A stretch of DNA of 64,000 bases, taken from assembly GCA_039804025.1 (NCBI GenBank), contig JBDRZP010000001.1:124001-188000 (forward strand), written 5' to 3'. Source of the stretch: a candidate division WOR-3 bacterium. Lineage in GTDB: Bacteria > Hydrothermota > Hydrothermia > Hydrothermales > JAJRUZ01. The position numbers and the translations under genes were made by a program. Positions 1 through 64,000 of the stretch are shown here, one piece after another (the first letter of the stretch is position 1; the number at the start of each line of letters is the position of its first letter). The notes under the pieces are model-generated. The model saw only the letters and a list, made by a program, of their open reading frames with translations, was not told where the DNA came from and searched no databases.

Positions 1-1
1 T

Positions 2-727
2 GGATGGATGGATTACGATGGTGAAGATGTTCTTCTAACAGATATAATAGGTTCAGAAGATCATTTCGGAAATATGGATTTTAAAGTGGCAGGCACAGAT
101 AAAGGTGTTACTGCAATTCAACTTGATATTAAAAAACCTTACTTACCCTTATCAATTTTTGAAAAAGCACTATTTGAAGCAAAAAAAGCAAGGGAGTTTA
201 TTTTACAGACAATGTCAAGAACAATAAACAAGCCAAGGAGTTCAATTTCAAAATATGCTCCTAAAGTAAGAGCCTTTTTAATCCCAAAAGAAAAAATAGG
301 AGAAGTTATAGGTCCAAGTGGAAGGGTAATAAAAAGAATAATCGAAAAAACAAATGTAAAAATTGATATTGATGATACAAAGGGAGAAGTTTTTATATAT
401 GGAGAAAATAGTGAAAATGTGGAAGAAGCACAAAAATTGATTGAAGAGATTGTTCAGGATATTGAAATTGGAAGAAATTACAAGGGAAAAGTAACAAGGG
501 TTGAAAATTTCGGTGTATTTGTTGAGATACTTCCAGGGAAAATAGGTCTTGTTCATGTATCGGAATGGGCTCAATACAGGATTAAAGATTTGAATAAAGA
601 AGTTAAACCTGGAGATGAAGTAATTGTTAAAGTAATAGGAATTGATGAACTTGGAAGAATCAGATTATCAAGAAAAAGAGCTTTAGAAGAAAATAGAAAA
701 AAAGAAAATCTAAAAATTACCGAATAA
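2..727 (+). CDS. pnp: Polyribonucleotide nucleotidyltransferase (PNPase), C-terminal part
   Basis: This is the 3' end of pnp; the frame is open to the window edge, so the start is outside. The visible part holds the end of the second RNase PH domain (DEDHFGNMDFKVAGT-like stretch), then a KH domain (about residues 88-150, with IGPSG as its GxxG loop) and an S1 domain (about 155-226, ending in IRLSRKRA). PNPase degrades RNA 3' to 5' by phosphorolysis in the cytoplasm as a trimer. The tail after S1 is short. A T-arm-like element starts a few bases after the stop codon, and the next gene follows on the same strand. Confidence 0.96.
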   Translation, partial: GWMDYDGEDVLLTDIIGSEDHFGNMDFKVAGTDKGVTAIQLDIKKPYLPLSIFEKALFEAKKAREFILQTMSRTINKPRSSISKYAPKVRAFLIPKEKIGEVIGPSGRVIKRIIEKTNVKIDIDDTKGEVFIYGENSENVEEAQKLIEEIVQDIEIGRNYKGKVTRVENFGVFVEILPGKIGLVHVSEWAQYRIKDLNKEVKPGDEVIVKVIGIDELGRIRLSRKRALEENRKKENLKITE

Positions 728-732
728 TATAA

Positions 733-743
733 GGTTCGATTCC
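733..743 (+). promoter_or_regulatory. Orphan T-arm-like leader element (acyl-CoA dehydrogenase)
   Basis: GGTTCGATTCC closed by AAGG/CCTT gives a 4-bp stem with loop TTCGATT, matching the tRNA T-loop consensus TTCRANY. It lies 25 nt before the ATG of the acyl-CoA dehydrogenase, in its sense orientation, and is followed by a T-rich leader with no Shine-Dalgarno sequence. It could also act as a weak pnp terminator because T tracts follow. Confidence 0.7.
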
Positions 744-768
744 TTTTTCTTTTTTTAAATTTTTTAAA

Positions 769-1953
769 ATGTCAGATTCTAAAATTTTTGAATTAAAAAA
801 TTTCTTTGACTTGGACGATTATTTGAAAGAAGAAGAAAAATTAATAAGAAATACTGTAAGAGATTTTGTTGAGAAAGAAATATTGCCTTATATAGGTGAA
901 TGGTGGTTAAAAGGAGAATTTCCCAAACATCTTATACCACAGATGGCTGAACTTGGCCTTTTTGGACCAACCATACCAGAGGAATATGGAGGTGCCGGTC
1001 TTGGTTATGTAGCTTACGGGTTAATGATGCAGGAACTCGAATACGGTGATTCAGGAATAAGAAGTTTCTGTTCAGTTCAATCTTCCCTTGCTATGTATTC
1101 CATATTTACCTTTGGATCCGAAGAGCAAAAGAAAAAATACTTACCTCTTATGGCTAAAGGAAAACTTATAGGAAGTTTTGGTCTTACAGAACCGAATGCT
1201 GGAAGTGATCCTGCCTCAATGGAAACAAGATGTAGAAAAGATGGAAATACATGGGTAATAAACGGGAGAAAAATGTGGATAACAAATGGAACAATGTGCG
1301 ACCTCTCCATTATTTGGGCAAAAGATGAAAATGAAAAAGTTCAGGGTTTTATTGTGGAAAAGGGAACAAAAGGTTTTACCTCAAGGGAAATTAAAACCAA
1401 AATATCTTTGAGAGCCTCTGATACTTCAGAACTGATACTTGATGAGGTAAGAATTCCAGAATCGCAGAGACTTCCAAACACAGAGGGACTAAAATCTGCT
1501 TTAATGCCTTTAAATGAAGCAAGGTATGGAATAACCTGGGGATGTGTTGGTGCTGCCTGGGCATGCTTTGAAGAAGCCTATAAACACGCTCTTGTAAGGG
1601 AACAATTTAAAAAACCCATTGCTTCATTCCAAATCACTCAGAAGAAACTTGTTGATATGTTTGAAAAAATATGGAAAGCACAACTTTTATGTTTGCATCT
1701 CGGAAGAATGAAGGAAAAGGGAAAAGCAAGATATATTCATGTATCCCTTGTTAAGAGAAATAATACAAGGGTTGCTCTTGAAGTAGCAAGAGAAGCAAGA
1801 ACAATTCTCGGTGCTTACGGTATAACAACAGAGTATAATTCACTGAGACACGCAAACAACATGGAAAGCGTTCATACATATGAAGGAACCTATGAAATTC
1901 ATACTTTAATTGTTGGAAGATACTTAACAGATATAGATGCTATAGATAGATAA
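769..1953 (+). CDS. Acyl-CoA dehydrogenase, glutaryl-CoA dehydrogenase-like
   Basis: A complete 394-residue flavoprotein of the acyl-CoA dehydrogenase family. The order is an N-terminal helical domain, a central beta domain (GLTEPNAGSDP, WITNG) and a C-terminal helical domain. The catalytic base is expected at Glu372 in YEGTYEIH, and Arg98-Ser99 in DSGIRS matches the carboxylate-binding pair of glutaryl-CoA dehydrogenases. It would oxidise, and perhaps decarboxylate, glutaryl-CoA or a similar acyl-CoA using FAD and an electron-transfer partner. No etfAB or other lysine- or benzoate-degradation gene is nearby, so the substrate is inferred from motifs only. The start is preceded by a T-arm-like element and has no Shine-Dalgarno sequence. 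Confidence 0.9.
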   Translation: MSDSKIFELKNFFDLDDYLKEEEKLIRNTVRDFVEKEILPYIGEWWLKGEFPKHLIPQMAELGLFGPTIPEEYGGAGLGYVAYGLMMQELEYGDSGIRSFCSVQSSLAMYSIFTFGSEEQKKKYLPLMAKGKLIGSFGLTEPNAGSDPASMETRCRKDGNTWVINGRKMWITNGTMCDLSIIWAKDENEKVQGFIVEKGTKGFTSREIKTKISLRASDTSELILDEVRIPESQRLPNTEGLKSALMPLNEARYGITWGCVGAAWACFEEAYKHALVREQFKKPIASFQITQKKLVDMFEKIWKAQLLCLHLGRMKEKGKARYIHVSLVKRNNTRVALEVAREARTILGAYGITTEYNSLRHANNMESVHTYEGTYEIHTLIVGRYLTDIDAIDR

Positions 1954-1957
1954 AATT

Positions 1958-2314
1958 TTATTCTTTAATCTTCTGTATTATCTTTTCACTCTCTGCCTTA
2001 ACAAGATCAGCAACATACCTTAAAATTTGAGAAATTCTTTCAGACCTTTCATCCATTTTTTCAAGCCTTTCATCCATCTTTTCAAGTCTTAAATCCATCT
2101 TTTCAAGCTTTTCATCCATTTTCTCAAGCCTTAAATCCATCTTCTCAAGCCTTTCATCCATTTTAACTAAATACTCTCTCATTAAATCAATTTTTTCATC
2201 CATCTTTTTTAATATTTCTTTTGTCATTTTACCGTTAACAAAAACAGCATATATGGCGAGAACAAGACCTAAAATTGATGCTAAAACACCGGAAAGTCCA
2301 AACAAAAATTCCAT
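1958..2314 (-). CDS. Small membrane-anchored heptad-repeat coiled-coil protein
   Basis: A 118-residue protein of unknown function. Residues about 4-27 form one hydrophobic membrane segment, followed by a long coiled coil. Its core is a near-perfect tandem 7-residue repeat (LEKMDLR, LEKMDEK, LEKMDER), visible in the DNA as repeated 21-nt blocks around 2045-2165. It ends in an amphipathic tail. A protein of the same design is encoded at 40518-40802. The ATG lies about 6 nt after a TATTAT box, so the mRNA is probably leaderless. It converges with the dehydrogenase gene, 4 nt from its stop. It could be a scaffold or partner-binding rod; I do not recognise a named family with certainty. Confidence 0.7.
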   Translation of the reverse strand: MEFLFGLSGVLASILGLVLAIYAVFVNGKMTKEILKKMDEKIDLMREYLVKMDERLEKMDLRLEKMDEKLEKMDLRLEKMDERLEKMDERSERISQILRYVADLVKAESEKIIQKIKE

Positions 2315-2379
2315 TTAATAATAATAATTTATTTTAAATACTTTTTCAATTATTTTTACAAAATATATTAAAATTATTT

Positions 2380-3357
2380 ATGGAAAAATTTTTTAAATCA
2401 GAAGAAGAATTTGTTGAATTTGTCAAAAAATTTGAAATCCCCCATCCATATATAAGGGAAGGAATTGGTGATGATACATTAATTTTAGAAATTGATAAAA
2501 AAATCTTAGCAATTACAACTGACTCTTACTCTGAAGATATTCACTTTAGGAGAACTTATCTCACTTTAAAAGAAATAGCTTTTAGATGCACGGCTGGTGC
2601 ACTAAGTGACCTTGCAGCTTGCGGAGCAAAACCCATAACTCTTCTTATATCTCTTTTAATACCCGAAAACTTTACAAAAAATGATATAGAAGAATTTTAT
2701 TCAGGAATTAGGGAAATAACAAAATTTTTTGGAATATCTCCTTCCGGTGGTGATCTTATAAAAGTAAAAGATAAATTTTCCTTTACAATAACATGTTTAG
2801 GTGAAGTGGACGATTACCCCATATTGAGGAAAGGAGCAAAAGAAAATGACTTATTATGTATTACAGGGGATACAGGAAGGGTTTTAGCATCCCTTGAAAT
2901 TCTCGAAAAAAATTTGAGTATTAATGAAGACATAAAAAATAAATTAATACAAAAATTAAAATTTCCCAAACCCAAGATAGCTGAAATTATTGAATTAAAA
3001 GAGAAAATTAAAATAAACTCAGGAATAGATATTTCAGATGGTATTGCTAAGGATGCAAAAAGACTTGCTGATAGTTCAAAAGTGAAAATAATAATTGAAG
3101 AGGAAAAACTTCCTTTTTCTAAAGAATTACTTGAATACACAATGAGTTTTCAGAAAAATATTATTGATTATTTGCTCAATTCAGGCGAAGAATATGAAAT
3201 CCTTTTTACAATTCCTGAAACAGAAAAGAATAAATTACCTGAGTGGGTTAAAATAATTGGAAAAGTTGAAAGTGGAGAAGGTTTATTTTTAAAAGATAAA
3301 AAGGGGAATTTAAAGGAAATAAAAGGAGGTTACGATTTTTTTTCTATAAAAATTTAA
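2380..3357 (+). CDS. thiL: Thiamine-monophosphate kinase
   Basis: A 325-residue member of the PurM/ThiL fold that phosphorylates thiamine monophosphate to thiamine diphosphate with ATP. Visible marks are GIGDDT near the N-terminus, DSYSEDIHF, the ALSDLAACGAKP helix, SGGDL, GDTGRVLAS, GIDISDGIAKDAKRLA and the late GEEYEILF. The length is normal for the family. No other thi gene is nearby. The ATG lies 5 nt after a TAAAAT and 10 nt after a TATATT box, with no Shine-Dalgarno sequence, so the transcript may be leaderless. Confidence 0.93.
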   Translation: MEKFFKSEEEFVEFVKKFEIPHPYIREGIGDDTLILEIDKKILAITTDSYSEDIHFRRTYLTLKEIAFRCTAGALSDLAACGAKPITLLISLLIPENFTKNDIEEFYSGIREITKFFGISPSGGDLIKVKDKFSFTITCLGEVDDYPILRKGAKENDLLCITGDTGRVLASLEILEKNLSINEDIKNKLIQKLKFPKPKIAEIIELKEKIKINSGIDISDGIAKDAKRLADSSKVKIIIEEEKLPFSKELLEYTMSFQKNIIDYLLNSGEEYEILFTIPETEKNKLPEWVKIIGKVESGEGLFLKDKKGNLKEIKGGYDFFSIKI

Positions 3358-3729
3358 CTATTTTATAATTTTAGCTTGTTTAATCTCTATAAAATATTCG
3401 GGTGAAGGACACTTATGACCTTCTTCCTCATGTTCCTTGATATCACAAGAACTTTTTATTTTACCTCTTAAAATCCCCCTTACTTCAACAATTTTTCCCT
3501 TTGAATCCATAGGAAAGGTAATTTTATGATCAATACTTTTCGCTAAAATTTTATTTTCATTTTCCTCAATTAAAACCCAGCATCCAGAACCTTGACAAAC
3601 ATCCACAATTTTACCCTGAACAAGAACTTCTTTATTAATATACTTTTCAGGTTTCTGTATAAGGTTACCTATACCAATTTTTTCTCTTGTACTTAACATT
3701 AAAAAAATTAAAGTAAAAAATAAATTCAT
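3358..3729 (-). CDS. DUF4920-like exported protein
   Basis: A 123-residue protein. The first 14 residues are hydrophobic and could be a signal peptide. The rest resembles the DUF4920 (OB-like) family: VQGKIVDVCQGSGCWVLIE with two cysteines three residues apart, a MDSKGKIVEVRG strand, and two more cysteines near the C-terminus that could bind metal or form disulfides. Function is unknown. Its end abuts the end of thiL (convergent). Upstream it carries its own T-arm-like element, back-to-back with that of glnA. Confidence 0.65.
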   Translation of the reverse strand: MNLFFTLIFLMLSTREKIGIGNLIQKPEKYINKEVLVQGKIVDVCQGSGCWVLIEENENKILAKSIDHKITFPMDSKGKIVEVRGILRGKIKSSCDIKEHEEEGHKCPSPEYFIEIKQAKIIK

Positions 3730-3751
3730 TCTAATAAGTATTGGTTAAAAA

Positions 3752-3762
3752 GGATTTGAACC
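3752..3762 (-). promoter_or_regulatory. Orphan T-arm-like leader element (DUF4920 gene)
   Basis: On the minus strand this reads GGTTCAAATCC flanked by AAGG/CCTT (4-bp stem, loop TTCAAAT). It lies 22 nt before the ATG at 3729. No Shine-Dalgarno sequence lies between. TATAAA- and TAAATT-like boxes precede it by about 12-14 nt, so it could sit near the 5' end of the transcript. Confidence 0.7.
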
Positions 3763-3811
3763 TTATAAAAAATTAATTTATAATCTTTTATTATAAAATA
3801 AAAAATATTAA

Positions 3812-3822
3812 GGTTCCAATCC
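3812..3822 (+). promoter_or_regulatory. Orphan T-arm-like leader element (glnA)
   Basis: GGTTCCAATCC lies 24 nt before the glnA ATG at 3847. The loop TTCCAAT fits the T-loop except that position 57 is C instead of a purine, and only the two closing G-C pairs form. A TAAAAT box at 3794-3799 lies 12 nt upstream. It is divergent from, and 49 nt away from, the element of the DUF4920 gene. Confidence 0.55.
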
Positions 3823-3846
3823 AAATTAAAATAATAATTGAAAAAA

Positions 3847-5157
3847 ATGAATGAAATTGTAAAAGAAATTGATTCAAGGGGGATAGAGGTAATACGCTTA
3901 TGGTTTACTGACATTCTCGGAAATGTTAAGGGATTCAACATAACAAGAGAGGAACTGGAAAGGGCTATTGAAGAGGGAATAGGGTTTGATGGTTCTTCTA
4001 TTGAGGGTTTTGTAAGAATAGAGGAATCCGATTTAATAGCAAAACCTGATTTAAATTCTTACTTTTTCCTTGAAAACTTTGATGGGAATCCTTCTGTTGT
4101 TTTCATCTGTGATATTTTATATCCTGATGGGTCTTTTTATGAATCCTGTCCAAGATATGTTTTGAAGAGAAATTTAAATTTTGCAAAAGAGCTGGGATTT
4201 GACTTTTATGTTGGTCCTGAACTTGAATATTTTTATTTTAAAAGTGATAAAGAAGTAGAAATCCTTGATAGAGGTGGATATTTTGATATTTTGCCTATTG
4301 AAGAAGCTGTCAATGCAAGAAAAGAGACTTTACTTACTTTAAGAAAAATGGGAATTATGATTGAAGCAACTCACCATGAAGTTGCTTTTTCCCAGCATGA
4401 AATTGATTTCAGATATCAAAAAGCTTTAAAAATGGCTGATATAGTTCAGGTTTCAAAAGTTATAATAAAGCATATAGCAAGAAAATACGGAATATATGCT
4501 ACCTTTATGCCAAAACCAGTTTTTGGAATAAATGGGAGTGGTTTTCACTGTCATATATCTTTATTTAAGGGAGAAGAAAATGCTTTTTATTCTGAAAATG
4601 ATGAATTTAATTTATCAGAAATAGCAAAAGGATTTATTGCTGGTCTTTTAAAACATGCAAGGGAAATAACAGCAGTTACAAATCAATGGGTAAATTCTTA
4701 CAAAAGACTTGTAGTTGGGTATGAAGCACCTGTTTATTTATCCTGGGGTAGAAAAAATAGGTCAGCTTTGGTGAGAGTTCCTGCTTTTAAACCCTATAAG
4801 CCAAAATCTTGCAGAATTGAATACAGAGCTCCTGACCCTGCCTGTAATCCCTATCTTGCCTTTAGTGTCATATTAAGAGCCGGTTTAAAAGGGGTAATTG
4901 AAAAGTATCCTTTAAGAGAACCCATTGAGGAAGATATTTATGCAATGCCTGAAGAAGTAAAAAGGAAATATGGAATTGATGCTTTACCTGATTCTCTTTA
5001 CTCTGCAATTCTTGAAATGGAAAAAAGTGAGCTTGTTAAAAGTGCACTCGGGGAAGAGGTATTTACAAAATTTATTAGAAATAAAAAAAAGGAATGGGAA
5101 GATTACAGGATTCAGGTTACAGATTATGAACTGAAAAATTATTTACCCCTACTTTGA
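3847..5157 (+). CDS. glnA: Glutamine synthetase, type I
   Basis: A 436-residue type I glutamine synthetase, which makes glutamine from glutamate, ammonia and ATP as a dodecamer. It shows the N-terminal beta-grasp (FDGSSIEGF), the metal-binding GPELEYF, the GINGSGFHCHIS motif and the NQWVNSYKRLV and RIEYRAPDPACNPYLAF blocks. The region usually adenylylated in GSI-beta enzymes (NLYDLP) reads IYAMPEE, and no 25-residue insertion is evident. It therefore looks like the GSI-alpha group without adenylylation control. ATG 3847 is preferred over an in-frame TTG at 3838 because it puts the upstream element at the usual distance. No glnB is adjacent. Confidence 0.96.
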   Translation: MNEIVKEIDSRGIEVIRLWFTDILGNVKGFNITREELERAIEEGIGFDGSSIEGFVRIEESDLIAKPDLNSYFFLENFDGNPSVVFICDILYPDGSFYESCPRYVLKRNLNFAKELGFDFYVGPELEYFYFKSDKEVEILDRGGYFDILPIEEAVNARKETLLTLRKMGIMIEATHHEVAFSQHEIDFRYQKALKMADIVQVSKVIIKHIARKYGIYATFMPKPVFGINGSGFHCHISLFKGEENAFYSENDEFNLSEIAKGFIAGLLKHAREITAVTNQWVNSYKRLVVGYEAPVYLSWGRKNRSALVRVPAFKPYKPKSCRIEYRAPDPACNPYLAFSVILRAGLKGVIEKYPLREPIEEDIYAMPEEVKRKYGIDALPDSLYSAILEMEKSELVKSALGEEVFTKFIRNKKKEWEDYRIQVTDYELKNYLPLL

Positions 5158-5192
5158 AAATTTATAAAATAAATAATAAAATTAAAGAAGGG

Positions 5193-5266
5193 GCGCCCGT
5201 AGCTCAACTGGAAAGAGTGTCGCCCTGCGGAGGCGGAGGTTGTGGGTTCAAATCCCACCGGGCGCG
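5193..5266 (+). tRNA. tRNA-Arg (anticodon GCG)
   Basis: A full cloverleaf is visible: acceptor GCGCCCG/CGGGCGC, D arm GCTC/GAGT, anticodon stem TCGCC/GGCGG with loop CTGCGGA, and T arm GTGGG/CCCAC with loop TTCAAAT. The discriminator base is G and CCA is not encoded. The anticodon GCG reads CGC/CGU. The next gene's ATG begins 12 nt after the tRNA, with the T-loop core ending 23 nt before it. Confidence 0.95.
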
Positions 5267-5278
5267 TAAAGCTTTAAA

Positions 5279-5965
5279 ATGATAAAAGCTTGCATTTTTG
5301 ATCTTGATAATACACTTTTAGATTTTATGAGAATGAAAAGAGAATCAGTTGAAATGGCAGTTGAGGCAATGATTGATGCTGGTTTAAAAATTAAAAAAGA
5401 AGCAGCAATCGAAAAAATTTTCAAACTTTACGCAGAGACTCATATTGAGGATCAAAAAATTTTTGATAGATTCTTAGAAATAGAACTCGGATATGTTGAT
5501 TATAAAATACTTGCAGCAGGAATTGTTGCTTATAGGAAAGCAAAAACAGCAAATATGATACTTTATCCTCATATAAGATTTGTATTAACTGAACTTTTAA
5601 GAATGGGATTAAAACTGGGTGTAATTTCTGATGCTCCGAGGCTCCAAGCATGGACAAGACTTGCAGAAGTCGGACTCCATACAATTTTTAACGCTGTTGT
5701 AACCTGGGATGATACAGGAATAAGAAAACCAAAACCAGAACCTTTTCTTGCAGTTTTAAAAAAACTTGATGTTAAACCCAATGAAAGTATAATGGTAGGA
5801 GATTGGGCTGAAAGAGATATATATGGAGCAAAGGAAGTGGGAATGATAACAGTTTTTGCAAAATATGGTGACACTTTTGGAACAAAAAATTCAGGTGCCC
5901 ATTATGAAATTGAAGATCCGCTTGAACTTCTTGATATAGTTAAAAAACTAAATGAGATTGAATAA
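5279..5965 (+). CDS. HAD-superfamily hydrolase (subfamily IA)
   Basis: A 228-residue haloacid-dehalogenase-fold enzyme, probably a small-molecule phosphatase of unknown substrate. Motif I is FDLDNT (nucleophile Asp8, acid Asp10), motif II is ISDAP, motif III is the lysine in RKPKPEPF, and motif IV is VGDWAERDI. An alpha-helical cap lies between motifs I and II. It starts 12 nt after tRNA-Arg with no Shine-Dalgarno sequence, so it may be cotranscribed with the tRNA and freed by tRNA 3' processing. It overlaps acpS by 14 nt. Confidence 0.88.
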   Translation: MIKACIFDLDNTLLDFMRMKRESVEMAVEAMIDAGLKIKKEAAIEKIFKLYAETHIEDQKIFDRFLEIELGYVDYKILAAGIVAYRKAKTANMILYPHIRFVLTELLRMGLKLGVISDAPRLQAWTRLAEVGLHTIFNAVVTWDDTGIRKPKPEPFLAVLKKLDVKPNESIMVGDWAERDIYGAKEVGMITVFAKYGDTFGTKNSGAHYEIEDPLELLDIVKKLNEIE

Positions 5966-6338
5966 TATAAAAATAGGCGTAGATTTAATAGAAATTGAAA
6001 GAATCAAAAGAGCCTATGAGAAGTTTGGAGAAAGATTTTTAAAAAAAATTTTCACAGAAAAAGAAATAGAATATGCCCTTAAAAGAAAAAATCCTTTTCC
6101 ACACCTTGCAGGTCGTTTTGCAGCAAAAGAAGCAGTAATGAAAGCACTGGGAACAGGTTTTGGAAAGGGTGTTTATTTTAAAAACATTGAAATAATAAGA
6201 AAACCTGGTCTTGAACCCGAAGTTAAACTTCATGGAAAGACGAAGGAAAAGTTCAAAAATAAAAAATTTTCCCTATCAATTACACATAATGGAAAATATG
6301 CTCTTGCTTTTTGTATTATGTTAGATTGTGAAGAGTAA
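5952..6338 (+). CDS. acpS: Holo-[acyl-carrier-protein] synthase
   Basis: A 128-residue phosphopantetheinyl transferase that moves the 4'-phosphopantetheine of CoA to acyl carrier protein. Diagnostic motifs are GVDLIEIERI with the Mg-binding Asp, the FTEKEIEYA helix, the GRFAAKEAVMKALG block and SITHNGKYALA. Length is normal. It overlaps the HAD gene upstream and the TPR gene downstream (GTG within its end), so the four genes from 5279 to 7937 look like one operon. Confidence 0.93.
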   Translation: MRLNNIKIGVDLIEIERIKRAYEKFGERFLKKIFTEKEIEYALKRKNPFPHLAGRFAAKEAVMKALGTGFGKGVYFKNIEIIRKPGLEPEVKLHGKTKEKFKNKKFSLSITHNGKYALAFCIMLDCEE

Positions 6339-7128
6339 ACATTATCCTTCTCTGTTTGAAAAATTTGAAGAGATAAAAAATAAGATTAAAAAAGGGGCAA
6401 CTTTTGATGAAGTTAGGGAAGAATTAAAAGAACTTTATATAGAAGTAAAAGATGAAGTTGATCTCCTATTAGAACTTCTTGAAGAAATAAAAAGAGAAAC
6501 TCTAAAACTTAAATCCGCTGCAGGAACTATTGATCCATATAAATTTGTTCAGAGACTTCAGATTACAGAAGTCGACATAACAACCTTTATAGAAAAAGGA
6601 TGGAATGAAATAGCAAAAGGAAACTATGAAAATGCTATTAAGATACTGGAAGAAGTCAAAGAAAAAGCACCAGATAACACAAAGGTTTTAAATCTTTTAG
6701 GATGGGCTTATGTTCAGGCTGGAAGATATGATGATGCCTTTCCTCTTTATTTAAAAGTTCTCCAGCTTGAACCAAGAAACACTCTGGCAATGAAAGATAT
6801 TGGTTTTATATGTTATAAAAAGGGAATTTACGGTGAAGCAATAGAACACTTAGCAAAAGTTATAAGAATTGATAACAATCCTTCAGCGACACTTTATGCC
6901 CTTTATTATTTAGGTTTAATATACCTTGACAGAGAAATGTATGATGATGCTATTTCTTTTTTCAAAAAAGCCCTTGATAGAGGACCAAATCTTGTTGAAG
7001 CCCTTTACCATTTAGGAATAGCTTATGAAAAGAAAAAGGAATATGAAAAAGCAAAAGAGAGCTTTAGGAGAGTAATAGAAATTGCCCCTGATTCAAAATG
7101 GGCACAAAAAGCAAAAGAAAGGCTTTAA
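6328..7128 (+). CDS. TPR-repeat protein
   Basis: A 266-residue protein starting at GTG inside the end of acpS. The first 90 residues are charged and helical. About four tetratricopeptide repeats follow, in the segments starting GWNEIAKGNYENAIKILEE, GWAYVQAGRYDDAFPLY, GFICYKKGIYGEAIEHL and GLIYLDREMYDDAISFF. No signal peptide or membrane segment is visible. It probably works as a protein-interaction scaffold, perhaps with the ATPase encoded directly downstream. Function is otherwise unknown. Confidence 0.85.
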   Translation: MKSKHYPSLFEKFEEIKNKIKKGATFDEVREELKELYIEVKDEVDLLLELLEEIKRETLKLKSAAGTIDPYKFVQRLQITEVDITTFIEKGWNEIAKGNYENAIKILEEVKEKAPDNTKVLNLLGWAYVQAGRYDDAFPLYLKVLQLEPRNTLAMKDIGFICYKKGIYGEAIEHLAKVIRIDNNPSATLYALYYLGLIYLDREMYDDAISFFKKALDRGPNLVEALYHLGIAYEKKKEYEKAKESFRRVIEIAPDSKWAQKAKERL

Positions 7129-7130
7129 AA

Positions 7131-7937
7131 ATGCTTGAAGAATATTTTGGATTTAAAAGAAATCCCTTCAAAAATACTGTAGACCTTGATTTTTTGTTCT
7201 GGGCTGATAAAGTAAAAGAAAGTTATGCAAGGGTTTTATATCATATCTTTGAACTAAAAGGTGGACTTTCACTTATTCTTGGTGAAATAGGGTGCGGGAA
7301 AACAACTCTTGCTAAATTACTTGAAAAGGACTTAAGAGAAAAAGGTAAAGAAGTCACAGTTTTTTATGATCCCTTAATAACTCCTTTAGAATTCCTTAAT
7401 ATACTTGCTAAGAAATTTTTAAAGTTAGAAGAAAACATAAAAAGAAACAAAACATTTTTAAGGAATGAACTCGAAAAAAAACTTAAAAGTGAACCTTTTA
7501 AATATATAGTAATAATTGATGAAGCACAGCTTCTTAATAAAAATCTCCTTGAAGAAATAAGGTTGCTTTTAAATATGGAAATATCCGAGGGAAAACTCCT
7601 TCAAATCGTCCTTTTTGGACAACCTGAATTAAAAAAGAAGTTAAAAAAACATCCTGCAATAATGCAAAGAATTGCCATTGCCTATACTTTAAATCCTTAC
7701 ACTGAAAAGGAAACAGAAGAATATATAAAACACAGATTAAAAGTTGCAGGTGGAGATGAAAATATATTTGAAAAAGAAGCAATTAAAGAAATTTATAAAG
7801 CTACAAAAGGGTATCCGAGATTAATTAATACTTTCTGTGCTAATGCCCTTTTTGTAACCTATTCACAGGATAAGAAAAAAGTAGACAAAAGTATTATTGA
7901 ACTTTTAAAAAAGGATTTTGAATTTCACATTGGTTAA
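7131..7937 (+). CDS. ExeA/TnpB-like AAA ATPase
   Basis: A 268-residue AAA ATPase of the ExeA (GspA) type. It begins with the family's typical MLEEYFGFKRNPF. Walker A is GEIGCGKTT, Walker B is YIVIIDEAQ, and LFGQPEL and KGYPRLIN are the later family motifs. I choose the ATG 2 nt after the TPR stop, because an upstream in-frame start at 7098 would add residues not seen in the family. ExeA proteins help assemble secretion-type complexes, and related ATPases occur in other envelope systems. No peptidoglycan-binding domain is present. It converges with the histidine ammonia-lyase gene, overlapping by 4 nt. Confidence 0.85.
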   Translation: MLEEYFGFKRNPFKNTVDLDFLFWADKVKESYARVLYHIFELKGGLSLILGEIGCGKTTLAKLLEKDLREKGKEVTVFYDPLITPLEFLNILAKKFLKLEENIKRNKTFLRNELEKKLKSEPFKYIVIIDEAQLLNKNLLEEIRLLLNMEISEGKLLQIVLFGQPELKKKLKKHPAIMQRIAIAYTLNPYTEKETEEYIKHRLKVAGGDENIFEKEAIKEIYKATKGYPRLINTFCANALFVTYSQDKKKVDKSIIELLKKDFEFHIG

Positions 7938-9400
7938 TTAAAATCTAAAACATTTTTTATCCTTTTAATAACTTCCCCTGGTTCTAAATCTTCAAGAAAT
8001 ATCTTTAAGTCTTTAAAATTTGAAGATAGAAAACTATCAAGTTCTGAGGGTAATTTTTTATTTAAAAGCAAACAGGCCCTCACTCCTGCGTAAAGTTCTG
8101 AAAAAGTTATTACTTTAAACTTATCAACCATATCAAAAAGTTTAAAACAGGAATTCATTGTCATGGGAACATAATCCTCCTGATTTTGTGAAGTTGGTAT
8201 TGAATCAGAAAGATCCGGAAAGGTTAAAGTTTTTATATAAGATAAAAGAGATACAACAAGATTATGTAATATCATTAGACCTGTTTTTTTACCGGGGTCC
8301 TTAGAAAGAAATTTAGGCATATCAATTACCTCACTTCCCATCAAATGATTAATCCTTCTTTCTGAGATATTTGATAAAACTGCTATTACCTTCTTTAAAT
8401 TCTCAGAAACAAAGGAAAGCCGGATTCCAATAAAGTTTCCACCTGAAATAACCCTATCTCCTATGACTAAAGGATTATCGCTTACACACTCTATTTCTTC
8501 TTCTATCACTCTTTTACAGAACTCAAAAATTTCATCACATGTTCCTCTTACCTGTGGCATACATCTGAAAGAGTAAGGATCCTGAATAATTTTCTTTTTC
8601 TTTTCAAATTTATAATCCTTAAGTAAATCCCTGTAATATTTAGCTATTTTTTTCTCATTTTTAGAATTTCTTAAAACTATAAGGTTCTCATTAAATATAT
8701 CTGGATTTCCATCTACTGCAACAAAAGAAAATAAATATGCTCTATCGTATATATTCAGTATATTTTCAAGAATTTTAATTAGATAAACTAAAAAAGCAAG
8801 GGAAACCTGAGTTCCATTAATAAGAGCAAGTCCCTCTTTATACTTAAGTTCAAGAGGTAATGTATTCGTTGATTTTAAAACAAGATATGTAGGTAAAATT
8901 CTGCCCTCATGAAGAACCATTCCTCTACCTGTAAGGGCAAGAGCTATATGAGAAAGAGGAATAAGATCTCCACTTGCTCCAAGTGAGCCGAAAGCAGGAA
9001 CATAAGGAACAATATCTTTATTTAAAAATTCCTCTATCTTATTAAGAACTTCAGGTCTTACCCCTGAATAACCCTTTGACAGCATATAAAGCCTTAAAAA
9101 CATAGCAATTCTAACAATCTCCTTTTTAAGAGGTTCTCCATAGCCTGAAGAGTGTGATATTACTATATCTCTCTGTAATTCATTCAATTCATCAAAATTT
9201 AGTATTTTGTCAGCGAGTCTCCCAACACCTGTATTAACTCCGTATACAGTTTCACCTTTATTTACTATATTCTCAAGAACTCCCCTGTTTTCTTTAACTC
9301 TCTTTAAAACATCCTGTTCTATCTTAACTTTTTTACCTTTTCCAATTAAAAAAAGTTCATCAATTGTAAGTTTATCAATTCCAATATGAAAGTATCTCAT
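7934..9400 (-). CDS. hutH: Histidine ammonia-lyase
   Basis: A 488-residue enzyme of the aromatic amino acid lyase family. The MIO cofactor forms from Ala142-Ser143-Gly144 in GSLGASGDL. YGVNTGVG carries the catalytic tyrosine. The selectivity position reads Ser-His (82-83), as in histidine rather than tyrosine or phenylalanine lyases. The product would be urocanate and ammonia. No hutU, hutI or hutG lies in the window. It is the last gene of a minus-strand series and begins 3 nt after the endonuclease Q stop. Confidence 0.88.
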   Translation of the reverse strand: MRYFHIGIDKLTIDELFLIGKGKKVKIEQDVLKRVKENRGVLENIVNKGETVYGVNTGVGRLADKILNFDELNELQRDIVISHSSGYGEPLKKEIVRIAMFLRLYMLSKGYSGVRPEVLNKIEEFLNKDIVPYVPAFGSLGASGDLIPLSHIALALTGRGMVLHEGRILPTYLVLKSTNTLPLELKYKEGLALINGTQVSLAFLVYLIKILENILNIYDRAYLFSFVAVDGNPDIFNENLIVLRNSKNEKKIAKYYRDLLKDYKFEKKKKIIQDPYSFRCMPQVRGTCDEIFEFCKRVIEEEIECVSDNPLVIGDRVISGGNFIGIRLSFVSENLKKVIAVLSNISERRINHLMGSEVIDMPKFLSKDPGKKTGLMILHNLVVSLLSYIKTLTFPDLSDSIPTSQNQEDYVPMTMNSCFKLFDMVDKFKVITFSELYAGVRACLLLNKKLPSELDSFLSSNFKDLKIFLEDLEPGEVIKRIKNVLDFN

Positions 9401-9403
9401 ATT

Positions 9404-10669
9404 CTAAAACAGAGACATTTGGGGAGGTTTCTCCTCATTATCCTCATCCCTTTCCACAATTTTTACTTCGATATCCTCATAAACTTTTATTATTCCATAA
9501 ACACCATCATAACCCGGAATTTTCTTAACCTTTCCTTCTCGCATATTTTTAATACCTAAAGCAATTCTTGAATCCACTGTTTTTGAAATTTCTTCATAAG
9601 TAACATCCATTAAAACATTAATTTCGTTTTCAAATTTTTTTATTAGAAGTTCCCATATTTTTTCGGTTTCTCTTGTATTCTCGCTTTTCCCTATTGCTTG
9701 CGATATTATCTCTTTTAAAGGGACAAGATTTTTATATGGTATATAGTTTGAAGGTTTATAACCCATTTCTCTATCAGCAAGTTTATAAACTCTTGAAAGC
9801 ACACCTACAGTTAATAATCTTCCACATTTTGGACAAATATAATTCAATTTTTTGGATTCCTCTGGATGGAGTGAGATTCCACAATTCCTGTGTCCATCAT
9901 AATGATACTTCCCCTCTTCAGGAAAAAATTCAATAGTAAATAAAAATTTTTCTCTATCTTTTTTCTTTAAAACCTCTTTTAACTCTTTATATGAAAGATA
10001 ACCTTTAAAAACATTAGCTTCCCTACCTATTCTATCAGGTGAATGAGAATCTGAATTGGAAACAAGGGAAAATTTATCAAGACCTGAAAGCATCCAGTTC
10101 ATTTCTGGATCTGATGAGAGACCTGTTTCTAAAGCTGTAATTTCTGATACATAATTTTCAAAAGCCTCTTCAAGTGAATCAAAACCTGAATTGGAACCAA
10201 AAAGGGAAAACCAAGGTGTCCATATATGAGCAGGAATAATCATTATATCCTTTGAAATTTCCCTCACAATTTCTATAAATCTAACAGTATCAAGGGATAG
10301 AGTGGGTCTTCCATCAGAAGTGAGAGAACCATAAAGGGATAACTTTCTTTCAAGTTTTTCAACTGTTATAAAATCGGGAAAGGTTAAAACAATATGAATT
10401 TTCCTCACCTTTCCTTCTTTTGAAAATACAAGACTTACTTCAGTAGTTAATATAAATAAAACTTCATTCACCTCAAAATATCCATCTCCTCTTTCTTTTA
10501 AAATTTTTTTAAGTTCTCTTCTATATTCAGGATGCAGGATGTCACCTGTTCCTAATAAGTTAATCCCCTTAAGTTTTGCATATTTAGAAAGAATATCAGG
10601 CCTCATATTTGAGCTTGTCGCTCTTGAGTAAGGGGAATGAACATGAATATCGGTAATAAAGTATTTCAT
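9404..10669 (-). CDS. Endonuclease Q-like PHP nuclease with C-terminal clamp-binding motif
   Basis: A 421-residue protein. An N-terminal PHP metal-binding domain (His9 and His11 in DIHVHSPYS, PAHIWTPW, SNSDSH) is followed by a zinc-finger-like segment (NCGISLH, CPKCGRLL) and a C-terminal helical part. This is the layout of EndoQ, which nicks DNA 5' of deaminated bases. The last five residues are QMSLF, close to the bacterial sliding-clamp-binding consensus QLSLF; archaeal EndoQ uses a PCNA-binding motif at the same end. It overlaps the methyltransferase gene by 4 nt. Confidence 0.85.
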   Translation of the reverse strand: MKYFITDIHVHSPYSRATSSNMRPDILSKYAKLKGINLLGTGDILHPEYRRELKKILKERGDGYFEVNEVLFILTTEVSLVFSKEGKVRKIHIVLTFPDFITVEKLERKLSLYGSLTSDGRPTLSLDTVRFIEIVREISKDIMIIPAHIWTPWFSLFGSNSGFDSLEEAFENYVSEITALETGLSSDPEMNWMLSGLDKFSLVSNSDSHSPDRIGREANVFKGYLSYKELKEVLKKKDREKFLFTIEFFPEEGKYHYDGHRNCGISLHPEESKKLNYICPKCGRLLTVGVLSRVYKLADREMGYKPSNYIPYKNLVPLKEIISQAIGKSENTRETEKIWELLIKKFENEINVLMDVTYEEISKTVDSRIALGIKNMREGKVKKIPGYDGVYGIIKVYEDIEVKIVERDEDNEEKPPQMSLF

Positions 10670-11367
10670 TTTATTGATACATATTGCACTCTTGTAGTAT
10701 AAGAATTTGGCTCACTATACTTCAAATGTTCATATACATTAGTTATTCTGAATCCAGTTTTTTTTAGAATATCTATAATTTCTTCTACTTTATAACCTTT
10801 TTCAAAGTGAAATTCTTTAACAGATTTTTTTAATCCGTTTTCTTCCCATTCAATTTGTATTTCAAGTTTAGAAATTTTTTCATCTTCAAACCACTCATTT
10901 TTCCATACTGAAGTAAAATTTTTATGAACTTTTACTTCTAATCTTTTATCCCATATTTCTTTCAAAGCAAAAATGGTATTCATATCGAATATAAAAGCAC
11001 CGCCTCTTTCAAGGTTTTCGTAGGCACATTTAAAACAATTGAAAAGATCTTCTTCAGAAAGCAAGTAATTCATACTGTCAAAAAAACAGAAAATAGCATC
11101 AAAATTTTTCTTGAAATGGAAATTTCTTAAATCTGAAACTATAAGCTTAATTTTTTTATCTTTTAATTTCTGAATTTTAGCTTTTCCAACCTCAAGCATT
11201 TGAATTGACCTATCAAGACCGACAATATCTTCACAAAACTCAGAAAGATAAATAGTTGGAGTTAATGTGCCACATGCAAGATCAAGAAATCTTCTCTTTT
11301 TAACATTAAAAATATCAAGAAAGGAAAGGGAATAATTAACCCAGGTTTTATAAGAAACATATTCCAT
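10666..11367 (-). CDS. SAM-dependent methyltransferase (class I)
   Basis: A class I methyltransferase with motif I FLDLACGTLTPT, an acidic motif II end (VGLDRS), VSDLRNF and the DAIFCFFDSMNYLL post-motif. The substrate is unknown. The ATG given here yields 233 residues. Upstream in-frame codons still read KPFSKIARFYDEL, which looks like the usual N-terminus of such enzymes. No ATG, GTG or TTG precedes them in frame before the isocitrate dehydrogenase stop, so the true start may be non-canonical (for example ATT near 11412) or the N-terminus has decayed. Confidence 0.8.
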   Translation of the reverse strand: MEYVSYKTWVNYSLSFLDIFNVKKRRFLDLACGTLTPTIYLSEFCEDIVGLDRSIQMLEVGKAKIQKLKDKKIKLIVSDLRNFHFKKNFDAIFCFFDSMNYLLSEEDLFNCFKCAYENLERGGAFIFDMNTIFALKEIWDKRLEVKVHKNFTSVWKNEWFEDEKISKLEIQIEWEENGLKKSVKEFHFEKGYKVEEIIDILKKTGFRITNVYEHLKYSEPNSYTTRVQYVSIK

Positions 11368-11426
11368 AAGTTCATCGTAAAACCGGGCTATTTTTGAAAA
11401 AGGTTTTACTGCTTTAAAGTCAATAA

Positions 11427-12626
11427 TTAAATATGGCTCTGAAAAGAAAGCCAGTATTCCTTTAAATCTCCCCTTTTAAGAGTATCAATTACATAATCTG
11501 TAAACTCAGAACCTGTGGCACCTGTTGATCTTCCTGTTATTAACACTTTTTTTTCATACTGTCCGCATATATCAAGAGCCATATCAAGTAAATCACCCTT
11601 TTCCTTATAACCAATATGCCTCAAAAGCATTGCTGAAGCTCTCATAATGCTTGAAGGATCAGCATAGCGGGCTCTACCCTCCTCTACCATTCTTGGAGCA
11701 GAACCATGTATTGCTTCAAACATAGCATATCTTTTTCCAACATTGGCACTTCCGGCAGTTCCAACACCACCCTGAAATTCAGCAGCCTCATCTGTTAATA
11801 TATCACCATATAAATTTGGCATAACAAAAACCTGGAATTCAGTCCTTCTTTTTTTATCAATCAATTTTGCAGTCATGATATCAATAAACCAGTCATCTGC
11901 CTCTATTTCAGGGTATTCCTTTGCTATTTCATAAAAAACCTTCAAAAATCTTCCATCTGTCTTTTTTATAACATTAGCCTTTGTAACTGCTGTTACCCTT
12001 TTCTTTCCGTTTTTCCTTGCATATTCAAAGGCAAGTTTTATAATCCTTTCACTTCCAGGTGTGGTAATAACCTTGAAATCAACAGATAAATCCTCTGTTA
12101 CATCTATTCCTTCACTTCCAACAGCATAAAGATCCTCTGTATTTTCCCTGAAAAATATCCAGTCAATACCTTCAGAAGGAACTCTAACCGGTCTTATATT
12201 TGCAAATAGATCAAGTTCTTTTCTTAATGCCACATTAGCACTTTCAATGTTTGGCCAAGGATCACCTGCCTTTGGTGTGGTAGTAGGTCCTTTAAGAAGA
12301 ACATGACATTTTTTTATTTCATCAAGAACGTAAGGAGGTACTGCCTTATTAACTTTTGCCCTTTCCTCTATTGTAAGTCCTTCAATTTTTTTAAATTCTA
12401 TTTTACCTTCTTTTTCTTCATCACTTAATAAAAATTTAAGCACTCTGAAAGCCTCATCAGTTATAAAAGGACCTATTCCATCTCCCCCTGCAATCCCAAT
12501 TATAATTGGTTTTAATTTTGAATAATCAATCCAGTCTTCCCCGGTTTTAATTCTTTGGACTCTTTCAATCTGTTTTTTTAAAATTTCTGAAAATTTCTCC
12601 TGTGCTTTTTTAATTACATCTTCCAT
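11427..12626 (-). CDS. Isocitrate dehydrogenase (NAD or NADP)
   Basis: A 399-residue beta-decarboxylating dehydrogenase that converts isocitrate to 2-oxoglutarate. The substrate loop IESANVALR has the Ser-x-Asn pattern of isocitrate dehydrogenases. FFRENTEDLYA, the lysine in VTKANVIKKTDG and MPNLYGDILTDEAAEFQGG are the other family blocks. The coenzyme loop after HGSAP lacks the Lys-Tyr of classical NADP enzymes, so cofactor choice is open. It lies downstream of sucD and the lolA-like gene; with sucD it provides two steps around 2-oxoglutarate. A T-arm-like element inside the end of the upstream gene precedes it. Confidence 0.92.
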   Translation of the reverse strand: MEDVIKKAQEKFSEILKKQIERVQRIKTGEDWIDYSKLKPIIIGIAGGDGIGPFITDEAFRVLKFLLSDEEKEGKIEFKKIEGLTIEERAKVNKAVPPYVLDEIKKCHVLLKGPTTTPKAGDPWPNIESANVALRKELDLFANIRPVRVPSEGIDWIFFRENTEDLYAVGSEGIDVTEDLSVDFKVITTPGSERIIKLAFEYARKNGKKRVTAVTKANVIKKTDGRFLKVFYEIAKEYPEIEADDWFIDIMTAKLIDKKRRTEFQVFVMPNLYGDILTDEAAEFQGGVGTAGSANVGKRYAMFEAIHGSAPRMVEEGRARYADPSSIMRASAMLLRHIGYKEKGDLLDMALDICGQYEKKVLITGRSTGATGSEFTDYVIDTLKRGDLKEYWLSFQSHI

Positions 12627-12627
12627 T

Positions 12628-13197
12628 TTATTTTTTCTCTTTTTTCAGGGATTGAACCTTTTGAAAAATCTCTTCACTTAAAATTGGATTTATAATAAAC
12701 TTTTTAAAAACTATCACATATTCTACTGAAAGTGATGAAGAAATTATATTCAATTTGTAAGGTTTTTTATCATTTATAGGTAAAAATAACTTTATTAAAT
12801 CATAAACATAATTTGTATCTTTTCTTTCAAAAACATAGATAACAGTATCTTTCCTATTTTTTTCTTCTTTTAAAGAATATAAATTTTCAAAATTAAAAAG
12901 GAAAAAATCTGGTAAATAGGGGGAAGAAAAGATTTCAGTTTCCTTTTTATCATCAAAATCATATAAAAAAACTTTATCCTTACGGACAAATAAAAGCTGT
13001 GAATCAGGCTCTGTTATTAAAAACTTTAGATACCCTTTTCTATCTGCCCATAATTTTCCCTTGTATTCTGTCCTTTCTCCATCAGAAACTAAAATTTCAT
13101 CAAACTCCGCGTATAGGGCATTAACATTGTTTAAATAATATTTGTTTATCTCCTCCCAGGGCAAAAGAAAAATTAAAAAAGAAAAAAAATTTATCAT
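12628..13197 (-). CDS. LolA-like outer-membrane lipoprotein carrier
   Basis: A 189-residue exported protein with a hydrophobic start ([10 protein letters not shown]) and a beta-rich body with the rhythm of LolA/LppX folds ([45 protein letters not shown]). LolA carries lipoproteins across the periplasm to the outer membrane, and this would agree with the LPS genes in the window. Sequence signatures are weak, so the family call is moderate. It overlaps sucD by 4 nt. The codons for KVQSL near its end also spell the T-arm-like element of the next gene. Confidence 0.65.
12648..12658 (-). promoter_or_regulatory. Orphan T-arm-like leader element (isocitrate dehydrogenase), inside upstream CDS
   Basis: The minus strand reads GGTTCAATCCC with an AGG/CCT stem and loop TTCAATC. 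It ends 21 nt before the ATG at 12626. It is entirely inside the last codons of the lolA-like gene, so it is an operon-internal element. The following purine-rich leader has no clear Shine-Dalgarno sequence. Confidence 0.65.
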
Positions 13198-14066
13198 TTT
13201 GAAAGGGATTCTTTCATTAAAATGGCAACTTCTGAAGGTAAACTGGCAACTTTTACATTTGCTTCTTCTAATGCTTTAATTTTACTTTCAGCAGTTCCTT
13301 TTCCTCCTTCAATAATAGCACCTGCATGACCCATCCTTTTTTCAGGTGGAGCTGTTCTTCCTGCTATAAAAGCAACAACAGGTTTTGATACATGATTTTT
13401 AATAAATTCTGCAGCATCCTCTTCATCCGTTCCTCCAATTTCACCAATTAAAACAATTCCCTCTGTCTCAGGGTCTTTTTCAAATAACTCAAGAACATCT
13501 ATAAATCTTGTCCCTATTATAGGATCCCCTCCAATTCCAATAGCTGTTGATTGTCCTAAACCATTATTGGTTAAATGATAAACAACTTCATAGGTTAATG
13601 TCCCACTTCTTGAAACAACACCTATATTTCCCTTTTTAAAAATGTGACCTGGCATTATACCAACCTTTGCTATTGAAGGAGCAATAATTCCAGGGCAATT
13701 AGGACCTATTATCCTTACATCCATACCCCTTATATAATCGAGAACTTCTGCCATATCCTGAGCCGGAATTCCCTCAGTTATGGTAACAATAAGTTTTATT
13801 CCAGCATCTATTGCTTCATACATTGCATCTTTCGCAAACTGCGCGGGAACAAAAATTATCGATGTATTTGCACTTTCTTTTTTAACAGCTTCAAATACAC
13901 TATCAAAAACAGGTATATTATCAACTTTTTGTCCACCTTTACCAGGAGTAACTCCTCCAACAACATTTGTCCCATATTCTTTCATTTTTATTGCATGAAA
14001 TGAGCCATCGCGTCCTGTTATTCCCTGAACAATAACTCTTGTTTCCTTTGATAAAAGTATTGCCAT
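13194..14066 (-). CDS. sucD: Succinyl-CoA synthetase, alpha subunit
   Basis: A 290-residue alpha subunit that interconverts succinyl-CoA and succinate with nucleotide triphosphate formation. It has a CoA-binding Rossmann domain ([19 protein letters not shown]), the [10 protein letters not shown] motif and a phosphohistidine expected at His247 in GHAGAI. The beta subunit gene sucC is not adjacent, which is unusual. A GGAGGG Shine-Dalgarno sequence lies 6 nt before the ATG, and a TATAAT box lies about 30 nt upstream. It heads the operon that continues to hutH. Confidence 0.95.
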
Positions 14067-14243
14067 TTATTTCCCTCCTTTCAGTTTTTAAATAATATTA
14101 TAAAGATTTTTATACATTAAATCCAAAATAGTTTATAAAATAAATAAAAGATTTAAAAAAGAAAAAATTGAAGATTTCTTAAAAAAAGCAGAAAATTCTT
14201 TCCTTTTTAACCTTGATGGGAAATTAAAAAATTTCAAAAATAA

Positions 14244-14966
14244 CTATTTAACAAGATAGGTTTTAATTTTTTCCTTCTTAAATAAATCAATAAGTAAATT
14301 TATATTAACATCTTTTTTTAACCCATACTTTTTATAAATATGATCAGCATAATGATAATTCATCTTATCTATTACTACATAATCAACAGAACCTTTAAGT
14401 TTTTGAGGAAGGTCAAAAGCACCTGGTAAAAGAGGTGCTACCATACAGTAAGTCCTTAAACCTTCCTCTTTCAATCTTTTTAAAGCTTCAATTCTTTTTT
14501 CTATGCTTGCTGTTCTGGGCTCAAAGAGTTTTCTTATATTTTCATCTGCTGTTCCAATTGAAAAACCTATCTCAATATTTTTAAATTTTTTAAAAATATC
14601 AATATCTCTTAAAACAAGAGGGGATTTTGTCTGCACTACAACACTCCAGTTTTCTTTAGAGAGAATTTCAAGAATCCTTCTTGTTAAGCCATACTTCCTC
14701 TCAACAGGTTGATAAGGATCACAAACACCACTTATCCAAACAACTCCCTTTTTCTTTTTCTTAATTTCTCTCTCAAGTAATATTGCTGAATTAATCTTAA
14801 CATCCACAAAATCTCCCCATTTTTCATTATGACCAGTATAATTTTTCATAAATTGAGCATAACAGTAAACACAACCAAACTGACAGCCAACATAGGGATT
14901 TATAGTATATTCGTAAACCTTTGATCTTGATAAAATACTTTTTACCTTTACTTCTTTTAAAATCAT
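14244..14966 (-). CDS. Radical SAM protein, spore-photoproduct-lyase-like
   Basis: A 240-residue radical SAM enzyme. The 4Fe-4S ligands are Cys28, Cys32 and Cys35 in GCQFGCVYCYAQ. It resembles the short SPL-like/Rv2578c family (NPYVGC start, GVCDPYQPVERKYGLTR, VVQTKSPL, IEKRIEALKRLKEEGLRTY). The substrate is unknown. The ATG follows TAAATT/TATATT directly, so the message may be leaderless. The 177 bases between its stop and sucD contain no convincing gene. Confidence 0.82.
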   Translation of the reverse strand: MILKEVKVKSILSRSKVYEYTINPYVGCQFGCVYCYAQFMKNYTGHNEKWGDFVDVKINSAILLEREIKKKKKGVVWISGVCDPYQPVERKYGLTRRILEILSKENWSVVVQTKSPLVLRDIDIFKKFKNIEIGFSIGTADENIRKLFEPRTASIEKRIEALKRLKEEGLRTYCMVAPLLPGAFDLPQKLKGSVDYVVIDKMNYHYADHIYKKYGLKKDVNINLLIDLFKKEKIKTYLVK

Positions 14967-14992
14967 AATATAAATTTAATCTATTTTTAAAT

Positions 14993-15022
14993 TTGAAAAC
15001 AATCTGTAACTTTTCTTATAAT
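14993..15022 (+). promoter_or_regulatory. Promoter of the 15029 gene (leaderless)
   Basis: TTGAAA (14993-14998), an 18-nt spacer and TATAAT (15017-15022). The ATG lies 6 nt after the -10 box, so the predicted first transcribed base is the A of the ATG. An apparent TTG start at 14993 is really the -35 box. Confidence 0.75.
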
Positions 15023-15028
15023 AAAACT

Positions 15029-15628
15029 ATGAAAAAATTAATAATTTCTTTACCCTTTTTAATTTATTACTGTGTAATGCCTGTGAATTATGACAAGGCA
15101 GCGATTGAAAAGGGAGGAAATTTCTATTTTGGAGCCAATGGATATTATATGACGGGAAGATACTCGGAGAGTGGATGCGGTTATACAAGTTATAAAAACT
15201 ATAAAGTATACGGTTCGCAGGTAACAGGTGGTGCCTATTATGGATTTACAAAAAATATTGCAGCAGGTGTAGAGGCTTCAGGGGCAATTTATAGCATGCA
15301 AGTAGAGGGAGAAAAATCTCAACCTGGTATAATATGGGGTCATGGAGACTTATTTTTAAAATTATCTATGCCTTCAGATATGTTTATTTTGAGTTTAAAA
15401 GGTGGTTTTAATTATCCAAATTATTTTAAAGCAGGAGTTTTACTTGGAATTTATAATCCCGAATTATTGACACTTTCTTATACCTATCTTTATCCTCAAA
15501 TAAACACCTTTTCAATAAATTTAAATCTAAGTAAAAATAAAACGATTTCAGCCGGTTACTCTAAATATATAGGTGGTCCTAATGATTTTTACGATGGATT
15601 CTACATTGGAATAGGTCTTAAGAAATAA
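15029..15628 (+). CDS. Exported beta-rich protein, possibly outer-membrane
   Basis: A 199-residue protein with an N-terminal hydrophobic segment (KKLIISLPFLIYYC) that could be a signal peptide; the Cys offers an atypical lipobox. The rest is rich in Gly, Tyr and alternating strands (GGAYYGFTKNIAAGVEASGA, NKTISAGYSKYIGG) and ends in IGIGLKK, as in small beta-barrels. I do not recognise a family. The start follows from the promoter. It is followed after 14 nt by the M23 peptidase gene. Confidence 0.6.
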   Translation: MKKLIISLPFLIYYCVMPVNYDKAAIEKGGNFYFGANGYYMTGRYSESGCGYTSYKNYKVYGSQVTGGAYYGFTKNIAAGVEASGAIYSMQVEGEKSQPGIIWGHGDLFLKLSMPSDMFILSLKGGFNYPNYFKAGVLLGIYNPELLTLSYTYLYPQINTFSINLNLSKNKTISAGYSKYIGGPNDFYDGFYIGIGLKK

Positions 15629-15630
15629 GA

Positions 15631-15636
15631 TAAAAT
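15631..15636 (+). promoter_or_regulatory. -10 box for the M23 peptidase (leaderless)
   Basis: TAAAAT ends 6 nt before the ATG at 15643 and no Shine-Dalgarno sequence is present. The gene may also be read from the promoter at 15017. Confidence 0.45.
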
Positions 15637-15642
15637 TTATAA

Positions 15643-17238
15643 ATGCTTTTTCTTTTTCTTCTTACCCAAACTCTCACATCTTCTTTTCTTGAAAACAGAG
15701 GAATAAGGTTTCATACAGGTATTGATATTTCCACATATAAAAAAAATGGAATACCCATTTTTTCTCCTTTTTCTTGTAAAATTGTTAGAATTGTTGATAA
15801 ATGGGAAGGTTATGGAAAAGCAATTTATATACAGAATAATGAAAATTTAATATATGTTTATGCACACTTAGATAAATTTGATGAAAAAATAGAAGAAAAA
15901 GTATATTTTGAAAAGAAAAAAATCAAAAAAAATGAAATTGACCTTTATTTAGAATTAGAAATTGAAAAAGATGAGAGGTTTGGTTTTTCAGGAAATAGTG
16001 GAACAGTTATACCTCATATACACCTTGAAACAAGAAGAAATTTTGATAAACCTATAAATCCTTTATATTTTTTTGATATCAAAGATACAATAAAACCAGT
16101 AATTGATAAAATAAAAATATATCCTCTTGGTAAAAGTTTACTTTTTGGAAGTTTTGCACCCTATGAATTTAAAAAACCCTTTCCTGAAACACTTTATATA
16201 ACCTCTGACTTTTTCCTATGGATATCAGCCTATGATTTACAATCTGAAAATTCCGATAGAATGGCTATTTACGGACTTAAAGTCTTTCTTTCAGATACAC
16301 CTATATGTGATTTAAAATATGACAGCATAAATTTTGGTAATAACTTCATTGCAAGGGCACTTTATACGAGGATTAATAACTCCTTTTCATCAAGTTATAT
16401 TCATCCTATTAATTTACAGAATAATTTATGGACCGGGAATACTTTTATAAGTTTAAAAAAGGAATTAACAAATCTTAAAATTCTTGTTTATGATTTTAAA
16501 GGTAATAAAGATTCCCTAATATTCTGGATGAAAAAGAAAAACTCAAAACATTTAAAAAGGGAAAAAAATACCTATTTTGTATTTGATGGAATTGTATTTA
16601 TTGACTCAACCGAGAAAAAAATTATACTTTCCCCTGGGAGTTATGGAAAATTTAGAGATTTAACATATGTTTTTCCTTTACCAGAAAAATCTTACAATAT
16701 TAAATTTAAAAACTATGAAATAGAAATTAGTAAAGAAACCCAATTTTTCCCTTACCCATTATTTTTTAAAGAAAAAGAAGATACCCTTTTTATATTCTCT
16801 GCAGAAATCCTTTTTAAAAATCCTCTCAAAATAAAGGTAAAGAACAAAAAGGAAAAGGAAGTTATATTAGTAAATAATGGATTTAAAAATAAATATGATT
16901 TTTTCTCCTCTGATTCAGTTTTTATAACCTATTCCTGGGGAAAATTTTTTAGGGGAATTGATACTTTAAAACCTCAAATAATCGCGAATAAAATTTACTA
17001 TATCAATCCTTCTAATTTTGAAATTAAATTCTGGGTCAGGGACAATTTCAAAGTAAAAGATATAAATTTTTACCTTGATGGTGAATGGGAACCCGTAAGT
17101 TTTAACCCTTTAACAGGAAAAGCAGAAGCTGTTATTAAAAGGAGTATAAATAAAAAAGAAAGCAAATTTGAAATATATGCGGAGGACAGGAGCGGAAATT
17201 TTTCAAAATTTGAAGGAAAAATAATTTACAAAATTTAA
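15643..17238 (+). CDS. M23-family metallopeptidase
   Basis: A 531-residue exported protein. After a short hydrophobic start comes a lysostaphin-type M23 domain with zinc ligands His24 and Asp28 (FHTGID), His75 in YAHL and the HIH pair at 125-127. The domain is interrupted by a Lys/Glu-rich insertion (about 80-110). The remaining 400 residues look like beta-sandwich domains and end in a Big-like segment. M23 enzymes cut peptidoglycan peptides, acting in the periplasm or as division activators. The catalytic domain being almost at the N-terminus is unusual, since most M23 proteins carry it at the C-terminus. Confidence 0.85.
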   Translation: MLFLFLLTQTLTSSFLENRGIRFHTGIDISTYKKNGIPIFSPFSCKIVRIVDKWEGYGKAIYIQNNENLIYVYAHLDKFDEKIEEKVYFEKKKIKKNEIDLYLELEIEKDERFGFSGNSGTVIPHIHLETRRNFDKPINPLYFFDIKDTIKPVIDKIKIYPLGKSLLFGSFAPYEFKKPFPETLYITSDFFLWISAYDLQSENSDRMAIYGLKVFLSDTPICDLKYDSINFGNNFIARALYTRINNSFSSSYIHPINLQNNLWTGNTFISLKKELTNLKILVYDFKGNKDSLIFWMKKKNSKHLKREKNTYFVFDGIVFIDSTEKKIILSPGSYGKFRDLTYVFPLPEKSYNIKFKNYEIEISKETQFFPYPLFFKEKEDTLFIFSAEILFKNPLKIKVKNKKEKEVILVNNGFKNKYDFFSSDSVFITYSWGKFFRGIDTLKPQIIANKIYYINPSNFEIKFWVRDNFKVKDINFYLDGEWEPVSFNPLTGKAEAVIKRSINKKESKFEIYAEDRSGNFSKFEGKIIYKI

Positions 17239-17248
17239 AAATTTTATT

Positions 17249-17254
17249 TATAAT
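17249..17254 (+). promoter_or_regulatory. -10 box for mgtE (near-leaderless)
   Basis: TATAAT 9 nt before the ATG, with TTTACA (17225-17230) as a -35 at an 18-nt spacing. No Shine-Dalgarno sequence is present. Confidence 0.55.
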
Positions 17255-17263
17255 TAAAAACCA

Positions 17264-18649
17264 ATGGAAAAAAGAAGAAAAAAAATATCTCTTGCTGAAC
17301 TTCTAAAACCTGAGATAGAAGAGCTTATAAAAAATAAAAATTATAGAGAATTAAAAACAGCTTTAAGCAGTTTTGAACCAGCAGATATAGCAGAACTACT
17401 TGAAAATTTAAAAAAAGAAGAAGCAGTATCAATCTTTTTAATGCTTCCAAAAGACTTACAAACAGAAGTTTTTTCAGAATTCGATAGTAATGTTCAGGAG
17501 GAAATTATAAGGGGTTTAAAAGATGAGGAAATAAAAATTATTTTATCAGAATTATCTCCTGATGACAGAACATCCCTTCTTGAAGAAGTTTCACCTTCCC
17601 TTACAAGAAAACTTCTTAATCTTTTACCACCAGAAGAAAGAAAGGAAACACTTACACTTTTAGGTTATCCTAAAGGAAGTGTTGGAAGACTTATGACCCC
17701 TGATTATGTAGCAATAAGAAAAGATTTTTCAGTAAGAAAGGCATTAGAGCATATAAGGAAAAAAGGTGTAGATGCAGAAACAATAAATATGATCTATATT
17801 GTTGATGAAAATTTTCGTTTAATTGATGATATACCTTTAAGAAAAATTATACTTGCAAACCCTGATGATAAAATTGAATCTTTACTTGATTATAACTTTA
17901 TATCAATAAGTCCTTATGAGGACCAGGAAAAAGCAGTTGAAATTATGAAAAAATATAACCTAATTTCCCTTCCTGTTGTTGATAATGAAAATCATCTTTT
18001 GGGAATTGTCACTGTGGACGATATCATGGATGTTATGGAAGAAGAGCAAACAGAAGATATTGCAAAGATTTCGGCAATTCATCCTGATTTGATTGGACCT
18101 GAATTGATTACAAAAATAAAGGAAATTCCGCTAATTAAATTATATAAAAGTAGAATTGGATGGCTCTTACTTTTACTTTTTATAAATCTTATAACAGGTG
18201 GAATTATTAATAACTTCACAGAAACTATTGCAAAGTATATTGTTCTTGTTACCTTTTTACCAGTTATTATAGATACAGCTGGTAATGCTGGTTCCCAGTC
18301 TGCAACTCTTGTAATAAGAGCAATGGCATTAAAAAATGTAGAAATAAAAGATTATGTTTATTTAATTTTAAGGGAAATTTTAGTATCAGCTTCGCTTGGT
18401 TTAACTCTTGGAATAGGAATTTCCTTTATAGGAATATTGAGAAGCAAATCCTTGATCATAACATTTTGTATTTTTATTGCTATAATTATAAATGTTATGA
18501 TTGGAAGTTTAGTTGGACTATCCTTACCTTTTATTCTCACAAAATTCAAGAAAGACCCGGCATCTGCCAGTGCTCCTCTTGTAACAACAATAGCAGATAT
18601 TCTCGGGACTTTCTCCTATCTTAGTGTAGCTGCAATTTTATTACGATGA
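17264..18649 (+). CDS. mgtE: Magnesium transporter MgtE
   Basis: A 461-residue inner-membrane Mg2+ channel. It has the cytosolic N domain (helical repeats such as FEPADIAELLENL), a CBS pair (about 135-260; DYVAIRKDFSV, SLPVVDNENHLLGIVTVDDIMDVM), a plug helix and five membrane segments. TFLPVIIDTAGNAGSQSATLVIRAMAL is the conserved pore region. Length is standard. In the family the N and CBS domains sense Mg2+ and gate the pore. Confidence 0.94.
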   Translation: MEKRRKKISLAELLKPEIEELIKNKNYRELKTALSSFEPADIAELLENLKKEEAVSIFLMLPKDLQTEVFSEFDSNVQEEIIRGLKDEEIKIILSELSPDDRTSLLEEVSPSLTRKLLNLLPPEERKETLTLLGYPKGSVGRLMTPDYVAIRKDFSVRKALEHIRKKGVDAETINMIYIVDENFRLIDDIPLRKIILANPDDKIESLLDYNFISISPYEDQEKAVEIMKKYNLISLPVVDNENHLLGIVTVDDIMDVMEEEQTEDIAKISAIHPDLIGPELITKIKEIPLIKLYKSRIGWLLLLLFINLITGGIINNFTETIAKYIVLVTFLPVIIDTAGNAGSQSATLVIRAMALKNVEIKDYVYLILREILVSASLGLTLGIGISFIGILRSKSLIITFCIFIAIIINVMIGSLVGLSLPFILTKFKKDPASASAPLVTTIADILGTFSYLSVAAILLR

Positions 18650-18669
18650 TTTTCAACTAAAAAATTTGC

Positions 18670-21600
18670 TCAATCTTCAAATTTAATCCCGTATATTTTG
18701 GAGACCCCATTTTCCATTGTTATTCCATAAACTCTATTTGCTATCTCCATTGTTCTTTTATTATGTGTTATGATTAAGACCTGTGAGCTTTCTGACAATT
18801 TTTCTACATAACTTCTGAATCTCAGAGTATTTGCATCATCAAGAGCAGCATCAACTTCATCAAGAGCAAATAAAACTGAAGGTGAAAGTTTGGCAAGGGT
18901 AAATAAAACTGTCAGAGCAAATAAACTCCTTTCACCTCCAGAAAGCAAAAGCACTGACCTTACTTTCTTTCCGCTGGGAGAAACATCTATAAGAAGCTCG
19001 GATTCAAGAATATTCTTTTCATCAAGAGGTTTTATTTTAATTTCACCCCCCATTAAAACAGAGGAAACATTTTTTAATTCCTCTTTGAAAAGTTCAAGAA
19101 ATTCCGTATATTGAAGTTTACCCCTTTCCTCCATAATTCTTATAGATTCTTTCAATTTATCAATACTATCCTTTAAGTCCTTATAAGCATCTATTTTTTC
19201 AAAATAATCCTTTTCAAGAATTTTATACTCTTCATCAGCAAGTAAATTAACATCATGCATTGAATAAATCTCCCTTTCGATTTCTTCAATTTCTTCCTTT
19301 AATTTTTTAATTGAAATATTATCAGGGATAAATTCAATATTATCAGGGTAGAATTCTATATTTTTTTCAATCTCATCAATTTCTTGTTTTAACTTTATAA
19401 TCCTCTCTGAAATTTTATCAATACTATTTTCCTTTATGTGATAAATATTTCTTTTCTCCTCATATTTATCATTTATTGACTTAATTTTTTCTTCAAGTTC
19501 ACTTTCTCTTTTATTTATTTCAAAAAGCTCCTCCTCTATTTTTTTTCTCTCAGATTCAAGTTTTTTTAAATCTTCTTCCAGATTTTTCATTTTTTCTTTC
19601 ACATCAATTAATTCCTCTTCTCTTTCCTTTAAAGACTTTTCATAGATTTCAACTTTTTCCCTTGTATTCTTTAGTTCCTTTAACTTTTCTCTGATTAACT
19701 TAATTTCACTAATTTTTTTTGAAAAATTTTCTTCTTTATCTTTAAGTTCCTTCAACTCTTTTTCCCTTTCGCCTATTTTAAATAAAACTTCCTCCCTCTC
19801 TCTTCTTATCTTCTCTGAATCAATTTTTATTTTATCCAAATCTTCTTTTTGTTTTTTTATGTTAAAAGATAAAAAGTTAATTTCTGAATTTATTTCATTT
19901 ATTTTTAAATTTAACTTAAAAAGGGTTTCCTTTATATTTTCTCTTTCTTTTAAAATTTTTTCAATAATCTTTCTTAAACTCTCAAGTTTATCTTTGTTTT
20001 CATTTAATTTCCTTTTCTTTTCAGGTAGAATTTTTTCTATTTCTGTAATTCTTTTATTTTTTTCAATTTTTTGAGTAAAAATTTTTCTTAAAACACCATC
20101 TTTGGTAATTACAAATCCATCTTCAGTTACCATATAATCACATTCTTTATTTTTCCATGCAGTTATTCCTTCTTTAAAATTTTTAAAAACTTTGAAATTC
20201 AAAAATCTCGTATTTAAAAGGTCACCTATTCCTTCCTTTCGTTTTAAAACAGGGGGCATTTCACCCTTAAATTCCTCTCTTTCAATTATTATTTTCCCTC
20301 CCTTTTCAAGGAATTTCTCTATACCATTTATACTTTCATTATTTAAAATTTTTGCTTCAAGCAAATCATCAATAACATATATAAATTTATCTTCTTTGCT
20401 AAAATCTATATAAGAAGATAGAAAGGAAAGCTCTGGTAAGAGATTTTCATCAACTTCTCTTGCTGATTTTAATTTCAAAAGCTCTCCTTCTAATATATTT
20501 ATCTCTCTCTCAATTTTATCTATGGTACTTGTTAAAAATTTTTCTTCCTTTAAATGTTCCTCATATTTTTTTTCAATTTCAATATAAATACTATCTAATT
20601 TTTCTCTTTCTTTCTTGAGACTTTCAATTTCATCCTCTTTAATTTTCTTTTTATTTTCCACTTCTATCATCTCTCTTTTTAAATCCTCTTCTCTTTTTAA
20701 AATATTATTTAATCTTATATTTAACTCATCATTTTTAATATTTAACTTTAAAAATTCACCTTCAATTTCCCTTACCTTCTTTGAAATTTCAAAAAATTCT
20801 CTTTCAGTTTTCTCCAAACTGGTTTCATCAATCTCTTCATAAGCTATTTTATCCCTCAAAACTTCCTTTAATTTTTCGATTTCTTTTTTTCGTTCCTCTA
20901 TTAATAAGTTAAGATAATTTTCCCTGTCCCTTAATCCTGAAAACTCACCATATTTTCTGTTAAGTTCTGAAAGAATTTTCTCTCTTTTACTTTCTAAGGG
21001 TATTTTCAAACTCTTTAAAAGTTCTTCCTCTTTAGATAAATTTTCTCTTTCTAACTTTATTTCTTCAATTTCTTTTTTTAGAATAAAAATTTCTTCCTCA
21101 AGTTTTTTAAAAAATTCTTCATTTTCTTTCAATTCTTTTTCCTTTTTCGCTTTATCTTTCAAAAGTTTTGAATATTCTGCTTTAACGAGAAGCAATTTCT
21201 TTTCCTTTAAAATTTCCTGAAGACTTCTGTACCTTAAAGCCCTTTTTCTTTCCTCCTCAAGTTTCTTTATTCTTTCTTCTTTATCCTTAATAACAATCTC
21301 AAAAGCTTTAAGTTCTCTTTCTGCTTTTTCAAGCCTTCTTTCCATAACTTTCTTTTTATGGTCAAAATCAAAAAGTTCACAAGCCTCTAAAATCATTTCT
21401 TTTATTCTCTCCTTTGGTTTTCTTATTAATTCTTCAACATCTTCCCACTGAAAATGGGAATAGCTCTTTTTACCAAAAATTCCCTCAATTTCCTCTTTGT
21501 AATGTTTTTCGGATATTCTATCATCATTTAAGAAAAACTCCTGCGAATTGTCTCTATAAACCCTTCTTGTAAATTTACTCTCACCTTTCTCATTTTCCAG

Positions 21601-21849
21601 TACAATTGTAACTTCTGCATAGGGCAAAGCTTTTTTTTCTTTATTTCCTGCAAAAATTATCTCTTTTAGTTCTCTTACCCTTAATTTATTTAACCTTGAT
21701 TCTCCAAGGACAAATCTAATAGCCTCAAAAATATTAGTTTTCCCACAGCCATTTGGTCCAATAACAAGAGATATTTTATCTGAAAAAAATATTTCTTCTC
21801 TTTCATAAAAGGATTTAAAACCATGTAGAAGGATACTTTTAATTTTCAT
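18670..21849 (-). CDS. smc: SMC-type chromosome condensation ATPase
   Basis: A 1059-residue SMC protein. Walker A is GPNGCGKT (31-38) in the N-terminal head, followed by a long coiled coil and a small hinge region (about 480-610) containing FIYVIDDLLEAKIL and TEDGFVITKDG. A second coiled coil leads to the C-terminal head with signature LLSGGERSLFALTVLF and Walker B FALDEVDAALD. SMC organises and segregates chromosomes with ScpA and ScpB, which are not in the window. It is about 100 residues shorter than typical bacterial SMC, mostly through a shorter coil. It overlaps the flavodoxin-fold gene by 11 nt. Confidence 0.93.
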   Translation of the reverse strand: MKIKSILLHGFKSFYEREEIFFSDKISLVIGPNGCGKTNIFEAIRFVLGESRLNKLRVRELKEIIFAGNKEKKALPYAEVTIVLENEKGESKFTRRVYRDNSQEFFLNDDRISEKHYKEEIEGIFGKKSYSHFQWEDVEELIRKPKERIKEMILEACELFDFDHKKKVMERRLEKAERELKAFEIVIKDKEERIKKLEEERKRALRYRSLQEILKEKKLLLVKAEYSKLLKDKAKKEKELKENEEFFKKLEEEIFILKKEIEEIKLERENLSKEEELLKSLKIPLESKREKILSELNRKYGEFSGLRDRENYLNLLIEERKKEIEKLKEVLRDKIAYEEIDETSLEKTEREFFEISKKVREIEGEFLKLNIKNDELNIRLNNILKREEDLKREMIEVENKKKIKEDEIESLKKEREKLDSIYIEIEKKYEEHLKEEKFLTSTIDKIEREINILEGELLKLKSAREVDENLLPELSFLSSYIDFSKEDKFIYVIDDLLEAKILNNESINGIEKFLEKGGKIIIEREEFKGEMPPVLKRKEGIGDLLNTRFLNFKVFKNFKEGITAWKNKECDYMVTEDGFVITKDGVLRKIFTQKIEKNKRITEIEKILPEKKRKLNENKDKLESLRKIIEKILKERENIKETLFKLNLKINEINSEINFLSFNIKKQKEDLDKIKIDSEKIRREREEVLFKIGEREKELKELKDKEENFSKKISEIKLIREKLKELKNTREKVEIYEKSLKEREEELIDVKEKMKNLEEDLKKLESERKKIEEELFEINKRESELEEKIKSINDKYEEKRNIYHIKENSIDKISERIIKLKQEIDEIEKNIEFYPDNIEFIPDNISIKKLKEEIEEIEREIYSMHDVNLLADEEYKILEKDYFEKIDAYKDLKDSIDKLKESIRIMEERGKLQYTEFLELFKEELKNVSSVLMGGEIKIKPLDEKNILESELLIDVSPSGKKVRSVLLLSGGERSLFALTVLFTLAKLSPSVLFALDEVDAALDDANTLRFRSYVEKLSESSQVLIITHNKRTMEIANRVYGITMENGVSKIYGIKFED

Positions 21850-22441
21850 TCTTTTTCTTTAAAGGTCTGAACCAGAAGTCATTTTTTAAATCCCTTGTCC
21901 TTTTAATTGTTTCAACCATATTTTTTGCAATCCTTTCACATTCTAAAAGTGTATCCATATTTTCTTCAATTGGTCCCACAGCATAGGTAATAGAATAAGG
22001 AGGGATTATGGCTCCCATAAAATTTAAAGGAATAATAATAGAGGAAGCTGTGCTTATTGCTCCATCTTCCTCACAGGAAACAACACAGGAAACAACTTTA
22101 CCTGCAAGTAAAGGTTCAATATTTTCCAATGCTGTTAAAAGATCAATAAAATTCTTCATTAATCCTGAAGGTCCAAACCAGTAAACAGGGGTTCCAAATA
22201 CAATTCCGTCGGCTTTCAATATTTTCTCATAAACTGCTGGCAAAACTCCCTTAAAAACTTCAGGATTACAATCCCTCACATTTTTGGAATAACATCCCAT
22301 ACAGTAAGTAATAGGATAATCGGTAAGAAAAATAATTTCTGTTTCAGAGCCAAGTTCTTTTGCTTTTTCTAAAACAGAATTTAATAATATTGTAACTTTT
22401 CCCTTCTTATGCGGTGAACCCGAAATTCCAAGTATTAGCAT
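21839..22441 (-). CDS. NADPH-dependent FMN reductase-like flavoprotein
   Basis: A 200-residue flavodoxin-fold protein. GISGSPHKKG binds the FMN phosphate, CMGCYSKNVRDC is a cysteine motif seen in iron-sulfur flavoproteins and similar reductases, and GTPVYWFGPSGLMKNFIDL is the flavin-stacking block. It probably transfers electrons or reduces small substrates. I choose the ATG at 22441, giving MLILGISGSP, over an upstream TTG at 22465. A TAAAAT box lies only 5 nt before this ATG. Confidence 0.82.
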   Translation of the reverse strand: MLILGISGSPHKKGKVTILLNSVLEKAKELGSETEIIFLTDYPITYCMGCYSKNVRDCNPEVFKGVLPAVYEKILKADGIVFGTPVYWFGPSGLMKNFIDLLTALENIEPLLAGKVVSCVVSCEEDGAISTASSIIIPLNFMGAIIPPYSITYAVGPIEENMDTLLECERIAKNMVETIKRTRDLKNDFWFRPLKKKNEN

Positions 22442-22446
22442 AGAAC

Positions 22447-22452
22447 ATTTTA
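22447..22452 (-). promoter_or_regulatory. -10 box for the FMN reductase gene (leaderless)
   Basis: TAAAAT on the minus strand, 5 nt before the chosen ATG at 22441. It is divergent from the promoter of the OB-fold gene. Confidence 0.45.
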
Positions 22453-22489
22453 AGATTAAGAACAATTTTCTTTCAAATTATTTATGTCT

Positions 22490-22495
22490 TATAAT
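22490..22495 (+). promoter_or_regulatory. -10 box for the OB-fold gene
   Basis: TATAAT lies 2 nt before the first ATG (22498) and 11 nt before the second (22507). A start site about 7 nt downstream would make the second ATG the usable start. Confidence 0.6.
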
Positions 22496-22506
22496 AAATG
22501 AAAAAA

Positions 22507-23838
22507 ATGGAAAAAATAAGAATATGTTTTAATTGTGGAAGATATATAGGTAATAAGGACATATGTCCTTATTGTGGTGAGGAACAATTAAAACCTGTTG
22601 GAATTGAATTCTTAAGATGGATAAGTCTCTTCCTTGCTATTGGTGGTGTTATTTTTCTTTTTATATCAGCAAGAACAGAATCTGCACCCTATGTAAAGGT
22701 TAAAGAGCTTAAACCTACAATGAATTTTGCAAAAGTCAGCATGAAGGGAATTGTTGAATCCTCACCTTATTATGATGAAGAAAAGGGAGGGTATTTTTCC
22801 TTCTGGCTTAATGATGGAACAGGTAGTATTAAAGTGAGGGCTTTCAGAGATGTCGCAAAGGAACTTATAGAAAAGGATTTATACCCTTCGGTTTCCGACT
22901 CTGTTTTTGTTACAGGGACACTTTATGCAAGAGAAAATTTTATTTTAACTATCAATAATGCAAAGGATTTAAAAATAAAAACACCCGAGCCCAAAAATGT
23001 AAAAATTAAAGATATAACAGACACACTAACCGGAAAAAGAGTAGAAACAGAAGGAACTATTTATTCAATAACCCAATATAGGAATAATTCAATAGGTTTA
23101 AGAATGCAGGACGAGGATGCAAATATTACAGTTTTTATTCCCTTTTATTACAAAGAAAAAGAGAAAATTCTATCTCTTGAAAAAGGAACTATCATAAAGG
23201 TAAAAGGAGCAGTTTTTCTGTATAAAGATAAACCAGAGATTATACCCCACTATGTTAGTGATATAAGTGTTGCAGGTAAAAAGGAAATTACATATTCTCA
23301 AAAAAATGAAAATTTAAAGTTAAAAGGCGAAATTCTATCAGGCTATACTTTTAAAAAAGGAATAAGGTTCAAAATTAAAACTGATAAGGGAATCGAGGAA
23401 GTTACCTTATGGAAAAGCACACTTGAAAAAAATTATAAAGGTCAATCAAACAAACTCCTTACAGGTTCCATAGTAGAATTTGAAGTATATGAAAAGGAAT
23501 ACAAGGGCCGAATGGAAAAAAATGTTAAAAGTTTAAAAATAATTTCTTATCCACAAAATCCATATAAAATTAAGGAAGCAATTCAAAAGAACATTGGTGA
23601 ATTTTTAAAAATAAAGGGAAATATAAAGGAGATTAAAGAATTTAAAGCTGGAACAAGAGTAATTCTTGAAGATGATACAGGTGAATTAACTGTGTGGATA
23701 TGGAGTGATTTATGGGAAGATTTAAAAGGTTCATTTAAGGAGAAGGATAATATTATTGTTGCAGGAGAATTAAAAGAATATAAAGGTAAAATTGAGCTTG
23801 TACCGAGAATTAAAGATGATGTCGTCCCTTTAAAATGA
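22507..23838 (+). CDS. Membrane-anchored zinc-ribbon protein with tandem OB folds
   Basis: A 443-residue protein of unknown function. A C4 zinc ribbon (CFNCGRYIGNKDICPYCG) at the N-terminus is followed by one membrane helix (ISLFLAIGGVIFLFI) and then three to four repeated OB-fold-like units. Each has a KGI/EGTIYSI strand and a DDGTGSIKVRAF- or DDTGELTVWIW-type strand like nucleic-acid-binding OB domains. With the ribbon inside, the OB array would be outside the inner membrane, an odd place for a DNA-binding fold. It overlaps the TctA-family gene by 4 nt (ATGA), so the two are probably translated together. Confidence 0.7.
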   Translation: MEKIRICFNCGRYIGNKDICPYCGEEQLKPVGIEFLRWISLFLAIGGVIFLFISARTESAPYVKVKELKPTMNFAKVSMKGIVESSPYYDEEKGGYFSFWLNDGTGSIKVRAFRDVAKELIEKDLYPSVSDSVFVTGTLYARENFILTINNAKDLKIKTPEPKNVKIKDITDTLTGKRVETEGTIYSITQYRNNSIGLRMQDEDANITVFIPFYYKEKEKILSLEKGTIIKVKGAVFLYKDKPEIIPHYVSDISVAGKKEITYSQKNENLKLKGEILSGYTFKKGIRFKIKTDKGIEEVTLWKSTLEKNYKGQSNKLLTGSIVEFEVYEKEYKGRMEKNVKSLKIISYPQNPYKIKEAIQKNIGEFLKIKGNIKEIKEFKAGTRVILEDDTGELTVWIWSDLWEDLKGSFKEKDNIIVAGELKEYKGKIELVPRIKDDVVPLK

Positions 23839-25148
23839 ATTTAATTTATCCTATTTTAATTTCTCTTATAGGAACAATAACAGGAATACTTTTTTCCTGG
23901 ATTCCTGCACTTCATATTTACAACATTTTAGCTTTATTTATATTCCTTGAAGTTCAAACAGACTTTTTACCTTTAGAACTTATACCTTATTTTTTTGCAG
24001 GATCTATTGTTAGTTATACTTTTGCAGGAATTTTACCTGCGATATATTTTTCTACAAATGATGATTCCACTTTATTTTATCTTTTGCCATCACAGAAGTT
24101 TCTGATGTATGGAAGAGCTCACGAGGCAGTTTTACTTTCCCTAACAGGGTCTCTGGGTGCCTCTTTCTTAATATTAATTTTCGCTATCTTTTTACCCTAT
24201 ATTCTCCCCCCTATAAGAGAACTACTCACACCCCATATGGAATGGATTTTAGCTTCCATAGGTGCCTTTATGCTGCTCTCCGAGTGGCCAAGAACAACTG
24301 ATAGATCAAGGACACGGCTTGGAAGATTAAAAGAAGCCTGGGGTTCTCTAAGTGCTGGAATTCTTGTTTTTTTCCTTTCCGGAATTTTAGGTTATATAGT
24401 TTTAAGAGGGGGGATAATGGATCCAGAAACTTCCTTTCAAAATCTTATGCCTTTATTTCTGGGACTCTTTGCAATACCCTGGCTTATACTTAATATAATC
24501 ACAAATCCAATTTTACCACCACAGATAATAGAAGACAAATTAACAACAAATTATCAAAGAATTTTAAGGGGTATATTTGCAGGTTCTCTTGGAGGTTCAC
24601 TTGCTGCTTTTTTTCCAGTCATAACAGGAGGAATTGGAGCATTTCTTTCAGGTCATGCAACAGCACAGAGGGGGGATGATATTTTCTTAATAGGTCAGGG
24701 TGCAAACAGATTTTTATATTATGTTGGGGGTTTTTTACTCTTTTTTGTTCCTTTCCTTCATATAAGAAGAGGAGGTGCTGCCTGGATGCTTAACATTTTT
24801 TACAGTCCAAAATCTTACAGCGAGTATTTTCTAATGGTTGGGATAATACTTTTATCCTCTTTTATTTCCTTTTATTTTACTATAAAAATGTCGAAATTAA
24901 TAGCAAAAAAAATTCACAAAATACCTTACAAAAACTTATCAATTATTATTATAATTTTCATATTATTTCTAACCGTTTTAATAACAGGTTTTAAAGGCAT
25001 TATTATACTTATCGTATCAAGCTCCATAGGTTTATTACCACCTCTTTTTGGAACAAGGAGACTCAATTGTTTAGGTGCCTTAATTTTTCCTTTAACAATA
25101 CAGATGAGTTCCTTTTCAGGGTCTTTTTCAAAACTAATGGGGTTTTAA
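23835..25148 (+). CDS. TctA-family (DUF112) membrane permease
   Basis: A 437-residue polytopic inner-membrane protein with about ten hydrophobic segments. It has two Gly-rich repeats typical of the TctA/DUF112 superfamily (GITGILFSWIPALHIYN near the N-terminus, GSLGGSLAAFFPVITGGIGAFLSG in the middle). TctA proteins form the large membrane subunit of tricarboxylate transporters. No TctB or TctC partner is present, and it resembles the stand-alone, archaea-like branch. Its partner here seems to be the OB-fold protein upstream. It converges with plsX, 4 nt apart. Confidence 0.8.
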   Translation: MNLIYPILISLIGTITGILFSWIPALHIYNILALFIFLEVQTDFLPLELIPYFFAGSIVSYTFAGILPAIYFSTNDDSTLFYLLPSQKFLMYGRAHEAVLLSLTGSLGASFLILIFAIFLPYILPPIRELLTPHMEWILASIGAFMLLSEWPRTTDRSRTRLGRLKEAWGSLSAGILVFFLSGILGYIVLRGGIMDPETSFQNLMPLFLGLFAIPWLILNIITNPILPPQIIEDKLTTNYQRILRGIFAGSLGGSLAAFFPVITGGIGAFLSGHATAQRGDDIFLIGQGANRFLYYVGGFLLFFVPFLHIRRGGAAWMLNIFYSPKSYSEYFLMVGIILLSSFISFYFTIKMSKLIAKKIHKIPYKNLSIIIIIFILFLTVLITGFKGIIILIVSSSIGLLPPLFGTRRLNCLGALIFPLTIQMSSFSGSFSKLMGF

Positions 25149-25152
25149 AAAT

Positions 25153-26151
25153 TTATTCTATATCAACTTTTTCAAACTCAAGAAGCGACTTTTCAATTTT
25201 TTCGTTAATTCTCAACTCAACAAATTTTAAAGCAGATTTTAAAGCATTTTTAATTGCAATTTTTGAACTTCTTCCATGAGATATAAAAACATCTCCGTTA
25301 ATTCCAAGCAAAGGTGCTCCTCCAAATTCTTCATAACTTACCTTTTTAAAAAAGGATTTAAAGGAATTTTTCATAAAATAAAACCCTATTTTGTTTTTTA
25401 TTGAACTTTCTATTGAATCAAGAAAAAAATTATGGGTGAACTCAACAACACCTTCACCAAATTTTAAAAGAGTATTTCCTGTAAATCCATCTGTTACAAC
25501 AACATCCGCTTTACCTTTTAAAATTTCATTCCCTTCAATAAATCCTATAAAATTCAAATTTGGGTCCTTTTCAAAAAGTTCCTTAGATTTCATTATAAGT
25601 TCATTTCCTTTTGTTTCTTCCTCACCTATTGAAAGTAAAGCTATTCTTGGATTTTTTATCCCCATTATTTCTTCTACAAATATCTTACCCATAACACCGA
25701 ATTGATAAAGAAATAAAGGTCTTACAAAAGCATTTGCACCGACGTCAAGTACAGCACAAAAACCTTTATGTGAAGGGAAAAGGGCACATATTGCAGGTCT
25801 TTTAACACCTTTAAGTCTCCCTAAAATCTTTATTGAATAGGCAAGAATTGCTCCAGTATTACCAGCACTTACAAAAGCATCAGCTTTACCTTCTTTTAAA
25901 AGTGAAAGACCAATAGCAATTGTTGAATTTTTTTTTGTTCTTAAAACTTCAGAGGGTTTTTCTTCAAAATAGACTCTATTTTCAGCCTCAATAAACTCAT
26001 ACCTTCCATTAAATTTTATTTGATTTTTAAACTCCGGAGTGCCAACTATATACAAAAAGGACTTAGGATTTTCTTTTAAGAAAAGTTCAGCCCCAGCAAT
26101 TTCAGGAGAAGGAGCTTTATCTGTTCCAAGAAGGTCAAGAACAATCCTCAT
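25153..26151 (-). CDS. plsX: Phosphate acyltransferase PlsX
   Basis: A 332-residue enzyme that makes acyl-phosphate from acyl-ACP for phospholipid synthesis. Motifs are DLLGTDKAPSPE near the start (the usual DxMGGD reads DLLGTD), SAGNTGA, GRLKGVKRPAICALFPS, DVGANAF, SIGEEETKGNE and DGFTGNTLLKFGEG. It lies 5 nt after rpmF, the classical DUF177-rpmF-plsX order. fabH and fabD, often next, are instead at 38-40 kb. Confidence 0.94.
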   Translation of the reverse strand: MRIVLDLLGTDKAPSPEIAGAELFLKENPKSFLYIVGTPEFKNQIKFNGRYEFIEAENRVYFEEKPSEVLRTKKNSTIAIGLSLLKEGKADAFVSAGNTGAILAYSIKILGRLKGVKRPAICALFPSHKGFCAVLDVGANAFVRPLFLYQFGVMGKIFVEEIMGIKNPRIALLSIGEEETKGNELIMKSKELFEKDPNLNFIGFIEGNEILKGKADVVVTDGFTGNTLLKFGEGVVEFTHNFFLDSIESSIKNKIGFYFMKNSFKSFFKKVSYEEFGGAPLLGINGDVFISHGRSSKIAIKNALKSALKFVELRINEKIEKSLLEFEKVDIE

Positions 26152-26156
26152 TTAAA

Positions 26157-26348
26157 CTAAGAACTTATTTTTTCCTCTATCTGTATTATAGCTTTACCTT
26201 TGTAATATCCACAATGAGGGCAAACTCTATGGGGTAATTTAGCTTCTCCACAATTGGGGCATTTTGATAAACTCATTGGTTTTACTTTATAGTGAGTCCT
26301 CCTTTTTCTTCCTCTTGCACGGGAGTGTCTTCTTTTGGGTACAGGCAT
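26157..26348 (-). CDS. rpmF: Ribosomal protein L32
   Basis: A 63-residue L32 with the basic start PVPKRRHSRARGRKRR and a zinc ribbon CPNCGEAKLPHRVCPHCG. It belongs to the large ribosomal subunit. It has no Shine-Dalgarno sequence; a perfect 5-bp T-arm-like element lies 22 nt upstream, directly after the DUF177 stop. Confidence 0.95.
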   Translation of the reverse strand: MPVPKRRHSRARGRKRRTHYKVKPMSLSKCPNCGEAKLPHRVCPHCGYYKGKAIIQIEEKISS

Positions 26349-26370
26349 TTTTATTTTTAATTTTTAAAAG

Positions 26371-26381
26371 GGGGTTGAACC
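26371..26381 (-). promoter_or_regulatory. Orphan T-arm-like leader element (rpmF)
   Basis: The minus strand reads GGTTCAACCCC within AAGGG-TTCAACC-CCCTT: a 5-bp stem and 7-nt loop exactly like a tRNA T-arm. It begins immediately after the DUF177 stop codon and ends 22 nt before the rpmF ATG. The leader after it is A/T only and has no Shine-Dalgarno sequence. Confidence 0.75.
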
Positions 26382-26382
26382 C

Positions 26383-26913
26383 TTATTCTTTTTTTTCTAT
26401 CCTTTTAAGTAAATAAGTAAAGGGGGAATAAGTTTCTTTAGTTTCATGGCCACAATTTTTATTATTCAGGTTTGCCCCACAAACAGGGCATAATCCCTTA
26501 CAGTTTTCTTTACATAAAGGTTTCATAGGTATTGTAAGAAGAACAATTTCTTTTATTAATGGTAAAACATTTAGCTCATAATTTTCAACATAAATTGATG
26601 CTACATCCTTATCAGAAATGTTATATTCTTTTTTTGATATGGAAGGGTCTTTTCCCAGAAAAACATTATAGGTGTAATCTTCATTGAAAAAAAACTGAAA
26701 TTCATCAAGACATCTTGCACAGATTAAGGTTCCAAAGCCTTTTACATGTAAATAAAAAATATACTCAAGACCTTTTCTCTGTATCCATCCAGAAGAATTT
26801 AAATTTACTCTTTTAATTTCAGAATCTTTAAATAGTTCTTCACTTTCTTTACCTTCAAGAGTATAAGAAAAATCAGTTTTTCCTTCCTTAAGTTCTTTTA
26901 GAAAAATTTTCAT
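26383..26913 (-). CDS. DUF177 (YceD-like) metal-binding protein
   Basis: A 176-residue YceD/DUF177 protein. It shows the ICARCLDEFQF cysteine pair in the middle and a C-terminal CPVCGANLNNKNCGH zinc-binding motif. Members are linked to 23S rRNA/ribosome maturation and almost always precede rpmF, as here. The ATG lies 6 nt after a TATATT box, suggesting a leaderless transcript. Confidence 0.88.
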   Translation of the reverse strand: MKIFLKELKEGKTDFSYTLEGKESEELFKDSEIKRVNLNSSGWIQRKGLEYIFYLHVKGFGTLICARCLDEFQFFFNEDYTYNVFLGKDPSISKKEYNISDKDVASIYVENYELNVLPLIKEIVLLTIPMKPLCKENCKGLCPVCGANLNNKNCGHETKETYSPFTYLLKRIEKKE

Positions 26914-27064
26914 CTTTATAATATAATATACAATAAGTGAAAAAGCAATAATCTGTAGAATACCATTCTATAAAATGTTCCTGTATAATCTTCTTTAAAT
27001 CTTTCAACATAGACATTTTTATAAATTCAACTATTTCAGGGTAAAGAATACTAATTTTATTTAA

Positions 27065-27367
27065 TTATTTTGGTGTAAAACCGATTTTCTTTATTTCCTG
27101 TTCATGTATTTTAATTTCACCAAATTTTTCTTCAAATTTCTCAATATTTTCACCTAATGCTTTCAAAAGTAACTTTGCATGAGATGGTGTCATTATTATC
27201 CTTGCCTGAACTTTTGCTTTCGGGACCCCTGGCATTATTCTCGCAAAATCAAAAATAAACTCAGATGGGGAATGTATTATCATTACAAAATTGGAATATA
27301 TTCCCTCAGCTTCCTTTTCTCCAAGTTCAATCTGTATCGGGGGTTGATGTAATGTTTTCTCTTCCAT
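27065..27367 (-). CDS. DUF3467 protein
   Basis: A 100-residue protein matching DUF3467: IQIELGEKEAEGIYSNFVMI, HSPSEFIFDFARIMPG and RIIMTPSHAKLLLKALGENI. The function of the family is unknown. It lies 4 nt after the zinc-ribbon gene and probably belongs to the same transcript. About 150 nt separate it from DUF177. Confidence 0.85.
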   Translation of the reverse strand: MEEKTLHQPPIQIELGEKEAEGIYSNFVMIIHSPSEFIFDFARIMPGVPKAKVQARIIMTPSHAKLLLKALGENIEKFEEKFGEIKIHEQEIKKIGFTPK

Positions 27368-27371
27368 TTTC

Positions 27372-27722
27372 TTATACCCTGTAAAGGAAAACTGAACAAT
27401 TGGGGCACCTAATAAGTTTCGTTTTACCCTCTACTGTTAAAAGTGAGGTGGGAAGCACAGCAAAGCAATTTAAACAGGTTCCTTCTATAAGTGGGGCAAC
27501 ACCTTTTCCATACCTTTTTAAAAGCATTTCATATTCATCTCGTATATCAGGAGGCAACTTATCTATTTCCTTTTTCCTGACATCTTTAAGTTTCTCTATT
27601 TTTTTCTCATCAACTTCAAAACCTAACTCTTTATAATAGGGATTTTCCAGTAGGCTTAGTTGAGCATCAAGGTCGTTAATTGCTATTAAAATATTAATAA
27701 GATTTGATTTCTCCTTAGCCAC
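27372..27722 (-). CDS. C4 zinc-ribbon protein (PF02591-like), short form
   Basis: A 116-residue protein with a short coiled N-terminal half (KLKDVRKKEIDKLPPDI) and a C-terminal zinc ribbon CLNCF-(x)n-CPNCS ending in FLYRV, as in the PF02591 family. Family members are usually about 230 residues, so the long coiled coil is truncated here. It overlaps the EIIA gene by 8 nt. Its function is unknown; relatives are linked to tRNA or outer-membrane roles without firm proof. Confidence 0.75.
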   Translation of the reverse strand: MAKEKSNLINILIAINDLDAQLSLLENPYYKELGFEVDEKKIEKLKDVRKKEIDKLPPDIRDEYEMLLKRYGKGVAPLIEGTCLNCFAVLPTSLLTVEGKTKLIRCPNCSVFLYRV

Positions 27723-28173
27723 CTTTCGCCTCCAGTTCTTTTAAATAATTTATAAATTTCTTTTCGTTATCAAAATTTAAATAATTTTTATCCTTTGAAA
27801 GTATCCTCGCGAGATGAGCAATTTTCCCAAGAGTAATAAGGTATCTTGAATCAGGATCAATAGGGGTAGCACAAAGTAAAAAAATAAGGTGAACAGGTTT
27901 TCCATCTATAGCATCAAAATCAACACCTTTTTTACTTAATCCAACAACAAGATAAACATCATCAAGCATCACACTCCTTGAATGGGGAATTGCAATCCCT
28001 TTTCCAATACCCGTTGAACCTATTTCTTCCCTTTTTAAAACTGATTCATAAACACTTTTTTTCTTTTCCTCACTTATTGGTAAAACATCAATCATTTCCT
28101 TTAAAACTTCACTCTTCGTCTTCCCCTTAAGGTCTAAAATTACAAGTTCTGGTTTCAAAAGTTTTGATATCAT
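27715..28173 (-). CDS. PTS EIIA / PtsN-like phosphorelay protein
   Basis: A 152-residue EIIA domain of the fructose/nitrogen type. The phosphorylated residue is expected at His64 in GIAIPHSR; other blocks are GVDFDAIDGKPVHLIFLLCAP-like and HLARIL. No EIIB, EIIC, HPr or EI gene is nearby, so a regulatory (PtsN-like) role is more likely than sugar transport. The start is preceded by a T-arm-like element inside the end of the polyprenyl synthase gene. Confidence 0.85.
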   Translation of the reverse strand: MISKLLKPELVILDLKGKTKSEVLKEMIDVLPISEEKKKSVYESVLKREEIGSTGIGKGIAIPHSRSVMLDDVYLVVGLSKKGVDFDAIDGKPVHLIFLLCATPIDPDSRYLITLGKIAHLARILSKDKNYLNFDNEKKFINYLKELEAKGG

Positions 28174-28187
28174 TTTTTATTAAAATT

Positions 28188-29132
28188 TTAAGGGGATTGA
28201 ACCTCTTCTTCATTAAATAAAAAATGTCTATTTTCTTCAAGATAAATAATAAAAGAGTATAAGTAATTTTTAATTGGGTTATCAAGTTCTGAAACAAGTT
28301 TTTTCAACTCTAAAAAATCTGGAATTAAATATTCATAACACCTTTCCATTACACCTTTTTCTAAAAGAAACTCCCTAACCTTTTTGCTTAAATCAAAATT
28401 TTTTTCTTTAAAAAACTCTGGAAATTTTTTTTCAATTTCTTCTTTAAAGAGTATATGGGGAAGCGTTATCTTTCCCTTTTCTATATCTTCACCTTCTTTA
28501 TAAAAATCATATAAATCATCAAGAATTTGAAAAAGAATTCCAAATTTTTTTCCAAATTTTTTTAAACTTTCAACATATTTATAATTAACAATTATCCCCC
28601 CCATTTCACAACAGGCTGAAAATAAAGAAGCTGTCTTTTTTTCTATAAGAAGTAAATAATTTTTTAATTCAAATCTTTTTTCTCTATCAAGAAATTCATC
28701 AATTATTTCTCCTTCACACATTTCAACAGAAGTCTGTGCAAGAATCTCAAAAAGCCTTACATTTTTGGCTTTTCCTATAAATTCCATTGCCTTTGAAAAA
28801 ACATAATCTCCAATTAAAATAGCCGTGTGATTTCCATAAGAAAAATTTAAAGTCAGAGACTTTCTTCTTATGGTTGAGCCATCGACAACATCATCATGAA
28901 TCAAAGATGCAAAATGAACAAGTTCAGTAGCACATGCAACATCAACTTTCTCTTCCTTCAAATCTTCAAAGGCAAAAGAAGAATAAAGGGTAAGTAAAGG
29001 TCTAAGTCTTTTTCCCATTAATAAATTATCGGGTATATAGGGAAAGTAATCTTTTTTAAAAATTTCATTAAGTTTTTCATTTACTCTTTCTATACCTTCT
29101 CTTACGGGTTCATAAAGTTCTTTTATATTCAT
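28188..29132 (-). CDS. Polyprenyl diphosphate synthase (long-chain type)
   Basis: A 314-residue trans-isoprenyl diphosphate synthase. The first aspartate-rich motif is HDDVVD and the second is ILDDLYDFYKEGED, with the lysine-rich GKRLRPLLTLYSS at the N-terminus. It condenses isopentenyl diphosphate onto allylic primers to make quinone or carrier side chains. Small residues before the first motif suggest a long product, but chain length cannot be read with confidence. Its own promoter-like TATAAT lies 9 nt upstream of the ATG. Confidence 0.9.
   Translation of the reverse strand: MNIKELYEPVREGIERVNEKLNEIFKKDYFPYIPDNLLMGKRLRPLLTLYSSFAFEDLKEEKVDVACATELVHFASLIHDDVVDGSTIRRKSLTLNFSYGNHTAILIGDYVFSKAMEFIGKAKNVRLFEILAQTSVEMCEGEIIDEFLDREKRFELKNYLLLIEKKTASLFSACCEMGGIIVNYKYVESLKKFGKKFGILFQILDDLYDFYKEGEDIEKGKITLPHILFKEEIEKKFPEFFKEKNFDLSKKVREFLLEKGVMERCYEYLIPDFLELKKLVSELDNPIKNYLYSFIIYLEENRHFLFNEEEVQSP
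28193..28203 (-). promoter_or_regulatory. Orphan T-arm-like leader element (EIIA gene), inside upstream CDS
   Basis: The minus strand reads GGTTCAATCCC (loop TTCAATC), 19 nt before the ATG at 28173. It is written into the last codons (EVQSP) of the polyprenyl synthase gene. The third stem pair is A-C, so the helix is weaker. No Shine-Dalgarno sequence follows. Confidence 0.6.
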
Positions 29133-29141
29133 TAAAAATCA

Positions 29142-29147
29142 ATTATA
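29142..29147 (-). promoter_or_regulatory. -10 box for the polyprenyl synthase gene
   Basis: TATAAT on the minus strand, 9 nt before the ATG at 29132, lying between the flippase-like gene and this one. It implies an internal promoter and a near-leaderless message. Confidence 0.5.
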
Positions 29148-29154
29148 TAACAAA

Positions 29155-30108
29155 TTATATATCTTTTTCACTTTTAAAAGGAGATTTAAATAAATATACC
29201 CCAAAAGGGATGTTAGCTACAACACCAGAAATAAAATAAAGTAATGAAAGAGAAACTGATGTCTCAAGAGAAAAATAAGAGCTGAAAAGGGCATAAAAAC
29301 CTGCTTCTCTTATTCCAAGTCCAGAGATTGTAAGTGGGATTGAATTTAGAGAATTAATGAGGGGTATTATAAAAATAAAGACAAGAGGAGATAGATTAAT
29401 AGAAATTGCTCTTGCACAGAAGTATGCTTGAATTGAAAAAAAAGTTTGCAAAAAAATTGTAAGAAAATAGCTCAAAATTAAAAGTTTCTTATGCTTTGAA
29501 TATATTTTAAAAGAGTCATACAATTTAAAAAATTTATCTCTTAAAGATGTAAAGGGAAATCTTGATAAAATTTTTTTATAAATATTTTCAAATATATCTG
29601 TCCAAGAAATATAAAAAAGGAGAATTATTAAAAAGGAAAAGAAAAAGGAAATAAAAATCAATTTCTTTGAATTGGGTATACCTTTTAAAAAAAGAATGCC
29701 AAAAGGAGCAAAGGAGAAAATACCAAAAAGACCTATAAATCTATCCACTAGGACTGAGGCAAAAGCAAAAGATTTCCCGGATTTGATTTTTTCCCCAATC
29801 ATATAACCCCTTAAAACATCAACACCAAGGGTTGCAGGGGAAACAGTATTTACAAGCATACCGAGTAAATAAATTTTAAAAATTTCTGAAACTGTAAAAT
29901 TTCTTGAATGTTCAAGCAAAAGCAATTTCCATCTTATTGAAAGAAAGACAAAAGCTAAATAGTAAAATATAATTGATAAAATAATGTGGAAAAAATTTGT
30001 CTTTTTATATATTAACAGAAACTCCTTAATATCTATTTTATAAAAAATAAATCCAAGAATTATGAAAGTTAAAAAGAACTTTAAAAGAAATAGAATTTTC
30101 TTATTCAA
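29155..30108 (-). CDS. Lysylphosphatidylglycerol synthase TM-region (UPF0104) membrane protein
   Basis: A 317-residue polytopic inner-membrane protein with about eight hydrophobic segments. It matches the UPF0104/AglD-like family: RWKLLLLEHSRNFTVSEIFKIYLLGMLVNTVSPATLGVDVLRGYMI, FASVLVDRFIGLFG and PLTISGLGIREAGF. It lacks the soluble aminoacyl-transferase domain of MprF. Such proteins are proposed to flip or modify lipids. It overlaps tatD by 8 nt. Confidence 0.85.
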   Translation of the reverse strand: MNKKILFLLKFFLTFIILGFIFYKIDIKEFLLIYKKTNFFHIILSIIFYYLAFVFLSIRWKLLLLEHSRNFTVSEIFKIYLLGMLVNTVSPATLGVDVLRGYMIGEKIKSGKSFAFASVLVDRFIGLFGIFSFAPFGILFLKGIPNSKKLIFISFFFSFLIILLFYISWTDIFENIYKKILSRFPFTSLRDKFFKLYDSFKIYSKHKKLLILSYFLTIFLQTFFSIQAYFCARAISINLSPLVFIFIIPLINSLNSIPLTISGLGIREAGFYALFSSYFSLETSVSLSLLYFISGVVANIPFGVYLFKSPFKSEKDI

Positions 30109-30856
30109 GGTTAAAAATTTTTAATGAATTTTCAAAGGAGATCTTGCTTAATTCTTTATAATCGATTTTAAGCAGGTTAGCTGCAAACTCTATTGTGTAG
30201 TGAATATAAGAGGGTTCATTTCTGCCTTTTAAAGGTCTTGGAGTTAAATAAGGGCAATCTGTTTCAAATAAAATCCTATCTAAGGGTAAAATTTTTAGAG
30301 AGGATTCAAGTTTTTTTGACCCGTATGTAAGAGAACCTGAGAAAGAAATAAAAAAATTAATTTGAAAAGCCTTTTTAGCTTCATTTATTCCTCCTGAAAA
30401 ACAGTGAAATATACCCTTTAAATTTTTATTGTCTTTTAAAATTTCAAAAACTTCTGGAAAGGCGTTTCTTACATGTAAAATTAAGGGTAAATTTCTTTTT
30501 TTGGAAAGTTCTATATGGGCTTTAAAACAATCAATTTGAGCCTCTTTTTTAGAAAAATCCTTATAAAAATCAAGACCTGTTTCACCTATTGCAACTACTC
30601 CTTCTTCCTTTGAAAGTTCTTCTATTTTTGGAAAATCCTTTTCAAAATCATCAGCTTCATGAGGATGTATTGAGCAGGAAGCAAAGATTTTCCCCTTATA
30701 TTTCCTTGAAATTTCAATAGCCTTTTCTGAAGAAGGAACATCATACCCAACTACAATCATTTTTTCAACACCCTTTTCAAAAGCTCTTTCAATAACTGAG
30801 TCAAGATCCTTTTCAAAAACTTCATCATTAAGGTGAGTATGTGTATCAAAAATCAT
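30101..30856 (-). CDS. tatD: TatD-family metal-dependent deoxyribonuclease
   Basis: A 251-residue TIM-barrel hydrolase. Metal ligands are DTHTHL at the N-terminus, Glu in GETGLDFYKD, LILHVRNA, HCFSG and FETDCPYLTPRPLKGRNEP. The family removes damaged or free 3' DNA ends or hydrolyses D-amino acyl links. A TAAAAT box lies 7 nt before the ATG, so the gene can start its own leaderless message although it follows the upstream gene by only 10 nt. Confidence 0.92.
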   Translation of the reverse strand: MIFDTHTHLNDEVFEKDLDSVIERAFEKGVEKMIVVGYDVPSSEKAIEISRKYKGKIFASCSIHPHEADDFEKDFPKIEELSKEEGVVAIGETGLDFYKDFSKKEAQIDCFKAHIELSKKRNLPLILHVRNAFPEVFEILKDNKNLKGIFHCFSGGINEAKKAFQINFFISFSGSLTYGSKKLESSLKILPLDRILFETDCPYLTPRPLKGRNEPSYIHYTIEFAANLLKIDYKELSKISFENSLKIFNLE

Positions 30857-30866
30857 TTCTTTAATT

Positions 30867-32270
30867 TTACTTTATAATATCTTTAATTTTCACAAAAACC
30901 GAATCAGGTTCTAAAAGATTATCAAAAAATTTTTTTAAAATATTTTTATCATTATTAATAGGATAGGGATTAATTATGTAATTTTTTATTTCCTCAGGAT
31001 CAGTAGAAAAGGGGATTTTGAATAAATCATATGGGAAAGGAAAAGTTAAATTTCTGGGAAAGATACAGAAAATGTAGTTATTTAAAAAAAGAGCCTCATA
31101 AATTGCAGTTGAATAGGAAGAAAAAACAATTTCTGCTTTTTCTATCTCATCCCATAAGTTAGTAGTTAAAATAAAATAATTTTTTAATTTAAATTTTTTG
31201 AGTAATTCTTTATAAATCTTTAAATTTTCTCTTTTTCTTGCCTTTATAACAAGGAACAAATCTTTTTTAACTTCAAGTGCTCTTTTATAACCTTCAAGAA
31301 AAGTAGAAAACAGATAAATAAGTTCATCTTCCATCCCTTTTGCTTGCTGGGTAATATAAAGTATTCTGCCCTTTTCTTTTTCATATTTTTTTTCTCTTTT
31401 AAAAAGCGAAACATGAAAGGGAGAACCTGTTACAAAAGTACACTCTTTATCTATATTTCTCTCTAAAAATCTTTTCTTAAATTCCTCACCCCAAAGGAAG
31501 AAATTATCTTTATTTTTAATAAAAAAGCCAAACTCACCCATTGGAACACTACCCTTTTTCCAAACATGACCATGTTGAAGTGTAAAAGATTTATTAAAAA
31601 ATTTTTTTAAAATTATCATAAATTTAGTTACATTTTCGTGACTTATAAAATATTCATAATTTTTCAGTTCTCTTTCTAAATAACATAAATAAGAGAAAAG
31701 AAAGGGAATCCTGTAAAAAAGATAGTATGTAAAAATCTCTCTGTATTTTTCTCTTAAGGTTGATGGTAATTTAAAAAATAGTTTTTTTAAAAATTTCCTT
31801 GAATCTAAATAAAGATTAAAAGAAGATTTTAAAAAAAAAGAATATTTAGGAAAATAAAAGGAATCCCTTTTTTTAAGAAAAAATTTAAAGGATTGAGTGT
31901 AATACAAAAAATCAATATCTTTTAAATAAAAAGTAGTTAATACCTTTGCTTTCCTTTTTTTTCTTAAAATAAGAAAAATAAAAAATAAAACCGTAAACTT
32001 AAAAATTCTTAAAAAAAGCTTATATTTCAAAAATTTTTCCCTTTCCTTTATTTTGTTAAAAATATTTAAATAGCTTTTATCATTGCATCTTTCTGATAAT
32101 AATTCATCCCTTATCAAGGGAAATATTCTCCAACCGAGAGAATAACTCAAAACTTCATAAATATTTATAACCCTATAATCGGTATTAAAAATTTTCTTAA
32201 AAATAAAAAAAAATTTATTTAATCTCTTTTCGCTTTCGAAACTTATTTCAAAGGGATTTACTTTTTGCAT
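30867..32270 (-). CDS. Putative glycosyl- or polyol-phosphate-transferase (GT-B-like)
   Basis: A 467-residue, very Phe/Lys/Tyr-rich protein. The N-terminal half is poorly conserved and has one hydrophobic stretch (FTVLFFIFLIL). The C-terminal half looks like a GT-B fold resembling capsule or CDP-glycerol transferases: FTLQHGHVWKKG, WGEEFKKRFLERN, ILYITQQ, then AEIVFSSYSTAIYEALFLNN. It may build surface polysaccharide. The donor and acceptor are unknown. It starts the minus operon that runs to plsX. Confidence 0.55.
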   Translation of the reverse strand: MQKVNPFEISFESEKRLNKFFFIFKKIFNTDYRVINIYEVLSYSLGWRIFPLIRDELLSERCNDKSYLNIFNKIKEREKFLKYKLFLRIFKFTVLFFIFLILRKKRKAKVLTTFYLKDIDFLYYTQSFKFFLKKRDSFYFPKYSFFLKSSFNLYLDSRKFLKKLFFKLPSTLREKYREIFTYYLFYRIPFLFSYLCYLERELKNYEYFISHENVTKFMIILKKFFNKSFTLQHGHVWKKGSVPMGEFGFFIKNKDNFFLWGEEFKKRFLERNIDKECTFVTGSPFHVSLFKREKKYEKEKGRILYITQQAKGMEDELIYLFSTFLEGYKRALEVKKDLFLVIKARKRENLKIYKELLKKFKLKNYFILTTNLWDEIEKAEIVFSSYSTAIYEALFLNNYIFCIFPRNLTFPFPYDLFKIPFSTDPEEIKNYIINPYPINNDKNILKKFFDNLLEPDSVFVKIKDIIK

Positions 32271-32300
32271 TTGAAAATTTTAAGAAAACTATATTATAAT
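32271..32300 (+). promoter_or_regulatory. Promoter of the DUF2892 gene
   Basis: TTGAAA (32271-32276), an 18-nt spacer and TATAAT (32295-32300). A start site about 7 nt later would put the T-arm-like element at 32311 within a few bases of the 5' end of the mRNA. Confidence 0.65.
32277..32282 (-). promoter_or_regulatory. -10 box for the GT-B-like gene (leaderless)
   Basis: TAAAAT on the minus strand, 6 nt before the ATG at 32270. The region is shared with the divergent promoter of the DUF2892 gene. Confidence 0.45.
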
Positions 32301-32310
32301 ATTAAATACA

Positions 32311-32321
32311 GGTTCAAATCC
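32311..32321 (+). promoter_or_regulatory. Orphan T-arm-like leader element (DUF2892 gene)
   Basis: GGTTCAAATCC with an AGG/CCT stem and loop TTCAAAT, identical in core to the T-loops of both tRNAs in the window. It ends 20 nt before the ATG at 32342. No Shine-Dalgarno sequence lies in between. It starts 10 nt after the -10 box. Confidence 0.7.
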
Positions 32322-32341
32322 TTAAAAAAATATTAAAAAAT

Positions 32342-32533
32342 ATGAAAAAGAATGTTTGTGGTTTAGATAAAACAGTAAGAATTATTTTGGGTATTTTAAT
32401 AATTTTAATTGGCATCATTTTTAAAACACTTTGGGGATTGATTGGAATTATTCCTCTAATTACCGGTTTAATCGGATTCTGTCCCCTGTGGCTCCTTTTC
32501 CGTATTGATACCTGTAAATTGAAAAAAACTTAA
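32342..32533 (+). CDS. DUF2892 inner-membrane protein
   Basis: A 63-residue protein with the DUF2892 pattern: a KNVCGLDKTVRIILG start, two hydrophobic helices (about 14-30 and 32-50), then GFCPLWLLFRIDTCK. Such small membrane proteins are often near rhodanese or sulfur genes, but none is seen here. It is monocistronic, and its end is 5 nt from the end of kdsA. Confidence 0.85.
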   Translation: MKKNVCGLDKTVRIILGILIILIGIIFKTLWGLIGIIPLITGLIGFCPLWLLFRIDTCKLKKT

Positions 32534-32538
32534 CAAAA

Positions 32539-33387
32539 TTAAAAATTATATTTTTTAATTAACTCTTTACCTTTTATAAAAGACTCTTTTGCCATTAAAA
32601 GCAAATCTTCTAATTTACTTAAGGGCCACTGGGTAGAAGCATCACATTTAGCACATTCAGGGTCCTCATGAACTTCAAGAAAAAGTGCATCAACAAACCC
32701 AGAAGAAAGACCTGTCCTTACTAAAAGGGGTATGAATTTCCTATCACCGCCCTTGGGATCAGATGAGGGGATTCCATAATTCCTAACTGAATGACCTGCA
32801 TCAAAAATTAATGGATAGCCATTTTCAGCCATTATCTGGAAAGAACGAAAATCAACTATCAAATTATGATAGCCAAAAAAAGTCCCCCTTTCAGTTAATA
32901 AAATATTTTCATTTCCTTGTCTTACAATTTTTTCAACAACTTTTTTAATATCAGTAGGAGAAAGAAATTGTCCTTTTTTAACATTTATAGTTTTACCTGT
33001 CTTAGCAAGTGCAAGGGTTAAAGAAGTTTGCATAGAAAGGAAAGCAGGAAGCTGCAAAATATCAAGAACTTCCTTTGCTATATCCACTTCCTGAGGTGTA
33101 TGGATATCTGAGAGAACAGGAACATCAAATTCTTTTTTAACTTTTTCAAGAATTTTCAAACCCTTTTCAAGACCAGGACCCTGATAGGAAAGTTCACTGG
33201 ATCTATTATCTTTTAAATATGAGGATTTAAATACAAAAGGAATGGAAAGTTTTTCGGTTATTTTTTTTATCTTTTCTGCGGTCCTTAAAGTTGAATTTTC
33301 ATCTTCAATAACACAGGGTCCACCTATAAAAACTAATCTATCATCTCCAAACTCTATATCTTTAACTTTTACTTTCTTTCTTTTCAT
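32539..33387 (-). CDS. kdsA: 3-deoxy-D-manno-octulosonate-8-phosphate synthase
   Basis: A 282-residue KDO8P synthase that joins phosphoenolpyruvate and arabinose 5-phosphate for LPS. Motifs are GGPCVIEDE, FKSSYLKDNRSS, LSDIHTPQEV, LPAFLSMQT, NVKKGQFLSP, ERGTFFGYHNL and EVHEDPECAKCDASTQWPL. Cys25 in GGPC marks the metal-dependent class, as in Aquifex, rather than the metal-free Asn type of E. coli. ATG 33387 overlaps the fmdB stop by one base (TGATG) and is preferred over an in-frame GTG one codon upstream. kdsD lies far away at 53 kb. Confidence 0.94.
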   Translation of the reverse strand: MKRKKVKVKDIEFGDDRLVFIGGPCVIEDENSTLRTAEKIKKITEKLSIPFVFKSSYLKDNRSSELSYQGPGLEKGLKILEKVKKEFDVPVLSDIHTPQEVDIAKEVLDILQLPAFLSMQTSLTLALAKTGKTINVKKGQFLSPTDIKKVVEKIVRQGNENILLTERGTFFGYHNLIVDFRSFQIMAENGYPLIFDAGHSVRNYGIPSSDPKGGDRKFIPLLVRTGLSSGFVDALFLEVHEDPECAKCDASTQWPLSKLEDLLLMAKESFIKGKELIKKYNF

Positions 33388-33659
33388 CACTCACAAGAAC
33401 AGCTTCCACCGGAACAACAGGAATTACCTTTACTTTCTTTTTCTTTCTCTCCTTCTTTTTTACCCCCACTATTCTTCCTTGCGTAATCAGTTATATAAAA
33501 ACCAGAACCTTTAAAAATTAAACCTACACTTCCTCTCCATACTTTTCTTAAAGTCTTAGTTCCGCATTCAGGGCATTTCTCAGGCTCTTTTTCTCCTGGT
33601 AAAACAAGTTCTTCAAAACTTTTTTCACATGTTTCACACTTATATTCATATATAGGCAT
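33387..33659 (-). CDS. FmdB-family zinc-ribbon protein
   Basis: A 90-residue FmdB/CxxC regulatory-type protein. MPIYEYKCETCEKSFEEL and CPECGTKTLRKVW form a zinc ribbon, followed by GLIFKGSGFYITDY and a low-complexity tail ending in a Cys-rich CCSGGSCSCE. Its function is unknown; it is often an orphan regulator or repair-linked. AGGAGG lies 6 nt before the ATG and a TATAAT box lies further upstream. It is cotranscribed with kdsA. Confidence 0.9.
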   Translation of the reverse strand: MPIYEYKCETCEKSFEELVLPGEKEPEKCPECGTKTLRKVWRGSVGLIFKGSGFYITDYARKNSGGKKEGEKEKESKGNSCCSGGSCSCE

Positions 33660-33692
33660 ATTTTACCTCCTTTTTAAATTATATTATAAAAT

Positions 33693-33737
33693 AAAAGGGG
33701 GAGGGTATATTTTTTCATTTAAACCCCTCCCCCTTTT
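33693..33737 (-). terminator. Intrinsic terminator after groEL
   Basis: GGGGGAGGG (minus 33733-33725) pairs with CCCTCCCCC (33705-33697) around a 19-nt loop, extended by A-T pairs and followed by TTTTATTTT on the minus strand. T tracts on both sides would also allow termination from the plus strand. Confidence 0.85.
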
Positions 33738-33742
33738 TTTAA

Positions 33743-35708
<1,966 letters not shown>

Positions 35709-35739
35709 TACCTAATCCTCCTTTTCTCAAAATAAAAAG

Positions 35740-35750
35740 GGACTTGAACC
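35740..35750 (-). promoter_or_regulatory. Orphan T-arm-like leader element (groES)
   Basis: The minus strand reads GGTTCAAGTCC within AAGGG-TTCAAGT-CCCTT, a perfect 5-bp stem with a 7-nt T-loop. It ends 31 nt before the groES ATG, the longest distance of the set, because an ordinary GGAGG lies between. A TAAAAT box lies about 15 nt upstream. Confidence 0.7.
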
Positions 35751-35871
35751 CTTGAAAAGAAAAAAATTTTAGAATTTATGAAATTCAAATATGAATTAAT
35801 ACCGGACAAAATTATATGAGAAAATATTCGCATAGCGTTCGATTAACTTATTTTTATATATACTCTTTTAT

Positions 35872-35901
35872 TTGATTTTTTTCAAGACTTAAATTTATAA
35901 T
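35872..35901 (+). promoter_or_regulatory. Promoter of the RsbW-like kinase gene (leaderless)
   Basis: TTGATT (35872-35877), an 18-nt spacer and TATAAT (35896-35901). The ATG at 35909 begins 7 nt after the -10 box, so transcription should start at or next to the start codon. Confidence 0.65.
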
Positions 35902-35908
35902 TCTTTTA

Positions 35909-36319
35909 ATGTCTCCTGGAACAGTTCTCTTCAAGGATATTATTATGCTTCCGCTCAAAGAAAGGGATAAGTTCAGAGATAAAATATACAGAATTTTAAA
36001 AAGAAATTTTGATAATAATCTCTCCCACCAGCTTGTATATGTAATTGATGAACTTGTTTCAAATACTGAAGAATACGGATACAAAGGCAAAGGAGGAGAA
36101 ATTAAAATTAAGATCTGTAAATTCAAAAACTACATAAAAATTGAAATAATGGATAAAGGAGAAAAGCCGCCTCTTGATAGTAATAATAAAATAGAATGGA
36201 AAGAAATAATAAAAAGAGGAAGAGGACTTGGATTATATTCAGTAAAAAAAATTATAAATTCTCTTGAATACACCCGAAAAGGTTCATGGAATGTTTATAA
36301 GGCCAAAAAGAATTTATAG
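35909..36319 (+). CDS. RsbW-like anti-sigma-factor serine kinase (HATPase_c_2)
   Basis: A 136-residue GHKL ATPase domain. The N box is VIDELVSNTEEYGY, the D box is IMDKGEKPP, and RGRGLGLYSVKKIINSLEY is the G box. Proteins of this size and type bind sigma factors or phosphorylate STAS antagonists. No sigma factor, STAS or PP2C partner is adjacent, so the target is unknown. Its stop directly abuts the ATG of the dehydrogenase gene. Confidence 0.82.
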   Translation: MSPGTVLFKDIIMLPLKERDKFRDKIYRILKRNFDNNLSHQLVYVIDELVSNTEEYGYKGKGGEIKIKICKFKNYIKIEIMDKGEKPPLDSNNKIEWKEIIKRGRGLGLYSVKKIINSLEYTRKGSWNVYKAKKNL

Positions 36320-37336
36320 ATGAAAGCTGCTTACATAGAATCTCATGGTGGTCCTGAGGTTATAAAAATTGGGGAATTGAAAGAACCTGAATTAAAAGAG
36401 GGATATGTAAAAGTTAGGGTTAAGGCTGTTAGTTTAAACCATCTTGATTTATGGGTTAGAAAGGGACTCCCAAATTTAAAAATCCAGTTTCCCCATATCC
36501 TTGGTTCTGATATAGCTGGAATAATTGAAGATATAAAGGGGGAAGAAAGCTTATTTAAAAAAGGCGACAAAGTAATTCTTTATCCTGCCACTTTCTGTGG
36601 TGTTTGTGATAAATGTATATCAGGAAAAGAAAATTTATGTAAGGAATATAAAATACTCGGAGAAAACATCTGGGGCGGAAATGCTGAATTCATTGTTGTG
36701 AAAAAAGAGTTAATTTTTCCTTTTCCATCTGATTTAAGCTTTGAAGAAGCATCTTCTTTACCTCTTACTTTATTAACAGCAATGCATATGGTTAAAAAAA
36801 GTAAAATAAAACCCTATCAAACAGCACTTGTTATGGCGGCAGGTAGTGGGGTAAGTGTTATGTTAATTCAGATTTTAAAAGCTCTCAATGTTTATGTAAT
36901 CGCAACATCAAGTAAAAAAGAAAAACTTGAAAGAGCAAAAAAAATTGGTGTTGACGAAGTTATTAACTATTCAGAAAATGATTGGGAAAAAAAACTTAAA
37001 GGTAGAACAATAGATTGCATATTTGATCACACAGGAAAGGAATTTTTACCTTCCCTTTTTAGAATTGTAAAATGGGGAGGAAAAATAGTAACATGTGGTG
37101 CAACCTCTGGAGCTAATGCAAACATCGATTTAAGGTATATATTTTTTAAACAAATAAGTTTAATAGGTTCAACTATGGGAAGAAGAAAGGATCTTCTTGA
37201 TGGACTTCAACTTGTTAATATGGGAAAAATAAAACCAGTTATTTACGAAGTTTTGCCACTTGAAGAAATCATTAAAGCACATAGAATGTTAGAGGAAAGA
37301 AAAGCATTTGGAAAAATTGTTTTAAAGGTAAGTTAA
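36320..37336 (+). CDS. Zinc-type alcohol dehydrogenase / quinone reductase-like MDR protein
   Basis: A 338-residue medium-chain dehydrogenase. It has the GroES-like N-terminal domain, the structural zinc loop CGVCDKCISGKENLC, and a Rossmann domain (ALVMAAGSGVSVMLIQILKALNVYVIATSS; the usual GxGxxG reads AGSGVS). The catalytic-zinc GHE motif is replaced by LGSDIAG, which leans toward the quinone-oxidoreductase-like branch. It probably uses NAD(P)H; the substrate is unknown. Translation is likely coupled to the kinase gene upstream. Confidence 0.85.
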   Translation: MKAAYIESHGGPEVIKIGELKEPELKEGYVKVRVKAVSLNHLDLWVRKGLPNLKIQFPHILGSDIAGIIEDIKGEESLFKKGDKVILYPATFCGVCDKCISGKENLCKEYKILGENIWGGNAEFIVVKKELIFPFPSDLSFEEASSLPLTLLTAMHMVKKSKIKPYQTALVMAAGSGVSVMLIQILKALNVYVIATSSKKEKLERAKKIGVDEVINYSENDWEKKLKGRTIDCIFDHTGKEFLPSLFRIVKWGGKIVTCGATSGANANIDLRYIFFKQISLIGSTMGRRKDLLDGLQLVNMGKIKPVIYEVLPLEEIIKAHRMLEERKAFGKIVLKVS

Positions 37337-37338
37337 AT

Positions 37339-38493
37339 CTATCTAAAAATTTTAACTTTTTTTATACTTTTTTCATCTCTTGATATTATTTGAAATTTAT
37401 AATCACTAAACTCAAGAATTTCATTTTCTTCGGGAAAATCACCTTTAAGTTCTATCAGAAAACCTGCAATTGTTTCGTAAGGTCCTTCTGGAAAAATAAT
37501 TCCGTAAACTTCTTTTAAATCATCTATTCTTGTTTTTCCATCAACAACTATTTCTTTTTCAAATTCATGAAATTCACCAAGCAGTTCAAAAATAATATCC
37601 TCTATTGTAAAGAAACCTTTTATCACACCATATTCATCTACAACAATTGCGATATGAATATTATTTTCCTTCATTTTTTTTAGAGCCATTTCAATTTTTG
37701 TATTTTCAGCAAAAAATAAAATTTTATTTACTTTTTGTAAAAGTTCTTCTTTAGCTAAGGAATTCAGTATATCTTTCTTTAAAAGGTAACCTATTATATT
37801 ATCAACATTATCTTTATAAACAGGAATTTTTTTATATTCAATACTATAAACTGTTTTTTTAATGCTTTCTAAAGGCTCATTAATGTTAATTGCAAATAGT
37901 TCTGTTCTTGGTTTCAAAACTTCTATAACTTCTTTTTCGCTGAAATAAAGAGATGACTTAAGGCTTCTTCCTATCTCTGGTGGAATTATACCTTTTCTTT
38001 CTTTAAGAAAAATAAGCCATAAAAGTTCATCCCTTTTAGATTGAAATTCACCTTTCAAAAATTTGTTATAAATTTTTGTTAAAAGGTTAATAAAAGGGGA
38101 AAAAATTAAGTAAAAAATAAAGATTATTGGATGAAAAATTCTTATAAAATTAAAAGAGAATTTAGAAGCTAAATATTTAGGTAAAAATTCACCAACTATT
38201 ATTATTAGAAGAAAAGAAAAAAAAGCTCCTGAAAAAATTGCCTCCCACATTGAAACTTCAAGACTAAAATATCCTGTAAATAAAATTGCTATAGAAACAT
38301 TAACTAAGTTATTTAAAAGTAAAATAGTATTTAAAATTTCTCTTGGTTTTTTTAAAAATACTTTTCTTGCATATTTTGATGAAGCTAAAAAAATTTTATC
38401 AATATCAAGGGAAACAAAGGCTGTTTCAAATCCAGAACATAAAAAGGATAAAAAAAGAAGAAAAAAAATTAAAAGTATAAACTCTTTTTCCAT
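37339..38493 (-). CDS. CorC/HlyC-type CNNM-family membrane protein with CBS pair
   Basis: A 384-residue inner-membrane protein: a DUF21 (CNNM) transmembrane domain of about four helices (residues 1-150), a CBS pair (about 190-310, ending GVIKGFFTIEDIIFELLGE) and a C-terminal CorC_HlyC domain. Relatives act in Mg2+/Co2+ efflux or resistance. The 5' end overlaps the fabD stop by one base. Confidence 0.9.
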   Translation of the reverse strand: MEKEFILLIFFLLFLSFLCSGFETAFVSLDIDKIFLASSKYARKVFLKKPREILNTILLLNNLVNVSIAILFTGYFSLEVSMWEAIFSGAFFSFLLIIIVGEFLPKYLASKFSFNFIRIFHPIIFIFYLIFSPFINLLTKIYNKFLKGEFQSKRDELLWLIFLKERKGIIPPEIGRSLKSSLYFSEKEVIEVLKPRTELFAININEPLESIKKTVYSIEYKKIPVYKDNVDNIIGYLLKKDILNSLAKEELLQKVNKILFFAENTKIEMALKKMKENNIHIAIVVDEYGVIKGFFTIEDIIFELLGEFHEFEKEIVVDGKTRIDDLKEVYGIIFPEGPYETIAGFLIELKGDFPEENEILEFSDYKFQIISRDEKSIKKVKIFR

Positions 38494-39383
38494 TAAAAAA
38501 ATTCTACAGAAAAAGCTTTCTCAATCTTCTCGATAAGTCCCTTTAAAACAGGTTTTGGACCAAATTCTATCCCTTCTTTTACCCCTTCCTTTTTTAAGAA
38601 TAAAACTGAATCAATAAACAAAACAGGTGATAAAATCTGTTTTTTTAAATTTTCTTTTATTTCTTCCGGGTCATTGCTTGCCTTTCCAGTTGAATTTTGA
38701 ATAATCTTAAATAAGGGTTTTTTAAATTCTTCCCTTTCAATGTATTTTTCAAATTCAATTGCAGCATCTTTCATTAAAGGTGAATGGAATGCTCCTGAAA
38801 CATTTAATTTTAAAACTTTTTTGTAATTTCTCTTTTTTGCAAGTTCTAAAAATTTCTCTACACTTGAAACAGGTCCTGAAACTATATACTGCTCTTCTGT
38901 ATTATGATTTGCTATAACAAGATTCTGATCATCTATTTCTTTAATTATTTCAACAACTTCCTCCTTTTTCATTCCAAGAGCTACCCCCATTGTTCCTCTT
39001 GTTTTTTCTCCTGCTTCCTGCATAAGTTTTCCCCTTATCTTAACAAGTCTTATTACACTTTCAAAATTTAAAACAGAAGAAGCATAAAGTGCTCCAAATT
39101 CTCCGAGTGAATGTCCAAGTGCATAAGCTATATCATCTAATCCTTTTTCTTCCTTATAAATTTCAAATTTTCCTATTCCAAGTGCAAGTATAGCTGGTTG
39201 AGCAATTTCTGTTTGTGTAAGCACTTCCTCAGGACCTTCAAACATAATTTTTTTTAAAGGAAAATCAAGGATTTTTTCAGCTTCATCTATAACTTTTTTA
39301 AATATTCCATTTTTCTCATATAAATCTTTACCCATACCAACAAACTGAGAGCCCTGACCTGTAAAGAAAATAGCTTTTACCAT
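38493..39383 (-). CDS. fabD: Malonyl-CoA:ACP transacylase
   Basis: A 296-residue FabD that loads malonyl groups onto ACP for fatty-acid synthesis. Key motifs are FTGQGSQFVGMG, the nucleophile Ser92 in GHSLGEFGALY, and SGAFHSPLM with the catalytic His. The length is normal. It overlaps fabH by 7 nt. Confidence 0.95.
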   Translation of the reverse strand: MVKAIFFTGQGSQFVGMGKDLYEKNGIFKKVIDEAEKILDFPLKKIMFEGPEEVLTQTEIAQPAILALGIGKFEIYKEEKGLDDIAYALGHSLGEFGALYASSVLNFESVIRLVKIRGKLMQEAGEKTRGTMGVALGMKKEEVVEIIKEIDDQNLVIANHNTEEQYIVSGPVSSVEKFLELAKKRNYKKVLKLNVSGAFHSPLMKDAAIEFEKYIEREEFKKPLFKIIQNSTGKASNDPEEIKENLKKQILSPVLFIDSVLFLKKEGVKEGIEFGPKPVLKGLIEKIEKAFSVEFF

Positions 39384-40354
39384 TCTATCAAAGCAGAACC
39401 CCAGGTAAAACCTGCTCCAAAACTAACGAGAAGAACTAAATCTCCCTTTTTAAGAATATTTTTTTCTTCCATTTCAGAGAGAGCTATGGGAATTGAAGCA
39501 GCTGAAGTATTACCATATTTATCAATATTCACATATACCTTTTCTTTTGGCATATTTAACCTTTCTCTCAAAGCTTCAATAATTCTTATATTTGCTTGAT
39601 GGGGAACAAAAAAATCAATTTCTTCAGGTTTAATTTTGTTCCTTTTAAGAATAATATCAACGGCTTCTTCCATTTTTAAAACTGCATTTTTAAAAACTTC
39701 TTTACCTTTCATTTTTATAAAGCATTCTCTCTTTTCAAAAACTTCAGGTGAAAAGGGCTTTAAAGAACCCCCTGCAGGCATAATAAGAAGGTCTTTTAAA
39801 GAACCATCAGAACCAAGAAACACATCAATAATTTTATCCTTTGAATTTGAATTTGTTACTAATACTGCTCCTGCACCGTCTCCAAATAAAACACAGGTTG
39901 ATCTATCTTCCCAGTCAAGAAATCTTGATAGAGTTTCAGCTCCAATTACAAGACAATTATTAATTTCTCCACTATTTATAAGACCTTTTGCCAATTTGAG
40001 ACCATAAATAAAACCAGGACAGGCTGCCCAGATGTCAAAGGCAAAAGCATTCTTTGCTCCCAATTTATCCTGTGTATGACAGGCTGTTGAAACTACATAG
40101 GTATCAGGAGTAGCAGTGGCAACAATTATTGCTTCAATTTTTTCAGGAGAAATACCAGCTTTAGAAAGTGCTTTTAATGCCGCTTCTTTAGCAAGGTCAC
40201 TTGTAGCAATTCCTGGTTCTGCTATTCTTCTCTCTTTTATCCCGGTCCTCTCTGTAATCCACTCATCTGAAGTCTCAACAATCTTTTCCAGGTCAAAGTT
40301 TGAAAGTATAAAGGGCGGTACATAATGCCCTACTGAAATTATTTCTGTTCCCAT
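39377..40354 (-). CDS. fabH: 3-oxoacyl-[ACP] synthase III
   Basis: A 325-residue KAS III that starts fatty-acid chains from acetyl-CoA and malonyl-ACP. The triad is Cys112 (AACPGF), His in VPHQAN and Asn in YGNTSAASIP. SDEWITERTGIKERR is the CoA-binding start. The gene is followed by fabD, while plsX, its usual neighbour, is at 25 kb. The ATG lies 8 nt after TATAAT with no Shine-Dalgarno sequence, so the operon is probably leaderless. Confidence 0.96.
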   Translation of the reverse strand: MGTEIISVGHYVPPFILSNFDLEKIVETSDEWITERTGIKERRIAEPGIATSDLAKEAALKALSKAGISPEKIEAIIVATATPDTYVVSTACHTQDKLGAKNAFAFDIWAACPGFIYGLKLAKGLINSGEINNCLVIGAETLSRFLDWEDRSTCVLFGDGAGAVLVTNSNSKDKIIDVFLGSDGSLKDLLIMPAGGSLKPFSPEVFEKRECFIKMKGKEVFKNAVLKMEEAVDIILKRNKIKPEEIDFFVPHQANIRIIEALRERLNMPKEKVYVNIDKYGNTSAASIPIALSEMEEKNILKKGDLVLLVSFGAGFTWGSALIEW

Positions 40355-40362
40355 AGTCTAAA

Positions 40363-40368
40363 ATTATA
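40363..40368 (-). promoter_or_regulatory. -10 box for fabH (leaderless)
   Basis: TATAAT on the minus strand, 8 nt before the ATG at 40354. No convincing -35 box is seen. Confidence 0.55.
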
Positions 40369-40393
40369 CATAAACTAAATTTTAAAATAAAAG

Positions 40394-40449
40394 GGGGAGA
40401 GGGATTTTTTTCTGAACCCGGGGGACGGAAAATTTAAAACCCTCTCCCC
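40394..40449 (-). terminator. G-rich hairpin between the coiled-coil gene and fabH
   Basis: GGGGAGAGGG (40394-40403) and CCCTCTCCCC (40440-40449) are perfectly complementary across a 36-nt loop. On the minus strand the hairpin is followed by CTTTTATTTT, so it probably ends the message of the coiled-coil gene. The arms resemble those of the groEL terminator. The loop carries a GGGTTC that does not fit the T-arm pattern. Confidence 0.7.
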
Positions 40450-40517
40450 AAAAAGAAGGGTTTTTTAAATAATACCATATATAGATTTAATTTATCAAGT
40501 TTAGTGGTTTTGACTCT

Positions 40518-40802
40518 TTATTTCAAATGTCTTATAATTTCCAATACTTCCTTATGTCTTTCCTCTGCATTCTTTTCCATAACCCTTAAAGTCTCGTCCA
40601 TTTTATAAAGCATCTCACTTATTTTTTCTAACATCTCAGTCTGCTTGTTTAATATTTCAGTATGTTTATTTAAAATTTCATTCTGTTTATTTAGCATTTC
40701 ATTTTGTTTGCTTATCATTTCTTTCATCCATCTGCCATTACTCCATGCAAAATAAGTTAAAACTCCTGCAAGCAATGTAAATCCTATTACAAATATTTCC
40801 AT
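40518..40802 (-). CDS. Small membrane-anchored heptad-repeat coiled-coil protein (second copy of the design)
   Basis: A 94-residue protein with one N-terminal membrane helix (about residues 2-20) followed by a coiled coil of 7-residue repeats (KQNEMLN, KQNEILN, KHTEILN, KQTEMLE). It has the same layout as the protein at 1958-2314 but different repeat residues. Function is unknown. The ATG lies 6 nt after a TATAAT box, and the promoter is back-to-back with that of the giant cyclase-like gene, so the two may be co-regulated. Confidence 0.7.
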   Translation of the reverse strand: MEIFVIGFTLLAGVLTYFAWSNGRWMKEMISKQNEMLNKQNEILNKHTEILNKQTEMLEKISEMLYKMDETLRVMEKNAEERHKEVLEIIRHLK

Positions 40803-40808
40803 ATTGGA

Positions 40809-40814
40809 ATTATA
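40809..40814 (-). promoter_or_regulatory. -10 box for the coiled-coil gene (leaderless)
   Basis: TATAAT on the minus strand, 6 nt before the ATG at 40802; TTGCTT 17 nt upstream is a possible -35. Confidence 0.6.
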
Positions 40815-40855
40815 AAAGCGAAATATATCAAAAGCAATTAAAGTATAATTTTTTT

Positions 40856-40861
40856 TATAAT
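40856..40861 (+). promoter_or_regulatory. -10 box for the cyclase-like gene (leaderless)
   Basis: TATAAT 8 nt before the ATG at 40870; a second TATAAT lies at 40844-40849. No Shine-Dalgarno sequence is present. Confidence 0.55.
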
Positions 40862-40869
40862 TTATTAGA

Positions 40870-43800
40870 ATGAATACAATTAAGGGAAATTACTGGATTG
40901 CAATTCAGGATATCGGTGGATTTACTTCCTTGAGCGAAGAACTCGCTAAAAAAGGTAAAGAAGGGACAGAGGAATTATTTAATATAATTACCAGATTTTT
41001 TAAAGAAGCAGAAGAAGAAATATTAAATTATAATGGAATTATTTTCAAGTTGGCAGGTGATGCTTATTATGCAATATTTCCATCTTACATTGAGGAACAA
41101 AAAATAAGAGATTTAGGCTATAAACTTTTAAATTTAAAGACATTAAAAAAAGCTCAACTAAAAACTCGATTTGTTGCAACCAAGGGATATGTTTCAGGCA
41201 AGTTGATTGAAATTTCTGATAAATTTAGTGATTTGCTTATTTCAGGGAAAGCTATTTATGATCTTGACCTGCTTGAGGAAAACACACCTGCGGGTGAAGT
41301 AAGAATTGTTTCAATGGCAAACAAAATAAGGGAATCTTCAATTCCAGATATTCAAATAAAGTCAAAAGTATTGAGTAAAAGAGCTGCACATAGTCCTCTC
41401 TTTGTTGCCTTTCTTGAAGTTCCTCAGGATTTTTTATTAGTGCATAAGATAACTGATTTCTTAAGATACCAAAAAGAAAAAATAAAAATTCTTAAGTGGA
41501 TACCTTCTAAAAAAAGTTTCAGAGCTCTTCTTATCTCAGGTTTTCCAATCTCTACAGGGAGAGAAGCAGAAATTATGGTTGATACATTCAATACTCTAAA
41601 AAATGCTTTTAAAGATTATAAAATAAGAATGGGTATTTCTGCAGGTATTGTTTTTACTGCAGAAATAAAAACAAAAAAATTTAGGGAATTTGCAGTAATA
41701 GGCGATAAAGTAAACATAGCAGCTCGTTTGTGTTCAATTGCTCCTGATAATGGTATATACTTTTCTGAAGAAATTGAAAAAACACTGCGTGGTAAATATC
41801 ATATTGTTAATATTGGAGCAATAAAGTTAAAAGGTAAATTTGAAAAAGTAAATGTGTTCCGACCAAGTGAAAGAATCTCTTATATATTTGAACATTCCCT
41901 ATTTCCCAATAAATTCGTCGGAAGAAAAAAAGAAATAAAACAAGCAACACTTCTTTTGAATAAAAGAAAGAGTTTTTGTTTTATAGGTGATGCAGGAACT
42001 GGCAAATCTCGAATGCTGTATGAAATAAGAAAAAAAATAAAGGATAATAATATTATTGAAATTGGACTACCCCCCTTAGCACCACCACTATTTTTTATTA
42101 AAGAAATATTCAAACATTTTCCAGAAGGTGAAGTACCAGAACTGAAGAAATATCTGGAAGGCTCAATAAAACTTTCCTTTAACAAAGTTCTTGATTTACT
42201 AAGAATACTCTTGAAAACAAGGAATAATCTTATTATATTTATTGATGACCTTCAATGGCTTGATGATGCTTCCTTTTCATTACTGAAAGAATTAACACCT
42301 TTACCCTTTACCATTATTGCTTCCTCAAGACCTGATGGTGAAAAATTTATTAATGGACTCAAAATTCAAAAAATCTTACTCAAAAATTTATCAAAATCTT
42401 CTTTAATTAAACTTTTTGAAAGTATATTTGGTCTGCCTCCGGACAAAAAACTACTCAGTTTTCTTATAGAACACACACAGGGGAACCCTTTCTATTTTGA
42501 ACAGATTCTTAAAGATACAAACATTAAAAAAAATATCATCAAAAAAGAAAATTTTTTTTCAATTTCTTCTGATATAAAAACCATTCCTTTCAGTATTCAA
42601 TCTATTATATTATCTCAATTTAATAATCTATCAGAGAAAATAAAAAAGCCATTAGAAATAGGATCCTGCATGGGGAGGGAATTTTCTTTGATAACTTTGA
42701 AAAAAATTATAAAAAAACAAAACATTGATTTAAAAGAAGCATACAAACAGGGTATAATAACATTATCAGACCCAATATGTATATTCAGACATAGATTAAT
42801 TCAGGAAGCAATATTAGAAACATTAACTGAAAGTAAAAAAATAAAATATCACAGAATGATTGGGGAAGTATTTATTGGAGAAAAGAGAACCTCATACGAA
42901 ATTGCTTACCACCTCACAGAAGGTAAAAAAATCTATAAGGCATTACCTTACTGGCTTAATACATATTCAAATCTATCTGATCAAGGTCTACTCAATGATA
43001 TTTCTACAATAATTAATAATTTATTGTTGGAGAAAGATGAACAAAAAAGGAATATTGGTATGTTATTAAACGGCTTTTATCTAACAAGAATGGCAGATTA
43101 TTATGATGCAGAAGAAATATTTTTAGATCTTTTAAAAAATAAAATCTTTCAAAAAAACGCTTTTTTTGGACTCGCTCAACTTTATGACTGGAGTAATCAA
43201 TATAATAAGATGAAATTAGTTTTAAATAAATTAAAAAAATTTAAAATGAATATTGAAGAAAAAATAAACTACCTTGAATTATGGGGCATTTATTATGATA
43301 TGACCGGACAGAATGAAAAAGGACTTTATAGCTACAAAAAAGCACTTAAATTAGCTAAAAAATTCAAGAAAAAATACTCCATATCAACAAATCTTTACAA
43401 TATCGGTTGGATTTATTTCAAGGAAAAAGATTATAAACTCTCGGAAATATACTTTCTTAAATCATTAGAATTTACTGATGAAAATGATTTATTTTCAGAA
43501 GGTTGTTGTCTTCTGCGACTGGGTCAGATTGAAATGTTAAAACAAAATTTTGAAATCTCCTTAAATTATCTTAAAAAAGCTTTAAAAAATTTTCGGCTTT
43601 CTGGATTTCCTTATTGGGAAAGTATAGCTTTGGGAGCACTATCCAATCTTTATGTTATGTTAGGAAAAAAACAAAAAGCCTTTTTGTTTGCAAAAAAATC
43701 TGATGAAATTGCAAAAATAGCCAATCTTACCCCAATTTATGTTTATATGTTCCATCTGTATTATGGTAATTTGGATAGTTTCATTAAGAAAATAAATGGC

Positions 43801-43980
43801 AGCGAAAAAGAATATCCACAATTATACTTCATCTATCTTCTCGCAAAAGGAAAAAAACAAGAAGCATTCACTTTTTTGAAGGAAAATAATTTAGAGCATA
43901 TAATTCCCAACAAAAAAACATTAAGACAAAAAACTTTTCCACTTAGTTTTTTAAACTTATACAAAAAATATAATAATTAA
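40870..43980 (+). CDS. Soluble-adenylyl-cyclase-like protein: tandem class III cyclase domains, NTPase, TPR
   Basis: A 1036-residue protein. Cyclase domain C1 (about 8-165) has both metal aspartates in QDIGGFTSL (Asp14) and KLAGDAYY. Domain C2 (about 200-330) has RMGISAGIVF and EFAVIGDKVNIAARL. A P-loop NTPase follows (FIGDAGTGKSRML, Walker B LIIFIDDLQWLDDAS), then a TPR-rich C-terminus. This is the order of mammalian sAC and of bacterial cyclase-ATPase-TPR proteins. It may make cAMP in the cytoplasm in response to a signal such as bicarbonate. C1 keeps metal residues while C2 looks like the regulatory partner. The ATG is leaderless. Confidence 0.8.
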   Translation: MNTIKGNYWIAIQDIGGFTSLSEELAKKGKEGTEELFNIITRFFKEAEEEILNYNGIIFKLAGDAYYAIFPSYIEEQKIRDLGYKLLNLKTLKKAQLKTRFVATKGYVSGKLIEISDKFSDLLISGKAIYDLDLLEENTPAGEVRIVSMANKIRESSIPDIQIKSKVLSKRAAHSPLFVAFLEVPQDFLLVHKITDFLRYQKEKIKILKWIPSKKSFRALLISGFPISTGREAEIMVDTFNTLKNAFKDYKIRMGISAGIVFTAEIKTKKFREFAVIGDKVNIAARLCSIAPDNGIYFSEEIEKTLRGKYHIVNIGAIKLKGKFEKVNVFRPSERISYIFEHSLFPNKFVGRKKEIKQATLLLNKRKSFCFIGDAGTGKSRMLYEIRKKIKDNNIIEIGLPPLAPPLFFIKEIFKHFPEGEVPELKKYLEGSIKLSFNKVLDLLRILLKTRNNLIIFIDDLQWLDDASFSLLKELTPLPFTIIASSRPDGEKFINGLKIQKILLKNLSKSSLIKLFESIFGLPPDKKLLSFLIEHTQGNPFYFEQILKDTNIKKNIIKKENFFSISSDIKTIPFSIQSIILSQFNNLSEKIKKPLEIGSCMGREFSLITLKKIIKKQNIDLKEAYKQGIITLSDPICIFRHRLIQEAILETLTESKKIKYHRMIGEVFIGEKRTSYEIAYHLTEGKKIYKALPYWLNTYSNLSDQGLLNDISTIINNLLLEKDEQKRNIGMLLNGFYLTRMADYYDAEEIFLDLLKNKIFQKNAFFGLAQLYDWSNQYNKMKLVLNKLKKFKMNIEEKINYLELWGIYYDMTGQNEKGLYSYKKALKLAKKFKKKYSISTNLYNIGWIYFKEKDYKLSEIYFLKSLEFTDENDLFSEGCCLLRLGQIEMLKQNFEISLNYLKKALKNFRLSGFPYWESIALGALSNLYVMLGKKQKAFLFAKKSDEIAKIANLTPIYVYMFHLYYGNLDSFIKKINGSEKEYPQLYFIYLLAKGKKQEAFTFLKENNLEHIIPNKKTLRQKTFPLSFLNLYKKYNN

Positions 43981-43982
43981 AC

Positions 43983-45029
43983 TTGAAAAAAATAATAATT
44001 CTCGTTTCATCAACTGGTGCAGGTCATAAAATTGCAGGTATATCTATAAAAGAACTTATTGAGGATATAAAAGGAGAAGAAGTCCCTTTAATTGACGCTC
44101 TTAAATTAAGTAAATTCCCTTACTCAATTTCTGATAAAATATACTATTTTCTCTCAAATTTACCCTCCTTATGGAAATTTTTTTATTATCTCTCAAATGA
44201 TGAAAAATATGAAAAATTCTTAAAAATACAGAACTTCTTTTTACAGGATACATTGAAGAAAATTGTTGAAAATACAAAACCTGATATAATATTCTGTACC
44301 CATCCCTTTTTTGTTCCTGTTCTTAATGAACTAAAATCTATCAAAAAATTTCAAATCATATCAGTAATAACTGACTTCGGAGAAATTCATAAAGCATGGC
44401 TTATAAATAATTATGACCTTTTATGGATACCCTCTGAATTTACTAAAAAGGAAATAGAAAAGAAAACTGGACTAAAGGGAAATTATGAGGTTCTCGGTTA
44501 TCCTGTAAGAAGAGGTTTTAGAAATATTACTGAATTAAAGAAAGATTATATACTTATTATGGGAGGTGGAAGGGGAGCAGGACCAATACTTGAAATTTTT
44601 AAAATCCTTAAAAATTTTAAAATAAAAGAAATCTATATATGCGGAACAAATGAAAAACTAAAAAATAAATTATTAAAAGTAAAAGAGGAAAAAAAACTTG
44701 ATCATATTGAAATTATCGGTTACACCGATAGAATCTATGAATTAATGAAGGATGCTTTTATTATTATATCAAAACCAGGGGGTAGCACAGTAGCAGAAAG
44801 TAATTACCTCTTAAAACCATTAATAGCAATAAATCCCTTACCAGGTCAGGAACAGGGTAATGCAAATTTTATAAAAGAAACTGATTCAGGTCTTGTTTTA
44901 GATAAGCTTAATTATTTATCAAATTACATAGAAGAAATTATAAAGGAGAAAAAAAAGTTTGAATTTAAAGAAAAAATTAGAGATTATAGTGAAAAACAAA
45001 TCAAATTTATAAAAGATTTTATTTTGTGA
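43983..45029 (+). CDS. MurG/MGDG-synthase-like glycosyltransferase (GT28)
   Basis: A 348-residue GT-B enzyme like bacterial diacylglycerol glucosyltransferases. The start ILVSSTGAGHKIAGISI, FCTHPFFVPVL, VITDFGEIHKAW, VLGYPVRRGF, LIMGGGRGAGPI and the nucleotide-sugar motif ISKPGGSTVAESNYLLKPLIAINPLPGQEQGNANF match the family. It probably makes glycolipids at the inner membrane. It begins with TTG two bases after the cyclase stop, so the two genes are likely cotranscribed. Confidence 0.85.
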   Translation: MKKIIILVSSTGAGHKIAGISIKELIEDIKGEEVPLIDALKLSKFPYSISDKIYYFLSNLPSLWKFFYYLSNDEKYEKFLKIQNFFLQDTLKKIVENTKPDIIFCTHPFFVPVLNELKSIKKFQIISVITDFGEIHKAWLINNYDLLWIPSEFTKKEIEKKTGLKGNYEVLGYPVRRGFRNITELKKDYILIMGGGRGAGPILEIFKILKNFKIKEIYICGTNEKLKNKLLKVKEEKKLDHIEIIGYTDRIYELMKDAFIIISKPGGSTVAESNYLLKPLIAINPLPGQEQGNANFIKETDSGLVLDKLNYLSNYIEEIIKEKKKFEFKEKIRDYSEKQIKFIKDFIL

Positions 45030-45047
45030 AATAACTTTAAAATAGTA

Positions 45048-45053
45048 TAAAAT
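45048..45053 (+). promoter_or_regulatory. -10 box for the AhpD-like gene (leaderless)
   Basis: TAAAAT (overlapping TATAAA at 45046-45051) ends 6 nt before the ATG at 45060. No Shine-Dalgarno sequence is present. Confidence 0.5.
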
Positions 45054-45059
45054 TAAACT

Positions 45060-45449
45060 ATGAAAAAAATTGATAAATTTATAAGGGAAAGAAAAAAACT
45101 GAATGATTTAATTTTTAAAAAGTCAAATCTTGAAATAAAAAGATTTTTTAATCTGGATAGTAGAGTTTATGAAGAAGGAGCATTACCAAGAAAATTTAAA
45201 GAATTACTCGGTCTTGTAGCATCACTTGTTTTAAGATGTGATGATTGCATAACCTATCATCTTATTAGATGTAAAGAGGAAAAGGTTAAGGATGAAGAGC
45301 TTGTAGAAGCACTAAGTGTTGGACTTATTGTAGGAGGCTCAATAACTATACCTCACTTAAGAAGAGCCTTTGAAACCTGGGAAGGATTAAAAAAGAAAAA
45401 TAAAAAATATCTTATAAAGGAGGAAAAAAATGTTAAAAGAAGGACTTAA
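45060..45449 (+). CDS. AhpD/carboxymuconolactone-decarboxylase-family protein
   Basis: A 129-residue CMD-domain protein with the redox pair CDDC followed by ITYHL, and GLIVGGSITIPHLRRAFE. It keeps the CxxC and following His of AhpD-like thiol peroxidases rather than a decarboxylase pattern. It overlaps the peroxiredoxin gene by 20 nt, so it may supply electrons to Bcp or act beside it in peroxide removal. Confidence 0.85.
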   Translation: MKKIDKFIRERKKLNDLIFKKSNLEIKRFFNLDSRVYEEGALPRKFKELLGLVASLVLRCDDCITYHLIRCKEEKVKDEELVEALSVGLIVGGSITIPHLRRAFETWEGLKKKNKKYLIKEEKNVKRRT

Positions 45450-45894
45450 AGCACCAGAATTTACTTTAAAAGGAATTGACGAAAAGGGAGAAGAAAGAGA
45501 ATTCTCCCTTAAAGATTATAAAGGCAAAAAAATTGTCCTTTACTTTTATCCGAAGGATGATACCCCTGGTTGCACAAAAGAAGCATGCAGTTTCAGAGAT
45601 AACATTAATAAAATAAAAGAAAAAGGAGCAATTATCCTTGGTGTAAGTCCTGACAGTATAAAATCACATAAAAAATTTAAAGAAAAATACGGTTTACAAT
45701 TTCCTCTACTTTCTGACCCTGAGTATGAAGTAGCAAAAAAATATGGTGCATACGGGGAAAAAATTATGTATGGAAAAAAGAAAACAGGTATAATAAGGTC
45801 AACTTTTATAATAGATGAAATGGGAAAAATCAAAAAAACCTTTTATAATGTTAAAGTTGAAGGTCATGTGGAAGAAGTTTTAAATCACCTTTGA
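45430..45894 (+). CDS. bcp: Peroxiredoxin Q/BCP
   Basis: A 154-residue thiol peroxidase. The peroxidatic cysteine is Cys48 in DDTPGCTKEACSFRD and the resolving one is Cys53, the typical atypical 2-Cys BCP pattern. STFIIDEMGKIKKTF is the C-terminal family block. GGAGG lies 7 nt before the ATG although it is inside the upstream gene. Its TGA overlaps the TTG of the next gene. Confidence 0.95.
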   Translation: MLKEGLKAPEFTLKGIDEKGEEREFSLKDYKGKKIVLYFYPKDDTPGCTKEACSFRDNINKIKEKGAIILGVSPDSIKSHKKFKEKYGLQFPLLSDPEYEVAKKYGAYGEKIMYGKKKTGIIRSTFIIDEMGKIKKTFYNVKVEGHVEEVLNHL

Positions 45895-47189
45895 TCCTTG
45901 AATACTATTTAGAAAGATTCTCTTCCAGCATTCCTCTAATTAAAGAAAAAACAATTAAAGATATTGATATAATTGTCTCAATTCCTGTTTATAATGAAGA
46001 TATAGGAAATCTGGAAAGATTATTAAATTCATTGATTAAAGCTTATAAGAAAGAATTTAAAATTGAATTAATATTTTTAGTTAATGAACCTGAAGATGAA
46101 AAAGAAGAAGTTAAAGAAAAACATAAATTAATAATAAAATTCTTAAACAAAAAGAAGAAAGAATTGGAAGAAGAAAATTTTAAAATTCATCCTCTCTATG
46201 TAAATAATATCCCACGAAAAAAGTTTGGAATCGGAAATGCAAGAAAGATATCCTGTGACGAAGCTATAAGAAGATATGAGTTTATAAAAAAAGAAAAAGG
46301 AATTTTAGCCACTCTTGATGCAGATTGCACTGTAAAGGAAAACTATTTTGACGAAGTGATAAAAACTTTTTCAGATTATGAAACTGAGTTTGCACATATC
46401 TATTTTGAACATCCTCTTCACGATATAGAAGATGAAAAATTAAAAACAGGAATTATTTATTATGAACTTTTTTTAAGGTTTTATAAAAATTCTTTAATTT
46501 TTGCTGATTACCCTTATGTATCCTATACAATAGGTTCATGTCTTGCAATAAGAGCAGATACATATGCAAGATTTGGTGGATTTAAAGCAAAAAGAAAAGC
46601 AGGAGAAGATTTCTACTTCGTTCAAAAAATACTTCCACATATTAAATTTACAGAGATAATAGATACAACAGTTTATCCACAAGCAAGAATTTCAGAAAGG
46701 GTTCCTTTTGGAACAGGGAAAGCCCTAAAAGATTTTATAGAAGGGAAAGAGAAATTTTATTATTCCCTCCCTTTTGAGCCTTTCAGGGAATTAAAAGAGT
46801 TAAAATTTTTTGTTAAGGGAGATAAAAATATTGATGAGCTTCCAGATTTATTAAAAGCTTACCTATTAAGAGAAAAAATAAAAAAGAGAATTCAAATTAT
46901 TAGAAATAAGACAAAACATTTTAAAAACTTTGTGAAAGATTTCTATTTATGGTTCAACTTATTAAAGGCTTTTAGGTTTATAAGATTTTATATAAACAAA
47001 ACACAAAAAAGAACCATACTTGAAGAAAGTGTAAAAGAATTAATAAAAGAAATAGAAAAAAATGGTGAAATTCAGAAAGAAGTTTCAACTTACAATTTAC
47101 TTTTATATCTAAGAAAATATGATAAAAAAAATTTTTTTAAAAATGTTAATTTATTTAATGAATTTTATAAAAAATGGATGAGGGATTAA
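45891..47189 (+). CDS. Family 2-like glycosyltransferase
   Basis: A 432-residue GT-A-type transferase. IVSIPVYNEDIGNLERLLNSL starts the fold, TLDADCTV carries the DxD metal motif, and RKAGEDFYFVQKI has the Glu-Asp acceptor motif. The C-terminal 130 residues are helical and charged, without membrane segments. The acceptor is unknown. The start is TTG overlapping the bcp stop (TTGA). Confidence 0.8.
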   Translation: MILEYYLERFSSSIPLIKEKTIKDIDIIVSIPVYNEDIGNLERLLNSLIKAYKKEFKIELIFLVNEPEDEKEEVKEKHKLIIKFLNKKKKELEEENFKIHPLYVNNIPRKKFGIGNARKISCDEAIRRYEFIKKEKGILATLDADCTVKENYFDEVIKTFSDYETEFAHIYFEHPLHDIEDEKLKTGIIYYELFLRFYKNSLIFADYPYVSYTIGSCLAIRADTYARFGGFKAKRKAGEDFYFVQKILPHIKFTEIIDTTVYPQARISERVPFGTGKALKDFIEGKEKFYYSLPFEPFRELKELKFFVKGDKNIDELPDLLKAYLLREKIKKRIQIIRNKTKHFKNFVKDFYLWFNLLKAFRFIRFYINKTQKRTILEESVKELIKEIEKNGEIQKEVSTYNLLLYLRKYDKKNFFKNVNLFNEFYKKWMRD

Positions 47190-48037
47190 TTTTAGCACTT
47201 TTAACAACACTTTTCTGGTCCACTGTTGCCACTGCTTTTAAATTAACATTAAGATACTTAGATTTCAGAAATATGCTTTTCTATTCCTCTCTTACTTCAT
47301 TTTTAATTCTTTCTTTAATAACTTTATTTAAAAACAAAAAAATTTTTACTATCAGGTCAAAAAAGGAAATTTTAAATTCCCTTTTTCTTGGTTTTTTGAA
47401 TCCTTATCTTTATTATTTAATTTTATTTAGGGCTTATTCCCTTTTAAAGGCTCAGATAGCACAGCCCTTAAATTATACCTGGCCTATTGTTCTATCAATC
47501 TTTTCTGCTTTAATTCTTAAAAGTAAAATTAAAAAAATTAATATTTTATCCTTATTAATAAGTTTTACAGGAGTTTTTATTATATCAACTGAAGGTAATA
47601 TTTTTAAAATAAAAATTCAGGAACCATTGGGAGTTTTTCTTGCAATATCAAGTTCTTTTATATTTGCTCTATACTGGATTTTTAATTTAAAGGATAAAAG
47701 AGAAGAGGTTGAGAAATTGAGTTTAAATTTCTTTTTTGGATTTATTTATATTCTAATAACACAATTTTTAACAGGTTCTTTAAAAATAATAAATTTTAAA
47801 GGTCTTTTAGGTTCAATTTATATTGGTTTATTTGAAATGGGTATAACATTTTTAATATGGTTAAAAGCCTTAAAGAAATCAAAAAATATTGCCCTTACAT
47901 CAAACATAATTTATTTATCTCCTTTTCTATCTTTATTTTTTATCAACTTAATACTCAGGGAGAAAATTTTGATAAGCACCTTTTTTGGTCTAATTTTAAT
48001 TGTTTCAGGAATAATATTGAATAGGTTAGCTACATAG
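47174..48037 (+). CDS. EamA-type drug/metabolite transporter
   Basis: A 287-residue inner-membrane protein of ten helices in two EamA repeats (FWSTVATAFKLTLRYLDF and GVFLAISSSFIFALYWIFN start the two halves; FGLILIVSGIILNR ends the second). The substrate is unknown. It overlaps the glycosyltransferase gene by 16 nt and ends the plus operon before the non-coding island. Confidence 0.87.
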   Translation: MDEGLILALLTTLFWSTVATAFKLTLRYLDFRNMLFYSSLTSFLILSLITLFKNKKIFTIRSKKEILNSLFLGFLNPYLYYLILFRAYSLLKAQIAQPLNYTWPIVLSIFSALILKSKIKKINILSLLISFTGVFIISTEGNIFKIKIQEPLGVFLAISSSFIFALYWIFNLKDKREEVEKLSLNFFFGFIYILITQFLTGSLKIINFKGLLGSIYIGLFEMGITFLIWLKALKKSKNIALTSNIIYLSPFLSLFFINLILREKILISTFFGLILIVSGIILNRLAT

Positions 48038-48067
48038 TTTTAAATATCTTTTATTATTCAAAAATAT

Positions 48068-48190
48068 TTAAGATTTATAAAGTTCTTTAATATAAGTTTT
48101 TGAAAAATAATCAATAGAATAGAAGTGACAAAAAGAGATTTTAATTTTTTTCTTACAAAATTCATTAAAGAGCACTTTAATTATTGTACC
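48068..48190 (-). pseudogene. Possible remnant of a protein gene
   Basis: A 40-codon open stretch on the minus strand reads like the C-terminus of a real protein (KVLFNEFCKKKIKISFCHF, then YSIDYFSKTYIKELYKS and a stop). It has no ATG, and a stop lies directly upstream. The bases before it (to about 48240) read KGSKNSGCEYQ- or VNISVNE-like in other frames, as after frameshifts. I do not recognise the parent family. It could also be chance in an AT-rich spacer. Confidence 0.25.
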
Positions 48191-48449
48191 TCATTCACTG
48201 ATATTCACAACCTGAATTTTTTGACCCTTTCACTATCTCCTGGTACCCTATTTTTTAAAAAAATTTGATAATAATTAATATCTCTTTAAAATTTTTCACC
48301 CTACTCTGCTCTTTTTGGGTCAGAAAAGAAATATTTCGCTTCAGTAGGAAGCTAAATCTTTTAAGGTGTAAAATACTAAAATTTTTAAAATATTGTTTCT
48401 ATCGTCCCTCATATCTCCTCCACCCTTAATTTTTGGAGTAGCAAAGATT

Positions 48450-48648
48450 CCATAATTTTATGGTAATATTCTTATTTGAAATTTTTTTAAAAATTTATTC
48501 CCTTGATTCCATAATTTTATGGTAGCAAAAATATTGATTCCAACTTTTCGCAGGCTAAAGCCTGCGCCTACCAGTTTTTTTGAAAATCTTTTTAACATTT
48601 ATTCCTACAATTCCATAATTTTATTGTAGCCGCACCCTTTAGGGTGCG
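48450..48648. repeat. Cluster of REP-like palindromes
   Basis: Three copies of CCATAATTTTATGG or a one-base variant (48450-48463, 48509-48522, 48613-48626), each after ATTC or TTC and mostly followed by TAG. Interleaved are two GC-rich palindromes, CGCAGGCTAAAGCCTGCG (48549-48566) and CGCACCCTTTAGGGTGCG (48631-48648). The GC ones share GTAG(G/C)CGCA-type flanks in the minus reading. They look like repetitive extragenic palindromes or tiny MITEs. Confidence 0.7.
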
Positions 48649-48693
48649 AAATATCCCGTTTCTTGATTAATTATATAAAGAACAATTGTTATT

Positions 48694-48759
48694 CTAATAT
48701 GTATATAAATCACACACTTTAGTTTTATAATCAACTCTATATTTTTTCATTATTTTCAT
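48694..48759 (-). CDS. 21-codon ORF behind a T-arm-like leader
   Basis: A short ORF (MKIMKKYRVDYKTKVCDLYTY) whose ATG lies 17 nt after a T-arm-like element and downstream of a strong promoter. It could be a tiny peptide, the start of a decayed gene, or an accidental ORF in a small RNA. I see no relatives in the window. Confidence 0.25.
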   Translation of the reverse strand: MKIMKKYRVDYKTKVCDLYTY

Positions 48760-48776
48760 ACTTAATAATCTTTTGG

Positions 48777-48787
48777 GGAATTGAACC
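48777..48787 (-). promoter_or_regulatory. Orphan T-arm-like element without a known gene
   Basis: The minus strand reads GGTTCAATTCC (loop TTCAATT, GG/CC stem plus an A-C mismatch). It lies 18 nt after the -10 box of the promoter at 48806-48834 and 17 nt before the 21-codon ORF. Confidence 0.5.
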
Positions 48788-48805
48788 TTTAAACCTTTTC
48801 CTTTA

Positions 48806-48834
48806 ATTGTAACACAAAAGAAATTAATTGTCAA
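48806..48834 (-). promoter_or_regulatory. Strong sigma-70 promoter pointing into the non-coding island
   Basis: On the minus strand TTGACA (48834-48829), a 17-nt spacer and TACAAT (48811-48806). This is the closest match to the sigma-70 consensus that I see in the window. It lies 30 nt after the rpoN stop and would transcribe the T-arm-like element, the 21-codon ORF and the palindromes. Confidence 0.75.
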
Positions 48835-48864
48835 GTTTTCCAAAAATTTTATTAAGAATCTATT

Positions 48865-50244
48865 TCAAATTTTTTTCCTTTTTCTCTTATCATAACTTTC
48901 TATTTTCATTTCCTTTCTCAATTTGCAAACCTCTCTCCTTGTTATATCAATACCTTTTTCAAACTTTATTATCCTCCTTATTTCCTCATCAGTTAAAGGA
49001 GAATCCGGTGATTCTTTATCTATTAACTCTTTTATAATTTTTTTTACTTCATCCCTATCAAAAGTTTCTCCCCTTTTTGTCCTTAATCCCCTCGGAAAGA
49101 AAAACTTTAATTCAAAAATTCCTCTTGGTGTTGCTACATATTTACCTGTTATAATTCTATGCAGGGCAGAAACAGAAATGTTAAGCTTTTTTGAGGCATC
49201 TGTCTGCGATATCGGTTTTAATTTACCCTCTGAACTCATTAAAAAATCTCTTTGATATTCAATAATAAAATTCAAAACCTTTTCTATCCTCCTTCTTCTT
49301 TCATTCAAAAGTTCAAAAAGTTCCATTGCTTTTCTTACATAATCCTTTATAAACTTCTTAACCTCAGAAGGGGTATTCTCATCCTCAAGCATCTTTAAAT
49401 AAGTATGATTCAACCTTATTTCAGGAATAATATCTTTAACCTCCTCATATACAAGCTCATTATCCCTCAATTTTATCACATATTCAGGCATAACATACTC
49501 GGGCTCCTCCTCTGAATAAATGCGACCCGGTCTTGCATTGAGCTTCCTTATCAATATTAAAGCTTCCTCGACCTCTAAAACATTTTTTTTAAGTTCAGCT
49601 GCAATCTCTTCTTTTGGTTTACTCAAAATATCAAAATGATTCTTAACAATTTCATAAGCAAGAGTATCCTCCATTTTTCTTACTTCAAGTTGACATAAAA
49701 GAGCTTCCCTTACATCTCTTGAACCAACTCCAAGAGGATCAAGTTTCATTATCTCCTTTCTTATTTCTTCAAGTTTAACTCTGTCAACTTTTAATTCTTC
49801 TGCAACTCTATCAAGGTCCTCTACTATAAATCCATCACTATTTATATAATCAATAAGTTTTAAAGCTATATCTCTATCTTCTTCATTTCTAAATGCAAAC
49901 TCTATCTGAAAACTCAACCTCTCATAAAGGGAAGGACCTTTAGAAGGGATTAATGATAAATAATCTTCTTCCTCCTCTTCCTCTCCTCTTCTCCTCTTTT
50001 CATAATACTCTGGCTCTGAAAAAATTTGAAAGAACTCTTTTAATTCAAAATCATCTCTTTCTTTCTCCACTCCTTTAATTCTTTTTTCCCTTTTTTCAAG
50101 TAAAAAATTGTTTTCTATCTCATGATTTAAATATTCTCTTAATTCAAGAAGATTCAAAGAGCATACTTTTGCTATCTGTAATAATCTCGGAATAAGAATG
50201 GGTTTTAATCTTAAATCCTGACTTAATTTAATTTCTTCCTTCAT
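48865..50244 (-). CDS. rpoN: RNA polymerase sigma-54 factor
   Basis: A 459-residue sigma-54. Region I is the leucine-patterned N-terminus (LSQDLRLKPILIPRLLQIAKV), less Gln-rich than usual. A very acidic linker (about 60-95) follows, then the core-binding domain (DPLGVGSRDVREALLCQLE), the helix-turn-helix segment (SQTDASKKLNISVSALHRII) and an RpoN box that reads TRREVCKLRKEM instead of ARRTVAKYRE. It directs activator-dependent transcription at -24/-12 promoters. It overlaps lptB by 4 nt, the order seen in proteobacterial LPS clusters. No enhancer-binding protein gene is in the window. Confidence 0.92.
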   Translation of the reverse strand: MKEEIKLSQDLRLKPILIPRLLQIAKVCSLNLLELREYLNHEIENNFLLEKREKRIKGVEKERDDFELKEFFQIFSEPEYYEKRRRGEEEEEEDYLSLIPSKGPSLYERLSFQIEFAFRNEEDRDIALKLIDYINSDGFIVEDLDRVAEELKVDRVKLEEIRKEIMKLDPLGVGSRDVREALLCQLEVRKMEDTLAYEIVKNHFDILSKPKEEIAAELKKNVLEVEEALILIRKLNARPGRIYSEEEPEYVMPEYVIKLRDNELVYEEVKDIIPEIRLNHTYLKMLEDENTPSEVKKFIKDYVRKAMELFELLNERRRRIEKVLNFIIEYQRDFLMSSEGKLKPISQTDASKKLNISVSALHRIITGKYVATPRGIFELKFFFPRGLRTKRGETFDRDEVKKIIKELIDKESPDSPLTDEEIRRIIKFEKGIDITRREVCKLRKEMKIESYDKRKRKKI

Positions 50245-50960
50245 AGTTTAAATTTTTCTCCCAGATAAACCTTTCTAACAGTTTCATTATTCACAAGTTC
50301 TTCAGATTTTCCGGAAATTAAAACCCTACCTTCATATATTATGTAAGCTCTATCTGTAATTTCAAGTGTCTCCCTAACATTATGGTCAGTTATTAAAACT
50401 CCTATATCCTCATTTTTTAAAGATAAAACAATAGTTTGTATCTCTTCCCTTGTTTTTGGATCTATTCCCGTAAATGGCTCATCAAGTAATAAAAATTTAG
50501 GCTCAAGAACAAGAGCTCTTGCCACCTCAAGACGCCTCCTCTCACCTCCTGAAAGCATATAGGCTTTGGAATCCTTCAAATGAAAAATTCCCATCTTTTT
50601 TAAAACTTCTTCTGTTTTCTCTTTAGCAACACTATTCTTATATCCTCTCATCTGAAGAATTCCATAAACATTATCAAAAACACTTAACTTTCTGAAAACT
50701 GAAGGTTCCTGTGGTAAATAGATAATACCCATTCTTGCTCTTTTATACATCGGTAAATCCGTTATATCAATATCACCAATAAAAACTCTACCCTCATTTG
50801 GTTTTATAACACCTGAGATCATATAAAAAGTTGTTGTTTTTCCAGCCCCATTTGGGCCAAGAAGTCCTACAATTTCACCTTTTTTTAATTCAATAGAAAC
50901 ATTATTTACAACCCTTCTTTTTCTATAAATTTTTACAAGCCCCTCTGTTTTCAATATCAT
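50241..50960 (-). CDS. lptB: LPS export ABC transporter ATP-binding protein
   Basis: A 239-residue ATPase that powers extraction of LPS from the inner membrane with LptF/G. Walker A is GPNGAGKTT, the Q loop is in LPQEPSVFRKLSVFDNV, the signature is LSGGERRRLE and Walker B is FLLLDEPFTGIDP. It lies between the lptA-like gene and rpoN, with 4-nt overlaps on both sides. Confidence 0.95.
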   Translation of the reverse strand: MILKTEGLVKIYRKRRVVNNVSIELKKGEIVGLLGPNGAGKTTTFYMISGVIKPNEGRVFIGDIDITDLPMYKRARMGIIYLPQEPSVFRKLSVFDNVYGILQMRGYKNSVAKEKTEEVLKKMGIFHLKDSKAYMLSGGERRRLEVARALVLEPKFLLLDEPFTGIDPKTREEIQTIVLSLKNEDIGVLITDHNVRETLEITDRAYIIYEGRVLISGKSEELVNNETVRKVYLGEKFKL

Positions 50961-51832
50961 CTTTTTATTTCTCCTTCAATTTTTCTACCTCCTGAAACCT
51001 TTTCCAACTTTAAAGAATCATCAAGAAAAATGTCAAGAAAATCAGAATAAAGATAAAGAGTATCCTTCTTCTCTGAAACAGTTTTTAGAAAACTTTTATC
51101 CTTTGAAAGAATCCTTTTCAATTTTTTATTTTCAAGAAAAATCTCAATATTTTTACCACTTAATTTGCTATCTCTTGCAAAAAGTTCTGGTTTTCTTCCC
51201 TTAAGTTTAATGATATCACTTTCCCATAAAAGTGTGTCACAAAATCCATTAAAATCTTTGGAAATAATATTCACATTTTCTGTGATGAAAAAAGTTTTAT
51301 CTAAAATTAAAAGTCTTTTACCCTTTATATCAACTGTGTCCTTTTCCTCAAAAATTTTAATACCTATAAGAGAATCAATTTTTCCCTTTTTTTTATTAGT
51401 TAAATAAACCATTTTAAATCCTTCAATTTCAATATTTCTTATTTTATCTTTTATAGAAACTTTACTATCAGCAAAAGCAGAATCTTTTAAGTCACTGTAA
51501 AAAACTTTATCTGTTTTTATCATATATGTATCACTTTCTATTTTTACATTTTTCTCAAAAATTGCAAAAGAATTTATAAAATTGTAAAATACTTTATCAG
51601 AAAAAATACTCAATTTTCTGGACTCAACTTTAATATTCTTATAAAGATAGGCAGAATCAAGATTCTCACTTTCAAAAATTAGTGCAGAATCAGCTTTAAT
51701 CTCAAAATTTTCTCCCTTAAGAGTACAATTACCCTTTGCATTTATAATCCTTCCTTTTTCATAAACTTCAACCCATACTTCATTAGCACTGTAATTTAAT
51801 TCTGAAAGAAGTACATATAAAAAAAATATCAT
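50957..51832 (-). CDS. LptA/OstA-like periplasmic LPS-bridge protein
   Basis: A 291-residue exported protein: a short hydrophobic start (IFFLYVLLS), then repeated beta-strand units typical of the OstA/jelly-roll fold (INAKGNCTLKGENFEIKADSA, IFEKNVKIESDTYMIKTDKV, VNIISKDFNGFCDTL). It is longer than E. coli LptA (about 185), nearer to LptA/LptD-N-like forms. It would form part of the periplasmic bridge for LPS. It overlaps the lptC-like gene by 4 nt. Confidence 0.8.
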   Translation of the reverse strand: MIFFLYVLLSELNYSANEVWVEVYEKGRIINAKGNCTLKGENFEIKADSALIFESENLDSAYLYKNIKVESRKLSIFSDKVFYNFINSFAIFEKNVKIESDTYMIKTDKVFYSDLKDSAFADSKVSIKDKIRNIEIEGFKMVYLTNKKKGKIDSLIGIKIFEEKDTVDIKGKRLLILDKTFFITENVNIISKDFNGFCDTLLWESDIIKLKGRKPELFARDSKLSGKNIEIFLENKKLKRILSKDKSFLKTVSEKKDTLYLYSDFLDIFLDDSLKLEKVSGGRKIEGEIKR

Positions 51833-52329
51833 TTTGAAATTCCCTCAACCTTACCAAATATCTTTATTTTTTTGAAGGGCTTTCTACTTTCAAAACCTTT
51901 TCCTCTTATATATTTTCCCTTCTGAAATAGTTTACATTCAGTATCACTCTTTATAATCCCCTCATTAAACTCATATAGTAAATAAGAGGTCCATAGGGTA
52001 TCGCCCTCGTAATTAAAGAGTTTAACATTACCCTTTAATTCCACATTTCCTTTTTCTGAATAATTCCCAGAATCTGCTTTAATGTAAACGCTTTTAATTC
52101 CTTTATCGTAAATAATGATATCAAGTTTTTTAGCCTTTAAAATTTTTTCCTTTGAGACAATATCTTCTGAAAAAAGTTCAAATAATTTATCCATTTCTTT
52201 ATATTCAACAATTTTAACTTTTTTAATCTCTTCAAGGTTTTCATCTATTTTAATTTCTTCCTTTTTATTTTCCTCTGAGCAGAAAAAAAATAATATAAAA
52301 AAAACAATCAAAATCTTTGATGTATCCAT
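51829..52329 (-). CDS. LptC-like lipoprotein
   Basis: A 166-residue protein starting MDTSKILIVFFILFFFC, where the Cys follows a hydrophobic stretch like a lipobox. The body is one OstA-like beta unit (YIKADSGNYSEKGNVELKGNV, ESDTECKLFQKGKYIRGKGF). LptC links LptBFG to LptA; here it would be lipid-anchored rather than held by a helix. Three in-frame ATGs lie further upstream (to 52359); I choose the last because it fits the signal peptide. It overlaps the acyltransferase gene. Confidence 0.75.
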   Translation of the reverse strand: MDTSKILIVFFILFFFCSEENKKEEIKIDENLEEIKKVKIVEYKEMDKLFELFSEDIVSKEKILKAKKLDIIIYDKGIKSVYIKADSGNYSEKGNVELKGNVKLFNYEGDTLWTSYLLYEFNEGIIKSDTECKLFQKGKYIRGKGFESRKPFKKIKIFGKVEGISK

Positions 52330-53132
52330 ACCCATTGCCATGGTTTTCTTCTTATCCATTTTTCAAATTTATTATAAATATTCTGTAAATCATATTTTAA
52401 ATTATAACTCAAAGTAATATCTTCAATATAAATGATCTCCCTTCCTTTTTCACTTTCACATCTCATCAAAATAACTTCAGGATTAATTTTATAAGCTATT
52501 TCAAGCGGACCTGCAGGTGCTTCAACTTTTTTTCCAAAAAAATCAACCTTTATTCTTTTAGAACCCTGCTTTTGGTCCATAAGGATCCCAACCGCATAAC
52601 CTTTCTTTAGTTTTTTGACAAGACTTAAAGTATTTTCAGGATGAACTACCTCTGTTCCATAATTTCTTCTTATGCTGTTTATAAAATTATCAATAAAATC
52701 AGAGTATACTTTTGATGCAAGAACACACACAGGAATCTTCTTTAAGGAAAAATAGGCAGGAATTATTTCCCAAAAACCCATATGAAGTGTAAGAACAAGC
52801 ACTCCTCTTTTCTTTTCTATTTTACTCTTAAGAATATCAAAATTAATAACCTCTGTATTTTTTAAAATAAAATCTTCATTTTTATTCTTCATTTTAATGA
52901 ATTTTAAAAGACCATAAGTCATGAAACAAAAATTCTTCCATAAAATTTTCTTTTTGAATTTTGCTATCTCAAGATTTTTAATTCCTATTTTTCTAAATCT
53001 TGAAAGAAAAAAATAAAAAAAGAGAGATAAAAATTTATGAAATTTTAAAGGATAATAAAAAAAAATTTTTGTTAAGGTTATAATTAAAAGTGAAATTAAA
53101 AATCTTTTAAATCTTTTATAAAATTTTCTCAA
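52308..53132 (-). CDS. LpxL/HtrB-like lipid A acyltransferase
   Basis: A 274-residue membrane-anchored acyltransferase. A hydrophobic N-terminal helix is followed by the catalytic HxxxxE in LTLHMGFWEIIPAYF, the GILMDQKQGSKRIKVDFFGK block and a C-terminal PWQWVWIHQRF, all characteristic of the LpxL/LpxM family. It would add a secondary acyl chain to lipid A or a related lipid. It overlaps kdsD by 4 nt. Confidence 0.88.
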   Translation of the reverse strand: MRKFYKRFKRFLISLLIITLTKIFFYYPLKFHKFLSLFFYFFLSRFRKIGIKNLEIAKFKKKILWKNFCFMTYGLLKFIKMKNKNEDFILKNTEVINFDILKSKIEKKRGVLVLTLHMGFWEIIPAYFSLKKIPVCVLASKVYSDFIDNFINSIRRNYGTEVVHPENTLSLVKKLKKGYAVGILMDQKQGSKRIKVDFFGKKVEAPAGPLEIAYKINPEVILMRCESEKGREIIYIEDITLSYNLKYDLQNIYNKFEKWIRRKPWQWVWIHQRF

Positions 53133-54103
53133 ATTACATTAGCTTTCATGAGATCATGTAAATGAATAACTCCTATGGGTTTATTTGCTTCATCTACAAC
53201 TATAAGAGCCGTTATCTTATACTCCTCCATTTTTTTTGCAGCTGTATAAGCAAGAGCATCAGGAGTTATGATTTTTGGGTTTGTTGTCATAACTTCACAT
53301 GCCTTATAGTTGAAAATTTTTTCCCAGCTCTTCTCAAGTAATCTTCTTAAATCACCATCAGTTATAACTCCGATTACTTTTCCATCATCATCCACAACAC
53401 TTGTAATACCCCTCTTTTGTGTCATTTCAATTATCACATCCTTCATAGGTGAATCCTTGTGAACAATAGGAACATCTTTACCTTTTACCATCATATCCCT
53501 AACCTTTAGCCAGAACCTTTTTCCAATAACCCCACCGGGATGAAGGGCAGCAAAATCTTCAGCTTTAAACTTTTTTTGCTCCATAACTACAATTGCAAGA
53601 GCATCTCCTACTGCAAGAAAAACTGTAGTGCTAACAGTTGGAGCAAGGTCATAGGGGCAGGCTTCTTTATCTACTGGAATATAAAGCAATATGTCAGCAG
53701 CCTTTGCAAGTTCAGAATCTTTATTTGCAGTCATTGCAATTAAAGGAATGTTTTTTCTTTTAAAGAAAGGAAGAAGTATCTGAAGTTCATCAGTTTGACC
53801 ACTTTTGGAAATAAAAAAGGCAGTATCATCTTTAGAGACAACTCCTAAATCTCCATGAAGGGATTCTGAAGGATGTAAATAAAGGGCTGGTGTTCCTGTG
53901 GATGTAAAAGTAGCTGCTATCTTTTTGCCAACAATTCCTGATTTTCCCAAACCAGAAACTATTAATTTACCTTTTGTATTAAGTATGAGTTCAACTGCTT
54001 TTACAAACTCATATCCTATTAGATTAACAATTTTTTCTATTCCTTTTGCTTCAAGTTTTAAAACTTCCCTTGCTCTTGAAATAATATTCTGTTTTTCAAC
54101 CAT
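53129..54103 (-). CDS. kdsD: Arabinose-5-phosphate isomerase
   Basis: A 324-residue enzyme with an N-terminal SIS domain (SGLGKSGIVGKKIAATFTSTGT, HPSESLHGDLG, ISKSGQTDE) and a C-terminal CBS pair (SVVDDDGKVIGVITDGDLRRLL, ALIVVDEANKPIGVIHLHDL). It turns ribulose 5-phosphate into arabinose 5-phosphate for KDO. It leads the LPS cluster. GGAGG lies 6 nt before the ATG. Confidence 0.94.
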   Translation of the reverse strand: MVEKQNIISRAREVLKLEAKGIEKIVNLIGYEFVKAVELILNTKGKLIVSGLGKSGIVGKKIAATFTSTGTPALYLHPSESLHGDLGVVSKDDTAFFISKSGQTDELQILLPFFKRKNIPLIAMTANKDSELAKAADILLYIPVDKEACPYDLAPTVSTTVFLAVGDALAIVVMEQKKFKAEDFAALHPGGVIGKRFWLKVRDMMVKGKDVPIVHKDSPMKDVIIEMTQKRGITSVVDDDGKVIGVITDGDLRRLLEKSWEKIFNYKACEVMTTNPKIITPDALAYTAAKKMEEYKITALIVVDEANKPIGVIHLHDLMKANVI

Positions 54104-54105
54104 TT

Positions 54106-54648
54106 TTACCTCCGGAAAGGAAAATATTTTAAAATTTTATAAAAAGGACCTTCTCTTTTCAAAATACTCTCGTATAATGAGAAACCTTCAATATCCAATT
54201 TAAGCTCAAGTGGTTTTAAATCAGGTAAACTTTCAAACTCTCTCAATCTTGCAAGCGTAATATGGGGATGATACTTTTTTCTTTCTCTTTCAAAATTAAA
54301 AAGTGTAAGTTTGTTGTCCAGTAACTCAAAAACTCTTTCAATTCTTTCCGCTTCTTTCACAGAAAGAAAAAAAACCCGTGCTTTTTTTCTGTCAGGAAAA
54401 CCTCCAAATTCAGAGGTATATACAGAGAAAATATTAAAAGAGGAGGCTACTTCCTCACCAATTTTTTCAATTTTTTCTATTAAACCTTCACTAACATCTC
54501 CTAAAAATTTTAATGTTATGTGGTAGTTTTCTTTTGAAACCCATTTATAATTTTTTTTAAAAAGTTTATTTTTATCAAGATATTCAAAAATTTTTTCTTT
54601 AATTTCCTCTTTAAGAGGAATCCCAAAAAAAAGCCTCAATTTATTCAA
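54106..54648 (-). CDS. thpR: RNA 2',3'-cyclic phosphodiesterase (2'-5' RNA ligase family)
   Basis: A 180-residue two-histidine phosphoesterase: the paired HxTL motifs are YHITLKF (His43) and HPHITLARL (His129). It opens 2',3'-cyclic phosphates on RNA or, in vitro, joins tRNA halves by 2'-5' links. It overlaps the zinc-ribbon gene by 4 nt and precedes kdsD. Confidence 0.92.
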   Translation of the reverse strand: MNKLRLFFGIPLKEEIKEKIFEYLDKNKLFKKNYKWVSKENYHITLKFLGDVSEGLIEKIEKIGEEVASSFNIFSVYTSEFGGFPDRKKARVFFLSVKEAERIERVFELLDNKLTLFNFERERKKYHPHITLARLREFESLPDLKPLELKLDIEGFSLYESILKREGPFYKILKYFPFRR

Positions 54649-54851
54649 AATTCTTCCTCTTCCTCTTCCTCGTCGTATTCGAAAAATTCTTCCTCTTCCT
54701 CTTCTTCTTCATCTTCAAGAATTGTATCCTCAAAATCAGAATCCTCTATGTATTCATCCTCTTCAGAAAACTCATGACCACATTCAAGACAGTAAAAGTA
54801 TCCTTTTTCAATTTCTTCCACCTTCATTGACCCGCACTCAGGACAAATCAT
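54645..54851 (-). CDS. Small zinc-ribbon protein with acidic tail
   Basis: A 68-residue protein. An N-terminal TFIIB/TFIIS-like ribbon (CPECGSMKVEEIEKGYFYCLECG) is followed by an almost purely Glu/Asp tail from residue 30 on. No enzyme motif is seen; the tail may bind basic proteins or mimic nucleic acid. Its leader has GGAGG 7 nt before the ATG and a T-arm-like element 27 nt before it. Confidence 0.8.
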   Translation of the reverse strand: MICPECGSMKVEEIEKGYFYCLECGHEFSEEDEYIEDSDFEDTILEDEEEEEEEEFFEYDEEEEEEEF

Positions 54852-54878
54852 AATTTTTTTCCTCCTTTTACAAAATTG

Positions 54879-54889
54879 GGGGTTGAACC
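54879..54889 (-). promoter_or_regulatory. Orphan T-arm-like leader element (zinc-ribbon gene)
   Basis: The minus strand reads GGTTCAACCCC within TGGG-TTCAACC-CCCA, a 4-bp stem with the same loop as the rpmF element but a different closing pair. It lies 27 nt before the ATG at 54851; GGAGG lies in between. TAAAAT precedes it by about 14 nt. Confidence 0.7.
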
Positions 54890-54907
54890 CATTTTAAAAA
54901 ATTAATT

Positions 54908-57277
54908 TTACCTTTTAAAAATGAAAAGTGCAAGTAAAAGCACTACTAAAAATGTAAATAACAAATTAAGAAAAATTCCTATATAATGAAATTTTGAACC
55001 AAATTTGAAAACTATCTCATGCTCACCTTCAGGAACTAAAAGACCTATAAAAGCGTAATTGAGAGGAAAAACTTCTTTTTTCTCTCCATCAATGTAAGCA
55101 TTCCACCCCTTATGATAATTCATGGAAAAGATAAGTATGGAATTTTTACTTATGTTTATTTTAATTCTGTATAAATCAGGCTTTCTTTCAATAATTTCTA
55201 AGCTTTTTAAAAAAACATGAACATTTTCAAATTCCATGTAATTCTTTGGTAAAAAATTTTTTTCTATTACAGCGAAAGAATCAGCATAATTTTTCTCCAC
55301 TATAAGGGAAAGCGCTTCCTCAGGTGAATTAGCAACATAAAATTTATTTCTTAAATAAAATCTTCCAAAATCCTTTTTATTTTCAAAAATATAGTATTTT
55401 TTACCTTTAAAAACAAGTTCCATATCCTTTGTGTAATCTAACAGAAACTTAACTATACTTTTTTCTCTACCCCTTAAAATTGTTGTATCCATCGGGAAAA
55501 TTGGCAATATAAAATATTTTATATTAATTAAGTTCAAAAGATTCCTGTTTTTAATCAAATTCTGTGGATTAAACATAACTGATTCACCTGCACCTATAAA
55601 ATCTTGATACCTTTTAAGGGGGTTACCCACATATCCTCCTGCATCTTCAATTCCATAAATTGTTAAAATACCATCATTATCATGCTCATAAAAGTTAGGT
55701 AAATAAAAAACTCTGAAAAAACTTTTATCTTTTTCTAAAAAATTTATAACTTCATCCTTCTGTGTATATTCTTTAAGTTCCGTTGATTTTAAAAAATTCG
55801 GTCTCAAAAATACAAAAACCTCAAAAAAAGTAATAAGAGGGAAAATAAGAAATAATATTTCTTTTTCCAGATTGATTTTTATAACATAAAAGATAATATA
55901 AACAAAAATAAGCTCGAAAATTAAAATGTAAATGTTTCTAACAAACAAGGTCATTGCTCGATCAAAGGCAAATAGTTTTTGATTTATTTCTCCTCTTTCT
56001 AATGGGTAATTATTTATAATATCTTTAAATAGGTTTCTAAGAGAAGAGAAAAAAACAAGAATAAGAATAAATAAGATTAAAAAAATCAAAAAGGTGTATT
56101 TTACTCTTTTATCATTAAAATTTTCACTTAAATAAGAAAGTCCTATTGCTGAAATAGTTACAAGGCAAAAGGTGGTTAAAAAGAATATATTTGATGGTCC
56201 TCTGAATTTACTGATACCTGGAACAATATAATAAAAAATTTTATGGGTAATAAAGTAATTTCCCCACGAAAAGGTTAAAGTGATAAAAAAGATTATAAAG
56301 AAAAAAATTAAATTTTTTTTATTCTTTGAGAAAAAAGCAAATATAAAAAGCATAAAGGGGAAAAGCCCTATATAATAGTGATTAAGTCTAAAGAAATTCG
56401 GACCCCAATAAGTTTCAAGGAAACCTGTAAAATTTATAAAAATTATATCAAAGGTCTCAAGGGGGAAAAGTGACCAGCTCGAAGCATACTCATAACCTCG
56501 ACCAGCTCCCCTTGCCAGTGCTTTTAGATTTTGTATAACCGGTAAAATATAAGGTGAATAAAGTAAAATTGTGAAAATAATACCAATTAAAGCATAAAAG
56601 GTTAGTTTTAATTTATCTATTAATTTTAATTTACTTGTAAATAAGAGAAAAAAGAAAAATGGGATATAAAGGAAAAAGGAAAAATAGGTAAATTGGAATT
56701 GACCACTAAGAAACTGCCATCCTGCAAAATAACCTGCTAAAATAAAAAATAAAAGTTTTTTTCTTTCAACACCAAGTAAAAGAAAATACATAACAAGGGG
56801 CAAAAGTGAGGAACTTACAAGCCTATTTAAATGCCCTGCTGATGTGTTTGTTATCAAAATACCTGAAAAAGAGTAAAAGACTCCTGCAATGAAAGCAAAG
56901 AGTGATTTTATTTTTAATTCCTTTAGAAAAAGATATGTTCCAAATCCTGCTAAAACTGTATAAAAAAAGAAACTGAAATTAAAGTGGATATGAGTTGGCA
57001 AAAAAATTCTTAGTAATCCTGTAGGTGTGAAAATATCCATCCAGAAGGCTTCTAAAATCGGGTAACCTGCTCTTTCAAAGGGAAACCATAGTGGTAAATA
57101 GAAGTTTTTAAGGTAATTAGATAACCATTCTCTTGCAACATATCCTCCAAGAAGGTAATCAGACCCTGCTAAAAGTTTTCCTGTTATAAGTGGATTATAA
57201 AAATAAATAAGGGATAAAAGAGCGTATATAAAAAATACCCTTATTTTTGAATTAAAAAATTCATTTAAATTTTTCAT
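54908..57277 (-). CDS. YfhO-like polytopic membrane protein
   Basis: A 789-residue inner-membrane protein with 12 or more hydrophobic helices in the first 480 residues, a soluble region (about 480-755) and a final helix. SDYLLGGYVAREWLSNYLKNFYLPLWFPFERAGYPIL-type loops and the C-terminal NYHKGWNAYIDGEKKEVFPLNYAFIGLLVPEGEHEIVFKF match YfhO-type (GT-C-like) proteins, which are linked to glycan or lipid-linked glycosylation. It overlaps the AlkP-like gene by 4 nt. Confidence 0.78.
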   Translation of the reverse strand: MKNLNEFFNSKIRVFFIYALLSLIYFYNPLITGKLLAGSDYLLGGYVAREWLSNYLKNFYLPLWFPFERAGYPILEAFWMDIFTPTGLLRIFLPTHIHFNFSFFFYTVLAGFGTYLFLKELKIKSLFAFIAGVFYSFSGILITNTSAGHLNRLVSSSLLPLVMYFLLLGVERKKLLFFILAGYFAGWQFLSGQFQFTYFSFFLYIPFFFFLLFTSKLKLIDKLKLTFYALIGIIFTILLYSPYILPVIQNLKALARGAGRGYEYASSWSLFPLETFDIIFINFTGFLETYWGPNFFRLNHYYIGLFPFMLFIFAFFSKNKKNLIFFFIIFFITLTFSWGNYFITHKIFYYIVPGISKFRGPSNIFFLTTFCLVTISAIGLSYLSENFNDKRVKYTFLIFLILFILILVFFSSLRNLFKDIINNYPLERGEINQKLFAFDRAMTLFVRNIYILIFELIFVYIIFYVIKINLEKEILFLIFPLITFFEVFVFLRPNFLKSTELKEYTQKDEVINFLEKDKSFFRVFYLPNFYEHDNDGILTIYGIEDAGGYVGNPLKRYQDFIGAGESVMFNPQNLIKNRNLLNLINIKYFILPIFPMDTTILRGREKSIVKFLLDYTKDMELVFKGKKYYIFENKKDFGRFYLRNKFYVANSPEEALSLIVEKNYADSFAVIEKNFLPKNYMEFENVHVFLKSLEIIERKPDLYRIKINISKNSILIFSMNYHKGWNAYIDGEKKEVFPLNYAFIGLLVPEGEHEIVFKFGSKFHYIGIFLNLLFTFLVVLLLALFIFKR

Positions 57278-58845
57278 AAGTATCCAAGTCCTTTTAAATG
57301 TTCCTTTATAGATTCTTCCTCCTCCTCTTTCAGTTCTTTTACTTTATAAGGTATATATTCTTTATCAAAATATTTTATTCTTTCCTTTTCTATATTTTTT
57401 TCAAATAGCTCCTCGCAAATTTTTCCATCCATATCTTTTATAAGAGGTTCGTGAAGTGCATAGAGAAAATTTGGAATTGCATCTAAAAGGGAAAGTTTAG
57501 GACCTTTAAAACCTCTTTTAAACCCGTCTCCATTAAAAATATAAATCCCTTCAAGGTCTCCCATATGATGTCCTCTTATATCTGGTCTTTCAATTATTCT
57601 ATCAAAAACCTTAGAAGTTAAATTTACATTAATTTTGTATGAAGGAGAAGTGGTATAAACAACTTCTGGCATAAAATCAAAATAAGGTCCAAAAAAAATT
57701 TCATATTTTGTAAACGCTTTTAAAATGGGTTTTTTGTTTACCTCTTCATCAGTAAGTTTCAAAAGTTCTTCTTTAAGTTCAAAGGCAAGTTTTCTTTTTT
57801 CCTCCTCATTTTTAAAAAATTTAGGGTTAAAGTAAAGTCCAGCATACCAGTTGGCATAAACCTTTGTTTCTTCCCATTCAATTCTCTTTTTCATTTCCTC
57901 CCTTGCTATTTTGAATTTTAGTCTTTCAGGAACAAAATTTCTTACAAAACTCATATACTTTAGAGTAAGAACACCAGCCTCATATAAAAATCTTGAAAAT
58001 TTCCCTCTTATTGTTTTTTTTCTTTTTAAAAGACCTTTTAATTCAAGCCATCTATTTATATAGAAATATCTTTCAGGTGCTTTATGAAATCCATGGTCAG
58101 ACATTATAAGAATCACTTCAGGTTTTAGTATCTTATACATTTCTTCTATTGCTCTGTCTATTTTTTTAAAATATTCATAAACTTTATTTTCATCATCAAA
58201 GAAAAAGTGCATAAAATCATCAAATTCTTTAAAATCTATTATGAAAAAATCTGGATTTTTTTCTTTTAAAAGTTTTAAAGCATAATAAATCCTTCTATCA
58301 AGCAAATCATAAAACATTTTTTCAATTTTAACTCTATCAAGATATTTATCTTTAAATCCAAAGCCAGTAGAAAGTTCTGATTTTATTTTATAATCCTTAA
58401 GTTCATCTTTTAATTCAGGTGGATATGTGTAATCAATAGCACCTTTTGGTGTTAAAAAGTCAGAAATTAGAAAACCATTAACTTTTTTAGGAGGATAAGT
58501 AACAGGAACATTCATAACTCCTACTTTATAGTTAAGTTCGCTTAAATATTCCCAGATAGTCCAGGTTTTAATTTCATTTGCACTTAAAAAATGAGACTTT
58601 GAGAAAGCTTCAGGATCAAATCCTTCTGATTTTATTAGAAATGGACCGATTTTAGCAGGATTTTTTCCTGTGTAAAAACAGGGCCATGCTATCATTGTAT
58701 AGGGCGGTATAGTTGTTTCAAGTATTCCAAAAACCCCCTCTTCAATCAGTTTTCCTGTGAAGAGAAGTTTTTTTTCAGTAAACCATTTTGAAAATAAGTG
58801 GTATGGGGCTCCATCAAGACCGATTATAAGGGATTTTTTTCTCAA
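57274..58845 (-). CDS. Alkaline-phosphatase-superfamily phosphodiesterase/transferase
   Basis: A 523-residue type I phosphodiesterase/nucleotide pyrophosphatase-like enzyme. Metal ligands and nucleophile appear as IGLDGAPYH at the N-terminus, a Thr/Ser in TMIAWPCFYTGKNP, DFKEFDDFMHFF, IMSDHGFHKAP and RGHHMG. No signal peptide is visible, so it could be cytoplasmic, acting on nucleotides, sugar phosphates or lipid intermediates. The start is TTG 11 nt after tRNA-Val, with the T-arm 22 nt before the TTG. With the YfhO-like gene it forms a tRNA-led operon. Confidence 0.82.
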   Translation of the reverse strand: MRKKSLIIGLDGAPYHLFSKWFTEKKLLFTGKLIEEGVFGILETTIPPYTMIAWPCFYTGKNPAKIGPFLIKSEGFDPEAFSKSHFLSANEIKTWTIWEYLSELNYKVGVMNVPVTYPPKKVNGFLISDFLTPKGAIDYTYPPELKDELKDYKIKSELSTGFGFKDKYLDRVKIEKMFYDLLDRRIYYALKLLKEKNPDFFIIDFKEFDDFMHFFFDDENKVYEYFKKIDRAIEEMYKILKPEVILIMSDHGFHKAPERYFYINRWLELKGLLKRKKTIRGKFSRFLYEAGVLTLKYMSFVRNFVPERLKFKIAREEMKKRIEWEETKVYANWYAGLYFNPKFFKNEEEKRKLAFELKEELLKLTDEEVNKKPILKAFTKYEIFFGPYFDFMPEVVYTTSPSYKINVNLTSKVFDRIIERPDIRGHHMGDLEGIYIFNGDGFKRGFKGPKLSLLDAIPNFLYALHEPLIKDMDGKICEELFEKNIEKERIKYFDKEYIPYKVKELKEEEEESIKEHLKGLGYL

Positions 58846-58856
58846 ATTTTTTTTAG

Positions 58857-58930
58857 TGGGCGGGCGAGGATTTGAACCTCGGGCCTCCGGCTTGTAAAGC
58901 CGACGCTCTCACCATCTGAGCTACCCGCCC
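58857..58930 (-). tRNA. tRNA-Val (anticodon TAC)
   Basis: On the minus strand: acceptor GGGCGGG/CCCGCCC, D arm GCTC/GAGC, anticodon stem TCGGC/GCCGG with loop TTTACAA (anticodon TAC), T arm CGAGG/CCTCG with loop TTCAAAT, discriminator A. CCA is not encoded. The next gene starts 11 nt downstream. Confidence 0.96.
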
Positions 58931-58980
58931 GCAAGGTAGATATTATAATTAAAAAAATTAAAATAAGTAAAATTATTAAT

Positions 58981-61440
58981 TTATACTGTTATCTCTTCCT
59001 TTTTTAAAGATAAAAGTAATTTTTTATATTTTTCCGGAGTTTTAAATTGACTAAGAGCTTCCTTTGTCTTTTCAATCTCCTCCTTAGTCACAGTTTTTAC
59101 AATTTCTGCCATTTCCCTCATTTTATTTGCAAACTGAATTCCCTCTGCAGCTGAGAACCAATCCAGCTGAACCCTTTCTTTTCTTATTCCAATTCTTTCA
59201 AGTCGCTTCATCAAATTTTCATATCTTCTTTTTGTATTTAAATTTGCATAGTTATAATGACAATCTCCTATATGACAACCAGACCATAAAACTGCTCCAG
59301 CACCTTTTTTTAGAGCATGGATAATAAAATCTGGTTTTACTCTTGCTGAACACATTGTTCTTATTATTCTTGAATTCGGTGGATACTGGAATCTTGAAAC
59401 ACCAGCAAGGTCTGCACCAGCATAGGAACACCAGTTACAAGCAAAAACAAGAACTTTATTTTCAGGTTCTTCTTCAAGTAAGGCATCAATCTGAGCATAA
59501 ATTGCTTCATCAGGGAAATGCCTCATATCAATTGCTTCAGAAGGACACTCAGCACCACATGCACCACAACCAGCACAGGAAGCCTCAATTAATTTTGGAA
59601 CATTCCTTTCCTCTTTACTCCATATCCAGGCACTGTAAGGACAAACATTAGCACACATTCCGCACCTCTTACAAACATCAGGATCTATTACAGGCGTTAA
59701 AGCCTCAACAGTCACTTCTCCCTTAGCCATCAAAATTCCTGCCCTTGCCGCTGCAGCAGAAGCTTGAGTTACACTATCTTTTATATCCTTTGGACCCTCA
59801 GCACAACCTGCAAGAAAAACACCTCCTATTGCAGTATCAACTGGTTTTAATTTAGGATGAGACTCAAGATAAAAACCATCCTCTGATAAACTTAAAGTAA
59901 GCTTTTTCTGAATTTCTTCCCTATCCCTCCTTGGAATTAAACCAACTGAAAGTATCACCATATCAGCTTCAAGCTCAACAATTTTTGATAAAAGAGTATC
60001 TTCTGCATAAATTTTTAACCGTTTATCTTCTAATTCTTCAACTCTTGAAGGTAAACCCCTTATATAAACAACACCTTCCTCTTTACTTCTCCTGAAAAGA
60101 TCCTCAAATCCCTTACCAAAAGCCCTTATATCCTGATAAAAAACATATATCTGTGTTTCTGGCCAGTGCTCCTTAATTAAAAGAGCATCCTTCACCGTAT
60201 TCATACAGCATACATTAGAACAGTATTTATTATTCCTTAAATCCCTTGAACCTACACACTGAATAAAAGCAACTACCTTTGGAATTTTACCATCAGAAGG
60301 TCTTATAAGTGTTCCTTTTGTGGGGCCTGCTGAATTTATGAGCCTTTCAAATTCAAGAGAGGTTATAACATTTTCATAAATTCCGTAACCATAATCATGA
60401 TTTTCCCTTGGGTCATAAACATCCATACCTGTTGCTATTATTATTGTCCCAACATCAATTTCAACAATTTCATCCTTGTCATTAAAATTTATTGCCTTCT
60501 TTTCACAAGCTGTTATACACTCCTCACATACTATTGTTCCTTTTTTGATATTTAAACATAAACTCGGGTCTATTATATACTGGGTAGGAACTGCCTGAGG
60601 GAAAGGAATATATATAGCCTTCCTTGTTGCCATTCCAACATCAAACTCATTAGGGGACTCGTTAGGACAAACTTTTGAACACTCACCACATGCAGTGCAT
60701 TCTTTTGTTACATATCTTGCCTTTTTCAAAATTTTAACATGGAAGTTTCCAATATAACCCGTTATTTCTTTAACAATAGAATTAGTATATATTTTTATGT
60801 TAGGATGTCTACCTGCCTCCGCCATTTTAGGAGCAAGAATACATATTGAACAATCCATTGTTGGAAATGTCTTATCAATTTGAGCCATTCTACCACCTAT
60901 GGAAGGCTCCTTTTCAACCATAAATACCTCATATCCTGTATCTGCAAGATCAAGAGCAGCCTGAATTCCAGCCACTCCTCCACCAATGACAAGTGCTTTT
61001 TTAATAATAGGAACTTTTGCTTCTTTCTGGGGTTTTAAAAATCTAGCTCTTGAAACTGCCGCCTTTACAAGATCTTTTGCCTTTTCTGTAGCCTCCTTTC
61101 TTTCGTAAAGATGAACCCAAGAGCAGTGTTCCCTTATATTTGCCATTTCTAAAAGGTACTTATTTAAACCAGCCTCTTCAATTGTTTTTCTAAAGGTAGG
61201 CTCATGCAATCTTGGAGAACAGGATGCAACAACTACTCTATTTAATTTATATTCTTTAATATCATTTTTTATCATCTCCTGTCCTGGATCAGAACAGGTA
61301 TACTTATAATCCCTTGCTATAACTACATTTGGTAAAGTTGATGCAAATTTTGCAACCTCAGCACAATCAACACTACCTGCAATGTTTAAACCACAATGGC
61401 ATACATAAACTCCTATCCTTATTTCTTCGTTATTATTCAT
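58981..61440 (-). CDS. hdrA: HdrA-MvhD fusion: CoB-CoM heterodisulfide reductase-like subunit A
   Basis: An 819-residue flavin/iron-sulfur protein. An N-terminal HdrA domain (residues 1-140 with scattered Cys) precedes the FAD site GGGVAG (153-158). Clusters follow: CTACGECSKVCPNE, CEECITACEK, and two late ferredoxin motifs CKRCGMCANVCPYS and CAGCGACGAECPSE. The last 140 residues (FACNWCSYAGADLAG, RTMCSARVKP, GCHIGDCHY) are an MvhD/FlpD domain, which normally passes electrons from a hydrogenase or dehydrogenase to HdrA. The protein is probably the electron-bifurcating centre of an HdrABC complex. GGAGG lies 9 nt before the ATG. Confidence 0.93.
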   Translation of the reverse strand: MNNNEEIRIGVYVCHCGLNIAGSVDCAEVAKFASTLPNVVIARDYKYTCSDPGQEMIKNDIKEYKLNRVVVASCSPRLHEPTFRKTIEEAGLNKYLLEMANIREHCSWVHLYERKEATEKAKDLVKAAVSRARFLKPQKEAKVPIIKKALVIGGGVAGIQAALDLADTGYEVFMVEKEPSIGGRMAQIDKTFPTMDCSICILAPKMAEAGRHPNIKIYTNSIVKEITGYIGNFHVKILKKARYVTKECTACGECSKVCPNESPNEFDVGMATRKAIYIPFPQAVPTQYIIDPSLCLNIKKGTIVCEECITACEKKAINFNDKDEIVEIDVGTIIIATGMDVYDPRENHDYGYGIYENVITSLEFERLINSAGPTKGTLIRPSDGKIPKVVAFIQCVGSRDLRNNKYCSNVCCMNTVKDALLIKEHWPETQIYVFYQDIRAFGKGFEDLFRRSKEEGVVYIRGLPSRVEELEDKRLKIYAEDTLLSKIVELEADMVILSVGLIPRRDREEIQKKLTLSLSEDGFYLESHPKLKPVDTAIGGVFLAGCAEGPKDIKDSVTQASAAAARAGILMAKGEVTVEALTPVIDPDVCKRCGMCANVCPYSAWIWSKEERNVPKLIEASCAGCGACGAECPSEAIDMRHFPDEAIYAQIDALLEEEPENKVLVFACNWCSYAGADLAGVSRFQYPPNSRIIRTMCSARVKPDFIIHALKKGAGAVLWSGCHIGDCHYNYANLNTKRRYENLMKRLERIGIRKERVQLDWFSAAEGIQFANKMREMAEIVKTVTKEEIEKTKEALSQFKTPEKYKKLLLSLKKEEITV

Positions 61441-61455
61441 AATTTTCCCCTCCTT

Positions 61456-62238
61456 TTATATAGAAAAAGGTTTTATTCTGTGAAATTCAAATCCTAAGTT
61501 TTCTTTATCAAGCCCAAGAGAATAAGCAAGAAGTTCAAAATAAAAGTACACAGGTATTTCCCTTTTATCATTTGCTAAAACATTTTCAAACTGTGAAAAA
61601 CAAGAAGGACATATAACAACAATACCATCAACATTTTTAAATTCATCTATTCTTTTTCTTGCAAGGAAAAAGGAAAGTTCCTTATCTGTTATAAAATTGG
61701 GTAAACCACAACAGCTTTCTGTCCCTTCAACTGCTTCTGCTCCAAGAAGCTCAACCATTTCTTTCAAAACATTAACTTCCTTTAATTCCTTAAATTCAGT
61801 TAAAGTAAGAGAGGTAGGTCTTTTGAAATGACACCCTTCATGTATTCCAAACCTTTTTCCATTTAAGGGATTTATTATTTTATTCTTTATTTCTTCTTTT
61901 TTATTTTTCCAAAGAGTATATAAAAGATGTTCTACAGGAATTGATTTACCATTAAAGAAAGTCTTTTTAACTGTAAAAAGTGTTTCAAAACATCCATTAC
62001 ATATTGTTACAAGTTTAGAACCAAGATTTTTTGCAATTTCTAAATTTCTTATCCCCCTTTCCTTCCATTCTTTATAGGATAAAGACCTCACCCAAACAGG
62101 ATCAGGACAGCAGGAAAATTCATCACTCATTTTAAATTCAATATTGAGTTTTTGTAAGATAAACCTTGTTGAATAATCAAAGCCTGGAAATTTTCTTGAA
62201 GCAAGACATCCAGGAAAATATACAATGGTTTCGTTCAT
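61456..62238 (-). CDS. hdrB: Heterodisulfide reductase-like subunit B
   Basis: A 260-residue protein with two CCG-type domains that hold the non-cubane iron-sulfur clusters where disulfides are reduced. Cysteine sets: FPGC...SCCPD...CNGC and GCH...SCCGLP...CPSC. The first set reads CCP where CCG is usual. In methanogens the substrate is CoM-S-S-CoB; here it is unknown. A GGGG-type Shine-Dalgarno sequence precedes the ATG. It lies between hdrC and hdrA. Confidence 0.92.
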   Translation of the reverse strand: MNETIVYFPGCLASRKFPGFDYSTRFILQKLNIEFKMSDEFSCCPDPVWVRSLSYKEWKERGIRNLEIAKNLGSKLVTICNGCFETLFTVKKTFFNGKSIPVEHLLYTLWKNKKEEIKNKIINPLNGKRFGIHEGCHFKRPTSLTLTEFKELKEVNVLKEMVELLGAEAVEGTESCCGLPNFITDKELSFFLARKRIDEFKNVDGIVVICPSCFSQFENVLANDKREIPVYFYFELLAYSLGLDKENLGFEFHRIKPFSI

Positions 62239-62240
62239 TT

Positions 62241-62663
62241 TTACCCCCTTGTTTTAACTTCAACCATATAATTTTCTATCCATTTTTTTGCTCTTGGGGA
62301 AAGAGGAACAGAAAATCCTTCTTTTCTTACACTTTCAAGCTCCTGTAAGGGTAATTTAGGTGCAAAGCCCTTTTCAGTTGCTTTTGTTCTCAGGTAAACT
62401 ATAAGTTCTACAAAATTAATCTTCTGTGGACAGTTTTCAGCACACTCATAACAGGTTGTGCACCTCCATATATCATCTAATTTTAAAACATCCTCAGCAC
62501 CTATATTTACCATTTCAATAATTCTTCTTGGATTAAATTTTTCCGGTTCAAGATTAAAAAGAGGACAAAAAGAAGAACACTTTCCACATTGATAACACAT
62601 TAAAATCTTATGTTCACCCAGTTCCCTATTAACTTCCTCCTTAAAATATGGATTTAGTTTCAT
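62241..62663 (-). CDS. hdrC: Heterodisulfide reductase-like subunit C
   Basis: A 140-residue iron-sulfur protein with two 4Fe-4S motifs, CYQCGKCSSFCP and CTTCYECAENCP, that carries electrons between HdrA and HdrB. No membrane part is present, so the complex is of the soluble type. It starts within 4 nt of the korC stop and ends 2 nt before hdrB. Confidence 0.93.
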   Translation of the reverse strand: MKLNPYFKEEVNRELGEHKILMCYQCGKCSSFCPLFNLEPEKFNPRRIIEMVNIGAEDVLKLDDIWRCTTCYECAENCPQKINFVELIVYLRTKATEKGFAPKLPLQELESVRKEGFSVPLSPRAKKWIENYMVEVKTRG

Positions 62664-63235
62664 TTCTTTACCCCCGCTTTTAAAACTTCTTCAGCAAGGT
62701 TTATACCAAGTTCAAAAGCTTTAATATTTATTTCTGCATAATCTTTTTTAACAGAAGCTTTTATTGATTTTTTTAATGCTTCTTCAGAACAAATCCCCGT
62801 AATCCTCTGAAGTGCACCAAGCATAATAGAGTTTGCTACAAGTTTATTACCAAGCTCTTCTGCCTTTCTTGTTGCAGGAATAGGGTATAATTCTAAATCA
62901 TTCCGATCTAAATTTAAGGTAACAAGGTCTGAATCATAAATTAAAATTCCATTTTTTTTAATTTTATTTGCATAGACATTCAAAGCTTCCTGTGACATAC
63001 AAACAAGAACATCAGGCTCAGTAACTTTCGGGTAGGAAACCATTTCAGAAGGATTATCTGAAATAACAACTCCTGATGAACAGGCACCACCTCTTGCTTC
63101 AGGTCCATAACTCTGTGTCATTGAACTATTCCTTCCTTCAAATACAGTTATAGCCTGACCAAGAATATAACCGGATAAAACTATCCCCTGACCCCCAAAA
63201 CCGGCAAATTGTATTTCCTTTATATTCTTTTCCAT
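62660..63235 (-). CDS. korC: 2-oxoacid:ferredoxin oxidoreductase, gamma subunit
   Basis: A 191-residue gamma (CoA-binding-domain) subunit: GFGGQGIVLSGYILGQA is the diagnostic start, and YGPEARGGACSSGVVIS follows. It works with the alpha and beta chains to oxidise a 2-oxoacid (probably 2-oxoglutarate) with CoA and reduce ferredoxin. The start is ATG with GGAGG upstream, 1 nt after the korB stop. The substrate is inferred from resemblance to Kor rather than Por or Vor. Confidence 0.88.
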   Translation of the reverse strand: MEKNIKEIQFAGFGGQGIVLSGYILGQAITVFEGRNSSMTQSYGPEARGGACSSGVVISDNPSEMVSYPKVTEPDVLVCMSQEALNVYANKIKKNGILIYDSDLVTLNLDRNDLELYPIPATRKAEELGNKLVANSIMLGALQRITGICSEEALKKSIKASVKKDYAEINIKAFELGINLAEEVLKAGVKK

Positions 63236-63236
63236 T

Positions 63237-64000
63237 TTAAACCTCCTTAATTTTTTCTAAATTTTCCTTTAAAATCTCAATATAAGATGGCTTATCCACT
63301 TCTATGAATTCTCCCACAATTATATTTCCACCCCTGAAAGAAAGCTCAGCTTCTTTCGGATCAACTCCATTTTTTATAACACTCTTTTCTTTATAGTATT
63401 TCATTTCATCAATTGCTTCTCCAATTTTGTTGGGTCTACCAAAACCAGTTGGACATGGTGAAATAACTTCAATGAAAGAAAAACCCTTTCTTTTTAAAGC
63501 TTTTTTAATACTCTGTCTTAAATAATAGGCATGAAGAACTGTCCACCTTGCAACAAAAGTTGCTCCTGCAGAAGCTGCAAGATACGGTAAATTAAAGGGA
63601 TACTCAAAATTTCCATAAGGAGTTGTAGTCGTTATTGCTTCATGAGGTGTTGTAGGTCCAAACTGTCCTCCTGTCATTCCGTAATTAAAATTATTTACAC
63701 ATATACAAATAAGATCAAAATTTCTTCTCGCAGCATGTATAAAATGATTTCCACCAATAGAAATTAGATCTCCGTCACCTGAAAAAACAATAACCTTCAT
63801 ATTAGGTTTTGCTATCTTAAGCCCAATTGCAAAGGGAATCGCCCTTCCATGGGTGGTATGATATGAATCTACTTTAACATAACCTGCAACTCTTCCTGAA
63901 CATCCAATTCCACTTACTATAGCAATTTCCTTAGGATCAAGATTTAATTCTTCAAAAGCATAAAGCATTGAACTCATTGCTATACCAATACCACAACCTG
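63237..64000 (-). CDS. korB: 2-oxoacid:ferredoxin oxidoreductase, beta subunit (5' end outside the window)
   Basis: The frame is open to the window edge; residues before the first internal Met read CGIGIA, the cluster-ligand region of the family. The TPP site is visible as FSGDGDLISIGGNHFIHAARRN with NFNYGMTGGQ, and EVISPCPTGFGRPN is the substrate-side block. KorB binds thiamine diphosphate and a 4Fe-4S cluster. It is followed 1 nt later by korC, and the operon continues into hdrCBA. korA and korD probably lie beyond the edge. Confidence 0.92.
   Translation of the reverse strand, partial: GCGIGIAMSSMLYAFEELNLDPKEIAIVSGIGCSGRVAGYVKVDSYHTTHGRAIPFAIGLKIAKPNMKVIVFSGDGDLISIGGNHFIHAARRNFDLICICVNNFNYGMTGGQFGPTTPHEAITTTTPYGNFEYPFNLPYLAASAGATFVARWTVLHAYYLRQSIKKALKRKGFSFIEVISPCPTGFGRPNKIGEAIDEMKYYKEKSVIKNGVDPKEAELSFRGGNIIVGEFIEVDKPSYIEILKENLEKIKEV

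Follow-up and report, generated by a model that had tools for sequence, protein, structure and literature searches.

In Thermococcus kodakarensis, endonuclease Q (EndoQ) carries a C-terminal PIP box that binds PCNA with a KD of 55 nM, and without it both the binding and the stimulation are lost, as reported in the part of PMC4858679 that deals with this enzyme. The presence of a beta-clamp consensus in the C-terminal region of bacterial EndoQ homologues was stated in the same paper in 2016, thus the proposal of a clamp motif for bacterial EndoQ is not new. Motifs of this kind follow the consensus QLxLF and are often C-terminal, and beta-type and PCNA-type peptides cross-bind, according to the passages on clamp peptides in PMC4549789. 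For the Pyrococcus furiosus enzyme (PfuEndoQ), the catalytic residues Glu76, His84 and His139 and the base-pocket residues Gly169 and Ser171 are described in the active-site passages of PMC8307549, and the zinc site of the P. furiosus and T. kodakarensis enzymes is given as four cysteines in those of PMC4357722.

Here we analysed a 64,000-nucleotide stretch (the window) from the genome of a candidate division WOR-3 bacterium that encodes an EndoQ homologue. The protein resembles archaeal EndoQ (P. furiosus PF1551, T. kodakarensis TK0887) in its predicted fold, in its active-site residues and in a clamp motif placed at the extreme C-terminus after the core. It differs in that the motif has the short beta-clamp form QMSLF, whereas the archaeal PIP forms given in PMC4858679 are QRTLLQYI and QRSITEFL, and in that the candidate zinc site reads H-x2-C...C-x2-C in place of the four archaeal cysteines (PMC4357722, in the passages noted above). 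Like the enzymes of Bacillus pumilus and B. subtilis, which come from another phylum, it is a bacterial EndoQ. Bacterial EndoMS/NucS, a mismatch endonuclease with a fold unrelated to that of EndoQ, is likewise a nuclease common to archaea and bacteria, and reportedly, by the title of a paper, its action in bacteria is clamp-mediated. What is new here is the breadth, EndoQ being common in candidate phyla, and the context, namely pyrimidine genes, genomes in which no uracil-DNA glycosylase is found, and fusion to a helicase.

Identity, active site and neighbourhood of the WOR-3 endonuclease Q

An EndoQ ending in QMSLF had been claimed for this locus in an earlier note on the window, and the claim was borne out by an exact open reading frame, running from ATG to TAG and ending in the residues EKPPQMSLF, together with a full-length match to PfuEndoQ. 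In a phmmer search of PDB sequences the best match was PfuEndoQ 5zb8 (E 2.8e-71, residues 7-402); three PfuEndoQ sequences were matched with E values from 2.8e-71 to 1.6e-70, and no other PDB sequence was matched up to E 1. The NCBIfam model TIGR00375 scored 211.6 bits over positions 3-374 of its 374 without reaching the curated cut-off of 326.6, which is an annotation threshold and not a property of the enzyme. An AlphaFold2 model built on 33 aligned sequences had a mean pLDDT of 89.4, and Foldseek placed three 5zb8 chains at the top (TM 0.83-0.84 / 0.88), followed by 7k30, with other PHP proteins far lower. The order of domains is a PHP domain, a zinc-binding domain, a C-terminal helical domain and a disordered tail. 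We regard the identification as EndoQ, made from the sequence and the predicted fold, as secure; within the family, the window's copy is ordinary.

For comparison across the family we used 115 representatives, that is EndoQ copies below 90% identity, from which four loci of the set made up of the host genome and its relatives had been dropped by the non-overlap filter. With the residue register taken from the alignment to PfuEndoQ, E77, H92 and H148 correspond to the catalytic Glu76, His84 and His139, and G183 and S185 to Gly169 and Ser171 of the base pocket; each of the five is invariant in 115/115 representatives. The same holds for each of the four candidate zinc ligands H260, C263, C279 and C282, a set compatible with a four-ligand site without being literally four cysteines. 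The features of the locus are collected in the table.

Features of the window around endoQ (positions from the first letter of the window)
Feature	Position	Strand	Basis or remark
endoQ, 421-aa endonuclease Q homologue	9404..10669	minus	ORF, phmmer, predicted fold
QMSLF codons, residues 417-421, predicted beta-clamp-binding motif	9407..9421	minus	sequence and conservation
Linker codons, residues 401-416, predicted disordered	9422..9469	minus	pLDDT; positions ahead of the motif not strongly conserved
Predicted zinc-site codons His260, Cys263, Cys279, Cys282	9824..9892	minus	invariance; alignment to the PfuEndoQ Cys site
Histidine-ammonia-lyase-like gene	7934..9400	minus	3 nt past the endoQ stop; below family cut-off
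SAM-dependent methyltransferase-like gene	10666..11367	minus	4-nt overlap with the endoQ start; below family cut-off
Isocitrate/isopropylmalate dehydrogenase family gene	11427-12626	minus	upstream of endoQ; below family cut-off
LolA-like gene	12628-13197	minus	upstream of endoQ; below family cut-off
sucD	13194-14066	minus	upstream of endoQ; above family cut-off
Upstream run sucD / LolA-like / dehydrogenase	11427..14066	minus	same run as endoQ

The neighbourhood of sucD and isocitrate dehydrogenase had also been noted before, and it holds at the strengths given in the table; the two genes that flank endoQ most closely, the methyltransferase-like and the histidine-ammonia-lyase-like one, go unnamed in the earlier note. 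A position of endoQ among repair genes was considered for the window and rejected, the scanned neighbours being metabolic or of unclear role. In the neighbour table, which leaves out the four filtered loci, endoQ has a gene of the methyltransferase family immediately upstream in 24/115 representative loci and one of the histidine-ammonia-lyase-like family nearby in five of the 115, the window's included. A HIT/ATP-adenylyltransferase-like gene adjoins endoQ in 24/115 loci, downstream in 23 and upstream in one.

The C-terminal motif and the beta clamp

Residues 401-421 have pLDDT values below 50 and are predicted to be disordered, so that the QLxLF-type motif sits in a predicted flexible segment at the terminus. 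Its conservation was followed in three sets of EndoQ copies. The first comprised the host genome and its relatives, where an EndoQ match was present in 70/100 genomes searched; the second, picked by similarity, the best 80 loci among the genome_contigs matches listed, some of them from genomes shared with the first; and the third an evenly drawn Omnitrophota sample with 30 copies in 29/58 genomes. An exact Q..LF end was found in 54 of the 70 copies of the first set, with the motif plus one extra residue in 4, no motif in 11 and 1 copy running off its contig, its last residues being QLELF. The corresponding counts were 61 exact ends, 13 close variants and 6 copies without the motif in the second set, and 14 exact ends, 11 variants, 4 without and 1 off contig in the third, where four of the variants are helicase fusions and another is a second copy that has diverged, and where a truncated frame accounts for one of the motif-less copies. 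The archaeal side of the tail comparison consisted of the two tails given in PMC4858679, the best 80 genome_contigs loci being bacterial by title.

Among the 115 representatives, Q stands at position -5 in 95, L at -2 in 96 and F at -1 in 97, while the two middle positions vary, mainly among L/M/K/I and S/T/K/E. Ahead of the motif, no residue is present in more than 37/110 representatives at any of the positions -7 to -14. The tail after the EndoQ core is mostly 15-29 residues long with a maximum of 62 (of 129 tails, six are shorter and four longer than this range). Conservation of the terminal pentapeptide in relatives had been named as the check on the earlier note; run on these copies, it showed Q, L and F kept in a tail that otherwise diverges. 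A chance origin is ruled out by shuffled tails, in which Q..LF appeared in a mean of 0.064 and a maximum of 2 of 115 over 500 shuffles, and by the background in other ORFs of the same loci, where the exact pattern ended 0/991 and a looser one 4/991. Furthermore, EndoQ is the sole protein ending in Q..LF among the 86 closed stop-to-stop ORFs of at least 100 aa in the window, overlapping frames counted. Judged from these sequences, Q, L and F fixed behind a freely varying linker mark a short linear motif under selection. Relatives in many bacterial phyla share this ending.

The motif-less copies of the first set fall into a few types: four keep LF without the Q, two end in SPLLW(Q), and five come from one family (L150-L154), fast-evolving, in which only 5-8 residues follow the core. 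Every catalytic residue examined is kept in these five, which shows that the motif is dispensable for whatever this clade does.

The host genome encodes a beta clamp, DnaN (G000:C2:147942, 362 aa; best PDB match 7rzm, 9.3e-40), and gave 0 matches to PCNA_N, a search whose control was positive in four archaea. MutS, a clamp client elsewhere, has the same consensus as the EndoQ tail in the form QLELF, which covers residues 795-799 of the open frame (G000:C21:31664-34135) near the C-terminus; unlike EndoQ, it is a mismatch recognition ATPase and its motif is not at the very end. No match to Q..[LM][FLI] was found in DnaE of this genome besides an internal QVMLI, none in its uracil-DNA glycosylase (UDG) and EndoV, and no clamp motif match in its Y-family polymerase homologue and MutS2-like protein, so that MutS is the only positive control within the genome. 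Motif-like pentapeptides also arise by chance inside other proteins, e.g. QEALF and QVSMF in the frame adjoining dnaN. The DNA pattern for a C-terminal Q..LF matched at 275 places across the whole genome and its reversed control at 140, which makes it too loose for listing clamp clients; among the first 30 of the 275 (C1, to about 191 kb), only the match of EndoQ closes an ORF of at least 120 aa.

Bacterial distribution, genomic context and helicase fusions

The earlier note had held that EndoQ has few bacterial examples. This was wrong: besides the 70/100 genomes of the host and its relatives and 29/58 Omnitrophota genomes, at least 564 genome_contigs stretches matched. The genome searches show it to be common among WOR-3-like lineages and in Omnitrophota, and the titles among the genome_contigs matches listed also include Aminicenantes, Patescibacteria-type groups, Armatimonadota, Planctomycetota, Zixibacteria and Deltaproteobacteria. 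No EndoQ match at E 1e-5 came from the phage and plasmid collections, which thus give no hint that the gene spreads on mobile elements.

The host genome encodes a PF03167 UDG and EndoV as well as EndoQ, so that EndoQ is one of several routes there. In the 100 genomes, own included, PF03167 was not found in 12/70 EndoQ-positive (G044, G046, G052, G058, G071, G079, G080, G083, G089, G093, G095 and G097) versus 3/30 EndoQ-negative genomes, and its absence is therefore not clearly tied to EndoQ. G097 is a single contig of 97% completeness, and G052, G058, G080, G093 and G095 gave no EndoV match either. Three of eight genomes behind other loci were also without a PF03167 match, namely CP070807 (L061; titled chromosome, a MAG), a further MAG (L074) and NZ_CP019384 of Velamenicoccus archaeovorus (L086; titled complete genome). 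Some of these absences could be explained by incomplete assemblies or by uracil enzymes outside PF03167. EndoV was missing in 27/70 EndoQ-positive versus 1/30 EndoQ-negative genomes (Fisher p 1.7e-4, uncorrected for phylogeny), and outside the class in 27/50 versus 1/10 (p 0.014, likewise uncorrected); we keep this association as a lead only.

In loci of the Omnitrophota type, endoQ lies amid pyrimidine genes, with pyrR, pyrB and pyrC upstream and carA, carB and pyrK downstream (L047, L049, L054, L066, L068, L076, L082, L106, L224-L237 and L239-L245, among others). Representatives of pyrR, pyrB, pyrC and carA scored above an NCBIfam cut-off and that of pyrK just below it (205.5 of 219), and the remaining neighbour is one that we take to be carB; a dUTPase representative reached 156.6 bits with NF002598 (cut-off 130). 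One or more of the seven were present in 22/30 evenly drawn Omnitrophota loci and, within the best 80 genome_contigs loci, in 24/25 of Omnitrophota versus 3/55 of others. The count for the window's relatives was 0/70, on stretches averaging 6.4 kb and so shorter than most others. The dUTPase gene, considered as a regular neighbour, was rejected as such and is an occasional one only (L049, L061, L068, L106 and L111), being near endoQ in 0/30 evenly drawn Omnitrophota loci and in 4/25 Omnitrophota and 1/55 other genome_contigs loci. A text search for "EndoQ" with "pyrimidine biosynthesis", with most subscription papers outside its scope, found no paper.

Four complete Omnitrophota frames of 1009-1079 aa (L248, L249, L250 and L251) consist of EndoQ followed by a UvrD/PcrA-like helicase; L215-L218 are cut stretches of the same genes. 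Two of the fusions were scanned, as cut stretches, with the PcrA model and gave E values of 6.7e-88 and 4.1e-81, with both scores short of the model's cut-off. The fused proteins end in QLSLFDTA, QLDLL, QLDLFA and QLDLL, and at the junction between EndoQ and helicase LF is retained without the Q. At another locus (L247), EndoQ and a UvrD-like protein occupy two separate frames in succession, the first ending in QLTLF and the second, of 560 aa, in QLDFFGKR, an arrangement that looks like the state before fusion. A relocation of the EndoQ motif to the new end of the fusions was considered and is weakened by the QLDFFGKR end of this separate frame, from which it follows that the motif of the fusions may have come with the helicase. 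One genome (G139) has both a helicase-fused EndoQ (L250) and a second, diverged stand-alone copy (L253) ending in QMEMF. The EndoQ passages of two papers that name both EndoQ and UvrD describe no fusion of the two.

Readings of the tail and their meaning

Very probably, EndoQ of the window binds the beta clamp in the way that its archaeal counterparts bind PCNA. This reading, which the earlier note had proposed, gains support from the conservation of Q, L and F, from a genome with DnaN and no PCNA match, and from the QLELF of MutS. The enzyme would nick 5' to deaminated bases (uracil and hypoxanthine; dU, dI, dX) and to abasic (AP) sites, and would do so with the metal site of its PHP domain and a pocket for the flipped base. 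Going by the model, the folded core would span residues 1 to about 400, and QMSLF would be held out at the very C-terminus on a flexible, charged linker of some 16 residues. The pentapeptide is predicted to fit the peptide pocket of DnaN, and such a fit would tether EndoQ to the beta clamp at sites of replication or repair, in parallel with the PIP box of archaeal EndoQ on PCNA; stimulation by the clamp may follow by the same analogy.

That a true EndoQ uses the motif for another partner, such as a helicase, a polymerase or an SSB-like protein, or for stability, is unlikely. Such a role would suit a clamp contact that is only predicted and a DnaE that is motif-less apart from QVMLI, yet fixed Q, L and F with variable positions 2 and 3 are the beta-clamp pattern published in the passages of PMC4549789 cited above, and archaeal EndoQ contacts PCNA from the same position in its sequence (PMC4858679, in its part on the T. 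kodakarensis enzyme). The QLELF of the host MutS and the QLSLF, QLDLF or QLDLL ends of the helicase fusions also argue for the clamp. Inheritance from a common ancestor without selection is scarcely credible and strongly disfavoured: the copies are homologous, and the spread over the tree suggests that the ancestor of the sampled bacterial copies probably had the motif, but the linker has diverged and varies in length while the terminal Q, L and F are kept.

A different type of PHP-domain hydrolase, one that does not act as a nuclease in DNA repair and has received the name EndoQ by annotation transfer, is also highly improbable. The score below the TIGR00375 cut-off and the metabolic neighbours in the window would fit such an enzyme, whereas the full-length match, which includes the zinc and C-terminal domains, and the invariant base-pocket residues point to EndoQ, as do the association with pyrimidine genes in Omnitrophota (with dUTPase in few loci) and the fusion to a UvrD/PcrA-like helicase.

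With docking of EndoQ on the beta clamp as the preferred reading, a wider proposal can be put forward tentatively, as possible though doubtful as a whole. In several candidate phyla EndoQ may be the main, and in some lineages the sole, initiator of uracil-DNA repair, working with the clamp and replacing UDG. In Omnitrophota it might be expressed within the operon for pyrimidine synthesis, with repair capacity tracking the supply of pyrimidine (and dUTP), and in a few genomes a single clamp-docked EndoQ-UvrD/PcrA enzyme might nick beside the lesion and unwind the damaged strand.

For the specialist, the interest lies in the breadth and context across bacteria more than in the window's gene. The EndoQ-positive genomes with no detectable PF03167, one of them titled complete genome and one titled chromosome, make glycosylase-free repair directly testable. 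If the tail works as predicted, one repair nuclease has been plugged into two unrelated clamps, one in each prokaryotic domain, by swaps of a few terminal residues, and glycosylase-free repair of deaminated bases would be a broad bacterial pathway rather than a peculiarity of archaea that turns up sporadically in bacteria.
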